Assembly (NCBI GenBank): GCA_903913285.1
Contig: CAIWKO010000045.1
Location: 68,068-132,067, forward strand
Direction: 5' to 3'
Length of the DNA: 64,000 nucleotides
From: an uncultured Bacteroidales bacterium
GTDB lineage: Bacteria; Bacteroidota; Bacteroidia; Bacteroidales; CAIWKO01
A program made the position numbers and the translations under genes. Below, in pieces: positions 1 to 64,000 of the stretch. The notes beneath the pieces were generated by a model. The model had not been told where the DNA came from, searched no databases, and saw only the letters and a program-made list of their open reading frames with translations. Positions within the stretch are counted from its first letter, which is position 1; the number at the start of each line of letters is the position of its first letter.

Positions 1-50
1 TTCTGAATCTTGTGCTGAGCGCAGTCGAAGCATCTTACTTCTGAATTTTT
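1..50. repeat. Dispersed repeat copy (shared with metG insert)
   Basis: The first bases contain, on the minus strand, GCTTCGACTGCGCTCAGCAC followed by AAG, flanked by TTCAGAA words on both sides. The same core, with one substitution in 23 bases, lies inside metG at 34194-34217 with the same flanking words. Two copies about 34 kb apart, one intergenic and one inside a gene, indicate a dispersed short repeat. The left end is cut by the window, so its true extent is unknown. Confidence 0.7.
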
Positions 51-268
51 AACTTCCCCAATCCCGCATCTTCCAACCTTGTCCGCCTTTTGGCGTATTA
101 TATCCCTCCCTCAGCCAATCCGTTGAATTGTTTCGAAGAAAAAAAGTGCGTTGGCACGTCCAAACGGCGGGCCGGCGTAGGCTGTGAATGAAAAAAATAT
201 TAGAAAATCGTAAAAGCTTGCCCGACAAAGAGGCGGGCCTGCCCGACTTTTGGCGGGGGGCTTGCCTT

Positions 269-294
269 TCCGCCGAATGGCGGACTACTTTTTT
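269..294 (+). terminator. Terminator-like hairpin
   Basis: TCCGCC (269-274), loop GAAT, GGCGGA (279-284) is a perfect 6-bp GC-rich stem, followed after four bases by six T. This is the form of an intrinsic terminator on the plus strand. No recognised gene lies upstream inside the window, so it may end a transcript from outside or be part of a repeat. Confidence 0.4.
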
Positions 295-446
295 AGATAT
301 TCTTGTTTTTTTCAGAGCGCGTGGAAGCTTCGTTTGGACTGTTCTTTTCTTTGGTTCGTTTCTTTTTAACATGAAAAAGAAATGAACAATAGAACAATCC
401 CTATGCACCAGTTAACCGGGTTGTTATGGAATTATGGCTCGAACAT

Positions 447-509
447 AAAAAAAGTTGCCGGAACCATTGCGTAAAAACCCCATGAAAGCAATGACCCCGA
501 CAACTTTTT
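447..509. other. Long nested hairpin (terminator or small RNA)
   Basis: An outer stem pairs A-run-GTTG-C-CGG (447-461) with CCG-A-CAAC-T-run (497-509), with one C/A mismatch. An inner stem pairs CATTGC (465-470) with GCAATG (488-493) around a 17-base loop. Both outer arms end in A/T runs, so it could end transcription in either direction. The layered, mismatched structure could also be a small structured RNA. No gene abuts it directly. Confidence 0.4.
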
Positions 510-591
510 GTTAACCCAAAAAATCCATTAAAACGTAGCATAAAGATACAAAATTATGGTAGGCAAAAGCAAGTTTTTTGTCATTTATTTT

Positions 592-599
592 TACATTTG
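592..599 (+). promoter_or_regulatory. -7 box TACATTTG
   Basis: Exact match to the Bacteroidota -7 consensus TAnnTTTG, 18 bases before the ATG at 618. No clear -33 TTTG is seen at the usual spacing. Confidence 0.5.
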
Positions 600-617
600 T
601 TCTAAAATTACTTCATT

Positions 618-1109
618 ATGAATTCCCTGCAAAAATTAAAATATGGCCGCACACTTTCGTTCACCAAAGTGCTTGCAATTGTTCTTATAGTATTATCCGT
701 ATCGGGTATTGCAAAATGGATAGTGTTAATTCCGCTTAGTTTGTTCGATCTGTTTCCGGGGCATGGCATGTTCCAAACCGATAGTCTTTATCAATTTAAA
801 TGGCTGGTGCATCATTATCCCTTATTGTTACTGATAAAGGTGGGGCTTTGGATCGTTACACTGATACTGGCTGTGAAACTGCTGAAATTTAAAGAATGGG
901 TGCGCATTTATGTTATAATGGTATTGGCGCTTCAATTTTTGTGCATGATAGCCGTAAATGCTATATTATTTTGGCATGCTATGGTGGGATTTCCTTTTCA
1001 ATTCGTGCTGGTGCTTGTTTCGCTGAAACTTATAGCAATACTTGTATTTTGCATGATATGGCTTTCGCGGAAAAAAACGAGGGAAGCATTGGAGGAAGGT
1101 AATAGGTAA
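618..1109 (+). CDS. Small multi-spanning membrane protein
   Basis: I do not recognise the family. The 163-residue product is strongly hydrophobic, with four likely membrane spans at about residues 17-40, 70-90, 96-117 and 124-148 and a short Lys/Arg/Glu-rich C-terminus. A -7 box lies 18 bases upstream of the chosen ATG. The last codons (Gly-Asn-Arg-stop) fall inside the GGTAATAGG repeat that begins the inverted-repeat unit to its right, so the native C-terminus may have been changed by that insertion. Function unknown; it could be a small transporter-like or sensor protein, but nothing in the sequence decides this. Confidence 0.6.
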   Translation: MNSLQKLKYGRTLSFTKVLAIVLIVLSVSGIAKWIVLIPLSLFDLFPGHGMFQTDSLYQFKWLVHHYPLLLLIKVGLWIVTLILAVKLLKFKEWVRIYVIMVLALQFLCMIAVNAILFWHAMVGFPFQFVLVLVSLKLIAILVFCMIWLSRKKTREALEEGNR

Positions 1110-1132
1110 AAGGTAATAAGTAAGAGGTAATA
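1098..1132 (+). repeat. Left inverted repeat of four-helix-bundle unit
   Basis: A GGTAATAGG/GGTAATAAG-type low-complexity repeat. Bases 1111-1132 (AGGTAATAAGTAAGAGGTAA followed by TA) are exactly complementary to 1511-1532 on the far side of the 119-residue gene. The outer 10 bases also match at 7 of 10 positions. The left arm contains the stop codon of the upstream membrane protein gene. Confidence 0.85.
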
Positions 1133-1142
1133 GGTAAGAAGT

Positions 1143-1502
1143 ATGAAAGATAGTGTGTTATTAAAGAAATCTTTTGCGTTTGCATTGCGAATGGTTAATA
1201 TGTACAAACATCTTTCTTCGGTTAAAAAAGAATTTGTGCTGTCCAAACAATGTTTGCGCAGCGGCACTGCTGTGGGAGCAATGATCCGTGAAGCGGTTTA
1301 TGCTCAATCGAACGCCGATTTTATACATAAATTAAGTATAGCAGCAAAAGAAGCCAACGAAACCGAGTATTGGTTGCAATTGCTTCAAGAATCGGGTTAC
1401 ATTGAGAAATCCGTTTTCGATTCAATAAGTGCCGATTGCGATGAATTGCTTCGCTTATTGACTGCCTCTATAAAAACTTCCAAAAGTAAACCGAAAGAAT
1501 GA
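1143..1502 (+). CDS. Four-helix-bundle protein, S23/IVP family
   Basis: The 119-residue product matches the four helix bundle family encoded in 23S rRNA intervening sequences (Pfam S23 ribosomal protein, TIGR02436). The pattern fits: an N-terminal helix with FALRMVNMYKHL, a basic stretch before SKQCLRSGTAVGAMIREA, then SNADFIHKLSIAAKEANETEYWL, the family's most recognisable segment. Related proteins include the Avd accessory protein of diversity-generating retroelements, but no reverse transcriptase is nearby. The gene sits between perfect 22-bp inverted repeats with only 10 and 8 bases between the repeats and the ORF, as if gene and repeats form one unit. Molecular role not established; nucleic-acid binding is the usual suggestion. 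Confidence 0.85.
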   Translation: MKDSVLLKKSFAFALRMVNMYKHLSSVKKEFVLSKQCLRSGTAVGAMIREAVYAQSNADFIHKLSIAAKEANETEYWLQLLQESGYIEKSVFDSISADCDELLRLLTASIKTSKSKPKE

Positions 1503-1510
1503 TAAACCGT

Positions 1511-1545
1511 TATTACCTCTTACTTATTACCTGTTACTTGTTGTC
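1511..1545 (-). repeat. Right inverted repeat of four-helix-bundle unit
   Basis: TATTACCTCTTACTTATTAC followed by CT at 1511-1532 is the exact reverse complement of 1111-1132. The outward continuation CTGTTACTTG is a degenerate copy of the left arm's outer words. It begins 8 bases after the stop codon of the enclosed gene. Confidence 0.85.
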
Positions 1546-1582
1546 CGTCTTTCCTTTTCTCTCCCCATCACTAAATAAATAC

Positions 1583-1590
1583 TATATTTG
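1583..1590 (+). promoter_or_regulatory. -7 box TATATTTG
   Basis: Exact TAnnTTTG match 40 bases before the ATG at 1631. The -33 region is T-rich but has no clear TTTG. Confidence 0.45.
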
Positions 1591-1630
1591 TAATGAATAT
1601 TCAAAGTTCTCCATATAAAAACCAAACAAT

Positions 1631-2827
1631 ATGGCAAACAAAACCTTTGTAAAGATAGTGAAGATCACGCTGCGTGTGGTTATTTATACCGTTGTGGCTG
1701 TTGTTGTGCTGGCTGCCGCCGGATTGTTGTATCTGCAACTCACCCAATACAAGCCTGCACCCAAAGAAGCTCTGAAGGTGATGAACGATACTAAAAAAAG
1801 TAAGATAGAGAAGAACGAACTCACACTGATAACATGGAACATTGGCTATTGCGGCCTCGATAAGGGTATGGATTTCTTTTACGACGGAGGCACCAGGGTT
1901 CGCCCCACCGACAGCGCTTTTCAGAAGAGCCTGAACGGCGTATTTCATTTTCTTTCGCACAACGATACGGTTGATTTTATCCTGTTGCAGGAAGTGGACA
2001 CGGCTTCGCGCCGCAGCTATTATACCAACGAGATGAACGTGTTTTCGCAGGCCCTGACCAACTTCGACTGGAGTTTTGCGGTGAACTATAACACGAAATA
2101 TGTGCCCGTGCCCATGTTCAACCCCATGGGCGCCGTGGTTTCGGGTATCACCACTTTTTCGAGGTTTTCGCCGCTCTCGTCCGAACGTTATGCCTATCCG
2201 CTGAATTATCCCTGGCCCATGAACCTGGTGATGCTCGACCGCTGTTTTATGTTGCAGCGCTATCAGCTTGCCGACGGAAAAGAACTGGTGCTGATAAACC
2301 TTCACAATTCGGCTTTCGACAATGCCGACCTGTTAAGGCAATACGAGTTATGGATGCTGCGCGGCTTTTTGCTGACCGAATACGGGCAAGGCAACTATGT
2401 TATTGTTGGCGGCGACTGGAACGAAAACCCTCCCGGCTACGAAAAGCAATTTTTCCACACGGGTTATTTCAAGAAATACGGTTCGCCTCAGATTCCTTCC
2501 GATTATCTGCCCGACACCTGGCATTACGGCTTCGACAAAAAAACACCTACCAACCGCGAAGTATACGAAGCCTATCGTCCCGGCCTGACACCCACCACCA
2601 CCATCGACTTTTTTATCACCTCGCCCAACATTGTCATCAACGATGTACAGGCCCTCAATGTCGGCTTCGAATTTTCGGACCATCAACCCGTTTGTATTAG
2701 CTTTACACTTAGCGACGACCCACTGACGGGCTGTTCGGACGATTGTCTGGATGTGATATCTACCCTGAAAGATTCGATAACAATTCTGAACGATGCATTG
2801 CCCAAGAAGTGGGTGAAAAAGAAATAA
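1631..2827 (+). CDS. Endonuclease/exonuclease/phosphatase-family protein, membrane-anchored
   Basis: The 398-residue product has one N-terminal membrane span (about residues 11-34) and then an EEP-fold hydrolase domain. Family motifs are visible in order: LITWNIGY (Asn ligand), LLQEVD (metal-binding Glu), INLHNSAF, GGDWNEN (Asp/Asn pair), TTIDFF and SDHQPV (catalytic His near the C-terminus). EEP proteins hydrolyse phosphodiester or phosphomonoester bonds in nucleic acids or lipids; the substrate cannot be told from sequence. The anchor suggests action at the outer face of the inner membrane. The gene converges on hemW with a gap of only three bases. Noticeably GC-richer than the genes to its left. 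Confidence 0.85.
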   Translation: MANKTFVKIVKITLRVVIYTVVAVVVLAAAGLLYLQLTQYKPAPKEALKVMNDTKKSKIEKNELTLITWNIGYCGLDKGMDFFYDGGTRVRPTDSAFQKSLNGVFHFLSHNDTVDFILLQEVDTASRRSYYTNEMNVFSQALTNFDWSFAVNYNTKYVPVPMFNPMGAVVSGITTFSRFSPLSSERYAYPLNYPWPMNLVMLDRCFMLQRYQLADGKELVLINLHNSAFDNADLLRQYELWMLRGFLLTEYGQGNYVIVGGDWNENPPGYEKQFFHTGYFKKYGSPQIPSDYLPDTWHYGFDKKTPTNREVYEAYRPGLTPTTTIDFFITSPNIVINDVQALNVGFEFSDHQPVCISFTLSDDPLTGCSDDCLDVISTLKDSITILNDALPKKWVKKK

Positions 2828-2830
2828 GGG

Positions 2831-3958
2831 CTATTCGGTGAAGAAGAGATCGGAACTGATGCGGTCGGCAAACAGGCGGCCTTCGTCGGTGAGGCTGACG
2901 AGCGTATCGGAAACCATCAGCAGTTCGGATTGGTGATAGCGTTGAAGCATCTTATGGAAATAAACGGAAAAGCGTTCAGGAAACTTTTGTTCGAGTTCTG
3001 ATATAACGATGCCTTTGTTGGTGCGTAGCGAAGTCATCACAAACTCATTGTATTTTTGGGTGGGAGTTAAAACTTCCGCTTCGAACGGAACCTTATGCTG
3101 CGCGATGGTATCAACATACTGTTCCATATTGGCACAATTCCACTGACGCGAAGCTATGTTGAATGAATGTGCCGAAGGTCCGACGCCCAGATAGGGGATG
3201 CCTTCCCAATACGCTCTGTTGTGTTTGGATTCGTGGCCGGGCAAACAAAAGTTTGATATTTCGTAGTGCACATAATTCACGTCTTTCATAAACTGCATGA
3301 GGTAGCGGAATTGATTGGCGGTTTCGGCTTCCGACACGGCAGCGCGTTTTTGTTTGCTGATGAGCACTTCGAGGTTGGTATTGGGTTCTACGGTGAGCGC
3401 GTAGGCCGAAATATGCGGTATTTGCAGCCCTACGGCTTTGTTCAGGTTTTCACGCCAGTGTCCCATGCCCAATGATGGTGCTCCGTAGATGAGGTCGATG
3501 CTGATATCGGTAAATCCGCCGTCCTGCAATGCTTTGATGGCATATTCACTTTGTGTGTCTTCGTGGAGGCGGTTGAGGTATTTGAGGTCGGCAGCATAGA
3601 ACGACTGCACACCCATGCTGATGCGGTTAACAGAAGTTGCGCGGAGTTCTTTTACTTTTTGCAAAGATATGTCGTCGGGATTGGCTTCCAGCGTTATTTC
3701 AGGTGAATTGCTCAACACGAAGTTCTGTTGAATTTCGTCGATCAATAGATTGATCTCATCGGAAGAGAGCAGGGAAGGCGTTCCGCCACCGAAATAGATG
3801 GTGTTCACGGTTTCGTTAAGATAGTTCTTTTGCAGACGGAGTTCGTGTTGCAAGGCGGGCACGATGCGGTCGCGATATTTGAGCGAAGGAGTGGAATAGA
3901 AATTACAATAATGGCATTTCTTCCGGCAAAAAGGGATGTGAATGTAAATTCCGGCCAT
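2831..3958 (-). CDS. hemW: Radical SAM protein HemW
   Basis: The 375-residue product starts with HIPFCRKKCHYCNF, giving the radical-SAM cluster cysteines C11, C15 and C18. It continues with the GGGTPS glycine motif and EANPDD, typical of the HemN/HemW group. The position after the CxxxCxxC motif is Phe rather than the fourth Cys of true oxygen-independent coproporphyrinogen oxidases, as in HemW. HemW is regarded as a haem chaperone rather than a coproporphyrinogen dehydrogenase. It is divergent from pdxH, sharing a 48-base intergenic region. Length is normal for the family. Confidence 0.9.
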   Translation of the reverse strand: MAGIYIHIPFCRKKCHYCNFYSTPSLKYRDRIVPALQHELRLQKNYLNETVNTIYFGGGTPSLLSSDEINLLIDEIQQNFVLSNSPEITLEANPDDISLQKVKELRATSVNRISMGVQSFYAADLKYLNRLHEDTQSEYAIKALQDGGFTDISIDLIYGAPSLGMGHWRENLNKAVGLQIPHISAYALTVEPNTNLEVLISKQKRAAVSEAETANQFRYLMQFMKDVNYVHYEISNFCLPGHESKHNRAYWEGIPYLGVGPSAHSFNIASRQWNCANMEQYVDTIAQHKVPFEAEVLTPTQKYNEFVMTSLRTNKGIVISELEQKFPERFSVYFHKMLQRYHQSELLMVSDTLVSLTDEGRLFADRISSDLFFTE

Positions 3959-3962
3959 AATG

Positions 3963-3993
3963 TTGTATAAACCGCTGCGAAATCATAACTTTG
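3963..3993 (+). promoter_or_regulatory. Bacteroidota promoter for pdxH
   Basis: TTG (3963-3965), 20-base spacer, TAACTTTG (3986-3993): a full match to the -33/-7 arrangement. The predicted start of transcription, near 4000, leaves a leader of only a few bases before the ATG at 4007. Confidence 0.65.
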
Positions 3994-4006
3994 AAAAAAA
4001 ATAGTT

Positions 4007-4645
4007 ATGGCAAACCGATTTGCAAATATCAGAAAAGATTACAGTAAAAATACCATTGATGAAAGGAAGGTTGAAAAAAATCCTGTCGATCAGTTTCTTT
4101 TATGGTTGAATGATGCTATTGAAGCCGGGATAGAAGAGCCGAATGCCATGGCATTGGCCACGGTTTCGGAAAAGGGTTTTCCATCGGCACGGATGGTCTT
4201 ATTGAAACATGCAGACACGGACGGCTTTGTTTTCTTTACCAATTATAACAGCCGGAAAGGACGGCATCTGGAAACCAACCCCAATGCAGCCTTATTGTTC
4301 CATTGGGAAGATATGGAACGGCAGGTGAGGATAGAAGGGAGGGTTGAGAAAACTGAAGTTGGCGAATCGGACGCATATTTTAATTTACGACATACAGATA
4401 GCCGCATCAACGCTATTATATCTCCTCAAAGTAACAAAATACCCGACCGGGATACCTTGGAACAGATGCGAGCGGATTATATTGCCAGCGACGCTGCCAT
4501 TGTTAGGCCCGAAAATTGGGGAGGCTACAGGCTTAAGCCTGTGTATTTCGAATTTTGGCAAGGTCGTCCGAACCGATTGCACGATAGAATAAGCTATTGC
4601 GAGAGTCCGGAAGAAGGTTGGAAGATCAGGCGTTTGGCACCGTGA
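4007..4645 (+). CDS. pdxH: Pyridoxamine 5'-phosphate oxidase
   Basis: The 212-residue product oxidises pyridoxine/pyridoxamine 5'-phosphate to pyridoxal 5'-phosphate with FMN and oxygen. Visible signatures are the FMN-binding PSARMVLLKH and FFTNYNSRKG segments, LFHWEDMERQVRIEGRVEK, a substrate-loop region with DSRINAIISPQS, and the C-terminal PDOX motif FWQGRPNRLHDR ending in WKIRRLAP. Length matches the family. It has its own promoter and ends 11 bases from the end of ftsA, in convergent orientation and with no obvious terminator between them. Presence of an oxygen-using PdxH suggests the organism meets oxygen at least at times. Confidence 0.95.
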   Translation: MANRFANIRKDYSKNTIDERKVEKNPVDQFLLWLNDAIEAGIEEPNAMALATVSEKGFPSARMVLLKHADTDGFVFFTNYNSRKGRHLETNPNAALLFHWEDMERQVRIEGRVEKTEVGESDAYFNLRHTDSRINAIISPQSNKIPDRDTLEQMRADYIASDAAIVRPENWGGYRLKPVYFEFWQGRPNRLHDRISYCESPEEGWKIRRLAP

Positions 4646-4656
4646 TGAAACCTGGT

Positions 4657-5940
4657 TTAGTTTACGTCGTCGTCAAAAAACTTTTTGCCTTTGCTGAATA
4701 AAGATTCGAAGAAACTACCCTTGGTTTTCTTAGAGTGGTTTTGTATCGGTTCTTCTTTAATTTTTTCAGGTTCGGCAGTTGTTTTCGGATATTTTTCCAG
4801 ACCACGTATCACCAAGCCGATACCGGTTGCATACATCGGCAAAGCCATAGCTTCGGGAACATTATCGGACAGATGATGATTGGGATAGCCAATTCGGGTG
4901 TCCATGCCGGTAATGAACTCGGTGAGTTGCACGATGTTTTTTAACTGTGCACCGCCCCCTGTGAGAACTATGCCCGCGATGAGTTTGCGTTCGTAGCCCG
5001 ATGTACGGATCTCGTTATACACATATTCGATGATCTCTTCCATACGTGCCTGAATGATGCTTGCCAGGTTTTTGAGGCTGATCTCTTTGGCCGGCCGCCC
5101 TTGCAGCCCGGGGATGGAAACAAATTCGTCGGCTTTGCTTTCGCTGGCCAACGCAGAGCCATACATTACCTTAAGTTTTTCAGCATTTTTCTTAATGATG
5201 GTGCAGCCTTCCTTGATATCTTCGGTGATGATATCTCCGCCAAGAGGAATTACAGCCGTATGCCTGATGATGTCGTCCTGAAAAATGGCGATATCGGTTG
5301 TTCCGCCACCTATATCGACCAACACCACACCGGCTTCTTTTTCTTCGTCGCTGAGCACTGCATCGGCAGAAGCCAAAGGTTCGAGTATCTGGTCGACAAT
5401 TTCGAGACCTGCGCGGGCCACACAGCGATTGATGTTTTGAACTGCAGAAACCAACCCGGTTATGATATGGAAATTGGCTTCGAGGCAAACACCCGCCATG
5501 CCAATGGGTTTTTTGATACCGGTTTCTTTATCTACAATATATTCCTGCGGAATCACATGCACGATCTCTTCGCCGGGCTGCATAACCAAACGATACATAT
5601 CGTCGATAAGGCGGTTGATATCGTCCTGATTGATCTCTTTATCGGTTGAATTGCGTATGATGCTTCCGCGATGCTGGATACTCTTTATATGTTGTCCGGC
5701 AATACCGACATTTATACATTTGATATTGACACCTGATTTCGACTCGGCTTCTTTAACGGCAGTTTTAATTGATTCGACCGTATTGTCGATATTAATTACA
5801 ACGCCCCGTTTAACACCGATAGATTCGGCAGAGCCGTAACCAAGAATTTCAATTTTACCAAACTGACTTTGGCGACCAACAATAGCTGCAATTTTTGTTG
5901 TACCGATGTCGAGACCTACGATAATTTCTGATGATTCCAT
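4657..5940 (-). CDS. ftsA: Cell division protein FtsA
   Basis: The 427-residue actin-like ATPase tethers FtsZ to the membrane and recruits later divisome proteins. Features: phosphate-1 loop VGLDIGTTKIAAIVG at the N-terminus, the second phosphate loop VLVDIGGGTTDIAIF, adenosine motif IVLTGGGAQLKNI, a low-complexity Glu/Lys linker and a C-terminal amphipathic segment with FFESLFSKGKKFF that would be the membrane-targeting helix. It is the last gene of the dcw run, 21 bases after ftsQ. FtsZ, which normally follows, is absent; pdxH converges instead. Its base composition is GC-richer than ftsQ and the rest of the cluster. Confidence 0.95.
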   Translation of the reverse strand: MESSEIIVGLDIGTTKIAAIVGRQSQFGKIEILGYGSAESIGVKRGVVINIDNTVESIKTAVKEAESKSGVNIKCINVGIAGQHIKSIQHRGSIIRNSTDKEINQDDINRLIDDMYRLVMQPGEEIVHVIPQEYIVDKETGIKKPIGMAGVCLEANFHIITGLVSAVQNINRCVARAGLEIVDQILEPLASADAVLSDEEKEAGVVLVDIGGGTTDIAIFQDDIIRHTAVIPLGGDIITEDIKEGCTIIKKNAEKLKVMYGSALASESKADEFVSIPGLQGRPAKEISLKNLASIIQARMEEIIEYVYNEIRTSGYERKLIAGIVLTGGGAQLKNIVQLTEFITGMDTRIGYPNHHLSDNVPEAMALPMYATGIGLVIRGLEKYPKTTAEPEKIKEEPIQNHSKKTKGSFFESLFSKGKKFFDDDVN

Positions 5941-5961
5941 ATTTTTGATTTTATTTAATTT

Positions 5962-6753
5962 TTATGAACAAACAACCTGACCTTTAAAATTAATATTAAT
6001 AGTGTCGTATTTAGTCCACGCATTAATTTTTTCGGCCTTTTTATAAAATATCTTTAATTTCTCAAACTTATCAGCAATGTTTTTTTCATCACCAAAAATA
6101 ATGATTTGATTTCCTACAGCCGGTATTAACTCAATATCACCATTAGTGTTTACAAATAGTTGCTGAATCTGAGCTTTCCAGAAAGCATCGGTGTTGATGT
6201 ATTTCGAGATCTGATAAATTGCTTTTAAGGTTTTGTAGGAATTTGAATCGGCGGATTTATGTGTTGTATCAACAGCCAGTGAAGCAGAATTCCAATACAT
6301 TTCAGGAATATAACCGTTTGCAAAAAGCACCCGTGCAGTTTTACCTTTTATAAGCGGCATCATACGACCGTCGTCGGTTATGTAAAAGCACTGGTCGTAG
6401 AGATTCTGAACCCGGGCAATGGGTGTGCGCTGAACGATATCGATCTTCAAGGTTCCGTCAATAGTAGTGTAAACTTTTGAACTCAAAACAAAAGGGTTTT
6501 CATTTACCTTTGATTCGAGGTTTTGAACATTTATTTGAGACAAAGGTATGTTTACGAGCGAATCGCCAGCTTTCCGGATAAATGTTCTTACTTCGGCCTC
6601 GCTAATAAATGTGCAATCGGTTGGAGCATTGATTGAAATAATTACCTGATGGCAATTACTCAGATTGTACTTTTTTGTAACAAACACCACCAGCACTATA
6701 AATAAGATGATAGTGACCGACCAGATTCCGATTTTTAATATCTTCTTTTTCAT
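5962..6753 (-). CDS. ftsQ: Cell division protein FtsQ
   Basis: The 263-residue product has a short cytoplasmic N-terminus, one membrane span at about residues 7-27 and a periplasmic POTRA-like segment (ISINAPTDCTFISEAEVRTFI region), followed by the FtsQ/DivIB beta domain. FtsQ links FtsA/FtsK to FtsL and the septal wall synthases. Identification rests on topology, size and position between murC and ftsA more than on residue motifs, which are weak in this family. Its start overlaps the end of murC by four bases (ATGA), so translation is probably coupled. Confidence 0.88.
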   Translation of the reverse strand: MKKKILKIGIWSVTIILFIVLVVFVTKKYNLSNCHQVIISINAPTDCTFISEAEVRTFIRKAGDSLVNIPLSQINVQNLESKVNENPFVLSSKVYTTIDGTLKIDIVQRTPIARVQNLYDQCFYITDDGRMMPLIKGKTARVLFANGYIPEMYWNSASLAVDTTHKSADSNSYKTLKAIYQISKYINTDAFWKAQIQQLFVNTNGDIELIPAVGNQIIIFGDEKNIADKFEKLKIFYKKAEKINAWTKYDTININFKGQVVCS

Positions 6754-8108
6754 GTGTAAATGCCGTTCAAAATTGTTTCGATGGGTTCGATCAGTTGGTC
6801 GATGTCTCCAGCACCCATGGTTAAAAGTACTTCTTTTCTATTTTGTTTCAGTTCATCGAGAAGCTGACTTACGGTCAGAATTCTTTTATTTGAAATTGTC
6901 ATTTTGTCGAGCAAGAGTTTTGAAGTAATACCTTCGATGGGAGTTTCGCGTGCCGGATAAATATCCAGCAGTATTGCTTCATCAAGCTTGTCTAACACGC
7001 TGGCAAAATCATCGGCAAAGTCGCGCGTACGTGAAAATAAATGCGGCTGGAAAATTCCTGTAATCTTTTTATCGGGATACATCTCCTTAACAGCATTGAT
7101 AAAAACTTTCAATTCTTCGGGATGATGAGCATAATCGTCGATATAGACAAGAGATTTTTTATCGATCCTGATATCAAAGCGCCGGCAAACTCCTTCATAA
7201 GTTTCGATGCCCTGTTTGATTTGTTCGGGATTCAGGCCGTAAAGATGGCAAACGGCTGCTGCCGCAACAGCATTTTCGATGTTATGTCGGCCGGGTGTCA
7301 TTATTTCAACAGGAATTTTCGTACCCAACAAGCACGCAGTGAAATGAAACCGGGCATCTTTCAGAAAAATATTCTTTGCATAAAAATCGGCTTTATCGTT
7401 CAGGCCATAAGAATATTTTTTAATCCCCGGCAATTCGGGCATTTCCAAAGAACATTTATAAATCAGGCTGCCGCCCTGTTTGATTTGACCGGCAAAGAGA
7501 TGATAAGAGTTTTCCAGATTTTTTTTATCAGAATAAATGTCGAGGTGGTCGGCATCGATTGCAGAAATTACTGCCATGTCGGGATTAAGATTCAAAAACG
7601 AACGGTCGAACTCGTCGGCTTCGGCAACTACCACTTTGGCATTTTCAGAAAGTATTAAATTGGATCGATAATTTTTCAAGATACCTCCGATAAAAGCAGT
7701 TACCGGGATGTTTGATGAAAACAAAATGTGGGATATCAATCCTGTAATGGTGGTTTTTCCATGAGTTCCGGCAACAGCAACTGAAAAATAGCGGGAAGCT
7801 ATCATCCCTAATATTTCTGCACGTTTTTTAATTGGGATACTATGGCTCAGGAAATATTGGTATTCGGCGTGGGTTGTTGGTACAGCAGGTGTGTAAACTA
7901 CTAAGTCGATACCTTTTGGAATTTGAGAAATATCTTCTGCAAAATGAACAGCTATGCCTTCCTGAATAAGTTTTTGGGTTAGCGGGGTAGGCGTTTTATC
8001 GTAACCGCTTACGGCACAACCCTGCGCTTTAAAAAAACGAGCCAAAGCACTCATGCCTATACCGCCGATACCTAAAAAACAAACCGTTCTAATTGTATTT
8101 ATGTTCAC
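6750..8108 (-). CDS. murC: UDP-N-acetylmuramate--L-alanine ligase
   Basis: The 452-residue Mur ligase adds L-Ala to UDP-MurNAc. An N-terminal Rossmann motif GIGGIGMS (about residues 13-20) binds the UDP-sugar. The ATP loop GTHGKTT lies at about 114-120, EADEFDRSFL and the INADHLD-like ISAIDADHLD segment follow, and IDDYAHHPEE marks the C-terminal domain. Length is typical. It overlaps ftsQ and murG by four bases at each end, consistent with one long mRNA. Confidence 0.96.
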   Translation of the reverse strand: MNINTIRTVCFLGIGGIGMSALARFFKAQGCAVSGYDKTPTPLTQKLIQEGIAVHFAEDISQIPKGIDLVVYTPAVPTTHAEYQYFLSHSIPIKKRAEILGMIASRYFSVAVAGTHGKTTITGLISHILFSSNIPVTAFIGGILKNYRSNLILSENAKVVVAEADEFDRSFLNLNPDMAVISAIDADHLDIYSDKKNLENSYHLFAGQIKQGGSLIYKCSLEMPELPGIKKYSYGLNDKADFYAKNIFLKDARFHFTACLLGTKIPVEIMTPGRHNIENAVAAAAVCHLYGLNPEQIKQGIETYEGVCRRFDIRIDKKSLVYIDDYAHHPEELKVFINAVKEMYPDKKITGIFQPHLFSRTRDFADDFASVLDKLDEAILLDIYPARETPIEGITSKLLLDKMTISNKRILTVSQLLDELKQNRKEVLLTMGAGDIDQLIEPIETILNGIYT

Positions 8109-9223
8109 TTTGATTCCTGATTAATCATACTCAAAATTATATCTGCAATAATGTCTGCAGCATCTTTATGGGCAAAACGGGAAATATTATCAATTAGTTT
8201 ATTGCACAAATCTTCGTTGTTCAGCAGGTCGATGGCAGTTTTAATCAGCGATTCGTGAGCTTCAGCATCCTTTACAAGTATAGCAGCCTGATAATTTGAC
8301 AGCGCCAAAGCGTTTTTTGTTTGATGGTCTTCCGACACATTTGGCGACGGCACTAAAATAACAGGCTTTTGAACCAGGCATATTTCAGAAATGGCAATAG
8401 CTCCGGCTCTTGAAATAATGACATCGGCAGCCGCATAAGCATAATCCATTTTAGATATAAATGCATTGGGCCGAATTCCGAAATCTTTATAGGGTTCACA
8501 CGCTTTCGATGCCGTTTCGAAAAAGGGTTTTCCGGTTTGCCAAATCAGCTGGATATTATTTTCTTTGAAGCTTTCGAGATTGTTGAGGATGCTTTCATTT
8601 ATTGTGCGTGCACCCAGACTGCCGCCAACTACCAGTACTGTCTTTTTCGCAGTATCCAGATCGAACAATTCCAATCCACGTTCTCTTTTCCCCTGCAGTT
8701 TGGTTATATCCTGCCGAACGGGATTTCCGGTGAGGTATATCTTTTCTTTCGGAAAAAACTTCTCCATTCCATCATAAGCAACGCAAATGCGGTCTACTTT
8801 TTTTGACAGGATTTTATTGGTAATTCCCGGATATGAATTTTGTTCCTGAATGATAGTAGGAATATTTCTGCGGGAAGCGATTCTCAACACAGGGCCACTT
8901 GCATATCCACCAACGCCTACAACAGCATCAGGTTTAAATTGTTTAATGATCTTTTTTGCTTTTTGCAAACTTGACATCAACCGAAAAAGTACTTTGATAT
9001 TTTTTAATGTCAATTTACGTTGGAAACCGCTTACATTCAATCCCACTATTTTATATCCGGCCTCAGGAACTTTTTCCATTTCCATTCTGCTATTCGCACC
9101 AACGAAAAGTATCTCGATATCCGGATTTTTTTTAATAATGGCATTGGCAATAGCAATAGCAGGAAATACATGACCTCCGGTTCCGCCTCCGCTGATAATT
9201 ATTTTAAATTTCCGCTGTTGCAT
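8105..9223 (-). CDS. murG: Lipid II synthase MurG
   Basis: The 372-residue GT28 glycosyltransferase transfers GlcNAc from UDP-GlcNAc to lipid I at the inner face of the membrane. Visible motifs are the N-terminal glycine loop SGGGTGGHVFPA, a second glycine motif VGVGGYASGP, QEQNSYPG, VVGGSLGA and the UDP-GlcNAc site ISRAGAIAISE with PSPNVSEDHQTKNA. Length fits the family. The start lies 20 bases inside the end of ftsW. Confidence 0.96.
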   Translation of the reverse strand: MQQRKFKIIISGGGTGGHVFPAIAIANAIIKKNPDIEILFVGANSRMEMEKVPEAGYKIVGLNVSGFQRKLTLKNIKVLFRLMSSLQKAKKIIKQFKPDAVVGVGGYASGPVLRIASRRNIPTIIQEQNSYPGITNKILSKKVDRICVAYDGMEKFFPKEKIYLTGNPVRQDITKLQGKRERGLELFDLDTAKKTVLVVGGSLGARTINESILNNLESFKENNIQLIWQTGKPFFETASKACEPYKDFGIRPNAFISKMDYAYAAADVIISRAGAIAISEICLVQKPVILVPSPNVSEDHQTKNALALSNYQAAILVKDAEAHESLIKTAIDLLNNEDLCNKLIDNISRFAHKDAADIIADIILSMINQESK

Positions 9224-10415
9224 TTTCTACATTTTGTTTAGTTTCTTCTTCTGTATTTTGAGCTTCTGCTAATTTTTGTTTTTCAGTTTCATCATTTGCC
9301 CTGCTAATGCTAAGCATAATTCCAATGCCTATACTGGTAAACCAGATTGAGGTTCCACCCATACTTACCAATGGCAATGGTTGACCGGTTACCGGAAAAA
9401 GACCAACCACAATAGCCATATTTATCATGGCCTGAAAAACCAGGATGAAACTAACCCCCAAACCAAGTAATGCCCCGAATGTTGTTTCACATCGGGTAGC
9501 AATCCTTATTCCGCGATATAGCAAGATTAGGTAGAGTAATAACATAAAAACTCCGCCGAGGAAACCATATTCTTCAATGATAATTGCATAAATAAAATCC
9601 GAATAAGCCTGAGGCAACATATTGCGCTGTGTGCTGTTTCCCGGAAATTTTCCCAAAAACCCACCTGTTGCAACAGCAATTTTTGATTGATTGATCTGAT
9701 ACATTTCATCGGGGTTCTGTTTTGATTTATCGAAAAATGTTTCAATCCGATTGTGCCAGGTGCCAAGGCGTCCTTTTGTGTGTGTTTGCATTAGTACAAA
9801 AATGAATAATCCACCGGTAACGATCATTACTCCGATAAGATAAATGATATACTTTGAACTTACCCGGCCAACAAACATTAAAATCAGACAGGTTGCGAAT
9901 AATATAGCAGCCGTTGAGAAATTGGCAGGAAGAATAAGGAGACATATAATAACAACAGGAAGCATGATAGGGAGAAACCCTGTCTTGAAATCTTTTATCT
10001 GGTCTTGTTTTTTGGATACCAATCGTGCAAGGTATATGATAATTGCAAGTTTTGCCAAATCGGAAGTTTGGAAATTGATATTAATAACCGGCAAAGTGAG
10101 CCACCTGCTGGCTTCGTTTAAGCTTGAACCGGTGACCAGAGTTAAAAACAATAACGGGATAGCTAAAAATACTGCAATTTGCGAAATTCTTGAATAAAGC
10201 TGATACCGGACCAAATGTGCAAAATACATCAGGACCAAGCCCAATGCCATAATACATAAATGTTTAATTAAGTAGTATTCTGTATTCCCTGATTTATTTC
10301 TATAGGCAAGTGTTCCAGTGGAACTGTAAACAGCCAGTATAGAAAATAAAGACAGAATCAGAACGACTGCCCAAATTACCTTATCACCTTTTAAATTTTG
10401 TAAAAATTTACGCAT
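9204..10415 (-). CDS. ftsW: SEDS glycosyltransferase FtsW
   Basis: The 403-residue polytopic protein polymerises septal peptidoglycan from lipid II together with the FtsI transpeptidase. About ten hydrophobic spans are seen. SEDS-family signatures include the NFSTAAILFATCLILMFVGR region (family consensus QPDxGTA is changed here), the large extracellular loop with GFLGKFPGNSTQRNMLPQAYSDFI, and the C-terminal TGQPLPLVSMGGTS motif. A 30-residue Glu/Gln/Lys-rich tail follows the last span. Overlaps murG by 20 bases. Confidence 0.95.
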   Translation of the reverse strand: MRKFLQNLKGDKVIWAVVLILSLFSILAVYSSTGTLAYRNKSGNTEYYLIKHLCIMALGLVLMYFAHLVRYQLYSRISQIAVFLAIPLLFLTLVTGSSLNEASRWLTLPVININFQTSDLAKLAIIIYLARLVSKKQDQIKDFKTGFLPIMLPVVIICLLILPANFSTAAILFATCLILMFVGRVSSKYIIYLIGVMIVTGGLFIFVLMQTHTKGRLGTWHNRIETFFDKSKQNPDEMYQINQSKIAVATGGFLGKFPGNSTQRNMLPQAYSDFIYAIIIEEYGFLGGVFMLLLYLILLYRGIRIATRCETTFGALLGLGVSFILVFQAMINMAIVVGLFPVTGQPLPLVSMGGTSIWFTSIGIGIMLSISRANDETEKQKLAEAQNTEEETKQNVENATAEI

Positions 10416-10423
10416 ATTATTTA

Positions 10424-11764
10424 TTATAAATCGTAAACGGCTCTTTTAAATTGCATTCCTCTGTCCTCAAAATTTTTAAACAGATCAAAGCTTGCACAGG
10501 CCGGTGAAAGTAAAACAATATCATCCAGTACGCCCAAATTATAAGAAGTTTCGACAGCTTCTTTTGCAGAATTTGTTTCGGTTATTATAGGAACCATGTT
10601 TCCAAACTCTTCAAATATTTTTGAATTATCGAGACCCAAACAAACAATCGCTTTTACTTTGGATTTGACCAATGGTTTTAAACACGAATAGTCGTTGCCT
10701 TTGTCCAATCCTCCGACAATCCATATAACCGGACGGTTCATACTTTCCAAAGCATACCAAGTGGAATTAACATTCGTAGCTTTCGAATCATTAATAAATT
10801 CTATGCCATGAACCTTGGTTACATGCTCCAGACGATGTTCAATTCCCTGAAACTCGCTCATACTCTCCTTGATCACGTCTTTGCGAATGTCAAACAGTCT
10901 ACTGATGACACTTGCCGCCATTGAGTTGTAGATGTTGTGCTTCCCTTGTAATGCTAAAGTTTCTAACGTCATATTTAGTTTGTTTGTATTTATATTTATA
11001 ATAATTTCGTCGTTTTTTACATATGCAGCATTGCCTTCCGGAATGGAATTCAATGATATTGGAATTTTCGAAGCAGGAATATTTCTTTTTAAAAGTTCTG
11101 TTTGAGTTACCGGGTCATCTGCATTATAAATAAAATAATCAGCAGGTGTTTGATTATTCAGAATTCTGAATTTTGAATCCACATAATTCTGAAATTTATA
11201 ATCATAACGGTCGAGATGGTCAGGAGTGATGTTTGTTATTACCGCAACATCAGCTTTAAATTCAAACATATAATCCAATTGAAAGCTGCTTAACTCCAAA
11301 ACGTAATAATCAAAATCGGATGTAGCAATCTGCATGGCAAAACTTTTGCCGACATTACCTCCCAAACCGACGTTTAGACCTGCTTTTTTCAATACATGAT
11401 ACGTCAGCATCGTTGTAGTGGTTTTACCATTACTTCCTGTTATGCAGATTTTCTTAGCCTTTGTGTAGCGGGCAGCAAATTCAATATCTGAAATTATCGG
11501 AATATTTGCTTCTTTGATTTTTTGAATCAAAGGAACTTTATCCGGAATTCCCGGACTTTTAACAATTTCGTCTGCCTGCAAACACCAATCCTCAGTGTGT
11601 CTGCCTTCTTCGAATGAAATTCCATAATGTAAAAGAACGTTTTTATACTCTTTTTTTAATGTTCCCGAATCGGAAACAAATACTTCATAATCTTTCTTTT
11701 TTGCTAAAACTGCCACACCTACTCCGCTTTCGCCCGCACCAAGTATGACAATTTTTTTATTCAT
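10424..11764 (-). CDS. murD: UDP-N-acetylmuramoylalanine--D-glutamate ligase
   Basis: The 446-residue ligase adds D-Glu to UDP-MurNAc-L-Ala. It has an N-terminal Rossmann loop (GAGESGVG), the ATP-binding GSNGKTTTT at about residues 110-118, LELSSFQLD, NITPDHLDRY, a FQGIEHRLEHV segment and NDSKATNVNST, then LLSPACASFDLFKNFEDRG near the C-terminus, the last three being MurD hallmarks. Length is usual. It follows mraY by 15 bases and precedes ftsW by 8. Confidence 0.96.
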   Translation of the reverse strand: MNKKIVILGAGESGVGVAVLAKKKDYEVFVSDSGTLKKEYKNVLLHYGISFEEGRHTEDWCLQADEIVKSPGIPDKVPLIQKIKEANIPIISDIEFAARYTKAKKICITGSNGKTTTTMLTYHVLKKAGLNVGLGGNVGKSFAMQIATSDFDYYVLELSSFQLDYMFEFKADVAVITNITPDHLDRYDYKFQNYVDSKFRILNNQTPADYFIYNADDPVTQTELLKRNIPASKIPISLNSIPEGNAAYVKNDEIIININTNKLNMTLETLALQGKHNIYNSMAASVISRLFDIRKDVIKESMSEFQGIEHRLEHVTKVHGIEFINDSKATNVNSTWYALESMNRPVIWIVGGLDKGNDYSCLKPLVKSKVKAIVCLGLDNSKIFEEFGNMVPIITETNSAKEAVETSYNLGVLDDIVLLSPACASFDLFKNFEDRGMQFKRAVYDL

Positions 11765-11779
11765 TTTTCTTTCATTTTA

Positions 11780-13036
11780 TTAACGGATCTTCAATGTTAT
11801 TACAGTTAAAATTGCTAATAGAATCCCAACAATCACAAAACGAATCACGATTTTTGATTCATGATAACCTGATTTTTGATAATGATGATGTAAAGGCGAC
11901 ATTTTTAAGATTCTTCTTCCTTCGCCGAATCGCAGTTTTGTATATTTAAAGTATGTGACCTGCATTATAACAGATAAGCTTTGAATTAGAAAGATTCCGC
12001 AAAGCAGTGGAATCAAAAGTTCTTTACGAATGATGATGGCAAAAACAGCAATGATACCTCCGATTGACAAACTCCCCGTATCACCCATGAATATTTGTGC
12101 AGGGAAGGAATTATACCACAAGAACCCAATACAGGCACCAACAAAAGCACTGATAAAAATTACCAATTCCCCGGTGTTTGGTATGTACATAATATTTAGG
12201 TAGTTTGCAAAAAACACACTACCCGAAACATACGCTAAAACCGCAAGAGTAACTCCAATGACAGCTGAAGTCCCTGTCGCAAGTCCGTCGAGACCATCCG
12301 TTAAATTTGCGCCGTTTGAAACTGCTACAATAATAAATATTACAATAGGGATAAAAATCAGATATGCCCATTTCTGATACCCATCACCCAACCATGACAA
12401 TATTGATGAATAATCAAATTCGTTGTTTTTAACAAAGGGAATAGTTGTTTTTGTTGATTTTACAGATTCAGATGAAAAAACAGAAGGTGCTTCATCCTGA
12501 TAATTTTCAATTTTAAACATATTTTGAGAAGGAACACAGTCAGTGTATTTTAAATGTTCTTTGATAACAACATTAGAACTGAAATACATAGTAAATCCAA
12601 CAATTAATCCCAAACCGATCTGTCCGAAAATCTTAAATTTTCCGGCCAATCCTTTTTTATTTTTTTTAAATACTTTTATATAATCGTCAATAAAGCCAAT
12701 AGTACCAAGCCAAATTGTTGTAATTATCATCAGGATAATATACACATTGTGCAGTTTTGCAAAAAGTAATGTGGGTATTAAAATTGCACTCAGAATAATG
12801 ATTCCACCCATGGTTGGCGTACCTTGTTTTTCTATTTGTCCCTCTAAGCCTAAGTCACGGACGGTTTCACCAACTTGTTTTAATCGTAAATAGTTAATGA
12901 CCCTCTTTCCAATTATCATTGATATGATTAATGAAGTGATTATCGCCATTCCGGCACGAAACGAAATGGACTGAAACATTTGGGCTCCGGGGAAATTAAA
13001 TTGCTTATGCAAATAATCGTATAAGTAGTAAAACAT
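11780..13036 (-). CDS. mraY: Phospho-MurNAc-pentapeptide transferase MraY
   Basis: The 418-residue integral membrane enzyme makes lipid I by moving phospho-MurNAc-pentapeptide to undecaprenyl phosphate. Motifs seen: [16 protein letters not shown] (the aspartate pair), [22 protein letters not shown] and the C-terminal [11 protein letters not shown]. It is longer than the roughly 360 residues of the proteobacterial enzyme. The extra length sits mostly in a polar loop (about residues 165-215, rich in Ser, Lys and Asp) between predicted spans, a form I associate with Bacteroidota. It starts one base after the murE stop. Confidence 0.96.
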
Positions 13037-13037
13037 A

Positions 13038-14495
13038 TTATAGTTTCATTAAATCTTTAATAATTTGTTTATCATCGAATGGGTATTTTACCCCTTTTAT
13101 TTCCTGATATTTTTCATGACCTTTACCGGCAATTAAAATTATATCGCCGGGAACAGCTAATGCATAAGCCGTTTTAATTGCCTCTTTTCTGTTTTCGATC
13201 ATCAGCACTTTTTGCCTTTTTGAAATATCAATTCCTGCAGCCATTTGTTCAATAATAGTTTCAGGATTTTCAGAACGTGGATTGTCTGAGGTCAGAATAA
13301 CTCTGTCGCTCATGTTTGAAACAATATTAGCCATTTCAGGACGTTTTGTTGAATCACGATCGCCGCCAGCTCCAACTACAGTAATTATATTACCATTACT
13401 TGTTCGAATAGAGGATATAGTAGATAATACATTTTTTAATGCATCGGGAGTATGAGCGTAATCCACTATCGCAACTATGTTATTATCGTCTTTAAAACTT
13501 TCGAACCGACCTTCTACAGCGCTCAAATTGCTGAGTACAGCTAAAACTTCTTCTTTTTTTTGACCAAGCAATATGGCTGTTGCATAAATTGCCGTTAAAT
13601 TATAGGCATTGAAGTTTCCAACCAATTGACACCAGACTTCATTTCCGTCCAGATTCAACTGCATTCCACTAACTTGATTTTCTATAATCTTGCACTTAAA
13701 GTCTGCTGGCAATTGAATACTATAAGTATATTTTTTTGCTTTCGTATTCTGAATCATTACATTGCCATTCTTGTCGTCAATATTGGTAAGAGCAAATGCA
13801 TTTGCTGATAATCCATCAAAAAATTTCTTTTTGGCTTTAATATAATTTTCGAAAGTTTTATGATAATCGAGATGATCGTGTGTGATATTGGAAAAAATGG
13901 CACCTGAAAATTCCAGTCCAGTAATCCGATGTTGACAGACTGCGTGGGAACTCACTTCCATGAAGCAATATTCACAGCCGCTTTCCACCATTTTGCCGAT
14001 AAGTTCATTCAAAACAAAAGGGTTAGGAGTAGTATGTGTAGCTGGAAAAATTTCCTCATTGATCTTATAGCTGATTGTAGAAATTAATCCTGCTTTATAA
14101 CCCAAAGAGAGGAACATTTTATAAAGTAAAGTGGCAGTAGTTGTTTTTCCATTTGTTCCCGTAACCCCTACCAATTTAATCTTGGAGGAAGGGTTATTAA
14201 AAAAATTTGAACACATTTGCCCTAAAGCAAAGCTGCTGTTTTGAACTTTTATGTAAGTAATTCCAGATGTTTTTTGCTCAGGAAAAATTTCACAAACAAT
14301 TGCATTGGCTCCTTTTTTTACAGCATCTTCAATAAAAAGATGACCGTCAACATTAGTTCCAACAACTGCAACAAACAAACATTCTTCTGGTATTTCAGCC
14401 GAATTGAATGAAATACTAGAAATAGGTCTTTCCGTTGAACCAATGATTTCAACAATTCCGGCTTTATATAATATATCAGTTAAATTTTTCTTCAT
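13038..14495 (-). CDS. murE: UDP-MurNAc-tripeptide synthetase MurE (meso-DAP type)
   Basis: The 485-residue ligase adds the third peptide residue to UDP-MurNAc-L-Ala-D-Glu. The ATP loop TGTNGKTTT lies at about residues 112-120, with [29 protein letters not shown] and VVGAGGDRD following. The DNPR motif at about 404-407 is the established signature for meso-diaminopimelate as the added amino acid, so the wall is probably DAP-type. It is packed between ftsI (5-base gap) and mraY (1-base gap). Confidence 0.96.
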
Positions 14496-14500
14496 TAAAA

Positions 14501-16861
14501 CTAATTAGTTGCCAGAGTTATTACAATAATTTTATTTGTTAGTATTCTTTCTCCAGGTTTCAAAGATTGTGTAATTACACTTCCTTTTCCTTTTACTATT
14601 ACTGTTAATCCTAAATTTTCAAGCAGATATATAGCATCTTTAGCTTTCAAGCCCACCACGTTAGGAACTGTGTTTGATAAAAAAGCTTTATCTTTTTCGT
14701 AGATGCTGTTATTTGCAGTTGAAATACTGACCCAATCGGAAATACTGCCACTTGGAAAAATTTTCAAATTCAATCCCTGATAAATGGTTTCGATATCTTT
14801 TCGATAACCAACAGGTACCTGAGGTATGGAAAGTATTGATGGCGTTAGGTCTTCTTTACTTTTAATGTCGACACGGGTAGCATATACTTTATCGGCAATT
14901 TCTTTGAAAACAGGCGCTGCTACCTGTGCCCCATAGACTTCCGAGCCTTTCATATTATATTCAACAACAATACAAGAGTATTTCGGATCATCGGCAGGAA
15001 AATAACCTGCAAAAGAAGCAACATAGCTTTTGAGATAACTTTTTGATGCTGGGTCGTAGATCTTCGCAGTTCCTGTTTTTCCTGCAATTTTATATACGGA
15101 ATTTCTAATATTTGTAGCAGTTCCACGAATAACAACCCCCTCTAATAATTTTTTTATTTTTAATAGAGTCTTTTCGGAGCAGATTTGGTCTTTTAAAACG
15201 ACCGGATTAAATTTGGTTACGGTAGTGCCTGTCCTTTTAATTTCCTTGACAAACATGGGCTTCATGTATCTGGCATTATTTGCGATAGCATTATAAAAAG
15301 CCAATACTTGAAGAGGGGTTACTTTCAAAGCATAACCAAAAGCAATTCCAAGCAGATCGCCATAGCTTACATTAATATGAGGTAAGGGTTCGTTGTCCAG
15401 ATCAATATTTGTTTTTGCAGTTAGCCCCATTTTTTCAAGAAGTTGTTGGAATTTTTGTGGGTTTTTACCGAAAGCACGATGTGTAATTTCTGAAATCCCA
15501 ACATTCGATGATTTCTCAAAGGCTTTTGATACTGAAACCCTTCCATATCCTTCTTCGTGTGAATCTACAACAGTTCCCCAACCGGGATAATTTACTTTTC
15601 CTGTATTAACAATTGCGCTGGTATCAAAGGTTCCGTCCTCCAAGACTGCCACAACTGATGCAAGTTTGAAGGTAGATCCGGGTTCATAGAGTTCTTCAAC
15701 TGCATAATTTCTCATTTCCTGATATACTCCGTCTTTATCACGGGTTAAATTTGCAATTGCCTTGATATACCCTGTTTTAACTTCCATTAAAACCACACAA
15801 CCCCAATCAGCATGAGTAGTGTCAAGACTTTTTCTTAAGGCATTCTGGGCTACATCTTGTAAGTTTACATCAATTGAAGTGTATATATCACAACCATTTT
15901 TTGGTTCAACTACGTCTTCATCACTTATCTTCTTCCAACTGTTGTTTCCGACTTTTTTAAGGGTAATAATACCGCGCTCGCCTCGTAACTCATTACGGTA
16001 ATGGCCTTCAAGCCCAATGAAGTAGGATTTTGTAAGTTGTTTTTGTTTAATAATTTTTAAGGTATCGTCTTCAATTAGCGGAAAAGTTTTTAGTTCAGCT
16101 AATTGAAGTTCGTTCATGTTTTTAATAATTTTTGTAGCTGTTCCTTTACCATTATAAACTGATGAAATCTGTTTTTTATAATATTCACGATTATAATCCT
16201 GAAACAAATTGCTAAAGCATTGTGCTAAAGTATCAATATAACGATCAAATTTTTGTTGTTTTATTTTTCCTGCCTTTAAATTAATATCAACTTTATATTC
16301 AGCTAGACGTTCGTATCCAATTGTCATTGATGCCAGATTCTTAAAAGGATGCTCTCTTCTGTCTTTAGTATAAACAATAAGTCCTCCACGATTTCCCAAA
16401 CGTAAAAAAGGAAATGTTTTCAACATTTTTAATTCATTATAGGTTGCTTTCTTTCTGATCAGAAAGCCTCGGTTTCCTTGAATTCGGGCTTTAATTATTT
16501 CTTGTTTGTATTGATTTTTATGCAATGTATTTCCTTCAAATAATTTACACAGATCCATGGCAAGTGAATCAATTTTTTTATTGAATACAGTATCAATTAT
16601 AACCGACGAATCAAGATCGATACGGACTTCAAATATGGGAATCGATGTAGCAAGAAGGCTTTCATCATCGGCGAAAATATTTCCACGTATAGGATCAACA
16701 ACTTCTGTTTTACTATTTACAACACTTGCTTGTTTCGACCAGTAATCCCCCTGAACAAATTGTAGAATAAAAATTCTCCCAATAATAATACACCCGAAAA
16801 TCAACACCAAAATGTAGATCAAATAAGCACGCATTAATATGGATCTTTTACCTTCGCTCAT
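14501..16861 (-). CDS. ftsI: Septal penicillin-binding protein FtsI with C-terminal PASTA domain
   Basis: The 786-residue class B PBP is the transpeptidase partner of FtsW. Order of parts: one N-terminal membrane span (about residues 10-33), a PBP dimer domain, the transpeptidase domain with S396-T-F-K399, S-S-N at about 451-453 and K595-T-G, then one PASTA domain from about residue 731 (VPNVVGLKAKDAIYLLENLG). It is longer than E. coli FtsI (588 residues); the extra length is in the dimer domain and the PASTA tail. Its start overlaps the end of the ftsL gene by four bases. Confidence 0.95.
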   Translation of the reverse strand: MSEGKRSILMRAYLIYILVLIFGCIIIGRIFILQFVQGDYWSKQASVVNSKTEVVDPIRGNIFADDESLLATSIPIFEVRIDLDSSVIIDTVFNKKIDSLAMDLCKLFEGNTLHKNQYKQEIIKARIQGNRGFLIRKKATYNELKMLKTFPFLRLGNRGGLIVYTKDRREHPFKNLASMTIGYERLAEYKVDINLKAGKIKQQKFDRYIDTLAQCFSNLFQDYNREYYKKQISSVYNGKGTATKIIKNMNELQLAELKTFPLIEDDTLKIIKQKQLTKSYFIGLEGHYRNELRGERGIITLKKVGNNSWKKISDEDVVEPKNGCDIYTSIDVNLQDVAQNALRKSLDTTHADWGCVVLMEVKTGYIKAIANLTRDKDGVYQEMRNYAVEELYEPGSTFKLASVVAVLEDGTFDTSAIVNTGKVNYPGWGTVVDSHEEGYGRVSVSKAFEKSSNVGISEITHRAFGKNPQKFQQLLEKMGLTAKTNIDLDNEPLPHINVSYGDLLGIAFGYALKVTPLQVLAFYNAIANNARYMKPMFVKEIKRTGTTVTKFNPVVLKDQICSEKTLLKIKKLLEGVVIRGTATNIRNSVYKIAGKTGTAKIYDPASKSYLKSYVASFAGYFPADDPKYSCIVVEYNMKGSEVYGAQVAAPVFKEIADKVYATRVDIKSKEDLTPSILSIPQVPVGYRKDIETIYQGLNLKIFPSGSISDWVSISTANNSIYEKDKAFLSNTVPNVVGLKAKDAIYLLENLGLTVIVKGKGSVITQSLKPGERILTNKIIVITLATN

Positions 16862-17298
16862 TTTTTATTATTTGTTTGAGGTTTTTGATTCTCAAATATT
16901 TTTATCGGTGGAACTAATGATTCTTTTACATCAGTCTTTAAACTGTCAAGTCTGCTGGCTACTTCCGATTGTTTACTTATGTGCATCAGATCTGATTTAG
17001 AAGAAATATATTCATATTCAAGTTCCTTTAGGTCATTTCTTACTTTTGTTGTTCTTCTGATAATTTTTTCTGAATAGTATGAATTTGCTATATAAATTAC
17101 TACCAGAAATGCCAGATATAAACCCAAAGGTAAAAGACGCACAACAATTTCGCGGGTGAGTATTGTTCCGTCCAATACACTGCGCAATGAGAGCCCCAAA
17201 CGCGATTCCTTTTTTTTCTTTGGTTTGGGTTTCTTTTTTTCAACAACCGGCTCCGGTTCTTCTTTTATTTCCGGAGGTTTAAATTCATTTTTTGCCAT
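16858..17298 (-). CDS. ftsL: FtsL-like cell division protein
   Basis: A small bitopic protein of 146 residues: a Lys/Glu/Pro-rich cytoplasmic tail (PEPVVEKKKPKPKKKKES), one membrane span at about residues 60-80 (LPLGLYLAFLVVIYIANSYY), then a coiled-coil-like periplasmic part. Identification rests on position between rsmH and ftsI, size and topology, since FtsL sequences diverge strongly. I place the start at the ATG at 17298, two bases after the rsmH stop, giving MAKNEFKPP; an upstream start at 17331 would lie inside rsmH and is less likely. FtsL would connect FtsQ to the FtsWI synthase. Confidence 0.85.
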   Translation of the reverse strand: MAKNEFKPPEIKEEPEPVVEKKKPKPKKKKESRLGLSLRSVLDGTILTREIVVRLLPLGLYLAFLVVIYIANSYYSEKIIRRTTKVRNDLKELEYEYISSKSDLMHISKQSEVASRLDSLKTDVKESLVPPIKIFENQKPQTNNKK

Positions 17299-17299
17299 A

Positions 17300-18193
17300 T
17301 CAGATTTTTTCTGCAATTCTAAGTTTAGCACTTCTGGCTCTTGAATTTTCTAAAATTTCTTTTTCATTAGGTATTATGGGCTTTTTTACAATCAATGCAA
17401 ACGGAACATTGGTGTTTCCGTATAAATCTTTTTGTACTTCTCCTTCAAAATTTCCTGATTTCATAAAGTTTTTAACGATCCGGTCTTCAAGAGAATGGTA
17501 GGAAATTACAACTAATCTTCCTCCTGACTTCAGCACTTCCAAACTTTGTGAAAGCATCACTTTTAATGCCTCTAATTCCTGATTTGCTTCAATTCTTAAA
17601 GCTTGAAAAACTTTCGCTAAAAACTTTGCTTCATTTCTTTTATCAATGTGCCTGCTTATTGATTCTTTTAGGTCGGCGGTAGTATTAATTGTTTTGGTTT
17701 TTCGATATTCGATAATTCTTTGTGCCAAACGGGCCCCTTCATTCAATTCTCCGTAATTCCAAAATACTTCAGATAATTTTTGTTGTTGATATTCATTAAC
17801 AATGGTCGCTGCCGATATTTCCTGTTTCATATCCATCCGCATATCCAAACTCGAATCAAATCGGGTTGAAAACCCTCGTTTAGCTTCATCAAACTGATGT
17901 GATGAAACACCGAGATCTGCTAATATACCATCAACCGGAATGGCTTCGTGATATCGCAAAAAATTTTTCAGGTAGCGAAAATTGTTATTTATCAGAATAA
18001 GCCTTTTATCTTCTATTTCATTCTCAATTGCATCATGATCCTGATCAAATCCTATTAGCCTGCCTGTTATTAATTGTTTTAGTATTTCCTTCGAATGTCC
18101 ACCACCACCATACGTAACATCCACATAAACCCCGTTTGGTTTTATATTTAATCCACTGACTGCTTCGTTCAATAAAACAGCGTTATGATACAT
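17300..18193 (-). CDS. rsmH: 16S rRNA m4C1402 methyltransferase RsmH
   Basis: The 297-residue SAM-dependent enzyme methylates N4 of C1402 in 16S rRNA. Family signatures: the N-terminal HNAVLLNEAV, the SAM motif VDVTYGGGGHSKEIL, GILADLGVSSHQFD, RGFSTRFDSSLDMRMD, and the C-terminal region with FQALRIEANQELEAL and VISYHSLEDRIVKNF. Length is normal. Second gene of the dcw cluster, overlapping mraZ by 11 bases. Confidence 0.96.
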   Translation of the reverse strand: MYHNAVLLNEAVSGLNIKPNGVYVDVTYGGGGHSKEILKQLITGRLIGFDQDHDAIENEIEDKRLILINNNFRYLKNFLRYHEAIPVDGILADLGVSSHQFDEAKRGFSTRFDSSLDMRMDMKQEISAATIVNEYQQQKLSEVFWNYGELNEGARLAQRIIEYRKTKTINTTADLKESISRHIDKRNEAKFLAKVFQALRIEANQELEALKVMLSQSLEVLKSGGRLVVISYHSLEDRIVKNFMKSGNFEGEVQKDLYGNTNVPFALIVKKPIIPNEKEILENSRARSAKLRIAEKI

Positions 18194-18656
18194 CTTTTTC
18201 TTCTTTATTTTCTTTTTTACTCATCACTTCTTCGGCCAGATCAGCAAACTCCTCAGGTTCATCATGCAATAAGTTTTCATAAGTTTGTTTTTCCCAAATT
18301 TCTATCCGGTTCGAAAATGTGAACAGAACTACATCTTTATCAATGCCGGCATATTGCAATAATCCTTTAGGAATTAATAATCTGTTGGTAGCGTCTAAAA
18401 CAATTTCGGTTGCGCCACGATAGAAATATCTTACAAATTCCCGATTTTTTTTAATGTAAATATTCAAACGATTGATTTCATCACTGATTGTCTTCCATTC
18501 ATCTTGCGGATATAATACTAGACACTTCTCAAAACCCCGGTTCAAAACAAATTTATACTCTGCTGCAATGGGCAATTGTCGTTTTAAACCTGCCGGAAAC
18601 AGTAATCTGCTCTTGCTGTCAAGTTTACATTCATATTCGCCAATTAAATTCAGCAT
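18183..18656 (-). CDS. mraZ: Transcriptional regulator MraZ
   Basis: The 157-residue protein contains two SpoVT/AbrB-like swapped-hairpin domains: the first with GEYECKLDSKSRLLFPAGLK and the second with EIVLDATNRLLIPKGLLQYA, each carrying the D-x-K/N-x-R-x-x-x-P signature. MraZ binds direct repeats in front of its own gene and represses the dcw cluster in the bacteria studied. The start of mraZ is the start of the minus-strand operon, and a 10-bp-period repeat lies 42-71 bases upstream of its ATG. A 20-residue Glu/Lys-rich tail ends the protein. Confidence 0.95.
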   Translation of the reverse strand: MLNLIGEYECKLDSKSRLLFPAGLKRQLPIAAEYKFVLNRGFEKCLVLYPQDEWKTISDEINRLNIYIKKNREFVRYFYRGATEIVLDATNRLLIPKGLLQYAGIDKDVVLFTFSNRIEIWEKQTYENLLHDEPEEFADLAEEVMSKKENKEEKDVS

Positions 18657-18697
18657 AAAAAACCCAATTAATTTTAGTGGGTAAAGATAAATATTTT

Positions 18698-18727
18698 TAG
18701 TGCACTTTCTCCCACTTTACTGCATTT
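18698..18727 (-). promoter_or_regulatory. Candidate MraZ operator repeats
   Basis: Read on the minus strand, three consecutive 10-bp units AAATGCAGTA, AAGTGGGAGA and AAGTGCACTA share AA-R-TG-S at the same phase. MraZ is known to bind direct repeats with a 10-bp period and a TGGG-like core in front of mraZ. A weaker -7-like TATCTTTA lies between the repeats and the ATG. Assignment is by analogy. Confidence 0.5.
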
Positions 18728-18981
18728 TTTCAACAATTTTTGAAATTTATTACAGAAAATGATGATAATAAGTTGAAAAACAGAAGAATATTTATATGAT
18801 AATTGCAGGAAAAGTTATCAACAATTTCAATTATAACAATGCTTTGATATCGATTTCATAAACTTTTCAATGTTCTTTGATAACTCCGCTAGAAAATAAT
18901 TTCATAGATGATAATAAAGGACTGTAAAACCGTGCTATACATCTGTTGAAAATACTGGCAATCTACTCTATCATTTCTACA

Positions 18982-19015
18982 TTTGTAAAAAGACGGATGT
19001 GTTTTTGTATTTTTG
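18982..19015 (+). promoter_or_regulatory. Bacteroidota promoter for adenylation-lpxK-PNP operon
   Basis: TTTG (18982-18985), 22-base spacer, TATTTTTG (19008-19015). Transcription would start near 19022, after the upstream in-frame codon at 19013, which supports the ATG at 19034 as the real start of the first gene. Confidence 0.6.
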
Positions 19016-19033
19016 TGCTTTATATTGAATTTT

Positions 19034-20515
19034 ATGTTTGAAAAAATAATTAATTCAGCAAGAAACTTTCCAAATAATAACGCTTTCTGTATTAATGAAA
19101 TTTATTATTCCTATCAGGATACAAGCAAACGTATCAATGGAATTATTAACCTTATACAGAATAGTTTTGGTCGAAATATCGGAATTGTTGTTTATGATGA
19201 TATCGAAACGTATGCTTCCATACTAGCCGTTCTTCTTTCAGGAAAAACCTATGTTCCGATAAATCCACATAACCCTTCAGACAGAAATGATAATATCATT
19301 GCTCAAGCTGAAATTTTAACAGTATTGAGCAGTCAGTTAAAAAATATTTCAGATGTTTTATCCGATATTTCTGCAGTGAATGTTTTGGAAACTTCAGATA
19401 TTGTTGACGAAAAAAATATGTTGGAAAACCCCGAGGTTGATTTTGAGCAAAACGCGTATATATTATTTACATCAGGGAGTACGGGAATTCCTAAAGGAGT
19501 TCCGATACGGCTAAAAAATCTGAACTCATTTGTATCAGCATTTTTTGAACTAGGATATCAATTGGATGAAACAGATCGTTTTCTGCAGATCTTTGATCTA
19601 ACGTTCGATCTTTCTATTATGTCATATTTGATCCCTTTGACGATTGGTGCTTGTGTTTATACTGTTCCTTCGGGTGAAATAAAATTTACAGCAGCCTATT
19701 CAATTCTGGAAGATCATGAAATAACGGTAGCATTGATGGTTCCTTCGATACTCAGTTTTTTACAAAAGTATTATGATGAAATCCGTCTGGAGAAAATGAA
19801 ATACTCACTATTTTGCGGTGAGGCATTGTATTATGATTTGACGAAAGGTTGGGCAGAATGTGTGCCGAATGCGTTGATACAAAATGTTTATGGCCCGACA
19901 GAAGCTACGATATTTTGTTTAACTTATAATTGGTATCGCGCTTCTGTGAATAAAAACATTAACGGGATTGTATGTATCGGAAAACCGATGAATAATATTT
20001 TGGCGATTATTGTGGATAGTGATTTTAAACCCGTTGCTGCAGGAGTTCACGGAGAATTATGTTTATCGGGAAATCAGCTAACGGCAGGATATATAAACAA
20101 TCCTGAAAAGAATCGTGAGGCGTTTTTTAAACTTATTGTAGACGGAGCAGAACAAATTTTTTATCGTACGGGTGATATTTGTTATGTTGATGAAGAAGGC
20201 GATTTCATGTTTATCGGTAGATTGGATAATCAGGTTAAAATTCAGGGGTTTCGGGTTGAATTAAGCGAAATTGAACATCATGCACGCGAATTTATGAAAA
20301 GTACAAATGCTGTTGCACTCACTTCTCAAAATTCGGACGGAAACACATTGATACATCTGTTTATTGAAAATTATAATAATACTGAAGAGCTAACAGCATT
20401 CTTAAAAACGAAACTTCCGTCTTACATGATCCCGAACGAAATAAGAACGCTGCAAAAGTTTCCGCTAAACGTGAACGGAAAAACCGACCGTAATGCTTTA
20501 AAAGCCTTGATCTGA
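19034..20515 (+). CDS. Stand-alone amino-acid adenylating enzyme, DltA-like
   Basis: The 493-residue product has the ordered motifs of an ANL-family adenylation domain: ILFTSGSTGIPKG (about residues 143-155), FDLTFDLSIM, NVYGPTEAT, FYRTGD, GRLDNQVKIQGFRVEL and the C-terminal catalytic lysine K483 in NVNGKTDR. The FDLS aspartate is the residue that binds the substrate amino group in amino-acid-activating members such as DltA and NRPS domains, so an amino acid substrate is likely. There is no fused carrier or condensation domain, and no carrier gene is adjacent. The start at 19034 is preferred over 19013, which precedes the predicted transcription start. lpxK follows after 5 bases, so the role may be in envelope decoration. 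Confidence 0.8.
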   Translation: MFEKIINSARNFPNNNAFCINEIYYSYQDTSKRINGIINLIQNSFGRNIGIVVYDDIETYASILAVLLSGKTYVPINPHNPSDRNDNIIAQAEILTVLSSQLKNISDVLSDISAVNVLETSDIVDEKNMLENPEVDFEQNAYILFTSGSTGIPKGVPIRLKNLNSFVSAFFELGYQLDETDRFLQIFDLTFDLSIMSYLIPLTIGACVYTVPSGEIKFTAAYSILEDHEITVALMVPSILSFLQKYYDEIRLEKMKYSLFCGEALYYDLTKGWAECVPNALIQNVYGPTEATIFCLTYNWYRASVNKNINGIVCIGKPMNNILAIIVDSDFKPVAAGVHGELCLSGNQLTAGYINNPEKNREAFFKLIVDGAEQIFYRTGDICYVDEEGDFMFIGRLDNQVKIQGFRVELSEIEHHAREFMKSTNAVALTSQNSDGNTLIHLFIENYNNTEELTAFLKTKLPSYMIPNEIRTLQKFPLNVNGKTDRNALKALI

Positions 20516-20520
20516 AAATT

Positions 20521-21585
20521 ATGCAGGTATTATTAAAAATAGTTTTGTCTCCTTTTTCGGTGCTTTATGGTATAATAACTCTATTGCGCAATAAATTATT
20601 CGATTGGAAAATATTCAGGTCTGTGAGCTTTGATGATCCAACAATTTGTGTTGGTAACCTTAACACAGGCGGAACAGGTAAATCGCCCATGATAGAATAT
20701 TTGATTCGCATTTTACAAAAACATTATAAAAATATTGCCACTTTGAGTCGGGGTTATGGCCGCAAAACTAAGGGATTTATAATGGCATCTGAACAAACCA
20801 CTGCATCCGAAACAGGAGATGAACCGCAACAGTTTTATCGTAAATTTAAAAACATCAGTGTTGCCGTTTGTGAAAACAGAATTACAGGAGTTCAAAACCT
20901 GCTGAAATCGGATCCCAAACCCGATGTTATTTTGCTGGACGATGCGTTTCAGCATCGCAGGATAAAGCCCGGTATGAATATTTTATTGACCGAATACGAT
21001 AACCTTTATGTTTACGATTTCATGTTGCCATCGGGGCGCTTGCGCGAAAATAAATACGGGGCGAAACGTGCTAATGTTATTATCCTTACTAAATCGCCCG
21101 AAAACCTTTCTGAATCTGAGAAAGAAATGATTAAAAACAGATTATCGCCCCGGTCGTATCAAAGGGTTTTGTTTTCACATTTAAAATATTGCAATCCAGT
21201 TTCTCTTAAAAATGAAACGGAAGTTTTTGATCTCAATGCAGCAATCGATACAGAAATATTATTATTTACGGGTATTGCAAATCCGAAACCTCTTGAACTG
21301 TTCTTATCCGATAAATGCAAAGAAATTCATGTTTTAAGCTTTCGCGATCATCATGATTATTCGGATGCAGATATCGAAAAGATCTCGGGAGAATTTTGTA
21401 CTATTGTATCGAAAAAGAAAGCCATTTTCACCACCGAAAAAGATTTTGTGAGACTGATGCATCATAAGAATTTTTCGAAACTTTTATCGTATCCGGTATA
21501 TTATGTGCCTGTGGAAATGGATTTTGATGATAACGACAAAATAATTTGTGAACAAATAATTTTAGATTATGCTCGAAAAAATTAA
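20521..21585 (+). CDS. lpxK: Tetraacyldisaccharide 4'-kinase
   Basis: The 354-residue membrane-associated kinase phosphorylates the 4' position of the lipid A precursor. It shows an N-terminal hydrophobic segment (about residues 4-22), the Walker A loop GNLNTGGTGKSP at about 42-53, SRGYGR, GDEP, LLDDAFQHRR and the late TEKDFVRL motif, all diagnostic for LpxK. Length is normal. Its end overlaps the start of the next gene by 17 bases. Presence shows an LPS-producing outer membrane. Confidence 0.96.
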   Translation: MQVLLKIVLSPFSVLYGIITLLRNKLFDWKIFRSVSFDDPTICVGNLNTGGTGKSPMIEYLIRILQKHYKNIATLSRGYGRKTKGFIMASEQTTASETGDEPQQFYRKFKNISVAVCENRITGVQNLLKSDPKPDVILLDDAFQHRRIKPGMNILLTEYDNLYVYDFMLPSGRLRENKYGAKRANVIILTKSPENLSESEKEMIKNRLSPRSYQRVLFSHLKYCNPVSLKNETEVFDLNAAIDTEILLFTGIANPKPLELFLSDKCKEIHVLSFRDHHDYSDADIEKISGEFCTIVSKKKAIFTTEKDFVRLMHHKNFSKLLSYPVYYVPVEMDFDDNDKIICEQIILDYARKN

Positions 21586-22381
21586 TCAAACTGTTGCTTT
21601 TATTAAAAGCAGAACTACGGTTGAACCCCGTGTTGGAATTGTTTTAGGAACCGGGTTGGGCAATTTGACCGATGAAATAAAGATTGTAACTGCAATTCCA
21701 TACACGGAAATACCTAATTTTCCTGTTTCGACCGTTATGGGACATAAAGGCCAACTGGTTTTTGGAACACTGAACGGTATTAATGTGGTGGCTATGCAAG
21801 GCAGGTTTCATTTTTATGAGGGGTACTCGATGCAGGAACTTTCATTTCCAATACGGGTGATGAAATATTTGGGTATTAAAACGCTGGTGCTTTCAAATGC
21901 CAGCGGAGGTGTGAATCCGACATTCGAAGTGGGAGATATTATGATCATTACTGACCATATTAACCTGATGGGAAATAATCCGCTTATCGGGAAAAATAAT
22001 GATGAAATAGGACCGCGTTTTCCGGATATGCACGATACTTATGATAAGGCACTTATCAGTAAAGCGCTTTTAATTGCCGAAAAAAACGGGATCAGATGCC
22101 GTCAGGGAGTTTATGCAGCAATGACGGGACCTTGTTTCGAAACCCCTTCAGAATATAAATATGTGCACATTATCGGGGCCGATTGTGTCGGTATGTCAAC
22201 AGTTCCGGAAGTTATTGTGGCACGCCACATGGGGTTGCCCGTGTTTGCTGTTTCAATTATAACGGATTTGGGTATTATAGGAAAGGTGGTTGAGGTTTCG
22301 CACGAAGAAGTGATACAGGCTGCCAACAATGCCGAACCGAAGATGACAAAAATCATCAAAGAATTGGTTACTTTGATTTAA
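21569..22381 (+). CDS. Purine nucleoside phosphorylase (trimeric type)
   Basis: The 270-residue product splits purine nucleosides with phosphate to free base and (deoxy)ribose 1-phosphate. Signatures of the low-molecular-weight PNP family are GIVLGTGLGNL, VMGHKGQLVFG, MQGRFHFYEGY (His at the phosphate site), SNASGGVNP, AAMTGPCFETPSEY and GADCVGMSTVPEVIVARH, with a late Asn in ITDLG for base binding. The 3' end runs 14 bases into the convergent gene at 22368. Co-transcription with lpxK is implied by the 17-base overlap. Confidence 0.93.
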   Translation: MLEKINQTVAFIKSRTTVEPRVGIVLGTGLGNLTDEIKIVTAIPYTEIPNFPVSTVMGHKGQLVFGTLNGINVVAMQGRFHFYEGYSMQELSFPIRVMKYLGIKTLVLSNASGGVNPTFEVGDIMIITDHINLMGNNPLIGKNNDEIGPRFPDMHDTYDKALISKALLIAEKNGIRCRQGVYAAMTGPCFETPSEYKYVHIIGADCVGMSTVPEVIVARHMGLPVFAVSIITDLGIIGKVVEVSHEEVIQAANNAEPKMTKIIKELVTLI

Positions 22382-22865
22382 AGTGTGGCATCTCTATTAT
22401 TTTCACTTTCCATTTGTATTTCGAAACCGGACACTTTCGCTCGCTGAACAACCATAACAAACCTCCTGCTGCCGCAGAAGAAGCTGCAATTATACCTGCA
22501 TCCGATCTGATAGTAGGATGGTCGTTGTTGAGTAAATTATTTACCACATCGAGCGTAAAATACATCACCCCGAAAGCCATCAGTACGGAAGAAATGATCT
22601 GAATCCCTTTTCGGTCGACATAAACAGCCGAAATTTTACCGAGATCTACCACAGTACCGTTTGAAATTACGATGGAAGAATCGAGTATATCAGTTACCCG
22701 CCCCGATATTTTTTTGGGATTACCTTTGGTTAACACCTTTATGCCGTCGTCGATAAAAAACTTATACGATTTCCCGATCGACTGATTTTCGAGTATCAGA
22801 ACATTTTGTGCCGAAACACAAGTTATTAGGGTGAGGCAGAATATAAGTGCTATCGTTTTTTTCAT
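22368..22865 (-). CDS. Secreted/membrane hypothetical protein
   Basis: Family not recognised. From the ATG at 22865 the product has 165 residues and a clear signal peptide (MKKTIALIFCLTLITCVSAQ), which is why I prefer this start to one at 22943 inside the preceding gene. A beta-rich segment with GRVTDILDSSIVISNGTVVDLGKI resembles small domains seen in many Bacteroidota envelope proteins. Two hydrophobic stretches follow (about residues 93-110 and 124-142). It begins two bases after the YjbR-family gene ends, so the two are probably co-transcribed. Confidence 0.65.
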   Translation of the reverse strand: MKKTIALIFCLTLITCVSAQNVLILENQSIGKSYKFFIDDGIKVLTKGNPKKISGRVTDILDSSIVISNGTVVDLGKISAVYVDRKGIQIISSVLMAFGVMYFTLDVVNNLLNNDHPTIRSDAGIIAASSAAAGGLLWLFSERKCPVSKYKWKVKIIEMPHFKSK

Positions 22866-22867
22866 GT

Positions 22868-23221
22868 TTATAACGCCTTCAAGGTTTCTTTTTCTGTTTT
22901 GGTCATTTTGTTCACCACTTCGTTGTATGAATGGTCTATCCATTGCCGCAGCATGTTGTCGGCAACGCTACCGTCGACAAACACCGTGTTCCAATACTTT
23001 TTGTTCATGTGATAGCCCGGTTGCACCGAGGGATATTTTTCTCGGAGTTCCAAAGCAAATTCAGGGTCACATTTCAAGTTGAAGTTAAAACCCTGATCGA
23101 AACCCGTGAGGGCAAATATTTTGCCAAGCACTTTAAATACCAGTATTTCGTCGCCGAAAGGCAGGGACTCTGTGGCACCTTTTTTCGACAGACAGTATTC
23201 GCGAAATTCTTCGATGTTCAT
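22868..23221 (-). CDS. MmcQ/YjbR family protein
   Basis: The 117-residue product matches the MmcQ/YjbR family, a CyaY-like fold often labelled DNA-binding though the function is not settled. Matching segments are MNIEEFREYCLSKKGATESL, PFGDEILVFKVLGKIFAL, FNLKCDPEFALELREKYP and GYHMNKKYWNTVFVDG, in the family's usual order. I choose the ATG at 23221: a -7 box (TACATTTG, 23243-23250) overlaps the longer alternative start at 23245. Confidence 0.85.
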   Translation of the reverse strand: MNIEEFREYCLSKKGATESLPFGDEILVFKVLGKIFALTGFDQGFNFNLKCDPEFALELREKYPSVQPGYHMNKKYWNTVFVDGSVADNMLRQWIDHSYNEVVNKMTKTEKETLKAL

Positions 23222-23242
23222 TGAGGAGGTTTTTTCTATTAG

Positions 23243-23250
23243 CAAATGTA
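23243..23250 (-). promoter_or_regulatory. -7 box TACATTTG for YjbR-family gene
   Basis: Exact TAnnTTTG on the minus strand, 21 bases before the ATG at 23221. Confidence 0.5.
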
Positions 23251-23261
23251 CGGTTTTTTTA

Positions 23262-23375
23262 AGTGCCTAAAGTGGATTAAAGTACTTAAAGTGCCTAAAG
23301 TTTGAAGTTAAAAGTTCAAAGTCTTTTGTTCAATGTTCGGAGTTTAAAGTTAAATGTTTCGTTTTAAAGTTTTGA
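23262..23375. repeat. Low-complexity AAAGTGCC / TTAAAGT stretch
   Basis: Repeated short words AAGTGCCTAAAGT, ACTTAAAGTGCC, AGTTAAAAGTTCAAAGT and TTTAAAGTTAAATG. It is the same kind of short-word, low-complexity sequence as the GGTAATAGG arms near 1.1 kb, but with different words and no enclosed gene. Confidence 0.6.
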
Positions 23376-23396
23376 GAAATGCGGCTCCAGCGTCTG

Positions 23397-23669
23397 GCTT
23401 CCGCGGTCGCGGTTTTTGGTTCCGATTTTGTGTTTGGGGGTTCCGCGGACATGTTTGAGGGTTTCGATTTTGTGTTTGGGGGTTCCGCGAATGTGTTTGA
23501 GGGTTCCGCACTTGTGTTTGATGGTTGCGCGCTCGTGTTTGGAGACTCCGCGGACGTGTTTTTGGCTCCGATTTGGTGTATAAGTGTCGCGCGTTTGTGT
23601 ATTTTGCTTCCGATTTCGTGTTTGGAGGCTCCGATTTCATGTTTGGAGGTTCCGCGCTTGTGTTTTTGT
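23397..23669. repeat. 21-bp tandem array, 13 units
   Basis: Thirteen consecutive units of exactly 21 bases with no insertion or deletion. Typical units are GGTTCCGATTTTGTGTTTGG+G and GGTTCCGCGGACATGTTTGA+G. Two main unit types (CCGATTTTGTG and CCGCGGACGTG) partly alternate. Every strand and frame open through it encodes a heptad (for example RNPQTQN on the minus strand, FGGSADV on the plus), but neither reading has a convincing start region or non-repeat domain. Confidence 0.9.
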
Positions 23670-23817
23670 TTTTATTGTTATAGTCTAAAATCCAGAATTC
23701 AAGGATTATAGCTAATTTCTGTGTACCATTCTAATAAATGTCTTCAAAAGGCAGTTATTACATTTCACTTTTAACATTGGTTAACAAAAAAGTTAAAATA
23801 AACGAGATAAAATAGTA

Positions 23818-23825
23818 TATCTTTG
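23818..23825 (+). promoter_or_regulatory. -7 box TATCTTTG for carboxylase operon
   Basis: Exact TAnnTTTG, 52 bases before the ATG at 23878. The expected -33 region has only a weak AGTTAA. Confidence 0.5.
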
Positions 23826-23877
23826 TCCGGTTTTTTTAAAAACTGTCATAAAATATTTCTCATTAAAATTAATTTAT

Positions 23878-25425
23878 ATGTCACTACGACAAAAGACCGT
23901 TGATTTGAAAAAAAGGATGCAGGGTGCCTTGCAGGGCGGCGGCGAAAAAGCCATCGAAAAGCAGAAAGCAACCGGCAAAATGACCGCTCGTGAACGTATA
24001 CTTGCTATTTTGGATGATGGCTCATTTCATGAATACGATTTGTTTGTTGAACATGCCGGAAAGGATTTCGACATGGATAAAAAATACCTTCCCGGCGATG
24101 GTGTTGTTACGGGAACAGGAACCATAAATGGATATCCTATTTGTATTTTTGCTCAGGATTTTACAGTTGCAGGCGGTTCGCTGGGTTATATGCATGCCAA
24201 GAAGATCACCAAGATCATGGATCATGCCATGAAACTAAAAGTTCCTTTGATAGGCATCAACGATTCGGGCGGCGCGCGAATTCAAGAAGGGGTTAATTCG
24301 CTGGCAGGCTATGGTGAGATATTTTATCGCAATACACTGGCCTCTGGTGTTATTCCTCAAATATCGGTTATTTTAGGACCTTGTGCGGGAGGTGCGGTTT
24401 ATTCGCCTGCACTTACAGATTTTGTTTTTGTGGTGGATAAAATTTCAAAGATGTTTATCACAGGTCCGGAAGTCATTAAAACAGTTTTGGGAGAAGATAT
24501 TTCGATGGAAGACCTGGGCGGAGCACGCGTTCATGCTGAAATTACCGGAAATGCTCATTTTTTCTCGGAAAGCGAAAATGATTGTTTTGAACAGATCAAG
24601 AAATTGATGTCGTTCATTCCCTGGAATAACACTAAAAAAGCCGAATCGTTTCCACCGGAAAAACCCAGACATAAATTATTTAAAATAGATGATGTTTTCC
24701 CTACGGATTCGAAAAAGCCATATGATGTCAGAAAAATCATTATGGCTATTTGCGATGACTCTGACTTCTTTGAAGTTCAGGAACTTTTTGCCGCCAATAT
24801 CGTGATAGGTTTTGCACGTATGGACGGTCAAACGGTAGGTTTTGTTGCTAATCAACCCATGGTTCTGGCCGGTGTGCTGGATGTGGATTCGTCTGACAAA
24901 GCTGCCCGTTTTATTCGTTTCTGCGATGCATTCAATATTCCACTTATTACCTTGGTGGACCTGCCAGGCTATTTGCCGGGTGTTGATCAGGAACATGCCG
25001 GTGTTATCCGTCATGGTGCAAAAGTTTTGTATGCCTATTCGGAAGCAACCGTACCAAAGATCACCATTATCTTGCGCAAAGCTTATGGCGGAGGTTATAT
25101 AGCCATGTGCTCGAACCACCTCAGAGCCGATTTTGTTTTTGCTTGGCCAACGGCAGAAATTGCTGTTATGGGCCCCGAAGGCGCCGCTAATATCATATTC
25201 CGCAGCGAAATTCTCGGTTCAACCAACCCCGAAGAAACCCGCAAGAAAAAAATAGAAGAGTATAAAGAAAAATTTGCCAATCCTTATGTTGCTGCTGCTT
25301 ATGGCTATGTGGATGCCGTGGTAGAACCGAACAAAACGCGTGAATATATTTTACATTCACTTGAGATCTCAGGACATAAGCATGAAGAACGTCCGGTTAA
25401 AAAACACGGTATTCCTCCATTCTAA
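23878..25425 (+). CDS. Acyl-CoA carboxylase carboxyltransferase subunit
   Basis: The 515-residue product is a biotin-dependent carboxyltransferase (propionyl-CoA carboxylase beta / methylmalonyl-CoA decarboxylase alpha type). Two crotonase-like halves are seen: the N half with ARERILAILDDGSFHE, GSLGYMHAKKI, INDSGGARIQEG and GPCAGGAVYSPALTDF; the C half with VANQPMVLAGVLD, LVDLPGYLPG and RKAYGGGYIAM, AWPTAEIAVMGPEGA. Length is typical. The biotin carrier follows after 11 bases; no biotin carboxylase or membrane decarboxylase subunit is adjacent. It most likely interconverts propionyl-CoA and methylmalonyl-CoA; other acyl-CoAs cannot be excluded. Confidence 0.93.
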   Translation: MSLRQKTVDLKKRMQGALQGGGEKAIEKQKATGKMTARERILAILDDGSFHEYDLFVEHAGKDFDMDKKYLPGDGVVTGTGTINGYPICIFAQDFTVAGGSLGYMHAKKITKIMDHAMKLKVPLIGINDSGGARIQEGVNSLAGYGEIFYRNTLASGVIPQISVILGPCAGGAVYSPALTDFVFVVDKISKMFITGPEVIKTVLGEDISMEDLGGARVHAEITGNAHFFSESENDCFEQIKKLMSFIPWNNTKKAESFPPEKPRHKLFKIDDVFPTDSKKPYDVRKIIMAICDDSDFFEVQELFAANIVIGFARMDGQTVGFVANQPMVLAGVLDVDSSDKAARFIRFCDAFNIPLITLVDLPGYLPGVDQEHAGVIRHGAKVLYAYSEATVPKITIILRKAYGGGYIAMCSNHLRADFVFAWPTAEIAVMGPEGAANIIFRSEILGSTNPEETRKKKIEEYKEKFANPYVAAAYGYVDAVVEPNKTREYILHSLEISGHKHEERPVKKHGIPPF

Positions 25426-25436
25426 AAAAACACAAT

Positions 25437-25781
25437 ATGGAAAACGACGAAATAAAAGAAGAACCTATTGAGCAACCGGATTACAAGCCTTTTGTGGTGT
25501 TGGGTGATGAGTACCAAACTTTGTTAAACACTATGTTTCTTAACCGGAAACCGTATAAACCTGTCGACCATAAAAAGATCTATTCATTTATTCCCGGAAC
25601 TATCAGAAAAGTGTTTGTTAAGGAAGGCGACAGAGTGAAAAAGGGCGATAAACTTTTGATATTGGAAGCCATGAAAATGAACAATGAACTGTGCACTCTG
25701 GTGAGCGGGAAAGTGAAAAAAATATATTGCAAAACCGGCGAAATGGTTACTAAAAGTCAACTTCTGATAGAGATCGTTTAG
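25437..25781 (+). CDS. Biotin carboxyl carrier protein
   Basis: A 114-residue carrier. The C-terminal 75 residues form a biotinyl domain with the biotinylation motif LEAMKMNN (Lys in the middle), a leading IPGTIRKVFVKEGDRVKKGD and a closing KSQLLIEIV. The first 45 residues are acidic and then Pro/Tyr/Lys-rich, without the long Ala/Pro linker of some carriers. It carries carboxybiotin between a partner enzyme and the carboxyltransferase encoded just upstream. Very short spacing indicates one mRNA. Confidence 0.93.
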   Translation: MENDEIKEEPIEQPDYKPFVVLGDEYQTLLNTMFLNRKPYKPVDHKKIYSFIPGTIRKVFVKEGDRVKKGDKLLILEAMKMNNELCTLVSGKVKKIYCKTGEMVTKSQLLIEIV

Positions 25782-25806
25782 TAAATCCTGGTAATTCAAT
25801 TCCGAT

Positions 25807-26613
25807 CTACGAAAACTTGTAGATACAAAATTTTGTTTTTGTTATAAAATATACCCTTTGATTGTCGATGCTTGCATTGATAATTTCTTCATCCGAAAAA
25901 GGAAGTTTGAGTTTGCTTTCTTCAAATGTTTTTAAATTTAAGGAAATTAAAAAATTGTTTTCGAGGTAGACTATTTTATTGTTAAAAACCTGAAATACCT
26001 TCAGATCTTTAATGGGTATAGTTTTTATGTAAGTGGCATAGCGATCGAAAATGAAGATACCGTAACGGGGATCATTTAAATAAAGAGTATTGTCGTATTC
26101 CGTCATAAAGTTCGGTTCAAAATCATGACCAATCAGGTCGTTGATATTTCCGCTAGAATGCGAAACCTGCAATGCTTTATCAAAACGAACCACCTGATTC
26201 GACAAGGGATCAAAGATCCAAAAACCGCTTTCGTAAGAAGCAGAAACCAAAGTTGCATTGGAATATCCCAAATCTTGAAGTGATATTGAATTATTTTTGA
26301 TCGTAAGTTTATTGTCGAGAAATTTGATCTTGCCGAAATCGGCATTAAAAATTATGATCTTCAGTGGGTCGGAAGCATCGATACCTGAAATTTTACCATC
26401 ACTTAATTCCGTGTATGAGCATATAAGGCTTCCGTCAGCATCAAATTTTTTCAAACTGCTATTGTCAACCACATAAACATTTCCGAAATTATCAGTTTCT
26501 ATTCGGTTTCCAATAATATCAACACATATTTTCTTTTCCAGAGTTTCTTTCTGAGCAACCAGATGAAATGACCCAGAAAATATAATTAAGCCCGACAACA
26601 AAAACTTTTTCAT
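25807..26613 (-). CDS. Secreted beta-propeller-like protein
   Basis: The 268-residue product begins with a signal peptide (MKKFLLSGLIIFSGSFHLVAQ) and shows repeating segments typical of NHL/six-bladed propellers, such as DNFGNVYVVDNSSLKKFD, NQVVRFDKAL and YGIFIFDRYATYIKTIPI. I see no catalytic motif. It overlaps the GH3-family gene upstream by four bases (ATGA), so the two are coupled, though their functional link is unknown. Bacteroidota often carry such proteins near envelope genes. A 6-bp inverted repeat ATCTAC/GTAGAT spans its stop codon. Confidence 0.7.
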   Translation of the reverse strand: MKKFLLSGLIIFSGSFHLVAQKETLEKKICVDIIGNRIETDNFGNVYVVDNSSLKKFDADGSLICSYTELSDGKISGIDASDPLKIIIFNADFGKIKFLDNKLTIKNNSISLQDLGYSNATLVSASYESGFWIFDPLSNQVVRFDKALQVSHSSGNINDLIGHDFEPNFMTEYDNTLYLNDPRYGIFIFDRYATYIKTIPIKDLKVFQVFNNKIVYLENNFLISLNLKTFEESKLKLPFSDEEIINASIDNQRVYFITKTKFCIYKFS

Positions 26614-28127
26614 GATTTTTTTATCATAGTTAGAATTTCGTCCACATATTTCCGGTCGTTAAATAAACGGGGAACTTTATGCTGCCCGCCTAATTTGCCT
26701 TTAAATTTCAGCCAATTATAAAATGTGTCTTTAGGCATAATATGAATTAATGGTTTGTTCAGGATCAGGTCGTGATATCGTTTGGCTTCGTAGTCTGAAT
26801 TTAATGATTTTAATGCATTATCAAAAACCTCTCCGAAATACTCAATATTTTCAGGTTTGGTATCAAATTCTATCAGCCATTCGTGAGCACCTCCATTTTT
26901 ATCCTTAAAAAATATCGGAGCAGCAGTATATTCAGAAATAATAGCTCCTGTTTTTTTACAGGCAATTTCCATCGCCTGATCGGAATTATCTATCATCAGT
27001 TCTTCACCAAAAGCATTGATAAAATTTTTTGTTCGTCCAGAAATCTTAATACGAAATGGATTTAAAGAAGTAAACCGTATGGTATCGCCAATCTTATAGC
27101 GCCACAAACCCGAATTTGTTGAAATGATCAATGCATAATTAGCTCCCGTTTCCACTTGTTCGAGTGTCAGAGTTTGCGGGTTTTCCTTATCCAGATCATC
27201 AACCGGTAAGAATTCGTAAAATATACCGTAATCGAGCATCAGAAGCATATCGTCGAAATCGCTTCGGTCCTGTATGCCGAAAAAGCCTTCCGAAGCGTTA
27301 TAGGTTTCAAGGAATTTCATTTTATCCGACCCGATAATTTTCCGGAATTGTTCCCCATAGGGCAGAAAACTTATACCTCCGTGAACAAAAAGTTCAATAT
27401 TGGGCCAAACATCAATAATTTTATCTTTTCCGGTTATCTCGAGTATTTTTTTTAATAAAAGCAATGTCCATGAAGGAACTCCAGACAAACTTGTGACATC
27501 CTCTGTTGAAGTGACCTTTGCAATCTTTTCAAGTTTACTCTCCCATTCATTCATAAGAGCGATGGACAAATCCGGTGTACGGATAAATTGTGCCCAGAAC
27601 GGCATGTTTTGAATTAATATTGCAGACAGGTCGCCGTAAAAAGCCTGATTATCGATTTCGTTCACAGTATGACTTCCGCCTAAAGCCAAGCCTTTCCCAT
27701 TAAACATTTTTGTTTCGGGATGGTTATTACAATAAAAGGTAAGCACATCTTTTCCCCCTTTGAAATGACATTCTTCAATGGTGTCTTCGCTTACGGGTAT
27801 GTATTTGCTTTTATCGGCAGTTGTGCCCGACGAAACTGCAAACCATTTGATTTCCTGTGGCCACAAAATATTTTGTTCGCCTTGGCGCAAACGGTTTATG
27901 TAAGGTTTAATTCCGTCGTAATTATTTATTGGCACCCGTTCTTTATATTGTGCAAGTTTGGTGATGGAGTTATATCCATACTTCAATCCCCATTCCGTAT
28001 TTTTTGCGGATGAAACCAACCATCGGAAACAATCGTCCTGAACTTCGTGCGGATATTTTATGAACAGCTCCATTTGATGAATACGCTGTTTCATGATCCA
28101 CGATAAAACCGAATTTAATAAAGCCAT
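26610..28127 (-). CDS. GH3-family acyl-acid amide synthetase-like protein
   Basis: The 505-residue product matches the GH3 (auxin-responsive promoter) family of adenylating enzymes that in plants join amino acids to carboxylic acid hormones. Characteristic parts: an N-terminal FxWLVSSAKNTEWGLKYGY segment, KWFAVSSGTTADKSKYIPVS (phosphate-binding loop), FVHGGISFLPY, ETYNASEGFFGIQ, and GLWRYKIGDTIRFTSLNPFRIKISGRTK. Bacteroidota widely encode a homologue whose substrate is unknown. Transcribed alone or with the propeller gene from a probable -7 box at 28147-28154. Confidence 0.88.
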   Translation of the reverse strand: MALLNSVLSWIMKQRIHQMELFIKYPHEVQDDCFRWLVSSAKNTEWGLKYGYNSITKLAQYKERVPINNYDGIKPYINRLRQGEQNILWPQEIKWFAVSSGTTADKSKYIPVSEDTIEECHFKGGKDVLTFYCNNHPETKMFNGKGLALGGSHTVNEIDNQAFYGDLSAILIQNMPFWAQFIRTPDLSIALMNEWESKLEKIAKVTSTEDVTSLSGVPSWTLLLLKKILEITGKDKIIDVWPNIELFVHGGISFLPYGEQFRKIIGSDKMKFLETYNASEGFFGIQDRSDFDDMLLMLDYGIFYEFLPVDDLDKENPQTLTLEQVETGANYALIISTNSGLWRYKIGDTIRFTSLNPFRIKISGRTKNFINAFGEELMIDNSDQAMEIACKKTGAIISEYTAAPIFFKDKNGGAHEWLIEFDTKPENIEYFGEVFDNALKSLNSDYEAKRYHDLILNKPLIHIMPKDTFYNWLKFKGKLGGQHKVPRLFNDRKYVDEILTMIKKS

Positions 28128-28146
28128 ACTGTTTCGTTACACTTCT

Positions 28147-28154
28147 CAAAAATA
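28147..28154 (-). promoter_or_regulatory. -7 box TATTTTTG for GH3-family gene
   Basis: Exact TAnnTTTG on the minus strand 20 bases before the ATG at 28127. Confidence 0.45.
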
Positions 28155-28228
28155 ACCAATTTGTTTGAATTTTATGATAAATTGTATAAGAATTCGTCCG
28201 GCATTATTTTTTGTTCGGGGATTTTAAT

Positions 28229-28236
28229 TATTTTTG
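28229..28236 (+). promoter_or_regulatory. -7 box TATTTTTG for purN
   Basis: Exact TAnnTTTG. It overlaps the longer in-frame start at 28234, which therefore cannot be translated from this promoter; the ATG at 28273 fits. Confidence 0.5.
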
Positions 28237-28272
28237 ACTGTAAGAGTTCGAAAAAATATTAAAGAAATTCCG

Positions 28273-28851
28273 ATGACGAATATTGCCATTTTTGCTTCAG
28301 GAAACGGTAGCAATGCTGAAAATATTATTCAGTATTTTGCAAAAAATATGAATATTAAAGTGGCAATTGTTTTGACTAACAAACAGGATGCTTATATTAT
28401 TAAACGGGCACAAAATCATAAGATTCCGTTTGAGATTTTTTCTTCACAAGAATTAAAACAAGAAGGTTATTTGATTTCAGTTCTGAAAAAATATAGCATC
28501 GACTTTATCGTATTGTCGGGTTTTTTATTAAGAATACCTTCCGAACTTATTCATGCCTTTCCCGAAAAGATAATAAACATTCATCCTGCACTACTTCCAA
28601 AATACGGCGGTAAGGGAATGTTCGGCTCATCGGTTCATGAAGCTGTTTTTGCAGCTAAAGAACCTGAAACGGGCATAACCATTCATTATGTTAACGAAAA
28701 CTATGATGAAGGTGCTATTATTTTTCAGGCCCGTTGTAAAATAAATTCAGAAGATAATCTTGATACAATCGCTCAAAAGGTTCATGAACTGGAATACCGT
28801 TATTTTCCAGAAGTGATTGAGAAAACTATTAAAGAGAAATTTAATTTATAG
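28273..28851 (+). CDS. purN: Phosphoribosylglycinamide formyltransferase
   Basis: The 192-residue enzyme transfers a formyl group from 10-formyl-THF to GAR, the third step of purine synthesis. Signatures are the N-terminal IAIFASGNGSNAENII, LSGFLLRIPSELIHAFPEKIINIHPALLPKYGG (folate site with catalytic Asn and His) and the later GITIHYVNENYDEGAIIFQ with the catalytic Asp. I use the ATG at 28273 because a -7 promoter box covers the upstream alternative. Its stop overlaps the end of the convergent ABC gene by six bases. Confidence 0.95.
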   Translation: MTNIAIFASGNGSNAENIIQYFAKNMNIKVAIVLTNKQDAYIIKRAQNHKIPFEIFSSQELKQEGYLISVLKKYSIDFIVLSGFLLRIPSELIHAFPEKIINIHPALLPKYGGKGMFGSSVHEAVFAAKEPETGITIHYVNENYDEGAIIFQARCKINSEDNLDTIAQKVHELEYRYFPEVIEKTIKEKFNL

Positions 28852-30552
28852 GCCTTTTGGTATTGAATCGATTAGTTGACGGGTATATTCGGTTTGCGGG
28901 GTATTGCAAATTTCATCCGGGTCGCCGTATTCTGCTATTTTTCCGTCTTTCATCACCATCAGCCTGTCTGACATATATTTTACGACCGACATGTCGTGAG
29001 AGATAAAGATCACAGAGAAATGATATTCTTTTTTTAATTTATTCAGCAAATTCAACACCTGTGCCTGAATGGAAACATCCAAAGCCGAAACGGATTCATC
29101 GCAGATAATGAATTTGGGTTTTAATGCCAGAGCCCGCGCTATACATATACGTTGACGCTGCCCGCCTGAAAGTTCGTGAGGATATCGTTTATAATATGAT
29201 TCATCGAGATTCACTTCATTAAGCAAATTGTAGCAAAGCTGTTTTCGTTCGGTGGCATTTTTCCCGACATGGTGTATCTGCATGGCTTCGGTTATGGCTT
29301 TGCCGACAGTTAACCGGGGATTGAGCGATGAGTAGGGGTCTTGAAAAATGATTTGAATGTCTTTTCGCGACTTGCGAAGTTTTGCCTGTGAGTATTTAGT
29401 GATCTCGTTCCCGAAGAAAACTATCTTACCTTCGGTTGGCTCGATTAGCCTTAATACCGTACGACCCAAACTTGTTTTTCCGCAACCCGATTCGCCCACC
29501 AAGCCAAGAGTTTCGCCGGGATAGACTTTAAAACTGACATCGTCAACCGCCTTAAATTGTTTTTTGGTAAAACTGAATACACCTTTATTCAATTTGAAAT
29601 ACGTTTTAAGGCCGTCAACTTCTAAAACGGGCGGATTATTAATAATGGTTTCTAATGACTTGTTGCGCTCTTCCTGTGTGATAATTTGGTTGAAGTCGTC
29701 GGCATTTCCTTTCAAATAGCTTTCAACCGTGGGTAACCTTTTATACCGCACATCAAGTTTCGGGCGGCAGGCAAGTAAGCCTTTCGTGTAAGGATGCTGA
29801 GGATTTTTAAAAATATCACGCACCAAACCTTGTTCAACCACATTTCCTTTATAAACCACCAAAACCCTGTCGGCAATTTCGGCAATGACACCCAAATCGT
29901 GCGAAATAAAAATTATCGACATGTTGAACTTTTGCTGAAGCTGTTTCATCAGCTCCAGTATGTTCTTCTGAACGGAAACATCCAACGCGGTTGTGGGTTC
30001 ATCAGCAATCAGCAGGGCAGGCTTGCAAGACATCGCCATGGCAATCATCACCCGTTGACGTTGGCCACCCGAAAGTTCGTGTGGAAACGACTGATATGCT
30101 TTCTCCGGGTCGGGCAGAAAAACTTCTTCAAACCATTGCAGAACCTGTGCTTTCAATTCTTTACCGCGAAGTTTCTGATGCAGTTTTATAGCTTCGGCAA
30201 CTTGCCTTCCGCATTTATAAACCGGATTCAACGAAGTCATCGGTTCCTGAAATATCATGGCAATTTCGTTGCCGCGTATCTTTTGATATTGTTTTTCCTG
30301 TAAAGTAAAGAGATTGATTATTTGTCCATCCTTGCATGTAAACATAGCCGAGCCCGAAACAATTTTCGAGATACCTGCCGGAAGCAGGCCCATCAATGCA
30401 AGCGATGTAACCGATTTCCCCGAACCCGACTCTCCAACTATACCGATAGTTTTCCCTGCTTCGAGTTCGAAAGAAATATCATTAACGGCATGTAAAGTAC
30501 CGTTTTCCGTTCTGAAATCAACACTGAGATTATGTAAATCAATCAGAGCCAT
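28846..30552 (-). CDS. Fused oligopeptide ABC transporter ATPase (DppD-DppF type)
   Basis: The 568-residue product has two complete nucleotide-binding domains. Domain 1: Walker A GESGSGKS (40-47), LSGGQRQR (about 160-167), Walker B LLIADEPT. Domain 2: Walker A GESGCGKT (353-360), a second LSGGQRQR and [12 protein letters not shown] (Ser where Thr is usual). Between them lies the oligopeptide-ATPase C-terminal segment with [12 protein letters not shown]. The arrangement equals YejF/GsiA-type fused ATPases energising dipeptide or glutathione-like uptake. No permease or binding protein gene is next to it. A terminator of the upstream C69 gene lies between them, so it needs its own promoter, which I could not place. 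Confidence 0.92.
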
Positions 30553-30561
30553 TTGGTATGT

Positions 30562-30595
30562 TTATTAAAAAAACAGCCGCATAATGAGCGGCTGT
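30562..30595 (-). terminator. Intrinsic terminator after C69 dipeptidase
   Basis: ACAGCCGC (30573-30580) and GCGGCTGT (30588-30595) form a perfect 8-bp stem with a 7-base loop. On the minus strand it is followed by seven T and an AT-rich run. Confidence 0.85.
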
Positions 30596-30612
30596 ATAAT
30601 CATTGTTGTTTT

Positions 30613-32253
30613 CTATTCTTTTTGGCCAATAGCCTTGAACTTCGTTCTGGTTTCTTTAACAAGTTTCCAATACCAGTCGTCGCCATAGCCGGGTTGACTC
30701 ACTTTGGGCGCTACCTTGGTTTTGCCGACGGTTTTTATGTTGCCGTCCATATATTTTGTGAAAAGATAAGCGTAAAGTGTTTTCCATCTTCTAACCACAT
30801 CGTCGCCGGTGTTGGTTGAATAGGTGGTGAGCATTTCTACAGCTTTTTTCGGCGATTTTTTATATAGTTCCGATGCCTTTTTATCGATAGCGGGAACCTG
30901 GTCCTGAATAAATTTTGTTTCCAGTTCTTTTTGAACGGCCCTGATTTCGGGAATCATATCGCGATACCTCGTGTAGGCGAAGTTCGAAACCTGGTTGAAT
31001 ACCCAAAAAGCGCTGTTGTCGCTAAATGTCATCATATCGCCGTTGCCTTCTGCATAAGTTTTGGGGACGGATGTGATGCCGCAATACATAGGAGCATAAA
31101 CGTTGCTGTAGGTATCGTCAACACCAAACCAAAAAATGCCTCCGATAGGAGCGGGAAGCCACGAACGGCACTGAGCCACGAACGAGAACCCGGTTTGTTG
31201 TGTCGAAGTGGCTCTTTCGTTAAAATATTCCACTCCGTCTACTTTCCAGGTCAACGGACGCCAGCGGTACGGACAATTATAAGGTCCTGCACCAAAATCG
31301 TTGGTCATGTCCATCGCTGTTCCTTCGTAGTGGTCGCGCATAAGTTCCATCACATCGTGTACCGAAATTTTGTTGTCGGGTTTTATCCACAAAGGCATCC
31401 TGTTTTTCAGGTTTTCGCCCATCGCGTAATCCAGATATTTTCCCATATCTTTATTCACATGATTGAAAGCAGCCCAAACGCGGGCTTCGCAAAAACGTGC
31501 GCCTTCGAAATTAACAGGGTTATAAGTATCGGAAAAGCTGAAGTCTTTGTCGTCGCCTTTAAAATAGCCTTTTTCGCGGGCAAACGTGATAACATCTTTC
31601 GAATACATGCAGTTTTCAGGGTCGTTCAAGGGGAAAGTAGTGATGCGTGCCTGGTTGGCATGTCCTGATATGTATCCGTCGGGAATGCGGCGGGCCACCC
31701 AAACGGCGCCTTTGTTGCCGACTCCTTTAGCTATCATTTCGAGTATCCAGGCTTCGTTTTGGTCGCAAACTGAAAAGGATTCGCCTTCGCTGCAATAGCC
31801 GTATTCGGCAACCAGGTCGCCCATAACCTTGATGGCTTCGCAGGCGGTTTTGGCACGTTGCAAAGCAATATACATCAGGCTGCCGTAATCCATCTTTGCA
31901 GTGGAATCCACCAGTTCTTCGCGGCCGCCGAAAGTGGTTTCGCCCAGTGCAACCTGATATTCGTTCATATTGCCAACCACCGAATAGGTGTGAGAGGCTT
32001 GTTTTATCTTCCCAAGGTATTTTCCGGTGTCCCATTCATACACATCCATCGTGGCTCCCTGAGGGTAGTCTTTGGCGGGTTTATAGTAGAGTTCGCCGTA
32101 GAGCTGATGTGAGTCGGCATTGTAGGTGATCATCACCGAGCCATCGGTTGAGGCGCCTTTGGTAATGATGAAGTTGGTGCAGGCATTGGCGTTGTTTTGC
32201 AGAGCAAACGCAGCAGTGAGTGTCAATGCCCATGCAATGAGAGATCTTTTCAT
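30613..32253 (-). CDS. Secreted C69-family dipeptidase
   Basis: The 546-residue product belongs to peptidase family C69 (PepD-like Ntn hydrolases). A signal peptide (about residues 1-24) ends so that Cys25 of NACTNFIITKGAS becomes the N-terminal nucleophile, the usual maturation in this family. Other family parts: DGSVMITYNADSH, LGETTFGGRE, YCSEGESFSVCDQNEAWILE and GAGPYNCPYRW. It probably cleaves dipeptides in the periplasm or at the surface. Has its own -7 box at 32304-32311 and a strong terminator. GC-rich compared with the dcw genes. Confidence 0.92.
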   Translation of the reverse strand: MKRSLIAWALTLTAAFALQNNANACTNFIITKGASTDGSVMITYNADSHQLYGELYYKPAKDYPQGATMDVYEWDTGKYLGKIKQASHTYSVVGNMNEYQVALGETTFGGREELVDSTAKMDYGSLMYIALQRAKTACEAIKVMGDLVAEYGYCSEGESFSVCDQNEAWILEMIAKGVGNKGAVWVARRIPDGYISGHANQARITTFPLNDPENCMYSKDVITFAREKGYFKGDDKDFSFSDTYNPVNFEGARFCEARVWAAFNHVNKDMGKYLDYAMGENLKNRMPLWIKPDNKISVHDVMELMRDHYEGTAMDMTNDFGAGPYNCPYRWRPLTWKVDGVEYFNERATSTQQTGFSFVAQCRSWLPAPIGGIFWFGVDDTYSNVYAPMYCGITSVPKTYAEGNGDMMTFSDNSAFWVFNQVSNFAYTRYRDMIPEIRAVQKELETKFIQDQVPAIDKKASELYKKSPKKAVEMLTTYSTNTGDDVVRRWKTLYAYLFTKYMDGNIKTVGKTKVAPKVSQPGYGDDWYWKLVKETRTKFKAIGQKE

Positions 32254-32303
32254 ATAAGATGATTATTTTTAATTTTCGTGATAGATTTGAGTAAATTGCG
32301 TTA

Positions 32304-32311
32304 CAAAATTA
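32304..32311 (-). promoter_or_regulatory. -7 box TAATTTTG for C69 dipeptidase
   Basis: Exact TAnnTTTG on the minus strand, 50 bases before the ATG at 32253 and downstream of the S66 stop codon. Confidence 0.45.
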
Positions 32312-32348
32312 CGGTTTTTTCGGTACAAAATGCGGGGAAAGATGAATT

Positions 32349-33254
32349 TTACTTTTTTGGGCAAGATAACACTACTGTCTTATCAGTAATTTCCAATTTT
32401 ACTTTTCGTCCTAAAACTAGTGCGCGGTTGTCGTCTATATGTCCGGCGGGGAAAGCGAAACAAAGCGGGAAACCGTATCGGGCTGCATGTTCGGCAACAA
32501 TATCATAAGCCTGTTTGCCAAAGGGTATGGCATTGTCGTTCATCCGGTTCATGGCTCCCACTATCATGCCTGCCAAATTCTCAAGCTTTCCGCTTCGTTT
32601 GAGTTGCATCATCATGCGGTCGATATGGTAGAGATATTCCTCCAAATCTTCCAGAAACAATATCTTTCCGTCGGTGTTTATTTCGGACGGCGAAGCGCTC
32701 AGGGCATATAATACCGACAGGTTACCGCCCACGAGTTCGCCAGAAGCTATTCCACAACGGTTGAACGCATGGGAGGCTATTTGGTAGCGCAGTGTTTCGC
32801 CGAAGAGGGCTTTTCGCATGCTTTCAATAGCCTCAGGGGTGTTGGTGGGGAAATTTACGGGCATGGTGCAGTGCAGCGTTTGGGTTTGCAATTGGCGGTT
32901 CAGGTGCGAGTGCAACACGGTTATATCGCTGTATCCCGCTATCCACTTCGGGTTTTTTACGAACTGTGCGAAATCGAGTGCATCTGTTATTCTCACGGTT
33001 CCGTATCCGCCGCGGGCACAAACGATGGCTCTTATGCTTTCATCGTCGAGCAACTGCTGCAAGCCTTCGATGCGTTCGGCATCGGTTCCGGCATACTGGT
33101 GATGGCTTTTGAAGAGGTTTTCGGCAAAAACCACGTGCAAGCCCCAACGTTCGAAAACATCGAGAGCTGTTTGAAGCTTCGCCTTGCTGATTTTGCGTGC
33201 GGGAGCTGCTATGCCTATTTTGTCGCCATGCTTTAAAGGTGGAGGAGTTATCAT
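32349..33254 (-). CDS. LD-carboxypeptidase, peptidase S66 family
   Basis: From the ATG at 33254 the product has 301 residues, the normal size for S66 murein tetrapeptide LD-carboxypeptidases. Motifs: MITPPPLKHGDKIGIAAPA at the start, IVCARGGYGTVR (nucleophile region; family consensus xRGGYG, with catalytic Ser later in GYSDIT), GNLSVLYAL, FLEDLEEYLYHIDRM with the catalytic Glu, and FPAGHIDDN with the catalytic His. A longer reading into the upstream region would overlap metG on the other strand and is non-homologous. It would trim D-Ala from murein tetrapeptides during recycling; it has no signal peptide, which fits a cytoplasmic enzyme. Confidence 0.93.
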   Translation of the reverse strand: MITPPPLKHGDKIGIAAPARKISKAKLQTALDVFERWGLHVVFAENLFKSHHQYAGTDAERIEGLQQLLDDESIRAIVCARGGYGTVRITDALDFAQFVKNPKWIAGYSDITVLHSHLNRQLQTQTLHCTMPVNFPTNTPEAIESMRKALFGETLRYQIASHAFNRCGIASGELVGGNLSVLYALSASPSEINTDGKILFLEDLEEYLYHIDRMMMQLKRSGKLENLAGMIVGAMNRMNDNAIPFGKQAYDIVAEHAARYGFPLCFAFPAGHIDDNRALVLGRKVKLEITDKTVVLSCPKK

Positions 33255-33292
33255 CGGCTGAAAATAATACTTTAAAAATGGACTGAAATAAT

Positions 33293-33300
33293 TAATTTTG
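33293..33300 (+). promoter_or_regulatory. -7 box TAATTTTG for metG
   Basis: Exact TAnnTTTG. It overlaps the upstream in-frame GTG at 33300, supporting the ATG at 33342 as the translation start. Confidence 0.5.
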
Positions 33301-33341
33301 TGACTCTTTATTCGTGCGAAAATACTAAAAAGCTTTGTGTA

Positions 33342-35456
33342 ATGGAACAAACATCCAATAAATTCAAAAGAACCACCGTAACATCGGCATTGCCTTATGC
33401 CAATGGGCCCGTTCATATAGGCCATCTGGCAGGCGTTTATATTCCTGCCGACATTTATGTGCGTTATCTGCGCATGAAAGGCGAAGATGTTGTGTTTATC
33501 GGCGGTTCGGACGAACACGGCGTTCCCATCACCATCAAAGCCCGCAACGAGGGCATCAGTCCGCAGCAGGTGGTTGACAAATATCATAACATCATTAAAA
33601 AATCGTTCGAAGAATTCGGCATTTCGTTCGATATTTATTCGCGCACTTCCAGCAAAACGCATCACGAAACGGCTTCTGAATTTTTTAAAACTCTTTACGA
33701 TAAGGGAGAATTTATTGTGAAAACTTCGGAACAACTGTATGATGAAGTTGAAAAACAGTTTTTAGCCGACAGATATGTTACGGGCACCTGTCCGCATTGC
33801 AATAACGATAAAGCATACGGCGACCAGTGCGAAAAATGCGGTACCTCACTTAATGCCACCGACCTGATCAATCCGCGTTCGGCCTTGAGCGGCAATGTGC
33901 CCGTGATGAAAGAAACCAAACACTGGTATTTGCCTTTGGATAAGTATGAAAACAGGCTAAAACAATGGATACTGGAAGAACACAAAGAATGGAAGCCCAA
34001 CGTGTACGGACAATGTAAATCATGGATAGACCAGGGCCTGCAACCACGGGCTGTTACCCGCGATTTGTATTGGGGTGTGAAAGTTCCGGTTGAAGGAGCT
34101 GAAGGGAAAGTGCTTTATGTTTGGTTTGATGCGCCTATAGGATATATTTCGGCTACCAAAGAGTGGGCAGAGAAGAAGAATTCAGAATTCAGACGCTTCG
34201 ACTCCGCTCAGCACAAGAGTCAGAATTCAGAAAAGTATGTGAATTGGGAAACCTATTGGAAAAGCAAGGATACGCGCCTGATACATTTCATCGGGAAAGA
34301 CAATATCGTGTTTCATTGTATCATATTTCCCGCGATGCTTCATGCGGAAGGCAGTTATATTTTGCCCGATAATGTGCCCGCCAATGAATTTCTGAATCTG
34401 GAAGGCGATAAAATATCCACTTCGCGCAACTGGGCAGTATGGTTGCATGAATATCTGATCGATTTCAAGGGGAAACAGGATGTGTTGCGTTATGTGCTCA
34501 CGGCAAATGCTCCTGAAACCAAAGATAATGACTTTACCTGGAAAGATTTTCAGACCAAGAATAACAGTGAGTTGGTTGCTATACTTGGCAATTTCGTGAA
34601 TCGTTCGTTGGTTTTAACGCAGAAATATTTCGATGGTAAGGTTCCTGAATTAAATGATTTAACTGACACAGACAAACAAACCATTGCCGATATAGCAGTC
34701 TTTCCACAAAAAATTGCGTCGGCTCTTGATGTTTTTAAATTTCGCGAAGCATTGAGCGAAGTGATGAATCTGGCTCGTTTGGGTAATAAATATCTTGCCG
34801 ACAGCGAACCCTGGAAACTATTTGCAACGAATCCCGAACGGGTTAAAACGATTTTAAATATATCGTTGCAGATCTGTGCCAATCTTGCTATCGTGATGGA
34901 GCCGTTTTTGCCTTTCAGTTCGGCCACGCTTAAAAAAATGCTGCAATTTGATGTGAATAATTGGGCCGCTGCCGGCAGTTCAACTATTCTGGCTCCGGGT
35001 TCAAAACTCAACACGGGTGAAATGCTTTTCGAAAAAATAGAAGACGATGCCATCGTTGCTCAGGTTGAAAAACTAAATAACACTAAAGAACAGAATGCCA
35101 TGACTGAAACAAGCGTTGCTCCTGCAAAACCCGATATTACTTACGAAGATTTTGCAAAACTTGATATAAGAACGGGAACGATACTGACTGCCGAACGAGT
35201 TCCGAAAACGGATAAGTTGCTCAAACTAACTGTGGATACAGGTATCGACCAACGTACGGTTGTTTCGGGCATAGCTGCAAATTATGACCCTGAAAAAATT
35301 ATCGGTCAAAAGGTGACGATTTTGGTTAATCTGCAACCAAAGATGCTGCGCGGAATTCAATCGCAGGGAATGATACTGATGGCCGAAAACAGCAAAGGCG
35401 AATTGTGTTTTGTTCAACAGGAAAAAGATTTCGAAAACGGAGCCATGGTGAAATAA
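33342..35456 (+). CDS. metG: Methionyl-tRNA synthetase with C-terminal tRNA-binding domain
   Basis: The 704-residue enzyme charges tRNA-Met. Parts: HIGH motif in [10 protein letters not shown], a zinc knuckle with CPHC and CEKC, the [11 protein letters not shown] active-site segment, the KMSKS equivalent DKISTSRNW, the anticodon-binding helical domain, and a C-terminal OB-fold EMAPII/Trbp111-like domain starting at about [10 protein letters not shown]. Residues 280-297, encoded by 34179-34232, are an 18-codon insertion made of a dispersed DNA repeat; homologues pass directly from the EWAE-like helix to WETYW. The reading frame is preserved, so the enzyme is presumably functional. Start chosen because the promoter box covers the upstream GTG. 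Confidence 0.95.
34179..34232 (+). repeat. 54-bp dispersed repeat inserted in frame in metG
   Basis: The insert starts AATTCAGAATTCAGAC, contains the core CGCTTCGACTCCGCTCAGCA and ends AGTCAGAATTCAGAA. Its core matches the first bases of the window in opposite orientation. It is exactly 18 codons, encoding the segment with [13 protein letters not shown], and removing it restores a continuous MetG alignment by eye. Confidence 0.75.
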
Positions 35457-35689
35457 AGCACCAAAAAACGAGCATCAAAAAACAAAATCACAAATCAACC
35501 CACTAAGGTTTGGATATTTGTAATCTATTTAATAAGTTTGTTTAATCTTCCCAAAGAATATATCAAAAGACAAAGATTCAATCAATTCATAGCTAAAGTC
35601 TTTAACCCATTAAATTATAAGAAAGAATTTTTTAATTGTGGGTATAAAGTAGTAATTTTGGCGTTTATTATCTTAACTATTTTCAATCC
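35457..35689. other. Intergenic region with A-rich short-word repeat
   Basis: Just after metG lies a CACCAAAAAACGAGCATC / AAAAAACAAAATCACAAATC low-complexity stretch (about 35459-35498). The rest is AT-rich with a -7 box at 35653-35660. No gene and no strong terminator are seen. Confidence 0.55.
35653..35660 (+). promoter_or_regulatory. -7 box TAATTTTG for RND exporter
   Basis: Exact TAnnTTTG, 29 bases before the ATG at 35690. Confidence 0.5.
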
Positions 35690-38179
35690 ATGTGGTCCTT
35701 TTTGACTCGGTTTATACTCAGATACAGGTTTTATAATCTTATTGCAATCTTTGCTTTAACGGCTTTTATGGCTTTTGAAGCATCAAAAGTTCAATTGTCC
35801 TACGAGCTTCAGGAGATGCTCCCTTCGTCAGATTCCATAAGTATAAAGTATAAACAATTCAAGGAAGTTTTTGGGCAGGATGGCAGTGTGATGTACATAG
35901 GTTTGCAGGATAGCAATATTTTTAAACTGAAAGAATTTAATGACCTTTTTGATCTGACCACAAATCTGAAAAAGATCGAAGGCGTTCAGGAAATAGTTTC
36001 CATTACCAAAATGTACCAGTTGCGTAAGAACGACAGTACAAAGAAATTTGATTTTAAACTTCTTTCAAAAGAAAAGCCCAAAACTCAGGCTGAACTCGAC
36101 AGTTTAAAAAAACTGATCTATTCTTATCCATTTTACGAAAACTTGTTGTATAATAAAAAATCGCAGGTTTATTTATTAATGGTAACACTTGATAAAAAGA
36201 AGATTGAAACTGTAGGAAGGTTTACATTGATTAACACTATAAAAGCTCAGGTAGATACTTTTTGTGCGAAATACAATATCACGGCTCATTATTCAGGATT
36301 GCCCTATATAAGAACAGTTACATCGTATAAAATAAAAAGAGAATTGCTTTTGTTCATTTTATTGTCGTTGTTGGTAGCTGCAATAGTATTGTTCTTTTAT
36401 TTCAGGTCGCTGAAAGCCGTTCTGATACCGCTTCTTGTTGTTGGAATAGGCGTGCTATGGGCTTTGGGAATTATGACATTGTTCGGTTATCAGATCACGT
36501 TATTAACAGGTATTATTCCGCCACTGATCATTATTATAGGTGTTGAGAATTGTATCTTCTTGCTTAACAAGTATCATTTCGAATTTAAAAACCATCAAAA
36601 CAAGGTTAAAGCCCTCTCGCGCATAGTTCAACGGGTTGGCTTTGCAACTATGCTGACCAACACGGCCACAGCTGCGGGGTTTGCCGCATTTATAATAATC
36701 AGAAACCGAATGCTACACGAATTTGGTGTAGTTGCTTCTCTTAATATTCTTATTGTTTGGATTATTTCACTTTTCCTGATACCTATTTTATTCAGTTATT
36801 TGAAACCACCTTCAATCAGACAGACCAAACATCTGGAAAATAAATCGGTGAACAAAATTGTTAATTTCATTGTTCATGCTGTGACACATCGTCGTAAAAT
36901 GATATATATTATTTCGGTTATAGTAGTTCTGATTGGTGCTTATGGTGTTACTAAACTTAAAACCACCGGAAATATCGTTGATGATATTTCAAAGAAAGAC
37001 CCATTATATACGGATCTTATGTTTTTTGAAAAACATTTTCATGGTGTAATGCCTTTTGAAATTTCGATAGATACAAAAAAGAAAAAAGGTGTCCTGAGCC
37101 GCAGTATGCTCGAAAAGATCAATACGCTCCAAGATACCCTTGCAACCTATCCCGAACTTTCGAAACCATTATCTATTGTTGAAGTAGTCAAATTTGCCAA
37201 ACAAGCTTTCTACGATGGAGACCCTACATATTATAATATGCCGAACGGAAATGAACTGGTTTTTATGCTTGGTTATCTTCCGAAAATGAATAATCAAAAG
37301 AAAACCATTATCAATAGTTTTGTTGACTCAACGATGCAACGAACGCGTATAAGCGTTCAAATGGCCAATATTGGCACAAAAGATATCGAGAGAATCTTAA
37401 CAAGTTTGAAACCCAAGATTGATACGATTTTTAACAAAGATTACTTTGCTGCTCAAAGATTAAAAGATACGAGTGTTAAAGTCACTAAGTGTGATGTAAA
37501 TGTAACAGGAACCAGTGTTATATTTTTAAAAGGGACAGATTATTTGGTAACCAACTTATGGTCAAGTCTGGCTGTAGCAACCTTGGTAATTTCGTTATTG
37601 ATGCTTTTGATGTTTACATCTGTAAGAATGGTGGGAATATCCATGATACCCAATTTGATCCCTCAGATACTGACAGCAGCCATGATGGGTTATATTGGTA
37701 TATCGATAAAGCCATCTACGGTTTTGATCTTTAGTATTGCTCTTGGAATATCTGTAGACAATGCGATCTTATATCTTTCGCGCTATCGATACCAATTAAA
37801 ACAAAATCGATGGGATATCGAACATTGTGTTATCTCAGCATTAAAAGAAACCGGGTATAGTATGATCTATTCTTCATCTGTGTTGTTTTTGGGATTTTCG
37901 ATATTTATTTTTTCGACCTTTGGTGGTACACAGGCTGTGGGTTATTTGATTTCGTTCACCATGCTGATCGCAATGTTGTGTAATTTGTTTTTATTGCCTT
38001 CAATGCTTTTAACATTTGGAAAGAAAGGTACCACAAAAGCATTTGAAGAACCTTTTATCGAGATATTGGATGAAGAAGATGAAGATGTAGATCTAAAAGA
38101 GATTGAAGAAGAAGAAAAAGAAACAAATATTCCAGAAACACTAGAAAACAATGTAAACGAAAACCCTTTATTAACATGA
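35690..38179 (+). CDS. RND/MMPL-superfamily transporter
   Basis: The 829-residue product has the two-fold RND layout: span 1 near the N-terminus (about residues 12-30), a large extracytoplasmic domain, a cluster of five or six spans (about 220-370), then a second repeat with a span near 405, another extracytoplasmic domain and a final span cluster (about 630-780). The short repeats with a sterol-sensing-like cluster fit the MMPL/patched-like branch rather than AcrB-size pumps. No membrane fusion protein or TolC gene is adjacent. The C-terminal tail is strikingly acidic ([21 protein letters not shown]). Substrate unknown; lipids or hopanoids are typical cargos in this branch. Overlaps rmlA by four bases. 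Confidence 0.85.
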
Positions 38180-39042
38180 AAGGAATTATTCTAGCAGGTG
38201 GCTCCGGCACGCGTTTGTATCCCCTCACTTTGGCAATTAGCAAACAAATGATGCCGATTTACGACAAACCAATGATATACTATCCTTTGTCGGTGCTTAT
38301 GATGGCAGGAATTTCGGAGATATTGATCATTTCAACACCTCAAGATTTGCCGAATTTTGAACGATTACTTGGCGACGGAAAAGAACTCGGATGCAAATTC
38401 AGCTACGCCGAACAGGCAATACCAAACGGACTGGCTCAAGCTTTTGTTATTGGAGAAAAATTTATCGGGAAAGATAAAGTCGCTTTGATATTGGGCGATA
38501 ATATTTTTTATGGAACCGGAATGCAGAAATTACTTCAGGAGAATAATGATCCTGATGGAGGTATGGTATTTGCATATCATGTTTCAGATCCTGAAAGATA
38601 TGGTGTGGTTGAGTTTGATGAAGATCTGAAAGCAATTTCGATTGAAGAGAAACCTGAACATCCCAAGTCAAGTTTTGCAGTTCCAGGTTTATATTTTTAT
38701 GATAATTCTGTTATTGAAGTTGCCAGGAATATTAAAAAAAGTAAAAGAGGAGAGTATGAAATTACGGATGTAAATAAATACTATCTCGATAATAATAAAC
38801 TAAAAGTCGGAATTCTTACTCGAGGAACGGCTTGGTTAGATACAGGAACCTTTGCTTCGCTATTACAAGCCTCACAGTTTGTTCAGGTGATTGAAGACCG
38901 ACAGGGTTTGAAAATTGGTTGTATTGAGGAAGTGGCATATCGTATGGGCTTTATTAATGCTGGCGAACTGAGGATATTAGCAGAAAAGCTTATCAAATCA
39001 GGTTACGGGGAATATTTATTATCAATTATTGATCAAAAATAA
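38176..39042 (+). CDS. rmlA: Glucose-1-phosphate thymidylyltransferase
   Basis: The 288-residue nucleotidyltransferase joins glucose 1-phosphate with dTTP, the first step to dTDP-L-rhamnose and other dTDP-deoxysugars. Signatures: [60 protein letters not shown] and [10 protein letters not shown]. Length equals the RmlA family. The start overlaps the RND gene by four bases. rmlB, rmlC and rmlD are not adjacent, so the downstream epimerase may take over or the rest is elsewhere. Confidence 0.95.
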
Positions 39043-39051
39043 TAACTATTT

Positions 39052-39999
39052 ATGAGAACAATTTTAATTACAGGAGGTGCGGGTTTTGTTGGAAGTTGTT
39101 TAGCTGAACGATTGATTTGGGATCCCGAAAATTATGTTGTAATTGTTGACGACTTGTCAACCGGAGACATTTCTAAATTACCGAAAGCACCACAGACCAA
39201 TTGGCGCTTTATTAAATGTAATGTAAACGACTATAGGGATATAGCAGGAATCATGCATTCCTTTTCTTTTGATTATGTATTTCATTATGCTGCAGTTGTT
39301 GGCGTTCATCGTACACAGATGCATCCTGTAAGTGTTTTGCGTGATATTAGCGGGTTTGAGAATATTTTGAATTTGAGCAAAAACTCACATGTTAAAAGAG
39401 TGTTTTTTTCATCCTCATCCGAAGTTTATGGAGAACCTGTTGATCTGCCTCAAAATGAATACACTACTCCATTAAATTCCCGTGTGCCTTATGCAGTAGT
39501 AAAAAATATTGGAGAAGCATATTTGAAATCGTATCATAAAGAATATGGTCTTGACTATACAATATTCAGATTTTTTAATACATATGGACCTAAACAGAGC
39601 AGAGACTTTGTTATGTCCAAATTTATTTCAATGGCATTAAAAGATCAAAATATCAGCATTTTCGGTGATGGCAAACAATCCAGAACTTTCTGTTATATTG
39701 ATGATAACGTTGATGCTTGTTATAATAACTTTATGAATTCTGTAATAAAGAATGATAATGTAAATGACATTATTAATATTGGCAATGATAATGAAATTAC
39801 AATAATGGATTTAGCTGTAAAAATTATTGAAATTACGAATTCAAAATCGAAGATTGCTCACCGTCCACCCCTACAGGAAGGGGATATGCAAAGACGCTTG
39901 CCCGATATTACTAAAATGAAAAAGTTACTTAAAAGAGATCTTCTTCCGATAGAAGATGGTATTAAAAAAATATTAGCTAATCCGCTTTTTATAAAGTAA
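39052..39999 (+). CDS. NAD-dependent sugar-nucleotide epimerase/dehydratase
   Basis: The 315-residue extended SDR has the NAD loop TGGAGFVGS at the N-terminus, VDDLSTGD, HYAAVVGV, the catalytic SSSSEVYG and Y-A-V-V-K (YxxxK), then FRFFNTYGP and the substrate-binding FGDGKQSRTFCYIDD. These fit UDP-glucose 4-epimerase, UDP-glucuronate decarboxylase or related enzymes; the exact reaction cannot be told. It starts nine bases after rmlA and ends one base before the convergent frr stop. A dTDP- or UDP-hexose for surface polysaccharide is the likely product. Confidence 0.88.
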   Translation: MRTILITGGAGFVGSCLAERLIWDPENYVVIVDDLSTGDISKLPKAPQTNWRFIKCNVNDYRDIAGIMHSFSFDYVFHYAAVVGVHRTQMHPVSVLRDISGFENILNLSKNSHVKRVFFSSSSEVYGEPVDLPQNEYTTPLNSRVPYAVVKNIGEAYLKSYHKEYGLDYTIFRFFNTYGPKQSRDFVMSKFISMALKDQNISIFGDGKQSRTFCYIDDNVDACYNNFMNSVIKNDNVNDIINIGNDNEITIMDLAVKIIEITNSKSKIAHRPPLQEGDMQRRLPDITKMKKLLKRDLLPIEDGIKKILANPLFIK

Positions 40000-40000
40000 A

Positions 40001-40564
40001 CTAAACGGTCATTATATCTTTTTCCTTAATTTCTGTAAGTTTATCCACTTTTGAAATAAACGTATTCGTCATTTCCTGAATATCGGTTTCGGTTTTTTTG
40101 ATCAGATCTTCAGGGATACCTTCTTTCTCTAATTTCCTGGCACTTTCATTCGAAGTTCTTCTGATATTACGAATTGCTACTTTGGCATTTTCACCTTCAA
40201 TTTTTGCTTTTTTTGCAAGCTCTTTCCGGCGTTCTTCTGTTAGTGGCGGAACAGTGATCCGTAAAACTTCTCCATCATTTTTTGGATTAAAACCTAAATT
40301 AGCAGCCATAATAGCTTTCTCGATCAGGGGTAAAGTATTTTTATCCCAGGGTTGAACAATTATTTGTCGTGGATCGGGAGTATTAATGTTTGAAAGCTGA
40401 TCTAAAGGAGTTAGTGATCCATAATAATCAATTTTAATTCCATCGAGCATTTGAGCACTTGATTTTCCGGTACGAATTTTTTGAAATTCGCGTTCAAGAT
40501 GAACTAATGCATTTTGCATGCTTTCTTTGGTTTCTTCAAGTAAAAACTGAATCTCTTCAGACAT
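40001..40564 (-). CDS. frr: Ribosome recycling factor
   Basis: The 187-residue protein splits post-termination ribosomes with EF-G. Typical stretches: MQNALVHLEREFQKIRTGK, GSLTPLDQLSNINTPDPR, LPLIEKAIMAANLGFNP, TEERRKELAKKAK and the C-terminal KEKDIMTV. Length matches the family. It is the last gene of the rpsB-tsf-pyrH-frr group, 52 bases after pyrH, and has its own -7 box. Confidence 0.97.
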   Translation of the reverse strand: MSEEIQFLLEETKESMQNALVHLEREFQKIRTGKSSAQMLDGIKIDYYGSLTPLDQLSNINTPDPRQIIVQPWDKNTLPLIEKAIMAANLGFNPKNDGEVLRITVPPLTEERRKELAKKAKIEGENAKVAIRNIRRTSNESARKLEKEGIPEDLIKKTETDIQEMTNTFISKVDKLTEIKEKDIMTV

Positions 40565-40588
40565 ATATTTTTTCGATTAAAGGTTATA

Positions 40589-40596
40589 CAAAAATA
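40589..40596 (-). promoter_or_regulatory. -7 box TATTTTTG for frr
   Basis: Exact TAnnTTTG on the minus strand, 24 bases before the frr ATG. Confidence 0.4.
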
Positions 40597-40616
40597 CAGA
40601 TTACGTTCTAATTATA

Positions 40617-41327
40617 TTATGAATTGTTTACAAGTGTGCCTATATTTTCACCATTAAGAATCTTTTGGAGATTTCCTGGCATATTGATATCAAAAACAAT
40701 TATAGGCATATTGTTTTCTTTACACAAGGTAAAAGCAGTCATGTCCATAATATTGAGTTGTTTTTCGTATGCTTCGTCGAAAGAAACTGTATCAAATTTC
40801 ACAGCATACGGATCTTTTTCCGGATCGGCGCTATAAACACCGTTCACCCTGGTCCCCTTAAGAATAATGTCCGCTTTAATTTCCAAAGCACGAAGTACTG
40901 ATGCAGTATCGGTTGTAAAAAAAGGATTTCCAGTTCCACCAGAAATTATTACAATTTCACCTTTTTCAAGATATTCAATTGCTTTTGATCCACTTGTCAA
41001 TTCGCAAACCGGATCAATATTAATTCCTGAAAGGACTCGAGATTTTACACCTAATGAGTAGAGTGCTGATTGTAATGCAAGACCGTTAATTACTGTTGCC
41101 AGCATTCCCATATAATCTCCTTGCACTCTATCAATTCCGATATTATTTCCTTTTAGTCCTCTAAAAATATTTCCTCCGCCAATCACGATAGCGATCTGGA
41201 CATCGGTTTCAACGGCTTTCTTTATTTCAGAAACATACATTTCCAACCGTTCTGCGTCAAAACCATATTGTTTACTGCCCATTAATGCTTCGCCACTAAG
41301 TTTTAAAAGCACTCTTTTGTATTTCAT
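40617..41327 (-). CDS. pyrH: UMP kinase
   Basis: The 236-residue amino-acid-kinase-fold enzyme makes UDP from UMP. Motifs are LLKLSGEALMG at the start, VIGGGNIFRG, DYMGMLATVINGLAL, ISGGTGNPFFTTDTA and LKGTRVNGVYSADPEKDP, all typical for bacterial PyrH. Length is normal. A terminator between tsf and pyrH (41355-41387) and a -7 box at 41345-41352 suggest that pyrH can be transcribed separately from rpsB-tsf. Confidence 0.97.
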   Translation of the reverse strand: MKYKRVLLKLSGEALMGSKQYGFDAERLEMYVSEIKKAVETDVQIAIVIGGGNIFRGLKGNNIGIDRVQGDYMGMLATVINGLALQSALYSLGVKSRVLSGINIDPVCELTSGSKAIEYLEKGEIVIISGGTGNPFFTTDTASVLRALEIKADIILKGTRVNGVYSADPEKDPYAVKFDTVSFDEAYEKQLNIMDMTAFTLCKENNMPIIVFDINMPGNLQKILNGENIGTLVNNS

Positions 41328-41344
41328 ACTTTTTTCATTTTAAG

Positions 41345-41352
41345 CAAAAATA
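41345..41352 (-). promoter_or_regulatory. -7 box TATTTTTG for pyrH
   Basis: Exact TAnnTTTG on the minus strand, 17 bases before the pyrH ATG and immediately downstream of the tsf terminator. Confidence 0.45.
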
Positions 41353-41354
41353 TA

Positions 41355-41387
41355 AAAAAAGAGAGAACAATCTGTCCTCTCTTTTTT
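41355..41387 (-). terminator. Intrinsic terminator after rpsB-tsf
   Basis: A-run plus GAGAG (41355-41365) pairs with CTCTC plus T-run (41377-41387) around an 11-base loop that can extend the stem by ACA/TGT. On the minus strand it ends in six T. Confidence 0.8.
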
Positions 41388-41408
41388 AAAAAAGTTAATA
41401 AAAGAAGT

Positions 41409-42236
41409 TTAATTTATTGAAACTCTTTTGAAACCAATAACTTTAAGGTCTTTATCGTTTTCAGATAAATATTGACTTATAGTTTTTTTACCATCACGGA
41501 TAAAGTCCTGATTCAATAAAGTACTTTCTTTATAGAACTTATTCAATTTACCTAAAGCAATTTTTTCAAGCATTTCTTCTGGTTTTCCTTCCATGCGGGC
41601 TTGTTCTTTACCAATTTCAAGTTCATGCTGAACCATAGTTGGGTTAACGTCATCTTTATCCACAGCTACAGGACTCATTGCTGCAATTTGCATCACAATG
41701 TCTTTTCCCACTTGTTCAACGGCAACTGGTTTATTGAAACCTGCCATTGATGCAAGTTTGTTCCCGTTATGATTATAAGTAAAAACCTGAGCTGCTGAAA
41801 TAAATTGGTATTCATTTAATTCGGTTTTTTCACCGGTTTTACCCATATAATCACTGATGTGTTCGCCTATGGTTCTGGCATCAATTTTTATTGATTTCAG
41901 TTCATCAATAGATTTGGGTTTATTACTTAAAGCTAAATCAGCTATTTTATTGGCTAAATCAATAAACTCCTGATTTTTTGCAACAAAATCTGTTTCGCAA
42001 TTTAACATCGTAATTATTCCAAAAGTATTATCGGGAGAAGTTTTTGCAATAACAAGTCCTTCACTTGCATCACGGTCGGCACGTTTGTTGGCAACTTTCT
42101 GTCCTTTTTTTCTTAAGAAATCAATTGCTTTTTCGATATCACCTTCAGATTCAACAAGGGCATTTTTGCAATCCATCATTCCTGCACCGGTCATTTGCCT
42201 TAATTTGTTTACTTCGGCTGCTGTTATATTTGCCAT
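41409..42236 (-). CDS. tsf: Elongation factor Ts
   Basis: The 275-residue nucleotide exchange factor for EF-Tu. It starts with the UBA-like domain (VNKLRQMTGAGMMDCKNALVE), then the signature NCETDFVAKNQEF and dimerisation-type segments including HELEIGKEQARMEGKPEEMLEKIALGKLNKFYKE. Length is typical for EF-Ts. It follows rpsB by 35 bases and ends at a terminator. Confidence 0.97.
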   Translation of the reverse strand: MANITAAEVNKLRQMTGAGMMDCKNALVESEGDIEKAIDFLRKKGQKVANKRADRDASEGLVIAKTSPDNTFGIITMLNCETDFVAKNQEFIDLANKIADLALSNKPKSIDELKSIKIDARTIGEHISDYMGKTGEKTELNEYQFISAAQVFTYNHNGNKLASMAGFNKPVAVEQVGKDIVMQIAAMSPVAVDKDDVNPTMVQHELEIGKEQARMEGKPEEMLEKIALGKLNKFYKESTLLNQDFIRDGKKTISQYLSENDKDLKVIGFKRVSIN

Positions 42237-42271
42237 TATGTATAGTTATAAAGAGTTAGTATTAAGTATTA

Positions 42272-43216
42272 TTAAATAATGGTTTTTTTACCAGTTATTG
42301 GTTTTTTAGTAGATTTTTCAATGAGTTTACGCGGTCTTTTTACTTCTTCTGCTTCTGCATCATCTTCATTTTTTATTTTCAATCCAACATCTTTCTTAGC
42401 TGCAGCTTTTTTCAGTTTCTTAGCTTCATTTTCTTCTTCCTGTTCTTCAATTGATTTCAGGCTGGCTTTTTCGATGAGGATTTCTTCTCTTTCTTCTTCT
42501 TCTTCTCTGTCTTGTTTGTCTTTTGCAACTTTACGTTCAGCCAAACCTTCTTCAATTGCATCGATCATCATTCCTAAAATAAGAGAAATAGATTTAGATG
42601 CATCATCATTGGCTGGAATTGGAAAATCAACATCATTAGGATTTGAATTGGTATCAACAATTGCAAATGTTGGGATGTTTAATTTTTTTGCTTCATTAAC
42701 TGCAATTTTTTCTTTCAAAATATCAACAATAAATAATGCAGATGGGAGACGTGTCAGGTCAGCGATGCTTCCCAAGTTCTTTTCAAGTTTTGCACGTTCA
42801 CGGAGAATTTGTAAACGTTCGCGTTTTGAAATTTTGGTAAACGTATCGTCGTTCTTCATTTTATCAATAGAAGCCATTTTGCGAACGGCTTTACGGATCG
42901 TAGCAAAATTTGTAAGCATACCGCCGGGCCATCTTTCCGTTACATAAGGCATACCTATACTTTTTACCTGTTCTGCAACAATTTCTTTCGCCTGTTTTTT
43001 CGTAGCAACAAATAATATTTTCTTGCCTGATTTTGCAATTTGTTTTAATGCGGCAGCAGCTTCTTCTGCTTTTGCAATGGTTTTGTATAAATCAATAATA
43101 TGAATGCCGTTACGTTCCATAAAAATATAAGGAGCCATAGCGGGATTCCATTTTCTTTTCAAGTGACCAAAATGAACACCTGCATCTAATAATTCGTCAA
43201 AATTAACTTTACTCAT
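42272..43216 (-). CDS. rpsB: 30S ribosomal protein S2 with long charged C-terminal extension
   Basis: The first 225 or so residues are canonical S2: LLDAGVHFGHLKRKWNPAM, IDLYKTIAKAEEA, VATKKQAKEIV, RWPGGMLTNFATIRK, PSALFIVDI, NIPTFAIVDTNSNP and IPANDDASKSI. The remaining 85 or so residues are a low-complexity Glu/Lys tail (for example REEEEEREEILIEKASL), making the protein 314 residues against about 240 in E. coli. Such tails occur in some Bacteroidota but this one is long. A strong hairpin lies in the 110 bases between rpsI and this start, a possible autoregulatory leader or partial attenuator. Confidence 0.96.
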   Translation of the reverse strand: MSKVNFDELLDAGVHFGHLKRKWNPAMAPYIFMERNGIHIIDLYKTIAKAEEAAAALKQIAKSGKKILFVATKKQAKEIVAEQVKSIGMPYVTERWPGGMLTNFATIRKAVRKMASIDKMKNDDTFTKISKRERLQILRERAKLEKNLGSIADLTRLPSALFIVDILKEKIAVNEAKKLNIPTFAIVDTNSNPNDVDFPIPANDDASKSISLILGMMIDAIEEGLAERKVAKDKQDREEEEEREEILIEKASLKSIEEQEEENEAKKLKKAAAKKDVGLKIKNEDDAEAEEVKRPRKLIEKSTKKPITGKKTII

Positions 43217-43263
43217 TTATTTATTTTTTAGGTTATGTTTACTTTCTTTTTTACTATTAAGCC

Positions 43264-43302
43264 AATTGCCAAGTAGTATCGAAAACGATAGTCTTGGCAA
43301 TT
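43264..43302 (-). promoter_or_regulatory. Strong hairpin in rpsI-rpsB gap (candidate S2 leader)
   Basis: AATTGCCAAG (43264-43273) pairs perfectly with CTTGGCAATT (43293-43302). Inside, TATCG and CGATA form a second stem capped by AAAA. No T-run follows directly on the minus strand, so it does not look like an ordinary terminator. A ribosomal-protein leader for rpsB or an mRNA processing site are alternatives. Confidence 0.5.
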
Positions 43303-43326
43303 TAGATGCTAAACATACATCGAATA

Positions 43327-43713
43327 TTAACGCTTGCTAAACTGGAATTTTTTCCTTGCTTTTTTCTGCCCTGGTTTTTTACGTTCAACCATACGTGGAT
43401 CTCTACGGAGAAGCATTTTGGGTTTTAATACAATGCGATGTTCGGGTTCTATCTTGCACAAAGCTCTTGATATTGCTAACGAAAGTGCTTCGGCCTGACC
43501 ATTGAATCCGCCACCGGTGAGATTTACCTGAATATCATATTTGTCACCCGAATTAGTGATTTCCAAAGGTTGTTTTACGATATATTGTAAAGTAGCTGTA
43601 GGAAAATATACTTTAAAATCTTTGGTATTAACAATAATATTTCCGCTTCCATCTTTTAAATAGATTCTGGCAACAGCGGTTTTTCTTCTTCCAATGGTAT
43701 GAATTACTTCCAT
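43327..43713 (-). CDS. rpsI: 30S ribosomal protein S9
   Basis: The 128-residue protein shows HTIGRRKTAVARIYLKDG, the conserved VNLTGGGFNGQAEALSLAISRAL region, LRRDPRMVERKKPGQKKARKKFQFSKR with the basic C-terminal tail that reaches the P site. Length normal. It follows rplM after two bases, the universal rplM-rpsI pair. Confidence 0.98.
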   Translation of the reverse strand: MEVIHTIGRRKTAVARIYLKDGSGNIIVNTKDFKVYFPTATLQYIVKQPLEITNSGDKYDIQVNLTGGGFNGQAEALSLAISRALCKIEPEHRIVLKPKMLLRRDPRMVERKKPGQKKARKKFQFSKR

Positions 43714-43715
43714 AA

Positions 43716-44171
43716 TTATCTAACAGTGTTAATATTAATTTTTTTTGGTTTTTGTGCTTCATGTGGATGTTCGGTACCTGCATAAACAAAGAGGTGATTG
43801 AACATTTCAGCGCCTAATTTTGTTTTAGGTAACATGCCTTTAACTCCCAATTCAATAATTTTTTCAGGTTTTTTTGCCAAAAACTCTGAAGGAGTTGTAA
43901 ATCTTTGTCCACCGGGATAGCCCGTGTGGCGAACATATTTCTTGTCCGTTAATTTATTACCGGTAAACTTTATTTTATCGGCGTTAATAACAATTACATT
44001 ATCACCGCAATTTAAATTGGGAGTGTAATATGTTTTGTGTTTTCCGGCTAACAGAATTGCAATCTGTGTTGCAAGTCGGCCTAAAACTTCATTTTCTGCA
44101 TCAACTATCAACCATTCTTTGACAATGATATCATTATTAGCTGAACGTGTTTTATAACTTAAAGTATCCAT
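43716..44171 (-). CDS. rplM: 50S ribosomal protein L13
   Basis: The 151-residue early assembly protein of the large subunit. Signatures: MDTLSYKTRSANN at the start, WLIVDAENEVLGRLATQIAILLAGKHK, NCGDNVIVINADKIKFTGNK, YVRHTGYPGGQ and VKGMLPKTKLGAEMFNHLFVYAGTEHPHEAQKP. Of the two adjacent Met codons I take the second (44171), the form usual for the phylum. It is preceded by an excellent promoter (44222-44252) and a short leader with an inverted repeat. Confidence 0.98.
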   Translation of the reverse strand: MDTLSYKTRSANNDIIVKEWLIVDAENEVLGRLATQIAILLAGKHKTYYTPNLNCGDNVIVINADKIKFTGNKLTDKKYVRHTGYPGGQRFTTPSEFLAKKPEKIIELGVKGMLPKTKLGAEMFNHLFVYAGTEHPHEAQKPKKININTVR

Positions 44172-44180
44172 CATTAATTG

Positions 44181-44215
44181 AATTTCAGAATCTAAACCTA
44201 TTTTACTTCGAAATT
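44181..44215 (-). promoter_or_regulatory. Small stem in rplM leader
   Basis: AATTTC (44181-44186) and GAAATT (44210-44215) can pair in the roughly 45-base 5' leader of rplM. This could be an autoregulatory site of the L13 type known in other bacteria, but a 6-bp AT-rich stem is weak evidence. Confidence 0.25.
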
Positions 44216-44221
44216 GGGGTG

Positions 44222-44252
44222 CAAATGTACTAATTATTTTTTAATTAGCAAA
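44222..44252 (-). promoter_or_regulatory. Bacteroidota promoter of rplM-rpsI
   Basis: On the minus strand TTTG (44249-44252), 19-base spacer, TACATTTG (44222-44229): a full -33/-7 match, 50 bases before the rplM start. Confidence 0.75.
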
Positions 44253-44327
44253 TTTGTCAACATTTTTATGTTAGTATTTATTTTTTTGTGGAAAAATCAT
44301 AAAACCATGTTGATGGAAAAAAAATGC

Positions 44328-44356
44328 TTGGAAGTTTGAATTTATTTTTACCTTTG
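44328..44356 (+). promoter_or_regulatory. Promoter of first FKBP gene
   Basis: TTG (44328-44330), 18-base spacer, TACCTTTG (44349-44356). Transcription would begin near 44363, consistent with the ATG at 44397. Confidence 0.6.
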
Positions 44357-44396
44357 CGCAAATAAAATTTAATTGTATAATTTAAAAATTAATCGA

Positions 44397-45161
44397 ATGA
44401 AAAACATTTTTCTATCAGTCGTAGTGGTTACTATGGGATTATTTATTTTGGCTTCTTGCGGATCAAATAAAAAAGCAGATCTTAAAACAAAAAATGATTC
44501 TATAGCTTATGTTATTGGTTCAAACATTGGTGAAAACCTAAAGAAAAATATTGCTTCTGATTCTTTGGAATTTAGTTCTGATGCTTTGATGAAAGGTTTT
44601 AGAGCTGCTCTGGATGGTCTGGACAGTCTTACTTTTACGAAAGAAGTGAAACAAAAGATCATGATGGATTTCCAAAAAGATATGCAGCAGAAACAAATGA
44701 AAAAAATTGTTGCAGCTTCAGCTCCTAATAAAGAAGCAGGAGCGAAATTTTTAGCTGAAAACAAAAAACAGGCAGGAGTTATTGAAACGAAAAGCGGCCT
44801 TCAATATAAAGTTATTAAAGAAGGTAAAGGAAAAACTCCAATCGCAACCGATTCGGTTACTGTTAACTATGAAGGTAAACTTTTAAGCGGAAAAGTTTTT
44901 GATTCTTCTTTCGACCGCAAAAAACCCGTTACATTTCAGGTAGGCGGAGTTATTAAAGGATGGACAGAAGCTCTTTTGTTGATGAAAGAAGGTGGTTCAT
45001 ACGAATTGTATATTCCTTCAGACTTAGCCTATGGCGATCAGGGAAATCAAGGTATACCGGGAGGTTCAGCCTTAATTTTTAAAGTTGATCTTATTAAAGT
45101 AGGTGCAGCCGCAGCTACTAAAACTGATAAAAAACAAGAAACAACCAAAAAGAAAAAATAA
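44397..45161 (+). CDS. FKBP-type peptidyl-prolyl isomerase lipoprotein
   Basis: The 254-residue product starts with a lipoprotein signal (FILASC, Cys21). An N-terminal FkpA/Mip-like helical dimerisation domain follows, with KTKNDSIAYVIGSNIGENLKKN, then an FKBP domain from about residue 135: SGLQYKVIKEGKG, VTVNYEGKLLSGKVFDSSF, VIKGWTEALLLMKEGGSYELYIPSDLAYG. It would assist folding of envelope proteins at Xaa-Pro bonds. The start at 44397 gives the lipobox in register; the upstream alternative does not help. A second, paralogous FKBP gene follows after a terminator. Confidence 0.93.
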   Translation: MKNIFLSVVVVTMGLFILASCGSNKKADLKTKNDSIAYVIGSNIGENLKKNIASDSLEFSSDALMKGFRAALDGLDSLTFTKEVKQKIMMDFQKDMQQKQMKKIVAASAPNKEAGAKFLAENKKQAGVIETKSGLQYKVIKEGKGKTPIATDSVTVNYEGKLLSGKVFDSSFDRKKPVTFQVGGVIKGWTEALLLMKEGGSYELYIPSDLAYGDQGNQGIPGGSALIFKVDLIKVGAAAATKTDKKQETTKKKK

Positions 45162-45180
45162 GAGATATTATTGATATTGA

Positions 45181-45214
45181 AAAGCTGTTGCATTAATTTG
45201 TAACAGCTTTTTTT
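45181..45214 (+). terminator. Intrinsic terminator after first FKBP gene
   Basis: AAAGCTGTT (45181-45189) and AACAGCTTT (45202-45210) form a 9-bp stem with a 12-base loop, followed by a T-run. Confidence 0.75.
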
Positions 45215-45244
45215 ATGCTTATATCTGTATTACAATAATAATCT

Positions 45245-45252
45245 TAAATTTG
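45245..45252 (+). promoter_or_regulatory. -7 box TAAATTTG for second FKBP gene
   Basis: Exact TAnnTTTG, 25 bases before the ATG at 45278. Confidence 0.5.
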
Positions 45253-45277
45253 CATCCTTATAAATAAAAACAATTTG

Positions 45278-45994
45278 ATGAAAACAAAAATTTTAGTCGC
45301 TCTGTTTATTGTTGTTTCAACGATGGGATCAGCATTTAGCCAAAACCATAAAAAACATACGAAGTCGAAAGTTGAATTAAAAACCTTTAATGATACTATT
45401 AGTTATATAATAGGTTCTGATGTGGGTGGAAATCTTAAAAAAAACAGTATTGAAGTCAATACAGATATTTTTGGAATAGGGTTAACCAATGCTTTAAACG
45501 GATCAGATTCTTTATTTTCAGTAGAAAAACGTCAGGAAATTATGACCAAATTTCAAAAAGATGTTACGGCTAAACAACAGGCAATACAAGCCAGCGAAGG
45601 AATAAAAAACAAAGCGATCGGTCAGACGTTTCTGGATGAAAACAAAAAGAAGAACGGTGTTGTTACGTTGCCAAGCGGATTGCAATACAAGGTTATTGTA
45701 CAAGGAAGTGGTGCAAAACCATCGCCGAATGATGAAGTTACGGTGAATTATGAAGGAAAATTCATTGATGGAAAGATATTCGATTCATCATTTGACCGCA
45801 AACAAACTGCAACATTCACTTTAACCGGAGTTATCAAAGGTTGGACCGAAGGTCTTCAACTGATGAGCGTGGGTTCAACCTACGAACTTTATATTCCGTA
45901 TGATCTGGCATATGGGGAAAAAGGTTTCGGACAGATACCGGGAAGCTCTACTTTGATATTTAAAGTTGAATTGATTTCAATAAAAGGTAAATAA
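45278..45994 (+). CDS. FKBP-type peptidyl-prolyl isomerase, secreted paralogue
   Basis: The 238-residue product parallels its neighbour: signal peptide (ALFIVVSTMGSAFSQ) but without a lipobox, the Mip-like N-domain (FNDTISYIIGSDVGGNLKKN), then the FKBP domain (VTVNYEGKFIDGKIFDSSFDRKQ, VIKGWTEGLQLMSVGSTYELYIPYDLAYGEKGF). The two are clearly tandem duplicates that differ in anchoring: this one should be soluble in the periplasm. The ATG at 45278 is used; a TTG three bases earlier is also in frame. Confidence 0.93.
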   Translation: MKTKILVALFIVVSTMGSAFSQNHKKHTKSKVELKTFNDTISYIIGSDVGGNLKKNSIEVNTDIFGIGLTNALNGSDSLFSVEKRQEIMTKFQKDVTAKQQAIQASEGIKNKAIGQTFLDENKKKNGVVTLPSGLQYKVIVQGSGAKPSPNDEVTVNYEGKFIDGKIFDSSFDRKQTATFTLTGVIKGWTEGLQLMSVGSTYELYIPYDLAYGEKGFGQIPGSSTLIFKVELISIKGK

Positions 45995-46024
45995 TCACTC
46001 TATTATTAATTTAAACTTACAGAA

Positions 46025-47725
46025 ATGAAAAAAATGTTCTTGTTGGCAGCCTTCGTAATTTCAGGAACCATTGTAGGTTCGTGTCTTTTTTCGGGTTGTG
46101 GTAATTCTAAAAAAAGCACTGAAATGGAATTAAAAGATTTTATTAAAAAATTTGAGGATAAATATCTTCCGTTATACAAGGACGCTACTTTAGCCTCATG
46201 GAATGCTGATGTTTCGGGTAAAGAAGCTGATTATAACAAATCGGCAGATCTGTCTTTTCAAGTGTCCAAAATCTTTGCGAACAAAAAAGATTTCGAAACT
46301 CTCAAAAAATTCAAAGAATCAAAAGAAATTAAAGATCCTATCCTCAAGAGAGAATTGGATGTTCTTTACAACAACTTTTTAGGACAACAGATCGATTCGG
46401 TTAAAACAAAACAAATGATCGACCTGCAATCGAAGATATCTCAAAAATTCAACAACTATCGTGCTGTTGTCGGAAAAGATACTTTGTCTGATAATAAAGT
46501 TGATTCAATTTTAAAAAACAGTACCGACAGCAAATTGTTGGAACAAACCTGGAACGCTACAAAAATGTCCGGGGCAGTAATTGCAAAAGATGTTGTTGAG
46601 TTGGTGAAAATGCGAAACGCAGCGGCAAAGGAAATGGGCTTTAAAAATTACCATGAAATGAGCCTGAAACTTAGTGAAGAAGATCCTGCTGAAATTGAAA
46701 AACTTTTCGACCAATTGGATAGTCTTACACGCGATTCTTTTGCTCAACTAAAATCAGAGATCGATGGGTATTTTGCAAAAAGATATAAAATTAAAAAAGA
46801 AGAGTTAATGCCATGGCATTATCAGGACCGCTTCTTTCAGGAAGCACCGAAGATTTACCCTTCTGATGTTGATGGTTTTTATAAAGGTAAAGATATTGTA
46901 AAAATCACTCAATCTTATTATGATGGGATTGGATTTAAAATAGAGGATATCATAAAAAATAGCGATCTGTTTGAAAAGAAAGGCAAAAACCAACATGCTT
47001 TTGAAACGGATATTGACAGACAAGGCGATGTACGTGTGCTTTGCAATGTAAAAAACAATTCATATTGGATGAGTACCATGCTTCACGAATATGGTCATGC
47101 CAGTTATTCAAAGTATGTCGATCGCAATTTACCATTCATTATTCGCGATGCAGCAAATACTTTTACAACCGAAGCAATCGCAATGTTCTTTGGGCGTCAG
47201 ACAAAAAACTCTCAATGGATGAAAGAAAACCTGGGACTTACCGATGCCGAAGTGAAAGTAGTTGCAGAAGATTCATACAAAACATTACGTTTGGAACAAC
47301 TTACATTCAGCCGCTGGGCACAGGTGATGTATCGTTTTGAAAAAGGTATGTACGAAAATCCTGATCAGGATCTGAATAAATTGTGGTGGGATCTGGTTGA
47401 AAAATATCAGATGCTGAAACGTCCCGAAGGCAGAAACGAACCCGATTGGGCCTCAAAAATTCATATAGCTCTTTATCCATGCTATTATCACAATTATCTG
47501 ATGGGTGAATTGCTGGCCTCTCAGTTTACTTATTACCTGGCTAAAAACGTTTACAAAACTGATGATATAAAAACTCTCAGTTTTTCAAAAAATCCCGAAA
47601 TAGGCAAATACTTTATTGAAAATGTGTTTAAACCCGGGATGAGATACGAATGGAACGACATGATACAAAAAGCCACAGGCGAAAAGCTGACGGCAAAATA
47701 TTATGCCAAGCAATTTATTAACTAG
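46025..47725 (+). CDS. M2/M3-type zinc peptidase lipoprotein
   Basis: The 566-residue product has a lipoprotein-type signal (FSGC, Cys25; a second Cys at 20). The zinc motif H354-E-Y-G-H358 is followed by Glu383 in FTTEAIAMFFG, 29 residues from the first His, the spacing of the M2 (ACE-like) and M3 (thimet oligopeptidase) clan. The MRNAAAKEMGFKNYHEMSL stretch is also typical of this group. It would act in the envelope as an oligopeptidase or dipeptidyl carboxypeptidase. It starts 30 bases after the FKBP gene and ends at a strong terminator. Confidence 0.88.
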   Translation: MKKMFLLAAFVISGTIVGSCLFSGCGNSKKSTEMELKDFIKKFEDKYLPLYKDATLASWNADVSGKEADYNKSADLSFQVSKIFANKKDFETLKKFKESKEIKDPILKRELDVLYNNFLGQQIDSVKTKQMIDLQSKISQKFNNYRAVVGKDTLSDNKVDSILKNSTDSKLLEQTWNATKMSGAVIAKDVVELVKMRNAAAKEMGFKNYHEMSLKLSEEDPAEIEKLFDQLDSLTRDSFAQLKSEIDGYFAKRYKIKKEELMPWHYQDRFFQEAPKIYPSDVDGFYKGKDIVKITQSYYDGIGFKIEDIIKNSDLFEKKGKNQHAFETDIDRQGDVRVLCNVKNNSYWMSTMLHEYGHASYSKYVDRNLPFIIRDAANTFTTEAIAMFFGRQTKNSQWMKENLGLTDAEVKVVAEDSYKTLRLEQLTFSRWAQVMYRFEKGMYENPDQDLNKLWWDLVEKYQMLKRPEGRNEPDWASKIHIALYPCYYHNYLMGELLASQFTYYLAKNVYKTDDIKTLSFSKNPEIGKYFIENVFKPGMRYEWNDMIQKATGEKLTAKYYAKQFIN

Positions 47726-47740
47726 ATAAATTTATGAACA

Positions 47741-47772
47741 AAAAAAGGCGGTAATTTTTACCGCCTTTTTTT
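47741..47772. terminator. Intrinsic terminator after M2/M3 peptidase
   Basis: GGCGGTAA (47747-47754), loop TTT, TTACCGCC (47758-47765), preceded by an A-run and followed by T7; it can work in both directions. Confidence 0.88.
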
Positions 47773-47820
47773 ATCTGTTTTCTGAAAAAGGCTTACTTTT
47801 ATACCATCAAACAAATATCT

Positions 47821-48177
47821 ATGGAAATCATCGGAAGAATTATTGAGATATTGCCTGCACAAACGGGTAAATCGGCAAAAGGAGAATGGAAAAAACAGGA
47901 TTTTATTTTAGAAACTCAGGCCCAGTTTCCGAAAAAAGTATGCATTGCCAATTGGGGTGATAAAGTTGATCTGTCAATTGATGCTTCAAAAACGGTAAAA
48001 GTATATTTTGATGTTGAAAGCCGCGAATATAACGGGAAATGGTATACCGATGTAAAAGCCTGGAAAATGGATGTGATAGGCGGGCCGGAAAACTCCGAAA
48101 CCAATACACCATCGAAACCAGATACTTCTGACAGCGCTCCCTGGGAAACGGAACCGGACAACGATCTGCCTTTCTAA
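47821..48177 (+). CDS. DUF3127 protein with SSB-like acidic tail
   Basis: The 118-residue product matches the small DUF3127 family of Bacteroidota: MEIIGRIIEILPAQTGKSA, GEWKKQDFILET, VCIANWGDKVDL and KWYTDVKAWKMD are in the expected order. The fold looks like a single OB-type barrel. The last residues (ETEPDNDLPF) closely resemble the acidic, Phe-ending tip (DDDIPF) by which SSB recruits partner proteins. A single-stranded-DNA role is therefore plausible but is inference; the family is not functionally characterised as far as I know. Confidence 0.85.
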   Translation: MEIIGRIIEILPAQTGKSAKGEWKKQDFILETQAQFPKKVCIANWGDKVDLSIDASKTVKVYFDVESREYNGKWYTDVKAWKMDVIGGPENSETNTPSKPDTSDSAPWETEPDNDLPF

Positions 48178-48216
48178 TCAGTAAAAACGTATTCGAATTA
48201 TTTTATTGAAGGAGCA

Positions 48217-48240
48217 CTCTTTCACACTTAAGTGAAAGAG
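48217..48240. other. 9-bp inverted repeat
   Basis: CTCTTTCAC (48217-48225), loop ACTTAA, GTGAAAGAG (48232-48240), 40 bases after the DUF3127 stop. It could be a weak terminator without a T-run or a regulator site. Confidence 0.4.
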
Positions 48241-48591
48241 ATGTGTAAAGTTTGAATAACATCTCACCACCTGAAATAGTCGGATAGGTCAGGCAAGAAG
48301 CATAAGCCGAACACCTAAATAATTTCAGAGAATATTTGCAATATTATACAATATCAAAAAACACCCCACGTTTTTATAATAACAACGAAGACAGATTTTA
48401 TGTTATAAAACAACTTTTACCTTTTGTAAGCCGAAATAATAAAAACAGAGTTACAGTTCCATCAAAATGCTGTGGTTATTTTTGCAGAAGGTAAAAATAG
48501 TGTTCAAAATACGGGCGAATGTCTGCCTCCTTCGCCCCAAAATGTATCCATAATAAAGCCTTATTGCCCGAATACGATACAAAATCATCTT

Positions 48592-48717
48592 TTACCAATT
48601 GGTTTTTTACCAGATACGATATGTTTTCGACCAATGACTATATGTTTTTGTTCAATGACGATAGGTTTTCGATCAATAACGATAGGTTTTATTTCAATGA
48701 CTGTCGGATTTAAACTA
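48592..48717. repeat. Second 21-bp tandem array, about 6 units
   Basis: Units of exactly 21 bases: 48613-48633, 48634-48654, 48655-48675 (ATGACGATAGGTTTTCGATC+A), 48676-48696 and 48697-48717, with a more decayed unit at 48592-48612. The sequence is unrelated to the array at 23.4 kb but the period is the same and there are no indels. Confidence 0.8.
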
Positions 48718-48866
48718 ATAAGACCACTATTTTCCTCACCAATGGAAGTATTTATTGGGGATGTGGTACTTTATTGCGGAAGTTTTATATTTCATGAAAT
48801 CATACAGCCATGCATAACAATCATTAAACCACAATCTTTTTGTTTAACCATTAAAAAAGTAAAGAA

Positions 48867-49484
48867 ATGATTAAAAAGCGTGTAAAGATCAACTTTGTTC
48901 GTATTCCTACGGAGATGATCATCGAATTGGCAAGGTACATTATTTCGAAAATGACCGGAAACATGTATTTCTTAATTCCCGACCCCCCTTTAGCAGAACT
49001 TATAGCGCTGGTAGATGATCTGGAGGTAAAAAACACTCTTGCATTGGAGGGCAGACGTCAGGCACGTGCCGAAAAGAAAGATGCGCGTGTTTTGCTAAAT
49101 GAAATACTACACAGATTGGGATTGTATGTATCAAAAATTGCCAATGGCAACGAAACGATAATGATCAGTAGTGGTTTTCCAGTGTCGAAAGATCCATGAC
49201 CGTCACAACGTAAGGATTTTTATGTGATCTATGGTGATAAACAGGGTAGTATTATTGCCGGATGTGTAGCCTTTCCGAAGGCAAAAAGCTATGTGTGGCA
49301 ATTATTCTATGGCGCAAATGCGCCTGATGCTGATGATCAGTGGATATATGCAGATGTCACCACAAAACGAAAAACGGTCCTGAAAAATTTTGATTCTGGC
49401 ACCCGAGTTTGTGTTCGATATTGCGCTGTTACATCAAAAGGGATGATGGCATGGAGCAATCCTATTGATATTGTTGTTGGATAG
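48867..49484 (+). pseudogene. Fibronectin-III-like small protein interrupted by in-frame TGA
   Basis: Two open frames, 48867-49199 and 49224-49484, are in the same frame. Between them only the TGA at 49197-49199 interrupts about 205 codons (reading D-P-stop-P-S-Q-R-K-D-F-Y-V). Together they match a common Bacteroidota protein layout of about 200 residues: an N-terminal helical part (MTGNMYFLIPDPPLAELIA, KNTLALEGRRQARAEKKDA) and a C-terminal FnIII-like part (AFPKAKSYVWQLFYG, TTKRKTVLKNFDSGTRVCVRYCAV, GMMAWSNPIDIVVG). A single nonsense mutation is the simplest reading. The second frame's only start would be a GTG. A terminator follows directly. Function of intact relatives unknown. Confidence 0.75.
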
Positions 49485-49503
49485 GTTTGGGAACAAGTAA
49501 AAT

Positions 49504-49537
49504 AAAAAAGGCTTGCATTACGTTGCAAGCCTTTTTT
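49504..49537. terminator. Bidirectional intrinsic terminator
   Basis: AAAAAAGGCTTGCA (49504-49517) and TGCAAGCCTTTTTT (49524-49537) form a perfect 14-bp stem with a 6-base loop, between the convergent FnIII-like and C25 genes; A- and T-runs serve both strands. Confidence 0.92.
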
Positions 49538-49557
49538 ATTAGAGATTAAAAAATCGT

Positions 49558-51897
49558 CTATTTTGTTTTAATTATCCGGTGATTAATAAATTTACCTGCC
49601 GTCTGAAAACGTATCAAATAAACCCCTTGTGCGAATTGGCTTAAATCAAGCGTGGTGAATTGGCTCACTGTATTGATTTCCATCAATTCTTTTCCCATGA
49701 TATCCAGTACCATTATTTTGTCCACAGGTGTGTTATTTAATTTAATAAAAACGTCTCCCGTGGTCGGATTGGGAAAGAACTGAATGTTGTCAGCCACTTT
49801 ATCATCCAAGCCCGTTGTTGATACAATATACAACTTGCCAATATAAGGCTGTTTGTTTTGTTTGGTAACCACAATGTCGGCAGTATCCAACGTTGTGAAC
49901 GCAGGGAAACTCAAGTTTACAATACCACTTGCATCGGCAAGCTTTGCATCCAGCAAGGTGCCGTTATGCGAAATTGCTACATACGCATCGGGCGCAGTCG
50001 TCACCTGCAATGTAGTTACTCCGATATCTTGAGGATTGGTGTAGGTAACCGTCATGGGGTCGGGAACCGAAAAATAGGTCATCACCGAAGGGTCGCCCAT
50101 CAAATGATAGACTTCCCAATAATATTTTTTCATGGAAGAAGTGCTCGCTTCTACCGCCAAGTTTCCGGCATAAATCATTTGGTCGTTGGTATAGAACCAT
50201 GAGCTCACAGGTTCGCCGTGGTCGTGAAACATACGGTCGTAAGCACCTAATTTGGTAGCATCATAGGTTGGAAACTCTACAATGCTGGCACGACTGCCTA
50301 CTCCAAAATAATAATCTTCATCCCAATAAGAATAATTGGAAGCACCTATATATCCTAAGGCACCTTTATTTGGAGCACGCAGTAAGGCTTCGCCAAAACA
50401 TTCCGCATCGTTAAAGGTATTGGTTTGGCAACAATTGCCCACCATCAAACAATATTTATGATTGTTGTGCATATTTGCCACGTCGCTAGCTTGGAAACTT
50501 GGATCTGCCCATCCCGAAGAACTTCCGTGAGCTGTGTAGTTGGCATAACTAACGCCGGTGCCAATTTCATTACGAATCAGCGCATCGTTAGAAGCTACGT
50601 TGGAAGCGGGCCACAAATACGTGAACGAATAGAAACCATGTGCCGGGTTGAAATAGTTAATCGTACCATGATTAATTTGTCCGTTACCATACACTTGCGA
50701 ATATCCACCGTCGGCAGCCGAACCATTGTCCACCCCAGCAATCATCACACAGGTGTCGAGAAAGGAAGGATTCGGCATCAAATATTGTTCATACTCGAGG
50801 GTTTTGTCAATTTGCGGCTGCAGTTGCGCAATGGTGGTTGCCGAAAAACGTCCGTAATATATATCGGGAATGTAATCCGAAATGCCATCCATGGTGAAAT
50901 AATACAAATCTGTTTTATGCGCTGTGTTTGCTACCCCTGTAAAAGTGGGTATCTGAGCCACGTCACCCACCAATAAAACAAAAGTAGGCGCAGGGTCGGC
51001 GGTTGTTCCGTTTGTATATAATCCTTTAAGATAGGTTTGGATGGTCAGAGCGGTAGGTGAAGTGATATAATATTGTTCCACTACTTTGAATCCTTTTTTA
51101 GTTTTCCATTTAACGAATGGCTGCAAGGTAGCTTGGAATGATTGCAGAGAAATGATTACATATTTAATGGGATATTTTGTCAACACATCTTTGTTTTGCG
51201 GAGCTGTATAATTAATCAAATCAGACAATGATGACTGAAAATAGGGCGAATAATATTTTTCTTTCATCATTTCGGTCTTAGCAAGGTCGGGATGTTTAAA
51301 CGACACCTCGAACACCAAATCATTATATACTTTCAAAACATTAGTAACGGGATTGTATTGAAAAGGTGAAACTATCAAATTACCCATTTGCACACCTCTC
51401 ATTATGCCCGAAGTTTCCACCCGAACCAAAGGTGTGCTGGTGAACCCGTTCGTTTGATAAACCGATTGGTCGAAAGCGAAGGGAAGATAACGGGTGTCCA
51501 GGTTTTTCGAAACAGAAGCTTGTGCAGGAATGATTTTAGTGCTGATGCCCAAATCCGAAAACGTAATTTCTTGTTCCGTATAGCTAATAATATTCACCAA
51601 CACTTCTGCTCCGTAAGGAATTTCAATCATGCGGCTCATCACCGGCAGTTGAGGCTTGCCCGCATCATATATTTTTGAATACCCGCTCAATCCCAATTCA
51701 ATAAAGTTGCCATTCAAGCTAGCAACAGGATTGATTTTGATTTTGTCCAATGAGTTTGTAGCCTTGATCTTATATGAGCTTTTTTCTAAAATGGTGAATT
51801 CATTTTTTGTAGAATTCAACTTTAATTCAAGTTGTGCAGAGGCAGTTAATCCTAACAAACATAACACGAAAATTAAGGAGTATTTTTTTCGATTCAT
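49558..51897 (-). CDS. Gingipain-like C25 cysteine protease with T9SS sorting domain
   Basis: The 779-residue secreted protease has a signal peptide (about 1-21), a propeptide-like N-domain with PQLPVMSRMIEIPYGAEV, and a C25 catalytic domain with KYVIIS, FVLLVGDVAQIPT, the catalytic His457 in NYTAHGSS and Cys489 in MVGNCCQTNTF. A beta-sandwich region with TVTYTNPQDIGVTTL follows, then a type A T9SS C-terminal domain (FFPNPTTGDVFIKL, VLDIMGKEL, DLSQFAQGVYLIRF). It would pass the outer membrane by T9SS and be anchored or released at the surface. Flanked by a strong terminator; a minus-strand -7 box lies at 51944-51951. Confidence 0.93.
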   Translation of the reverse strand: MNRKKYSLIFVLCLLGLTASAQLELKLNSTKNEFTILEKSSYKIKATNSLDKIKINPVASLNGNFIELGLSGYSKIYDAGKPQLPVMSRMIEIPYGAEVLVNIISYTEQEITFSDLGISTKIIPAQASVSKNLDTRYLPFAFDQSVYQTNGFTSTPLVRVETSGIMRGVQMGNLIVSPFQYNPVTNVLKVYNDLVFEVSFKHPDLAKTEMMKEKYYSPYFQSSLSDLINYTAPQNKDVLTKYPIKYVIISLQSFQATLQPFVKWKTKKGFKVVEQYYITSPTALTIQTYLKGLYTNGTTADPAPTFVLLVGDVAQIPTFTGVANTAHKTDLYYFTMDGISDYIPDIYYGRFSATTIAQLQPQIDKTLEYEQYLMPNPSFLDTCVMIAGVDNGSAADGGYSQVYGNGQINHGTINYFNPAHGFYSFTYLWPASNVASNDALIRNEIGTGVSYANYTAHGSSSGWADPSFQASDVANMHNNHKYCLMVGNCCQTNTFNDAECFGEALLRAPNKGALGYIGASNYSYWDEDYYFGVGSRASIVEFPTYDATKLGAYDRMFHDHGEPVSSWFYTNDQMIYAGNLAVEASTSSMKKYYWEVYHLMGDPSVMTYFSVPDPMTVTYTNPQDIGVTTLQVTTAPDAYVAISHNGTLLDAKLADASGIVNLSFPAFTTLDTADIVVTKQNKQPYIGKLYIVSTTGLDDKVADNIQFFPNPTTGDVFIKLNNTPVDKIMVLDIMGKELMEINTVSQFTTLDLSQFAQGVYLIRFQTAGKFINHRIIKTK

Positions 51898-51943
51898 AAT
51901 GGGGTATAATTATTTAATAGTAAGTGTTTTAATAATTCTCTTA

Positions 51944-51951
51944 CAAATGTA
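51944..51951 (-). promoter_or_regulatory. -7 box TACATTTG for C25 protease
   Basis: Exact TAnnTTTG on the minus strand, 46 bases before the ATG at 51897. Confidence 0.5.
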
Positions 51952-52115
51952 TCAATATTTTCAATGGGTTTTATTGATTAAATTCGGTTTAACCTTAAAT
52001 TAACAACAAGAAGAATTGAGAAAAGAAATTCATTTAAATAGTTAAAGTGTTGTTTTTATAAAATTCATTTTGAATATTTTATAAATACAATAGCTTTTGT
52101 TTGCAACAATTCCAT

Positions 52116-52123
52116 TATCTTTG
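52116..52123 (+). promoter_or_regulatory. -7 box TATCTTTG for yidC
   Basis: Exact TAnnTTTG with a TTTG 16 bases upstream (52096-52099). It lies downstream of the longest possible start (52097), so translation must begin at 52151. Confidence 0.55.
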
Positions 52124-52150
52124 GCGGCTAATTACAAGAAAAGTTATTTT

Positions 52151-54103
52151 ATGAGTAAAGGTACAATTAATACAATCATCGGTATTTTATTGATTTTCGG
52201 AGTTCTTATAGGTTATAGTTTACTTACGGCTCCTTCAAAAGAAGAGCTTCAAAAACGGAAAAGACAACAGGATTCATTGGTTATTGCTCAAAAACAAAAG
52301 ATAATTAACGATTCGCTCGAAGTTTATAAAAAGAAGAACGAGGCACTTAAAAAAGATTCTACAAATCCGATATCTGTAAAAGATACTATTGCTGCTGTTG
52401 CAAAAAAAGATTCTTCAAATAAAGCAGGTACTTACGGAAAATTTTCTGCTTCCTCAAAAGGAGTAAACAAACATATCGTTATTGAAACCGATCTTGTTAA
52501 GATAAAGTTCTCATCGCGGGGGGGTGGTATATCTTCTGTTGAACTGAAAAAGTATAAAACTTTCGATAAAAAACCACTCATACTTTTTAATTCCGATTCA
52601 TCAAACTATAATCTCACATTTCAATCCGATTATAAATTTATCAACACTGAAGGATTATATTTTACGCCCTATTTCTATAATAACACATATCAGGGAAAAG
52701 ATTCTGTTTTAATAAAAGGCAAAGATTCTGTTCAGTTTGCCATGCGTTTATTTCCAAATGCCAACGATAGTGTAAAAAACACCAACAGTTATCTGGAGTT
52801 TCTATACACCTTGGATTCAAATTATATGATGCATTTCAACATCAATTTTGTTAAGATGCAGCAGATTGTCGATGCCAATAGCACCTATGTGGCTTTCGAC
52901 TGGAAATTGAATTTAACGCAACAGGAAAAGAGTCATAAAAACGAGTTGATAAATACCACCATTTATTTTAAACCCGATAAGGATGATGTTGACTATATCA
53001 AAGAAACCAAGAGCGAGAAGAAAGAAAAACTGCCAAACATAAAATGGGTATCGTTTAAACAACAATTCTTTTCTTCAACTCTGATTTCACACTCTACTTT
53101 TATGAGTGCTAATATTGAAACATTAACCCGAAAAGACACATTGTTCCCGGGATATTTAAAAACTCTTTCGACATCGATCACTTTGCCATACAGCAATTCA
53201 GATAAGTTGAGCTATCCTATGTCGTTTTATTTTGGACCGAACCACTATAAAACATTACGAAAATATAATCTTGATCTGGAACGTCAAATTCCTTTGGGAT
53301 GGAGTTCTCCTTATATATTGGGTTGGATCAACCGTTGGGCTGTTATTCCTGTATTTGATTTTTTAAGCAAATCAGGAATGAATTATGGTATCATTATTTT
53401 GATCCTTACCTTACTGCTCAAAATTGTTCTTTTCCCCATTGCCTACAAAACCTATATGTCGTCGGCACGCATGAGGGTTCTAAAACCCGAAGTTGACGAA
53501 ATAGGAAAGAAATTCCCTAAAAAGGAAGATGCCATGAAAAAACAGCAGGCAACTATGGCATTATACAAAAAAGCCGGTATCAATCCTATGGCCGGATGTA
53601 TACCGATGTTGCTGCAGATGCCTATCCTGATTGCATTATATCGCTTTTTCCCGGCATCCATCGAGTTGCGGCAGCAAAGTTTCTTATGGGCATCCGATCT
53701 GTCAAGTTATGACTCGGTATGGAACTTCGGTTTTACCATTCCTTTCTATGGCGATCACATGAGCTTGTTCACATTGCTGATGACCATTTCTACCATCATA
53801 TATACAAAATTGAACAACCAGATGATGGGAACAAATACTCAGCCAGGTATGAAAGTTATGATGTATGCCATGCCGGTTATGTTCTTGGGCTTCTTCAACG
53901 ATTTTGCTTCCGGATTAAGTTATTATTATCTGTTGGCTAACCTTATCACCTTCCTGCAGATGTATATATTTAGAAAGGTTGTTAATGAAGAAAAGATCCA
54001 TGCACGCATACAGGAAAACAGAAAGAAACCGGTAAAAACATCAGGGTTTCAGAAACGTTTAGAAGATATGGCTAAGAAAAGAGGATATCCGGTTAAAAAA
54101 TAA
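52151..54103 (+). CDS. yidC: Membrane protein insertase YidC
   Basis: The 650-residue insertase places proteins in the inner membrane with or without Sec. Layout: span 1 near residues 5-25, a charged linker, a large periplasmic beta domain (KHIVIETDLVKIKFSSRGGGISSVELKKYK is its start) and the conserved Oxa1 region with MNYGIIILILTLLLKIVLFPIAYKTYMSSARMRVLKPE, NPMAGCIPMLLQMPILIALYRFFPASIELRQQSFLWA and FNDFASGLSYYYLLANLITFLQM. A basic tail (KKPVKTSGFQKRLEDMAKKRGY) fits ribosome contact. Start chosen by promoter position and homology. Confidence 0.97.
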   Translation: MSKGTINTIIGILLIFGVLIGYSLLTAPSKEELQKRKRQQDSLVIAQKQKIINDSLEVYKKKNEALKKDSTNPISVKDTIAAVAKKDSSNKAGTYGKFSASSKGVNKHIVIETDLVKIKFSSRGGGISSVELKKYKTFDKKPLILFNSDSSNYNLTFQSDYKFINTEGLYFTPYFYNNTYQGKDSVLIKGKDSVQFAMRLFPNANDSVKNTNSYLEFLYTLDSNYMMHFNINFVKMQQIVDANSTYVAFDWKLNLTQQEKSHKNELINTTIYFKPDKDDVDYIKETKSEKKEKLPNIKWVSFKQQFFSSTLISHSTFMSANIETLTRKDTLFPGYLKTLSTSITLPYSNSDKLSYPMSFYFGPNHYKTLRKYNLDLERQIPLGWSSPYILGWINRWAVIPVFDFLSKSGMNYGIIILILTLLLKIVLFPIAYKTYMSSARMRVLKPEVDEIGKKFPKKEDAMKKQQATMALYKKAGINPMAGCIPMLLQMPILIALYRFFPASIELRQQSFLWASDLSSYDSVWNFGFTIPFYGDHMSLFTLLMTISTIIYTKLNNQMMGTNTQPGMKVMMYAMPVMFLGFFNDFASGLSYYYLLANLITFLQMYIFRKVVNEEKIHARIQENRKKPVKTSGFQKRLEDMAKKRGYPVKK

Positions 54104-54133
54104 TTGAACCGATTCTTCTTCCTGAAATAATAA

Positions 54134-55054
54134 ATGAAACTAAAAACCAATCTTTCGGTTCTGAGTTGGGTTATCCTTATTTTTCTGGTTTTAACCTGGG
54201 GAAGTTCATTCATCCTGATGAAAAAAGGATTGGAAGAATATTCTTATCAGCAGGTTGCACTGCTAAGGTTATCAATCACCTGTTTGGTTTTACTGCCTTT
54301 TGTAATAATGTCAATCAAAAAGGTGAATTTAAAAAAGCTTGGGCGCATGGCTATTGTTGGTATTGTTGGAAATGGTATACCTGCATTCTTATTCACCAAG
54401 GCCGAAACCGGAATAGATAGTTCTCTTGCAGGTATACTTAATTCACTGACTCCATTATTTACACTTATTGTAGGACTATCTTTTTTTCAGAGTAAAACAA
54501 AATGGTATAATGTTTTGGGTGTCATTATTGGTCTGGGCGGAACGGTTGGATTGATGAGTGTGAGTGGCAATAAAAACCTTGAATTTAATTTCAGCTATGG
54601 AATTTATGTCATAGTTGCCACACTATTATACGCGATTAACCTGAATTTTGTAAAACGCCATTTAAAAGAAGTAGATGCGGTCACCATCACATCGTTTGCA
54701 TTTTTAACCATCGGGATCCCTGCTTTGATTTATCTGTTTGCTGCTACCGATTTTATAAATGTAATTCAAACAAGGCCCAATGCCTATACTGGTCTTGGTT
54801 ATATTACAATTCTCGGGATCTTCGGTTCTGCAATTGCTGTCATACTTTATAACAAACTTATTAAGACATCAGGTGTTCTCTTTGCAGCTTCTGTCACCTA
54901 TTTGATGCCAATCGTAGCTGTTTTCTGGGGAATTGCCGACGGCGAACGTTTCGAATTAATATACTTGCTTTGGATCATGATCATATTATTGGGGGTGTTC
55001 ATGGTAAATTATGTGCGCAACACAAAATCTATACCTGAGAAGAGTTCCCAATAA
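54134..55054 (+). CDS. DMT-superfamily (EamA) transporter
   Basis: The 306-residue polytopic protein shows ten predicted spans in two EamA repeats: the first starts FLVLTWGSSFILMKKGLEEYS with the family's WGSSF motif and ends near LGGTVGLMS; the second starts near FNFSYGIYVIVATLLYAINLNFVK and ends with LMPIVAVFWGIADGERF. These are drug/metabolite transporters, usually amino acid or metabolite exporters; the cargo cannot be inferred. It lies 30 bases after yidC and is probably co-transcribed. Converges on the kelch gene. Confidence 0.92.
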   Translation: MKLKTNLSVLSWVILIFLVLTWGSSFILMKKGLEEYSYQQVALLRLSITCLVLLPFVIMSIKKVNLKKLGRMAIVGIVGNGIPAFLFTKAETGIDSSLAGILNSLTPLFTLIVGLSFFQSKTKWYNVLGVIIGLGGTVGLMSVSGNKNLEFNFSYGIYVIVATLLYAINLNFVKRHLKEVDAVTITSFAFLTIGIPALIYLFAATDFINVIQTRPNAYTGLGYITILGIFGSAIAVILYNKLIKTSGVLFAASVTYLMPIVAVFWGIADGERFELIYLLWIMIILLGVFMVNYVRNTKSIPEKSSQ

Positions 55055-55089
55055 TTATAGGAATAAAATATAGCCTTTATCAAATAAAC

Positions 55090-56319
55090 TCAATAAACAA
55101 TTACTGAGTTTACATATTTTTCCTGTCCCGAAACAACAACCACAAAATATTTTCCAGGTTTCCACTGCGAACAATTTACGGTGATCAATTGCGGATTTCC
55201 GTCTATTTGCGAGGCTGTAACAACCTGCATTGAAGCATCTAAGATTGCCAGATTATTACTGCTTTTCGCAAGCCGTGGAACTTCAATCGTAAATTGCCCT
55301 TTGGCAGGATTAGGATAACTTTTTAAGTTGATCTTATCAGTCGAAACATTCTCAATGTTTACAATACTGGGTATATATTCCCAAAAATCATTCAAATAAC
55401 CTGATGAATATCCAAGCCCGTTATAAATATTTCCGCCAACAGCAAATCCGGAACCTGTATAACGTGCTATTCCGGCAAAATCGGGTAGGGCAGTCCATGT
55501 GTCGGTACCGGGAAAATATTCCCAAAATTCTTTAGTCGCTGTACTTGTATTTAAAAGATAACCGGTAACAATATAACCGTTACTATTCATCGAAACACTG
55601 CTGAGCCAACACCTTGCCCCATGCGTAAAATTAGCTTTTTGAGTCCAGGTATCAACGGAAGCATCATACATCCAAACGTCATTTAAAGCTACTAATACGC
55701 TATCGTAACCCATGCCTACATATCCGGCTTTATCTATACTGAACTGAAAACCGTTTTTCCGGCTTTTACCCGGGCAACTCGTTCGTTGAGTCCAAGTGTC
55801 TGTGGTGGGGTTGTATCTCCAAAAATCTTTGAGAAAAACAACATTAGCATCAATACCTAACCCAAAATATCCTTTTCCGTTAAATGTATAAGCAAATCCC
55901 CCGTGGCGTGCTGTTCCAGGGAAATCTCCTTTTTGGGTCCAGCTGTCATTATAAGGGTTGTAAACCCATACGTCGTTATAACACACGTACGAATCTGCAC
56001 CTCCTGTCCAATATGTGCTACATACAAAGTAAGCTAATGTATCTATTACAAAAACATGAGAACTTATTCTTGCACCACCGGGAAAACTTGCTTTTTGCGT
56101 CCATGAATTTGTAGTAGGATTATATTCAACTAAATTATCAGAATTATAAAATCCTGAACCACAACCAAAAGCATAAAATCCGCGGTTCCCGATCGAAAAA
56201 CCACATGCATATTGCCTTCCTGCCAGAGGATAACTTGTTTTTTGTGTCCAGGCTCCCTGAGTAAAGCCTATTAAAGGAAGAAAGTAAAATAAAAAATATA
56301 ATAAAAATTTAGTGTTCAT
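55090..56319 (-). CDS. Secreted kelch-repeat protein with T9SS sorting domain
   Basis: The 409-residue product has a signal peptide (LLYFLFYFLPLIGFTQG) and about six kelch-type blades, each with a W-T-Q-K/R segment such as TNSWTQKASFPGGAR, YNDSWTQKGDFPGTAR, TDTWTQRTSCPGKSR and TDTWTALPDFAGIAR, alternating with GYVGMGYD/GKGYFGLGID turns. The last 75 residues form a T9SS sorting domain (KSYPNPAKGQFTIEVP, LAILDASMQVV, CSQWKPGKYFVVV). It is a surface propeller, probably for adhesion or sugar binding; no catalytic residue is recognisable. A -7 box lies at 56377-56384. Confidence 0.9.
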   Translation of the reverse strand: MNTKFLLYFLFYFLPLIGFTQGAWTQKTSYPLAGRQYACGFSIGNRGFYAFGCGSGFYNSDNLVEYNPTTNSWTQKASFPGGARISSHVFVIDTLAYFVCSTYWTGGADSYVCYNDVWVYNPYNDSWTQKGDFPGTARHGGFAYTFNGKGYFGLGIDANVVFLKDFWRYNPTTDTWTQRTSCPGKSRKNGFQFSIDKAGYVGMGYDSVLVALNDVWMYDASVDTWTQKANFTHGARCWLSSVSMNSNGYIVTGYLLNTSTATKEFWEYFPGTDTWTALPDFAGIARYTGSGFAVGGNIYNGLGYSSGYLNDFWEYIPSIVNIENVSTDKINLKSYPNPAKGQFTIEVPRLAKSSNNLAILDASMQVVTASQIDGNPQLITVNCSQWKPGKYFVVVVSGQEKYVNSVIVY

Positions 56320-56376
56320 GATTTCTTTTTTAAGAGGTTTTTAAAGTAAAATTTTCTCAAAAGATAATAGAAACAA

Positions 56377-56384
56377 CAAAAGTA
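56377..56384 (-). promoter_or_regulatory. -7 box TACTTTTG for kelch gene
   Basis: Exact TAnnTTTG on the minus strand, 57 bases before the ATG at 56319. Confidence 0.4.
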
Positions 56385-56452
56385 TGAATACTTTTTATGC
56401 TTTTTTATAGATACTTCTACTACAATGAATTTATAGAAAAATGTCTCATGGA

Positions 56453-57223
56453 TTATTTAATAATAATGCTTTTAAGTCTGAAAAGTCGCAAAATTTTATT
56501 AAAACGCCTTACAGCAAAACTCTTTTTGATGCCCCTGTTTATGCGTCCTTTTTTTGGTGTTATGTTTTCAAAACTCGTTTCTCCGGATTTAACTTGTGTT
56601 GGCTTTTCTCTATTTTGTTTTTCAACCACTACAATACTGTCGTAATAATGGATAGATGAAACATTTTTTGTAAAATAATTTACTTTTAATGATCTCTGCT
56701 CTGAATAATATGCATTTAAATAATCAATAAAGTTTTTACTGTATTCAATAAAGCTTCCTCTTCTTTTATGTCCTCCGCCGTACGAAAGATAATAAGACGT
56801 ATGAAGGTCCTCACATAAATACACACCATCATTATTTATATGATCAAAAAGTTCTTCGTAGGTAACTCTTTGTTGAATCATTGTATGACCACCATCATCA
56901 ATTAGTATATCAATTGGGGGAATAGATTTCTTTATTTCCCTTAAAAATTTTCTGTCGGACTGAGATCCTATAAAGATTTTAATATTTTCTTCTTCCAGTT
57001 CTTTACATTTTGGATTTATATCTATCCCATATATCTTAGCCTTATCACCAAAGTAGGATTTCCACATTTGCAAACTTCCGCCCTGTGATACTCCAATTTC
57101 GAGTATTGTTAATTCTTTATTTCGAAACCTCGAAAAATGTTTATCATAGACATCAAAATAATGCGACAATTTATGAATAAGCCTTTTGTTATTTTCTTCG
57201 AAGTATTTTTCTAGATCGTTCAT
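56453..57223 (-). CDS. Class I SAM methyltransferase, CmcI/sugar O-methyltransferase-like
   Basis: The 256-residue product has the SAM-binding motif TILEIGVSQGGSLQMW, an acidic strand end YGIDIN, a later DILIDDGGHTMIQQ and GVYLCEDLHTSYY. This arrangement is typical of the methyltransferase family around cephalosporin hydroxylase CmcI and the rhamnosyl O-methyltransferases of macrolide tailoring (MycE-like), with metal-binding Asp/His in the DDGGH segment. In this operon the natural target is a sugar of the surface polysaccharide. The C-terminal 30 residues are very basic, perhaps membrane-associated. It is the last gene of the operon. Confidence 0.8.
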   Translation of the reverse strand: MNDLEKYFEENNKRLIHKLSHYFDVYDKHFSRFRNKELTILEIGVSQGGSLQMWKSYFGDKAKIYGIDINPKCKELEEENIKIFIGSQSDRKFLREIKKSIPPIDILIDDGGHTMIQQRVTYEELFDHINNDGVYLCEDLHTSYYLSYGGGHKRRGSFIEYSKNFIDYLNAYYSEQRSLKVNYFTKNVSSIHYYDSIVVVEKQNREKPTQVKSGETSFENITPKKGRINRGIKKSFAVRRFNKILRLFRLKSIIIK

Positions 57224-57264
57224 TTAGTTATTATTTTTTTATTTCACGAAATCACATTGACATA

Positions 57265-57951
57265 CTAAGGTTTAGTAATTGTGAATAAATATCCGAAAGT
57301 AATAAAATCGCGTATGTAAGGAATGAACCTAACGGGGTATAGCCCGAGAATAATTAGTTTGTTGAATTTAGGCCATTTTAAAGTGTCAGCGAATCTGTAA
57401 CCTCTTTTTGCCATTTTAAAAATTGCATTTGGACATTGACTGGCAAATTCGTGCAGATTTCTTCGCATTATTACCTTTTTATGTGTCTTATCAAAGATTC
57501 CTCTAGGATTTCGAGGCCATTTTCTGGAAAAAAACACCCATAATGTAGTCCAATGACCAAAATTAGGAACAGAGATAATAATTTTACCTTTTGAGGTAAG
57601 ATGCTTATATAATATTCCGGTAATTTCTTCAATATTCCAGGTATGTTCCAACACATCACCCGCAATAATATGGTCGAAATACAAACCAGACAGCTTGCTT
57701 TCTAAAGTATCCAAATCGTCTAGGTCAAAAGCCCAGCCAGTCTCCAACACCGGAAGAGCCAATTTAAGAGCTTCAGGGTTAATTTCAATGCCCCATACTT
57801 TAACATTGGGGAAAGTCTTTATGATATGATGAGAAACAGCACCTTGATTACAGCCCAAATCCAGAACTTTTTCCGGATTTGACAGAAGGTTCACTAAAAT
57901 CGGACTTTCATTCTGATATGACTTATGATTGTGAAATTTCTGTTCACTCAT
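57265..57951 (-). CDS. Class I SAM-dependent methyltransferase
   Basis: The 228-residue product contains VLDLGCNQGAVSHHI (motif I), VWGIEINPEAL, DHIIAGDVLEHTWN (the post-II motif of Methyltransf_11/23) and ISVPNFGHWTTL. This pattern is that of small-molecule or sugar methyltransferases often found in O-antigen clusters. A second hydrophobic patch near the C-terminus (LIILGLYPVRFIPYIRDFI) may attach it to the membrane. It follows the glycosyltransferase after 14 bases. Confidence 0.85.
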   Translation of the reverse strand: MSEQKFHNHKSYQNESPILVNLLSNPEKVLDLGCNQGAVSHHIIKTFPNVKVWGIEINPEALKLALPVLETGWAFDLDDLDTLESKLSGLYFDHIIAGDVLEHTWNIEEITGILYKHLTSKGKIIISVPNFGHWTTLWVFFSRKWPRNPRGIFDKTHKKVIMRRNLHEFASQCPNAIFKMAKRGYRFADTLKWPKFNKLIILGLYPVRFIPYIRDFITFGYLFTITKP

Positions 57952-57965
57952 TACTAAAATATATT

Positions 57966-58874
57966 TTAACCAAATACATTAAATTTGTTCTTGACATACT
58001 TTGAACCAACAAATGTAGTAATAAAATACAAAATCGTCTTAAAAGAGAATCCCGATTTAAGAAAATATGTTCTTGCTAAATTCATTTTTCCAACGAAATA
58101 ATAATAACGTGCTAAGCTCCCGTTGATTTTATATTGAGCGGTTTTTACTTCTTTCGGGTATTTTTGTTTGTATTTTTCTATTGTTTTCAGATGTTTATTA
58201 TAGTCGTTAATTCTGTATGATTCAGCAAAAGAAAGGTTGTCGCCCGAAACATATCGTGTATAAAGCGAATCGGAATATTCAACGCTGCAATTGTTTTCCA
58301 AAAGTTCTAGTCCGAAATCATAATCTCCCATGCCGTATTCTTCTTCAAATTTTATATGCTTGAATTTTGCAGAGTACATTAAACTTCCGATATACGTTTG
58401 CTGGCAGTTTTGAGATTTGGCTAATTTCTTTAAAAAGGTTTCGTTATTATTGAAAAAAGTAAACGATTGATTTGTTTTTCGAACTTTTTCAATACGTTTT
58501 CCGCTCACCGTATCAACTAATGTAAATCCGGAAGTGATAATGGGTGCAATATCCGAAACTGTAAGCAACGATTTTATACGGTGCAGTGCCCATTCGTCAT
58601 CGTGGTCAGCAATACAAATAAAATCGCCTGTGGCAAGATTTAACCCGATATTTCTTCCGGCATTGGGTCCTCCTGAATTTTTCGAAGTAGATTTGTAATC
58701 GATATTATTTTCTTTTAAGATTTTAACGGTGTTGTCAGTTGAGCAATCGTCAACAACAATAAACTCAATAGAAAACAAGGTATTGACTCCTTCTTGGTTG
58801 AAAATGGAATCGAGTGTTCGTTGAATGTGTTTTTCGGAATTATACGCAGTTAGTATTACGGAAATTTTGATCAT
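57966..58874 (-). CDS. Family 2 glycosyltransferase
   Basis: The 302-residue GT-A enzyme starts KISVILTAYNSEKHIQRTLDSI, continues with FIVVDDCSTDNT and NAGRNIGLNLATGDFICIADHDDEW, where ADHDD holds the DXD metal/nucleotide site. It adds a sugar from a nucleotide donor to the growing oligosaccharide on undecaprenyl phosphate. No membrane span at the C-terminus, so not a processive synthase. The sugar cannot be inferred. It is the only glycosyltransferase of the operon inside this window. Confidence 0.9.
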   Translation of the reverse strand: MIKISVILTAYNSEKHIQRTLDSIFNQEGVNTLFSIEFIVVDDCSTDNTVKILKENNIDYKSTSKNSGGPNAGRNIGLNLATGDFICIADHDDEWALHRIKSLLTVSDIAPIITSGFTLVDTVSGKRIEKVRKTNQSFTFFNNNETFLKKLAKSQNCQQTYIGSLMYSAKFKHIKFEEEYGMGDYDFGLELLENNCSVEYSDSLYTRYVSGDNLSFAESYRINDYNKHLKTIEKYKQKYPKEVKTAQYKINGSLARYYYFVGKMNLARTYFLKSGFSFKTILYFITTFVGSKYVKNKFNVFG

Positions 58875-58914
58875 ATTTTTTTATGCATGATAATGATGAC
58901 AGTTAAGGTGTGGG

Positions 58915-60393
58915 CTACTTTTTAATGTTTTTAAATACATTTGTATTACTTTTCAGTAATTTTATAATCAAACCGGAAATTTCATTTCTATATAAAATAA
59001 ACATTGAGGTTGCTGAAACAAAAACAAGAATAAAAGCGAATAAAAACATATTACCACCGGTTTTGATTTTTAGTAATTCTAAAATCACTGCAAGGAGAAT
59101 AATTCCAAATGGCAAATAATAAACTTTTATGTTGTTCCACGAAATTTTTATTACTTTTTCTTGAATATATTTTGAAACAATTACTTGAAAAATAGAAGAA
59201 CAAAAAAATGAAATAATAGCACCATAATAACCGAAATAAGGTGTAAGAATAAAATTTAAAACAACATTTATGATAAGAACAAAAATGTTGATATAAAAAA
59301 TAAAGTTGGTTTTTTTGCTGTACAATATCAATAATGAAAAAATATTGTATTGTGCAGTAAAAATAAATTTTACAAAAACGATAGCAATAATACTTGCCGA
59401 AAGAATTAATTTGGTTTGATAAAAAATATGAATAAAATACATGGCAGGAAGAATACAACCAACAATAACAAGAATAGATTCGGCCATATATAGATTTAAA
59501 AGTTGTTTCACCTCTTGCTCTGTATGTTTTATGCCGATTTTTAATCGGCTGAAAAGGTCAGGCTGCATTGACCCCGTGAAGCCTTGCAGGATAAATTGTA
59601 TGCCAATGGCAAATTTCATAGCATTATCGTAAATTCCTAAATTTTCAGGCTGGTTTAAAAGAAAATAACGATCGGCATAAGCTAAACACCAAAAAACAAG
59701 ATCAGAAAAAATAATACTGCTCGCAAAAGGAAATAATTGTTTTCGAATATCTTTATCATAATGAAATCCGCATTTGTAATAGAGATAGATAATAGTGAAC
59801 AATGTAATAACTCCGCTGCCGACAGCCGTTCCGTAAACATATCCTAAAAAAGACATGTCCCAGAAGCTTACACCGATCAGCTGGAATCCCGAACGGAATA
59901 GTCCCGAAAATAAACTTATGATTACAAATGCCTTTAGCCTTTTTTCTTGTCGAAATAAGGCAATTACGAAAGCAAGGATAGCTCTGCTAAAGCCGGATAT
60001 TACCAAATAGGGTCCGTATATTTGAAAATTTTTTAGTTCAGGTTGTGTAAGTAGTTTATTTATTAAAGGTGAAAGAACAATAGCAATTCCCATTAAAAGT
60101 AAACCTCTGAACAAAATACCGTTTAAACTAGTTGAAACTAATTTGTTGTAATTTTTTTTGGTATCGTTATAATCGTAATAAAAACGTGTTATGCCGGCTC
60201 CCATTCCGAACAAGCAAAACAATGCAACCAAGGCAATAATAGTTTCGGTAATTCCTAAAAATCCGAATTGGCGAGGTCCCAACTTGTTATTTCCTTCAAT
60301 TAGCGGATAAACTATTAATTGTAGTAGAGCCGGAAAAGCAGCAAAAAAAGTATAGATGCTCGTAAATTTTAAATGCTCTTTGATTTTAACCAT
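58915..60393 (-). CDS. Wzx-type polysaccharide flippase
   Basis: The 492-residue product has about 12-14 hydrophobic spans with few charged residues and begins KIKEHLKFTSIYTFFAAFPALLQLIVYPLI, like MOP-superfamily O-antigen flippases (polysaccharide biosynthesis protein family). A GMGAGITRFYYDY segment after the second span is common in them. It would move lipid-linked repeat units across the inner membrane. Very AT-rich coding, as usual for O-antigen genes. No Wzy polymerase is recognised within the window. Confidence 0.9.
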   Translation of the reverse strand: MVKIKEHLKFTSIYTFFAAFPALLQLIVYPLIEGNNKLGPRQFGFLGITETIIALVALFCLFGMGAGITRFYYDYNDTKKNYNKLVSTSLNGILFRGLLLMGIAIVLSPLINKLLTQPELKNFQIYGPYLVISGFSRAILAFVIALFRQEKRLKAFVIISLFSGLFRSGFQLIGVSFWDMSFLGYVYGTAVGSGVITLFTIIYLYYKCGFHYDKDIRKQLFPFASSIIFSDLVFWCLAYADRYFLLNQPENLGIYDNAMKFAIGIQFILQGFTGSMQPDLFSRLKIGIKHTEQEVKQLLNLYMAESILVIVGCILPAMYFIHIFYQTKLILSASIIAIVFVKFIFTAQYNIFSLLILYSKKTNFIFYINIFVLIINVVLNFILTPYFGYYGAIISFFCSSIFQVIVSKYIQEKVIKISWNNIKVYYLPFGIILLAVILELLKIKTGGNMFLFAFILVFVSATSMFILYRNEISGLIIKLLKSNTNVFKNIKK

Positions 60394-60452
60394 GAAGATG
60401 AAGTAATTGTTTTATTCGATGATTCTAATAACGGTAAAAATTTGTTTTTTGT

Positions 60453-61298
60453 TCATTTTTTGAATATTTTTCTTAAATAATACGGAATATAATCTCTTTT
60501 ATTAAACGACCATGAGGCCCTGCAAGAGCCGCAAAGTGGATCATCGCATAATGCAAAACGGGGATTTGTTTTCAATATTTTATATGCCACGTCAAAGGCG
60601 CGTTTACCGTTCATAATAATACAATAGGCATTTCCAAACCATCCGGTAGTAAGTCCTCCGTCCACAACATAATGCGAATAAAATTTATAACACCCCTTTG
60701 CACATCCGCCGAAATCTTTTTTTATAAATAGTTTTTTTTCTCCATTTTTATCTTTGTAATAAACCTCGCGTTTTGGCTTTAGAAATCTTTTTTGTGTTAA
60801 TCCTAATGCTTGTTGTGCATAATGTACCGAGAAAAATCCGGGAGAAGAAGCTACACACCCGATCAAAAACATTTTAGCATTTAAATCAATAGCTTTTCCG
60901 ACAGGATCATAAGATAATGAATTTTCATCATGTCCTTTCAGAATCTCTTCGGCTTTTGCCCCGATTGCCACGAACGAGTTTGTAGGATGAAGGCTTCTGT
61001 GGCTTTTCGGGTGATTAAGCATGATTCGGGATAAGGATCCGGAATTCGGAGCTTTTTGAATATCGAAAACATCCTCTTTGTCTATTTCATGTATGAAATA
61101 ATAATTAGTGAAACAAGGCGCTATAATGGTCCCGGATTCACCGACCGCATCTAATAACGCAACCATTATTACATCCTGAAGTTTTCCTTCTGTAAATCCC
61201 ACTTCACCTAAATCAGCAGCAATGACCAAAATGTCGCCTTTAACGATTCCCATTTTTTGTAATCCGTCTAGTAATTCCTGCTTTGTATGTTTTATCAT
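60453..61298 (-). CDS. AAC(3)-family N-acetyltransferase-like protein
   Basis: The 281-residue product resembles the aminoglycoside N3-acetyltransferase (antibiotic_NAT, YokD) family: KQELLDGLQKMGIVKGDILVIAADLG at the start, ESGTIIAPCF, LSRIMLNHPKSHRSLHPTNSFVAIGAKA with the conserved S-x-HP-x-NS-x core, and MFLIGC. Inside a polysaccharide operon it is more likely an acetyl-CoA-dependent N-acetyltransferase for an amino sugar than a resistance gene. The C-terminus is unusual, with a Cys-rich patch (GGCAKGC and CDDPLCGSC) that could bind a metal. Confidence 0.8.
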   Translation of the reverse strand: MIKHTKQELLDGLQKMGIVKGDILVIAADLGEVGFTEGKLQDVIMVALLDAVGESGTIIAPCFTNYYFIHEIDKEDVFDIQKAPNSGSLSRIMLNHPKSHRSLHPTNSFVAIGAKAEEILKGHDENSLSYDPVGKAIDLNAKMFLIGCVASSPGFFSVHYAQQALGLTQKRFLKPKREVYYKDKNGEKKLFIKKDFGGCAKGCYKFYSHYVVDGGLTTGWFGNAYCIIMNGKRAFDVAYKILKTNPRFALCDDPLCGSCRASWSFNKRDYIPYYLRKIFKK

Positions 61299-61310
61299 TT
61301 TTATAAAGTA

Positions 61311-62639
61311 TTATTTATACCAAAGGTAAATATTGGAAGCGTTTGTCAGCCATGCATTTTTATTCAATAAATGGGTTAACAGGTCTGAATAAATTTTGCC
61401 CCAACCGCGATATTTATTATCGGAAAATGAAGTATTATGCCATAATACCGTTAGAACGCCCGAAAACCTTTCAAGTTCGTCGATTATCGGAATAACAGAG
61501 TCAAGAACCTCTTTTTGATTCATCTTACAATACTTTCTCAGAGTAGTATCCATCAATACTAACGGAATTTCTAAAACTTCACTTCGACATGCATTAATAA
61601 AGTCATAAAGGTAATAGGGGTGGCAGTATGAATTTCTAAAACCGATACTTTTAGCAAAACCCAGAGTGGTATCATATTTTATTCCGTTTGCCTGAAGTAC
61701 TTCCTGCGATTTTTGTATATCAAATTCCAAATAATGAAACCTGTTACCGATAACATCTTTTTCGAAAAGCGAACGATCCTTGCCGTATGATTCAACGTCA
61801 TCATGCGTTTTATAGCTTCCGTGAATTCCTATTTCCGAGCCTGAATTTTTTATTTGAGTGAGTACTTCTTGTATTTGAACGGAATGTAAGTCATAATCTG
61901 AATTGGTGATATTTTTGGGTCTTCCTTTTTTTGCTAAAAAATAAAAAGAGGATGTTGCATTGAAGTCTTTTTCAGTCTGTAATATTTTTTCAAAAGTAAA
62001 CCAAGTGTCTTTTCCTTTGATTTTATTCAAGAGAATTTGAAAAACATTTTTTAGTTTGCCATTTCTTAACGCCCAATAAACATCTTCTTTCCATCCCGAA
62101 TTGCACGAATCGATATCATGAGTGAGGCAAACCGCAAATCTTGCATTTTCGGGCAGCATTTTTCTTATCAGTTTCGTTTTGTACGAATGCTCAATCGCTT
62201 GTTTCAATATTTCAAAATAGTAATTTACTACAGGGATTTTAGTGATTTCAAGCTTTTTTTGCAGGCTGTTTTCAAATTGATAACGTCCGTATCTGTCAGT
62301 CTCTTCAGAAACGTACTCCTGCCAACAAGTTAAAAAATAAAATGCAGATGAAATTATGTCGTAATTAATTACAACTTTATTTTCCGTTATTGTAAATATT
62401 TCTTCTCTATCCGATTCTGAAAATAATAACGGGATTTTTCGATCAAAAAAATATTTCCATACGGTTTTCGAGTCATCCCAATCATTTTTGTTTTGAAAAA
62501 AAATGCCGGAAGTGTTCTTTATTGATATCGGAAAGTTATTACTGGTTCCGAAATTGATTTCAATAAAATCGCAATTAAGATAATTGCTCTTGAACGTATC
62601 AAAAACATATTTTAAAACATTTTCCGAAGTAATATCCAT
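61311..62639 (-). CDS. Polysaccharide-deacetylase-like protein
   Basis: The 442-residue product has an N-terminal region of unknown fold (about 1-140) and then a NodB-like (CE4) domain: CLTHDIDS (metal-binding Asp pair), SSFYFLAKKGRP, SGSEIGIHGSYKTHDD (metal-binding His) and a late LWHNTSFSD with a possible catalytic His. This form is frequent in Bacteroidota polysaccharide loci. It may remove an N- or O-acetyl group from a sugar; together with the acetyltransferase next to it this could exchange acyl groups. Spacing to both neighbours is 4 and 12 bases. Confidence 0.82.
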   Translation of the reverse strand: MDITSENVLKYVFDTFKSNYLNCDFIEINFGTSNNFPISIKNTSGIFFQNKNDWDDSKTVWKYFFDRKIPLLFSESDREEIFTITENKVVINYDIISSAFYFLTCWQEYVSEETDRYGRYQFENSLQKKLEITKIPVVNYYFEILKQAIEHSYKTKLIRKMLPENARFAVCLTHDIDSCNSGWKEDVYWALRNGKLKNVFQILLNKIKGKDTWFTFEKILQTEKDFNATSSFYFLAKKGRPKNITNSDYDLHSVQIQEVLTQIKNSGSEIGIHGSYKTHDDVESYGKDRSLFEKDVIGNRFHYLEFDIQKSQEVLQANGIKYDTTLGFAKSIGFRNSYCHPYYLYDFINACRSEVLEIPLVLMDTTLRKYCKMNQKEVLDSVIPIIDELERFSGVLTVLWHNTSFSDNKYRGWGKIYSDLLTHLLNKNAWLTNASNIYLWYK

Positions 62640-62643
62640 TTTA

Positions 62644-63279
62644 TCAGATTAAGGATTTAATGCTAATATCTTTTAGCCTGAAGCTTTCTCCATGACCCGG
62701 GAAAATCAAGGTGTTTTCGTCAAATGTATTAAAAATTTCATTCAAAGATGTAATCAACTGTTGTTTATTTCCTCCCACAATTTTAACTACTGTTTTATGA
62801 TCCTTTATCAGCGTATCACCCGCAAACAAAATATCATCAATTTGAAAGCACAAACTACCCTGCGAATGCCCCGGTGTTTTAATGAAATTTAAAGTTTTAC
62901 TTCCCCAAGGGATCAAAAAATGTTTCTGTTTTAATTCTATATCGGCAGGGGCACAGATAAACCCGACATTATCACGGAATATTGACAGATTTTTTTTTGA
63001 GTTTTGTATTGCACAAGAACAGTCACTTGTGGCAATGACATTGCATGAATAAGTTTTTTTAAAAAGATTTACACCTGAGATATGATCGAAGTGCTCATGG
63101 GTTAAAATAATAAAATCAGGAGTCAGTCTTTCGTTATTCAGATAATTGATTAATTCCTTAGGATTATTATCTGCGGGATCAACTATCAAGCAAGTTTCCG
63201 CACCTTTGTAATGAACCACAAAACAATTTGAAGGAACAGGATTATTCAAAAATCGTGTAACAATAATGTCATCACCCAT
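62644..63279 (-). CDS. MBL-fold metallo-hydrolase
   Basis: The 211-residue product has the complete zinc set of glyoxalase II-like hydrolases: H61-E-H-F-D65-H66 in ILTHEHFDHISG, the His in TPGHSQGS, the bridging Asp in LFAGDTLI and the last His in FPGHGE. It likely hydrolyses a thioester or a similar ester in the cytoplasm. In operons with an SDR, such enzymes may act on acyl-carrier-bound intermediates; here the substrate is unknown. Five bases separate it from the SDR gene. Confidence 0.88.
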   Translation of the reverse strand: MGDDIIVTRFLNNPVPSNCFVVHYKGAETCLIVDPADNNPKELINYLNNERLTPDFIILTHEHFDHISGVNLFKKTYSCNVIATSDCSCAIQNSKKNLSIFRDNVGFICAPADIELKQKHFLIPWGSKTLNFIKTPGHSQGSLCFQIDDILFAGDTLIKDHKTVVKIVGGNKQQLITSLNEIFNTFDENTLIFPGHGESFRLKDISIKSLI

Positions 63280-63284
63280 TGTTA

Positions 63285-64000
63285 TCAGGCACTAATATTT
63301 ATTGATCGGCCTCCGTCAACCACAAATTGTTGTCCTGTTATCCACCGCGACTTTTCAGAAATTAAGAAATTCACCATTTCATAAATATCGTGAGGGAAAC
63401 CTAAGCCAAGTGGATAATCTTTCGACATTTTTTCAATTAATTCACTATCGTTAAACATTGTGTCTGTCATTTGAGTTTGCACTCCTCCGGGTAATACCGA
63501 ATTAAGCCTGACCTTGGGTGCCAATTCAACAGCCAACGAGCGCATCATGGCGTCCATTGCGCCCTTCGAAGCGCTGTAAATATTGAAAGCCTTGGCTCCT
63601 CTAATACTTGCCGTGCTGGATATTTGAACCACATTTTGCAGTGCTGAATCGTTTGCCTTTTTATTTATTAATGTTTTTATGATCATCACGGAAGAAAAGA
63701 AATTCGTATTCATGGTTTCTTGAATAACATTTAATGACATCGTTTTAAGAGGAAGCATTTTCAAAAAACCCGCACAATGTATGAATGTTGTTACCTGAAT
63801 ATTGTTTATTTGAAGAAACTCTGTGAGATTTGAGTCCAGATGTTCAATATTGTTCAAATCGAATTTCCATATCAGGTGTTGTTTTCCTTTATCGCAGAGG
63901 TTAAGAGTTTTTGACAGTTTTTCGCCGTTACGACCATTTAATATCAAATTATACTCTTTTGATAATTGAACAGCCAGATATTGGCCAATACCCGATGTTG
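63285..64000 (-). CDS. SDR-family oxidoreductase (partial, cut by window end)
   Basis: The minus-strand frame runs open to the window end. The codons nearest the end read TSGIGQYLAVQLSKEYNLIL, the last part of the SDR cofactor loop TGxxxGIG, so the true start lies a few codons beyond base 64000; the apparent start at 63947 is only an internal TTG. The remaining motifs are HCAGFLKM, VQISSTASIRGA (catalytic Ser), YSASKGAMDA (YxxxK) and LPGGVQTQMTD. It reduces or oxidises a carbonyl with NAD(P), like FabG-type enzymes. First visible gene of the polysaccharide operon. Confidence 0.9.
   Translation of the reverse strand, partial: TSGIGQYLAVQLSKEYNLILNGRNGEKLSKTLNLCDKGKQHLIWKFDLNNIEHLDSNLTEFLQINNIQVTTFIHCAGFLKMLPLKTMSLNVIQETMNTNFFSSVMIIKTLINKKANDSALQNVVQISSTASIRGAKAFNIYSASKGAMDAMMRSLAVELAPKVRLNSVLPGGVQTQMTDTMFNDSELIEKMSKDYPLGLGFPHDIYEMVNFLISEKSRWITGQQFVVDGGRSINISA

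Follow-up and report, generated by a model that had tools for sequence, protein, structure and literature searches.

S23 four-helix-bundle genes enclosed by inverted heptad-repeat arms in the gaps between operon genes

At more than half of the loci examined, genes of the S23 (four-helix-bundle) family, PF05635, are boxed by inverted arms, and this class is well supported. The arms are mostly tandem arrays of a 7-nt unit, which differs between elements and is common to both arms of one element, and the enclosed gene predominantly lies in sense between co-directional genes. We place a probability of about one half on the reading that the S23 units in operons are intervening-sequence-like elements in mRNA. 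The components are already known one by one, as S23 genes, 23S rRNA intervening sequences, RAYT/REP units and intergenic heptamers. No title or abstract start listed from the open-licence literature describes the joint rule of an S23 gene with element-specific inverted heptad arrays, in sense and in operon gaps, which is not proof of its absence.

One such unit is present in the window, the 64,000-nt stretch of an uncultured Bacteroidales genome analysed here (Table 1). The first-pass annotation had described a 119-residue S23 gene between exact 22-bp reverse complements, and recomputation recovered this pair as the sole exact inverted pair of at least 18 nt within 1 kb in the 64-kb window. 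At k=20 the inverted pairs in the window are (1111,1513), (1112,1512) and (1113,1511), and in 20 dinucleotide shuffles of the window the mean number of inverted pairs was 0.05 for k=18 and 0 for k=20. With mismatches allowed, the arms comprise 32 nt at 91% (1101-1132 / 1511-1542), and the arrays have a total span of 446 nt. The stop codon of the upstream ORF lies in the left heptad array, as had been claimed from the sequence alone. RNA folding of the unit predicted end-to-end pairing (z -7.6 vs 100 shuffles), and together with the recurrence of such arms at other S23 loci (see below) this bears out the earlier view of gene and arms as one unit that could fold as a long hairpin.

Table 1. Features of the S23 unit and its genomic context, in window positions.
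Feature	Position	Strand	Basis or remark
Left heptad array (GGTAANA)	1097..1143	+	Tandem Repeats Finder: 5.9 copies of 7 or 3.4 of 14
Left exact 22-bp arm	1111..1132	+	Repeat search
S23 / four-helix-bundle gene, 119 aa	1143..1502	+	PF05635 E 1.6e-27; TIGR02436 'four helix bundle protein'
Right exact 22-bp arm, inverted copy	1511..1532	-	Repeat search
Right heptad array, inverted vs left	1510..1542	-	TTATTAC / TTACTTG on + strand; 4.3 copies of 7 at 1510-1539
Upstream co-directional gene, 163 aa, hydrophobic	618..1109	+	ORF; host context
Downstream co-directional gene, endonuclease/exonuclease/phosphatase family	1631..2827	+	PF03372 E 2.6e-10; host context
TATATTTG, possible promoter -7 box for downstream gene	1583..1590	+	Match to Bacteroidota consensus; window matches at chance level

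The window unit lies between two protein-coding ORFs and not inside a 23S rRNA gene. No Rfam family was matched, positions 1-4000 of the window included, and the upstream gene had no match in Pfam or NCBIfam at 0.001. The -7 consensus of Bacteroidota promoters is TAnnTTTG. In addition to the possible -7 box before the downstream gene, a similar box is located at 592-599, before the upstream gene; on the sense strand no promoter-like -7 box falls between these two and none directly before the S23 gene, with matches across the window at the level of chance (87 observed vs 87.7 expected). A search of relatives for an exact empty site of the window unit found none, since in these genomes the downstream gene had no detected copy of the upstream gene next to it.

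The window S23 product belongs to PF05635 (96.3 bits, cut-off 33.8), its sole Pfam family at 0.001. It matched no transposase family in Pfam or NCBIfam, including the Y1 (HUH) transposases by which REP/RAYT units are recognised. The AlphaFold2 model (pLDDT 93.9) has four helices, and Foldseek aligned it to 2rld from Bacteroides (TM 0.86-0.89 by query length, 57-58% identity) and to 2gsc from Xanthomonas (22-23% identity, E 1e-4 to 2e-3). Both of these structures contain five chains, and the S23p of X. campestris is described as a homopentamer (PMC4990558). The modelled fold also resembles Avd of diversity-generating retroelements (4dwl TM 0.73-0.80; 4dwl/8ube TM 0.73-0.82), at an E of only 0.03-0.1. 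Unlike in these retroelements, no reverse transcriptase is encoded beside the S23 gene, and the single RVT_1 match of the genome is located on contig C43, whereas the window is on C45.

To score arms across the family, the 150-nt flank upstream of each S23 gene was compared with the reverse-complemented 150-nt flank downstream. PF05635 matched 109 times in related genomes (28 of the 39 had a match); set 1 comprises 73 of these matches, mostly the stronger ones, of which 71 loci in 26 genomes were usable (flanks of at least 100 nt). Set 2, from named genomes, comprises the best 80 of at least 581 confirmed S23 relatives, 76 of them usable. The threshold of 12 is the 95th percentile of mismatched pairs in set 1, where the median score was 14.0 for own pairs and 8.0 for mismatched ones. 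In set 1, 48/71 own pairs scored 12 or more and 31/71 scored 15.5 or more; in set 2 these counts were 41/76 and 23/76, vs 5.1% and 1.5% of mismatched pairs, and in both sets close relatives are included, which are not independent. Permutation of the downstream flanks never reached the observed means (set 1: observed 16.3, permuted maximum 10.0, 0/10000; set 2: observed 13.96, permuted maximum 9.47, 0/10000). Below the arm threshold were 23/71 loci of set 1 and 35/76 of set 2, among them L040, which lacks arms at threshold although its close relative L001 has them at the same ABC-transporter site. If the 23S rRNA intervening sequences are part of a wider class of this kind, its members probably number in the hundreds, many of them in culturable bacteria, given at least 581 S23 relatives and arms at 41/76 in set 2.

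Other genes in the same genomes served as controls. Neighbouring ORFs of S23 loci reached 12 in 3/52 cases and 15.5 in 0/52; one of the three is itself an S23 gene, from a locus with two of them. Four of 404 ORFs in 462 kb of the window genome reached 15.5, namely three S23 genes and one gapped AT-rich match; none of the genome's five S23 genes is absent from this sample, for which some stretches had been picked on their account, and two of the five miss 15.5. ParE toxin genes had inverted arms in 0/24 usable loci (30 loci, 26 tried). Outside the Bacteroidota, set 2 contains 12 usable loci, as judged by record title (Balneolaceae counted with Bacteroidota and a record titled 'bacterium' left out). 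Five of them reach 12 (two Clostridia, two Chloroflexi and one Lambdaproteobacteria) and seven do not, and these loci come mostly from metagenome assemblies that may include misbinned contigs. One of the two Chloroflexi matches (L147) is a G+C-rich hairpin and not a heptad array.

Self-comparison of the S23 flanks revealed peaks at lags 7, 14, 21 and 28, with a match of 0.39 at lag 7 vs 0.28-0.30 in controls. The aligned arms have a median length of 29 nt, and of the 72 arm pairs aligned without gaps, 60 had 7 as their best period. In these 60 pairs the mean sorted column conservation was 0.99, 0.99, 0.96, 0.93, 0.81, 0.63 and 0.52, and the heptads mostly consist of 4-5 core letters conserved in both arms and 2-3 variable ones. 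The cores include GTAAnA (window unit), CAAGA, TTAGA, GTATT and CAGT. A core kept in both arms while the rest varies is no better explained by base pairing than by a binding site or by copying at the DNA level.

The window genome encodes five PF05635 genes (L001-L005, the window gene being L003), in whose flanks the repeat unit varies by locus and is at several loci inverted across the gene. The GGTAATA class occurs at two of them, L003 and L001; L004 has clear arms built on another unit, and L002 (11.0) and L005 (8.0) are under the threshold. A 16-nt GGTAATA pattern with up to 2 mismatches had 54+20 matches in the genome vs 1+1 for the reversed control pattern, which shows that the low-complexity class assigned earlier exists and is dispersed. 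The first-pass annotation had also held that a repeat found mostly without S23 genes would speak against the unit. This is indeed the case for the GGTAATA letters, but they are the wrong feature, the shared one being inversion and the 7-nt period. The letters were therefore rejected as the defining feature, since most genome copies are solo arrays and other S23 genes use other units.

Heptad arrays abound in the window genome, and most of them have no S23 gene. Intergenic period-7 arrays numbered 30 in 462 kb (C36, C60, C66 and the window) vs 0-4 for other periods, a count that includes S23 arms and covers diverse units, and none of the ten heptad arrays among the matches listed on C36 had an inverted partner at 12 or more. 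As a correlate of S23 presence, heptad abundance gave a mixed picture: per intergenic length, the window genome has 30 period-7 arrays per 50 kb, vs 0 per ~25 kb in four S23-less genomes and 3 per ~49 kb, one of the three mostly N, in five other S23-bearing genomes.

Both neighbours were co-directional with the S23 gene at 121 of the 141 loci having two neighbours called, and at 3 loci the S23 gene was antisense to both, with gene calls following a simple ORF rule. In a genome sample, both neighbours were co-directional for 53.5% of genes and for 47.7% of genes gapped on both sides, and other gene triplets in the S23 loci were co-directional in 16/37 cases. The sense orientation fits an RNA-level role or a need for translation through the insert, and would be unexpected for a DNA-only unit. 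From their flanking genes, we take the gaps holding S23 to include fadB-fadA, fadA-acyl-CoA dehydrogenase (acd), panB, leuC-leuD, hisH-hisA, sdhA-sdhB, carA-carB and those between ABC transporter pairs.

The fad operon was sampled at 70 loci, which are the 30 best and the next 40 by score, two skipped, of 194 genomes matched and thus not random; 67 of these yielded 131 scorable fadB-fadA-acd gaps. S23 genes are present in sense in 9/65 fadB-fadA gaps and 23/66 fadA-acd gaps and antisense in 0, one of the 32 filled gaps (L236) containing a decayed S23 fragment. S23-less fad gaps are as short as 3 nt, and the closest filled and S23-less genomes have 93-95% of fadA letters identical. A given operon gap may contain S23 in one species and lack it in a related one. 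Arms at 12 or more accompany 27 of the 32 fad-gap S23 genes, and 18% of mismatched pairs also reach 12 because close species share units. The L174 fad operon apparently contains two different S23 genes flanking fadA, as read from translation. A four helix bundle gene in an intergenic position has been recorded before: in two Flavobacterium columnare genomes, it is located between the genes for guanylate kinase and nicotinate-nucleotide adenylyltransferase, and is given without comment on repeats in the passage that lists it (PMC5524665).

The closest known counterpart of these units is the 23S rRNA intervening sequence of Coxiella. This element is 428 nt long and is excised by RNase III; its terminal inverted repeats form a 28-bp stem, with an S23 ORF in the loop (PMC4990558). 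Two or three tandem heptamers GACAGAT, their number depending on the strain, precede the S23 start codon, and the ORF is decaying and probably not expressed (PMC4990558). The same source describes 23S intervening sequences as known for >25 years, with their origin and the function of S23 unsettled. The operon units share the S23 ORF in the loop, the terminal inverted repeats, the sense orientation and the tandem heptamers before the ORF, and the 446 nt of the window arrays are close in size to the Coxiella element. They differ in being hosted by gaps between protein genes, in having heptads in both arms and in a unit that varies by locus. Furthermore, in contrast to the decaying Coxiella ORF, the close operon S23 orthologues tested are under purifying selection. 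RNase III excision is a feature of the Coxiella element and would be a prediction for the operon units. The first-pass annotation had missed the heptamers in a 23S intervening sequence, the family-wide pattern and the operon-gap sites.

In our preferred reading, the unit would be transcribed as part of the host operon, as might be expected from the lack of a promoter-like match on the sense strand directly before the window S23. Its two arms would pair and place S23 in the loop of a long hairpin. By analogy with the Coxiella excision, a double-strand RNase such as RNase III could then cut the stem, which would separate the upstream and downstream cistrons and free the S23 mRNA. As the Coxiella element has the same three parts, the rRNA and operon elements probably represent one class, and stem cutting appears the likeliest fate of the operon hairpins. 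More weakly, an S23 oligomer might bind the repeats of its own element and thereby set the processing or expression of the operon transcript. While the class itself is well supported, this mechanism as a whole is what we infer from the comparison, and it overlaps with DNA-level and binding-site models. If the rRNA elements do belong to a wider operon class, natural empty sites would be available as controls and the S23 protein would become testable.

Alternatively, the arms could be DNA-recognised ends (as double strand, cruciform or single-strand hairpin) of a REP- or MITE-like unit, with S23 assisting or binding these ends and with copying or template switching, instead of selection on RNA pairing, keeping the arms alike. 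Although doubtful in our judgement, this reading accounts for several observations. Across 102 arm pairs (of 179 loci, arm score 13 or more), mismatches on the sense strand comprised 78 of the G-U type vs 110 of the A-C type (p 0.024), the wrong direction for RNA pairing, selection on which predicts the reverse. RNA pairing via G-U tolerance was thus tested and not found, and the 5' arm showed no purine bias beyond controls (0.60 vs 0.58).

Inverted periodic arms are, furthermore, not confined to S23, since PF13366 genes (Pfam name PDDEXK_3, presumably GxxExxY) are boxed as well. They had been planned as a negative control, which failed because inverted arms were present at 17/24 usable loci (L304-L331; 52 matches, 25 tried). 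Their arms have a 9-nt period, with a flank match of 0.337/0.332 at lag 9 vs 0.301/0.300 at lag 7 and, for example, a CACAGAG-type unit. In these two families, the repeat period thus tracks the gene family, being 7 for S23 and 9 for PF13366. Y1 transposase genes, included as a positive control, were boxed in 11/22 cases with a 250-nt flank and in 9/22 with 150 nt (30 loci, 26 tried, 22 usable), by palindromic repeats with no 7-nt period.

RAYT/REP units are a known kind of element, and the operon S23 units resemble them in that a small gene is boxed by inverted copies, gene-less copies occur elsewhere and the same intercistronic gap can be used. The fadB-fadA gap that carries an S23 unit in other species is in L235 occupied by a Y1 transposase gene (PF01797, E 1.3e-27) between inverted repeats, which makes the earlier comparison with RAYT/REP apt as an analogy. 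A 201-aa ORF in the fadB-fadA gap of L271 had been taken for a Y1 transposase by a sequence motif, and was not counted as it matched no Pfam family. S23-less fad gaps of 45-300 nt usually contain a hairpin (median MFE z -3.2, 35/60 below -3), and 29/60 are self-inverted at 12 or more vs 1/60 once-shuffled, with a best lag of 7 in 18 of the 29. Such gene-less hairpins, as well as the many heptad arrays of the window genome, including the ten among the C36 matches listed without an inverted partner, would fit a DNA-level unit, and terminal inverted repeats like those of a MITE or minimal transposable unit are present at the window unit.

The placement of S23 genes argues against the DNA-level reading: they lie mostly in sense, at 121/141 loci and in 32/32 filled operon gaps, unlike PF13366, for which both neighbours are co-directional in 13/22 cases (Fisher p 0.005). 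Nor are the arms palindromic as REPs are, the median match of 106 arms to their own reverse complement being 4.5 vs 5.0 when shuffled (window arm 2.5). They differ from REPs also in being periodic arrays, and S23 differs from RAYT in having no transposase match, its modelled fold resembling no known nuclease or transposase according to Foldseek.

S23 genes also cluster by site, which is a further point against a DNA-level unit. In a FastTree phylogeny of 148 S23 proteins, site labels changed 20 times vs 41.5 in shuffles, and the median pairwise dN/dS of close S23 orthologues was 0.07 (33 of 37 pairs), which implies strong purifying selection. Site clustering and purifying selection together suggest that S23 units are mostly inherited in place, and some independent acquisitions seem to have occurred. 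The fadA-acd label changes at least three times on starred branches of the S23 tree, which could equal one gain and two losses. L240, L244 and L247, from this gap, fall in a starred 23-row set with the window protein, far from other fadA-acd rows, which points to the gap having been filled more than once. In line with the first-pass annotation, the units show presence or absence at fixed sites in relatives, whereas frequent or recent hopping as the main mode is disfavoured by the clustering by site and the median omega of 0.07.

A third reading, which we regard as unlikely, views the heptads as iteron-like sites for an S23 pentamer, on DNA or single-stranded RNA. Each repeat would bind one subunit, for which TRAP is a model, and the inverted pair would serve autoregulation or a switch between S23-bound and hairpin states. 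This would agree with a core common to both arms beside 2-3 variable positions, with a period that goes with the gene family, and with the five chains of 2rld and 2gsc and the reported X. campestris homopentamer. Arm resemblance also climbs with S23 identity, from medians of 5.0-6.0 (<50%) to 8.5 (50-60%), 14 (60-80%) and 19 (>80%), and units within one genome are hardly more alike than others (6.0 over 60 pairs vs 5.5 overall). In a Mantel test, arm and S23 similarity were correlated over all pairs (rho 0.16, 0/500 permutations as high) and at different or unknown sites (rho 0.079, 10/500), but not significantly at known different sites (rho 0.074, 64/500), such that shared descent in place explains much of the correlation. 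It is very improbable that the units are a by-product, with heptad arrays arising from slippage, inverted copies from replication template switching and S23 merely persisting in gaps: despite the abundance of mostly S23-less heptad arrays in the window genome, arms with a shared unit flank S23 far more often than neighbouring ORFs or ParE in the same genomes, they occur in G022 (2/3) and G027 (5/6), where 0 and 1 heptad arrays were counted in the stretches sampled, and their period differs with the enclosed gene family.

A broader generalisation, which we put forward tentatively and consider more doubtful than the intervening-sequence-like reading itself, is that S23 genes and heptad arrays constitute a large family of matched protein-repeat pairs, in sense between core-operon genes, that control transcript cutting or translation. 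Each element would have its own 4-5 letter core per 7 nt, which the S23 pentamer of that element would recognise, and 23S intervening sequences would be a branch that landed in rRNA. If the protein family determines the period, as 7 for S23 and 9 for PF13366, this could amount to a general, unnamed kind of repeat-boxed gene. Intergenic heptamer direct repeats TAACTGA are reported from Beggiatoaceae, Cyanobacteria and five Bacteroidetes (PMC4679880). Like the arrays described here, they are intergenic 7-nt tandem arrays often just before a start codon; they differ in having one fixed unit and a nearly always direct orientation, and the main text is silent on S23 (PMC4679880).

A longer S23 subfamily (136-159 aa; L005, L061, L097 and L102) occupies one conserved site mostly without clear arms (8, 10.5, 11 and 15) and has perhaps settled in the host. 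In a Clostridia MAG (L164), an S23-type ORF has long near-matching arms with a score of 47.5; its neighbours are presumably thioredoxin-like and thioredoxin-reductase-like genes. Intergenic 'simple repeats' of these genomes may belong to defined units. In the window, the intergenic region 23297-23665 is full of 7- and 21-nt repeats (AAAGTTn, GGTTCCG-CGTTTGT-GTTTGAG), with no S23 noticed there, and positions 48601-48701 contain an intergenic 21-nt tandem array.
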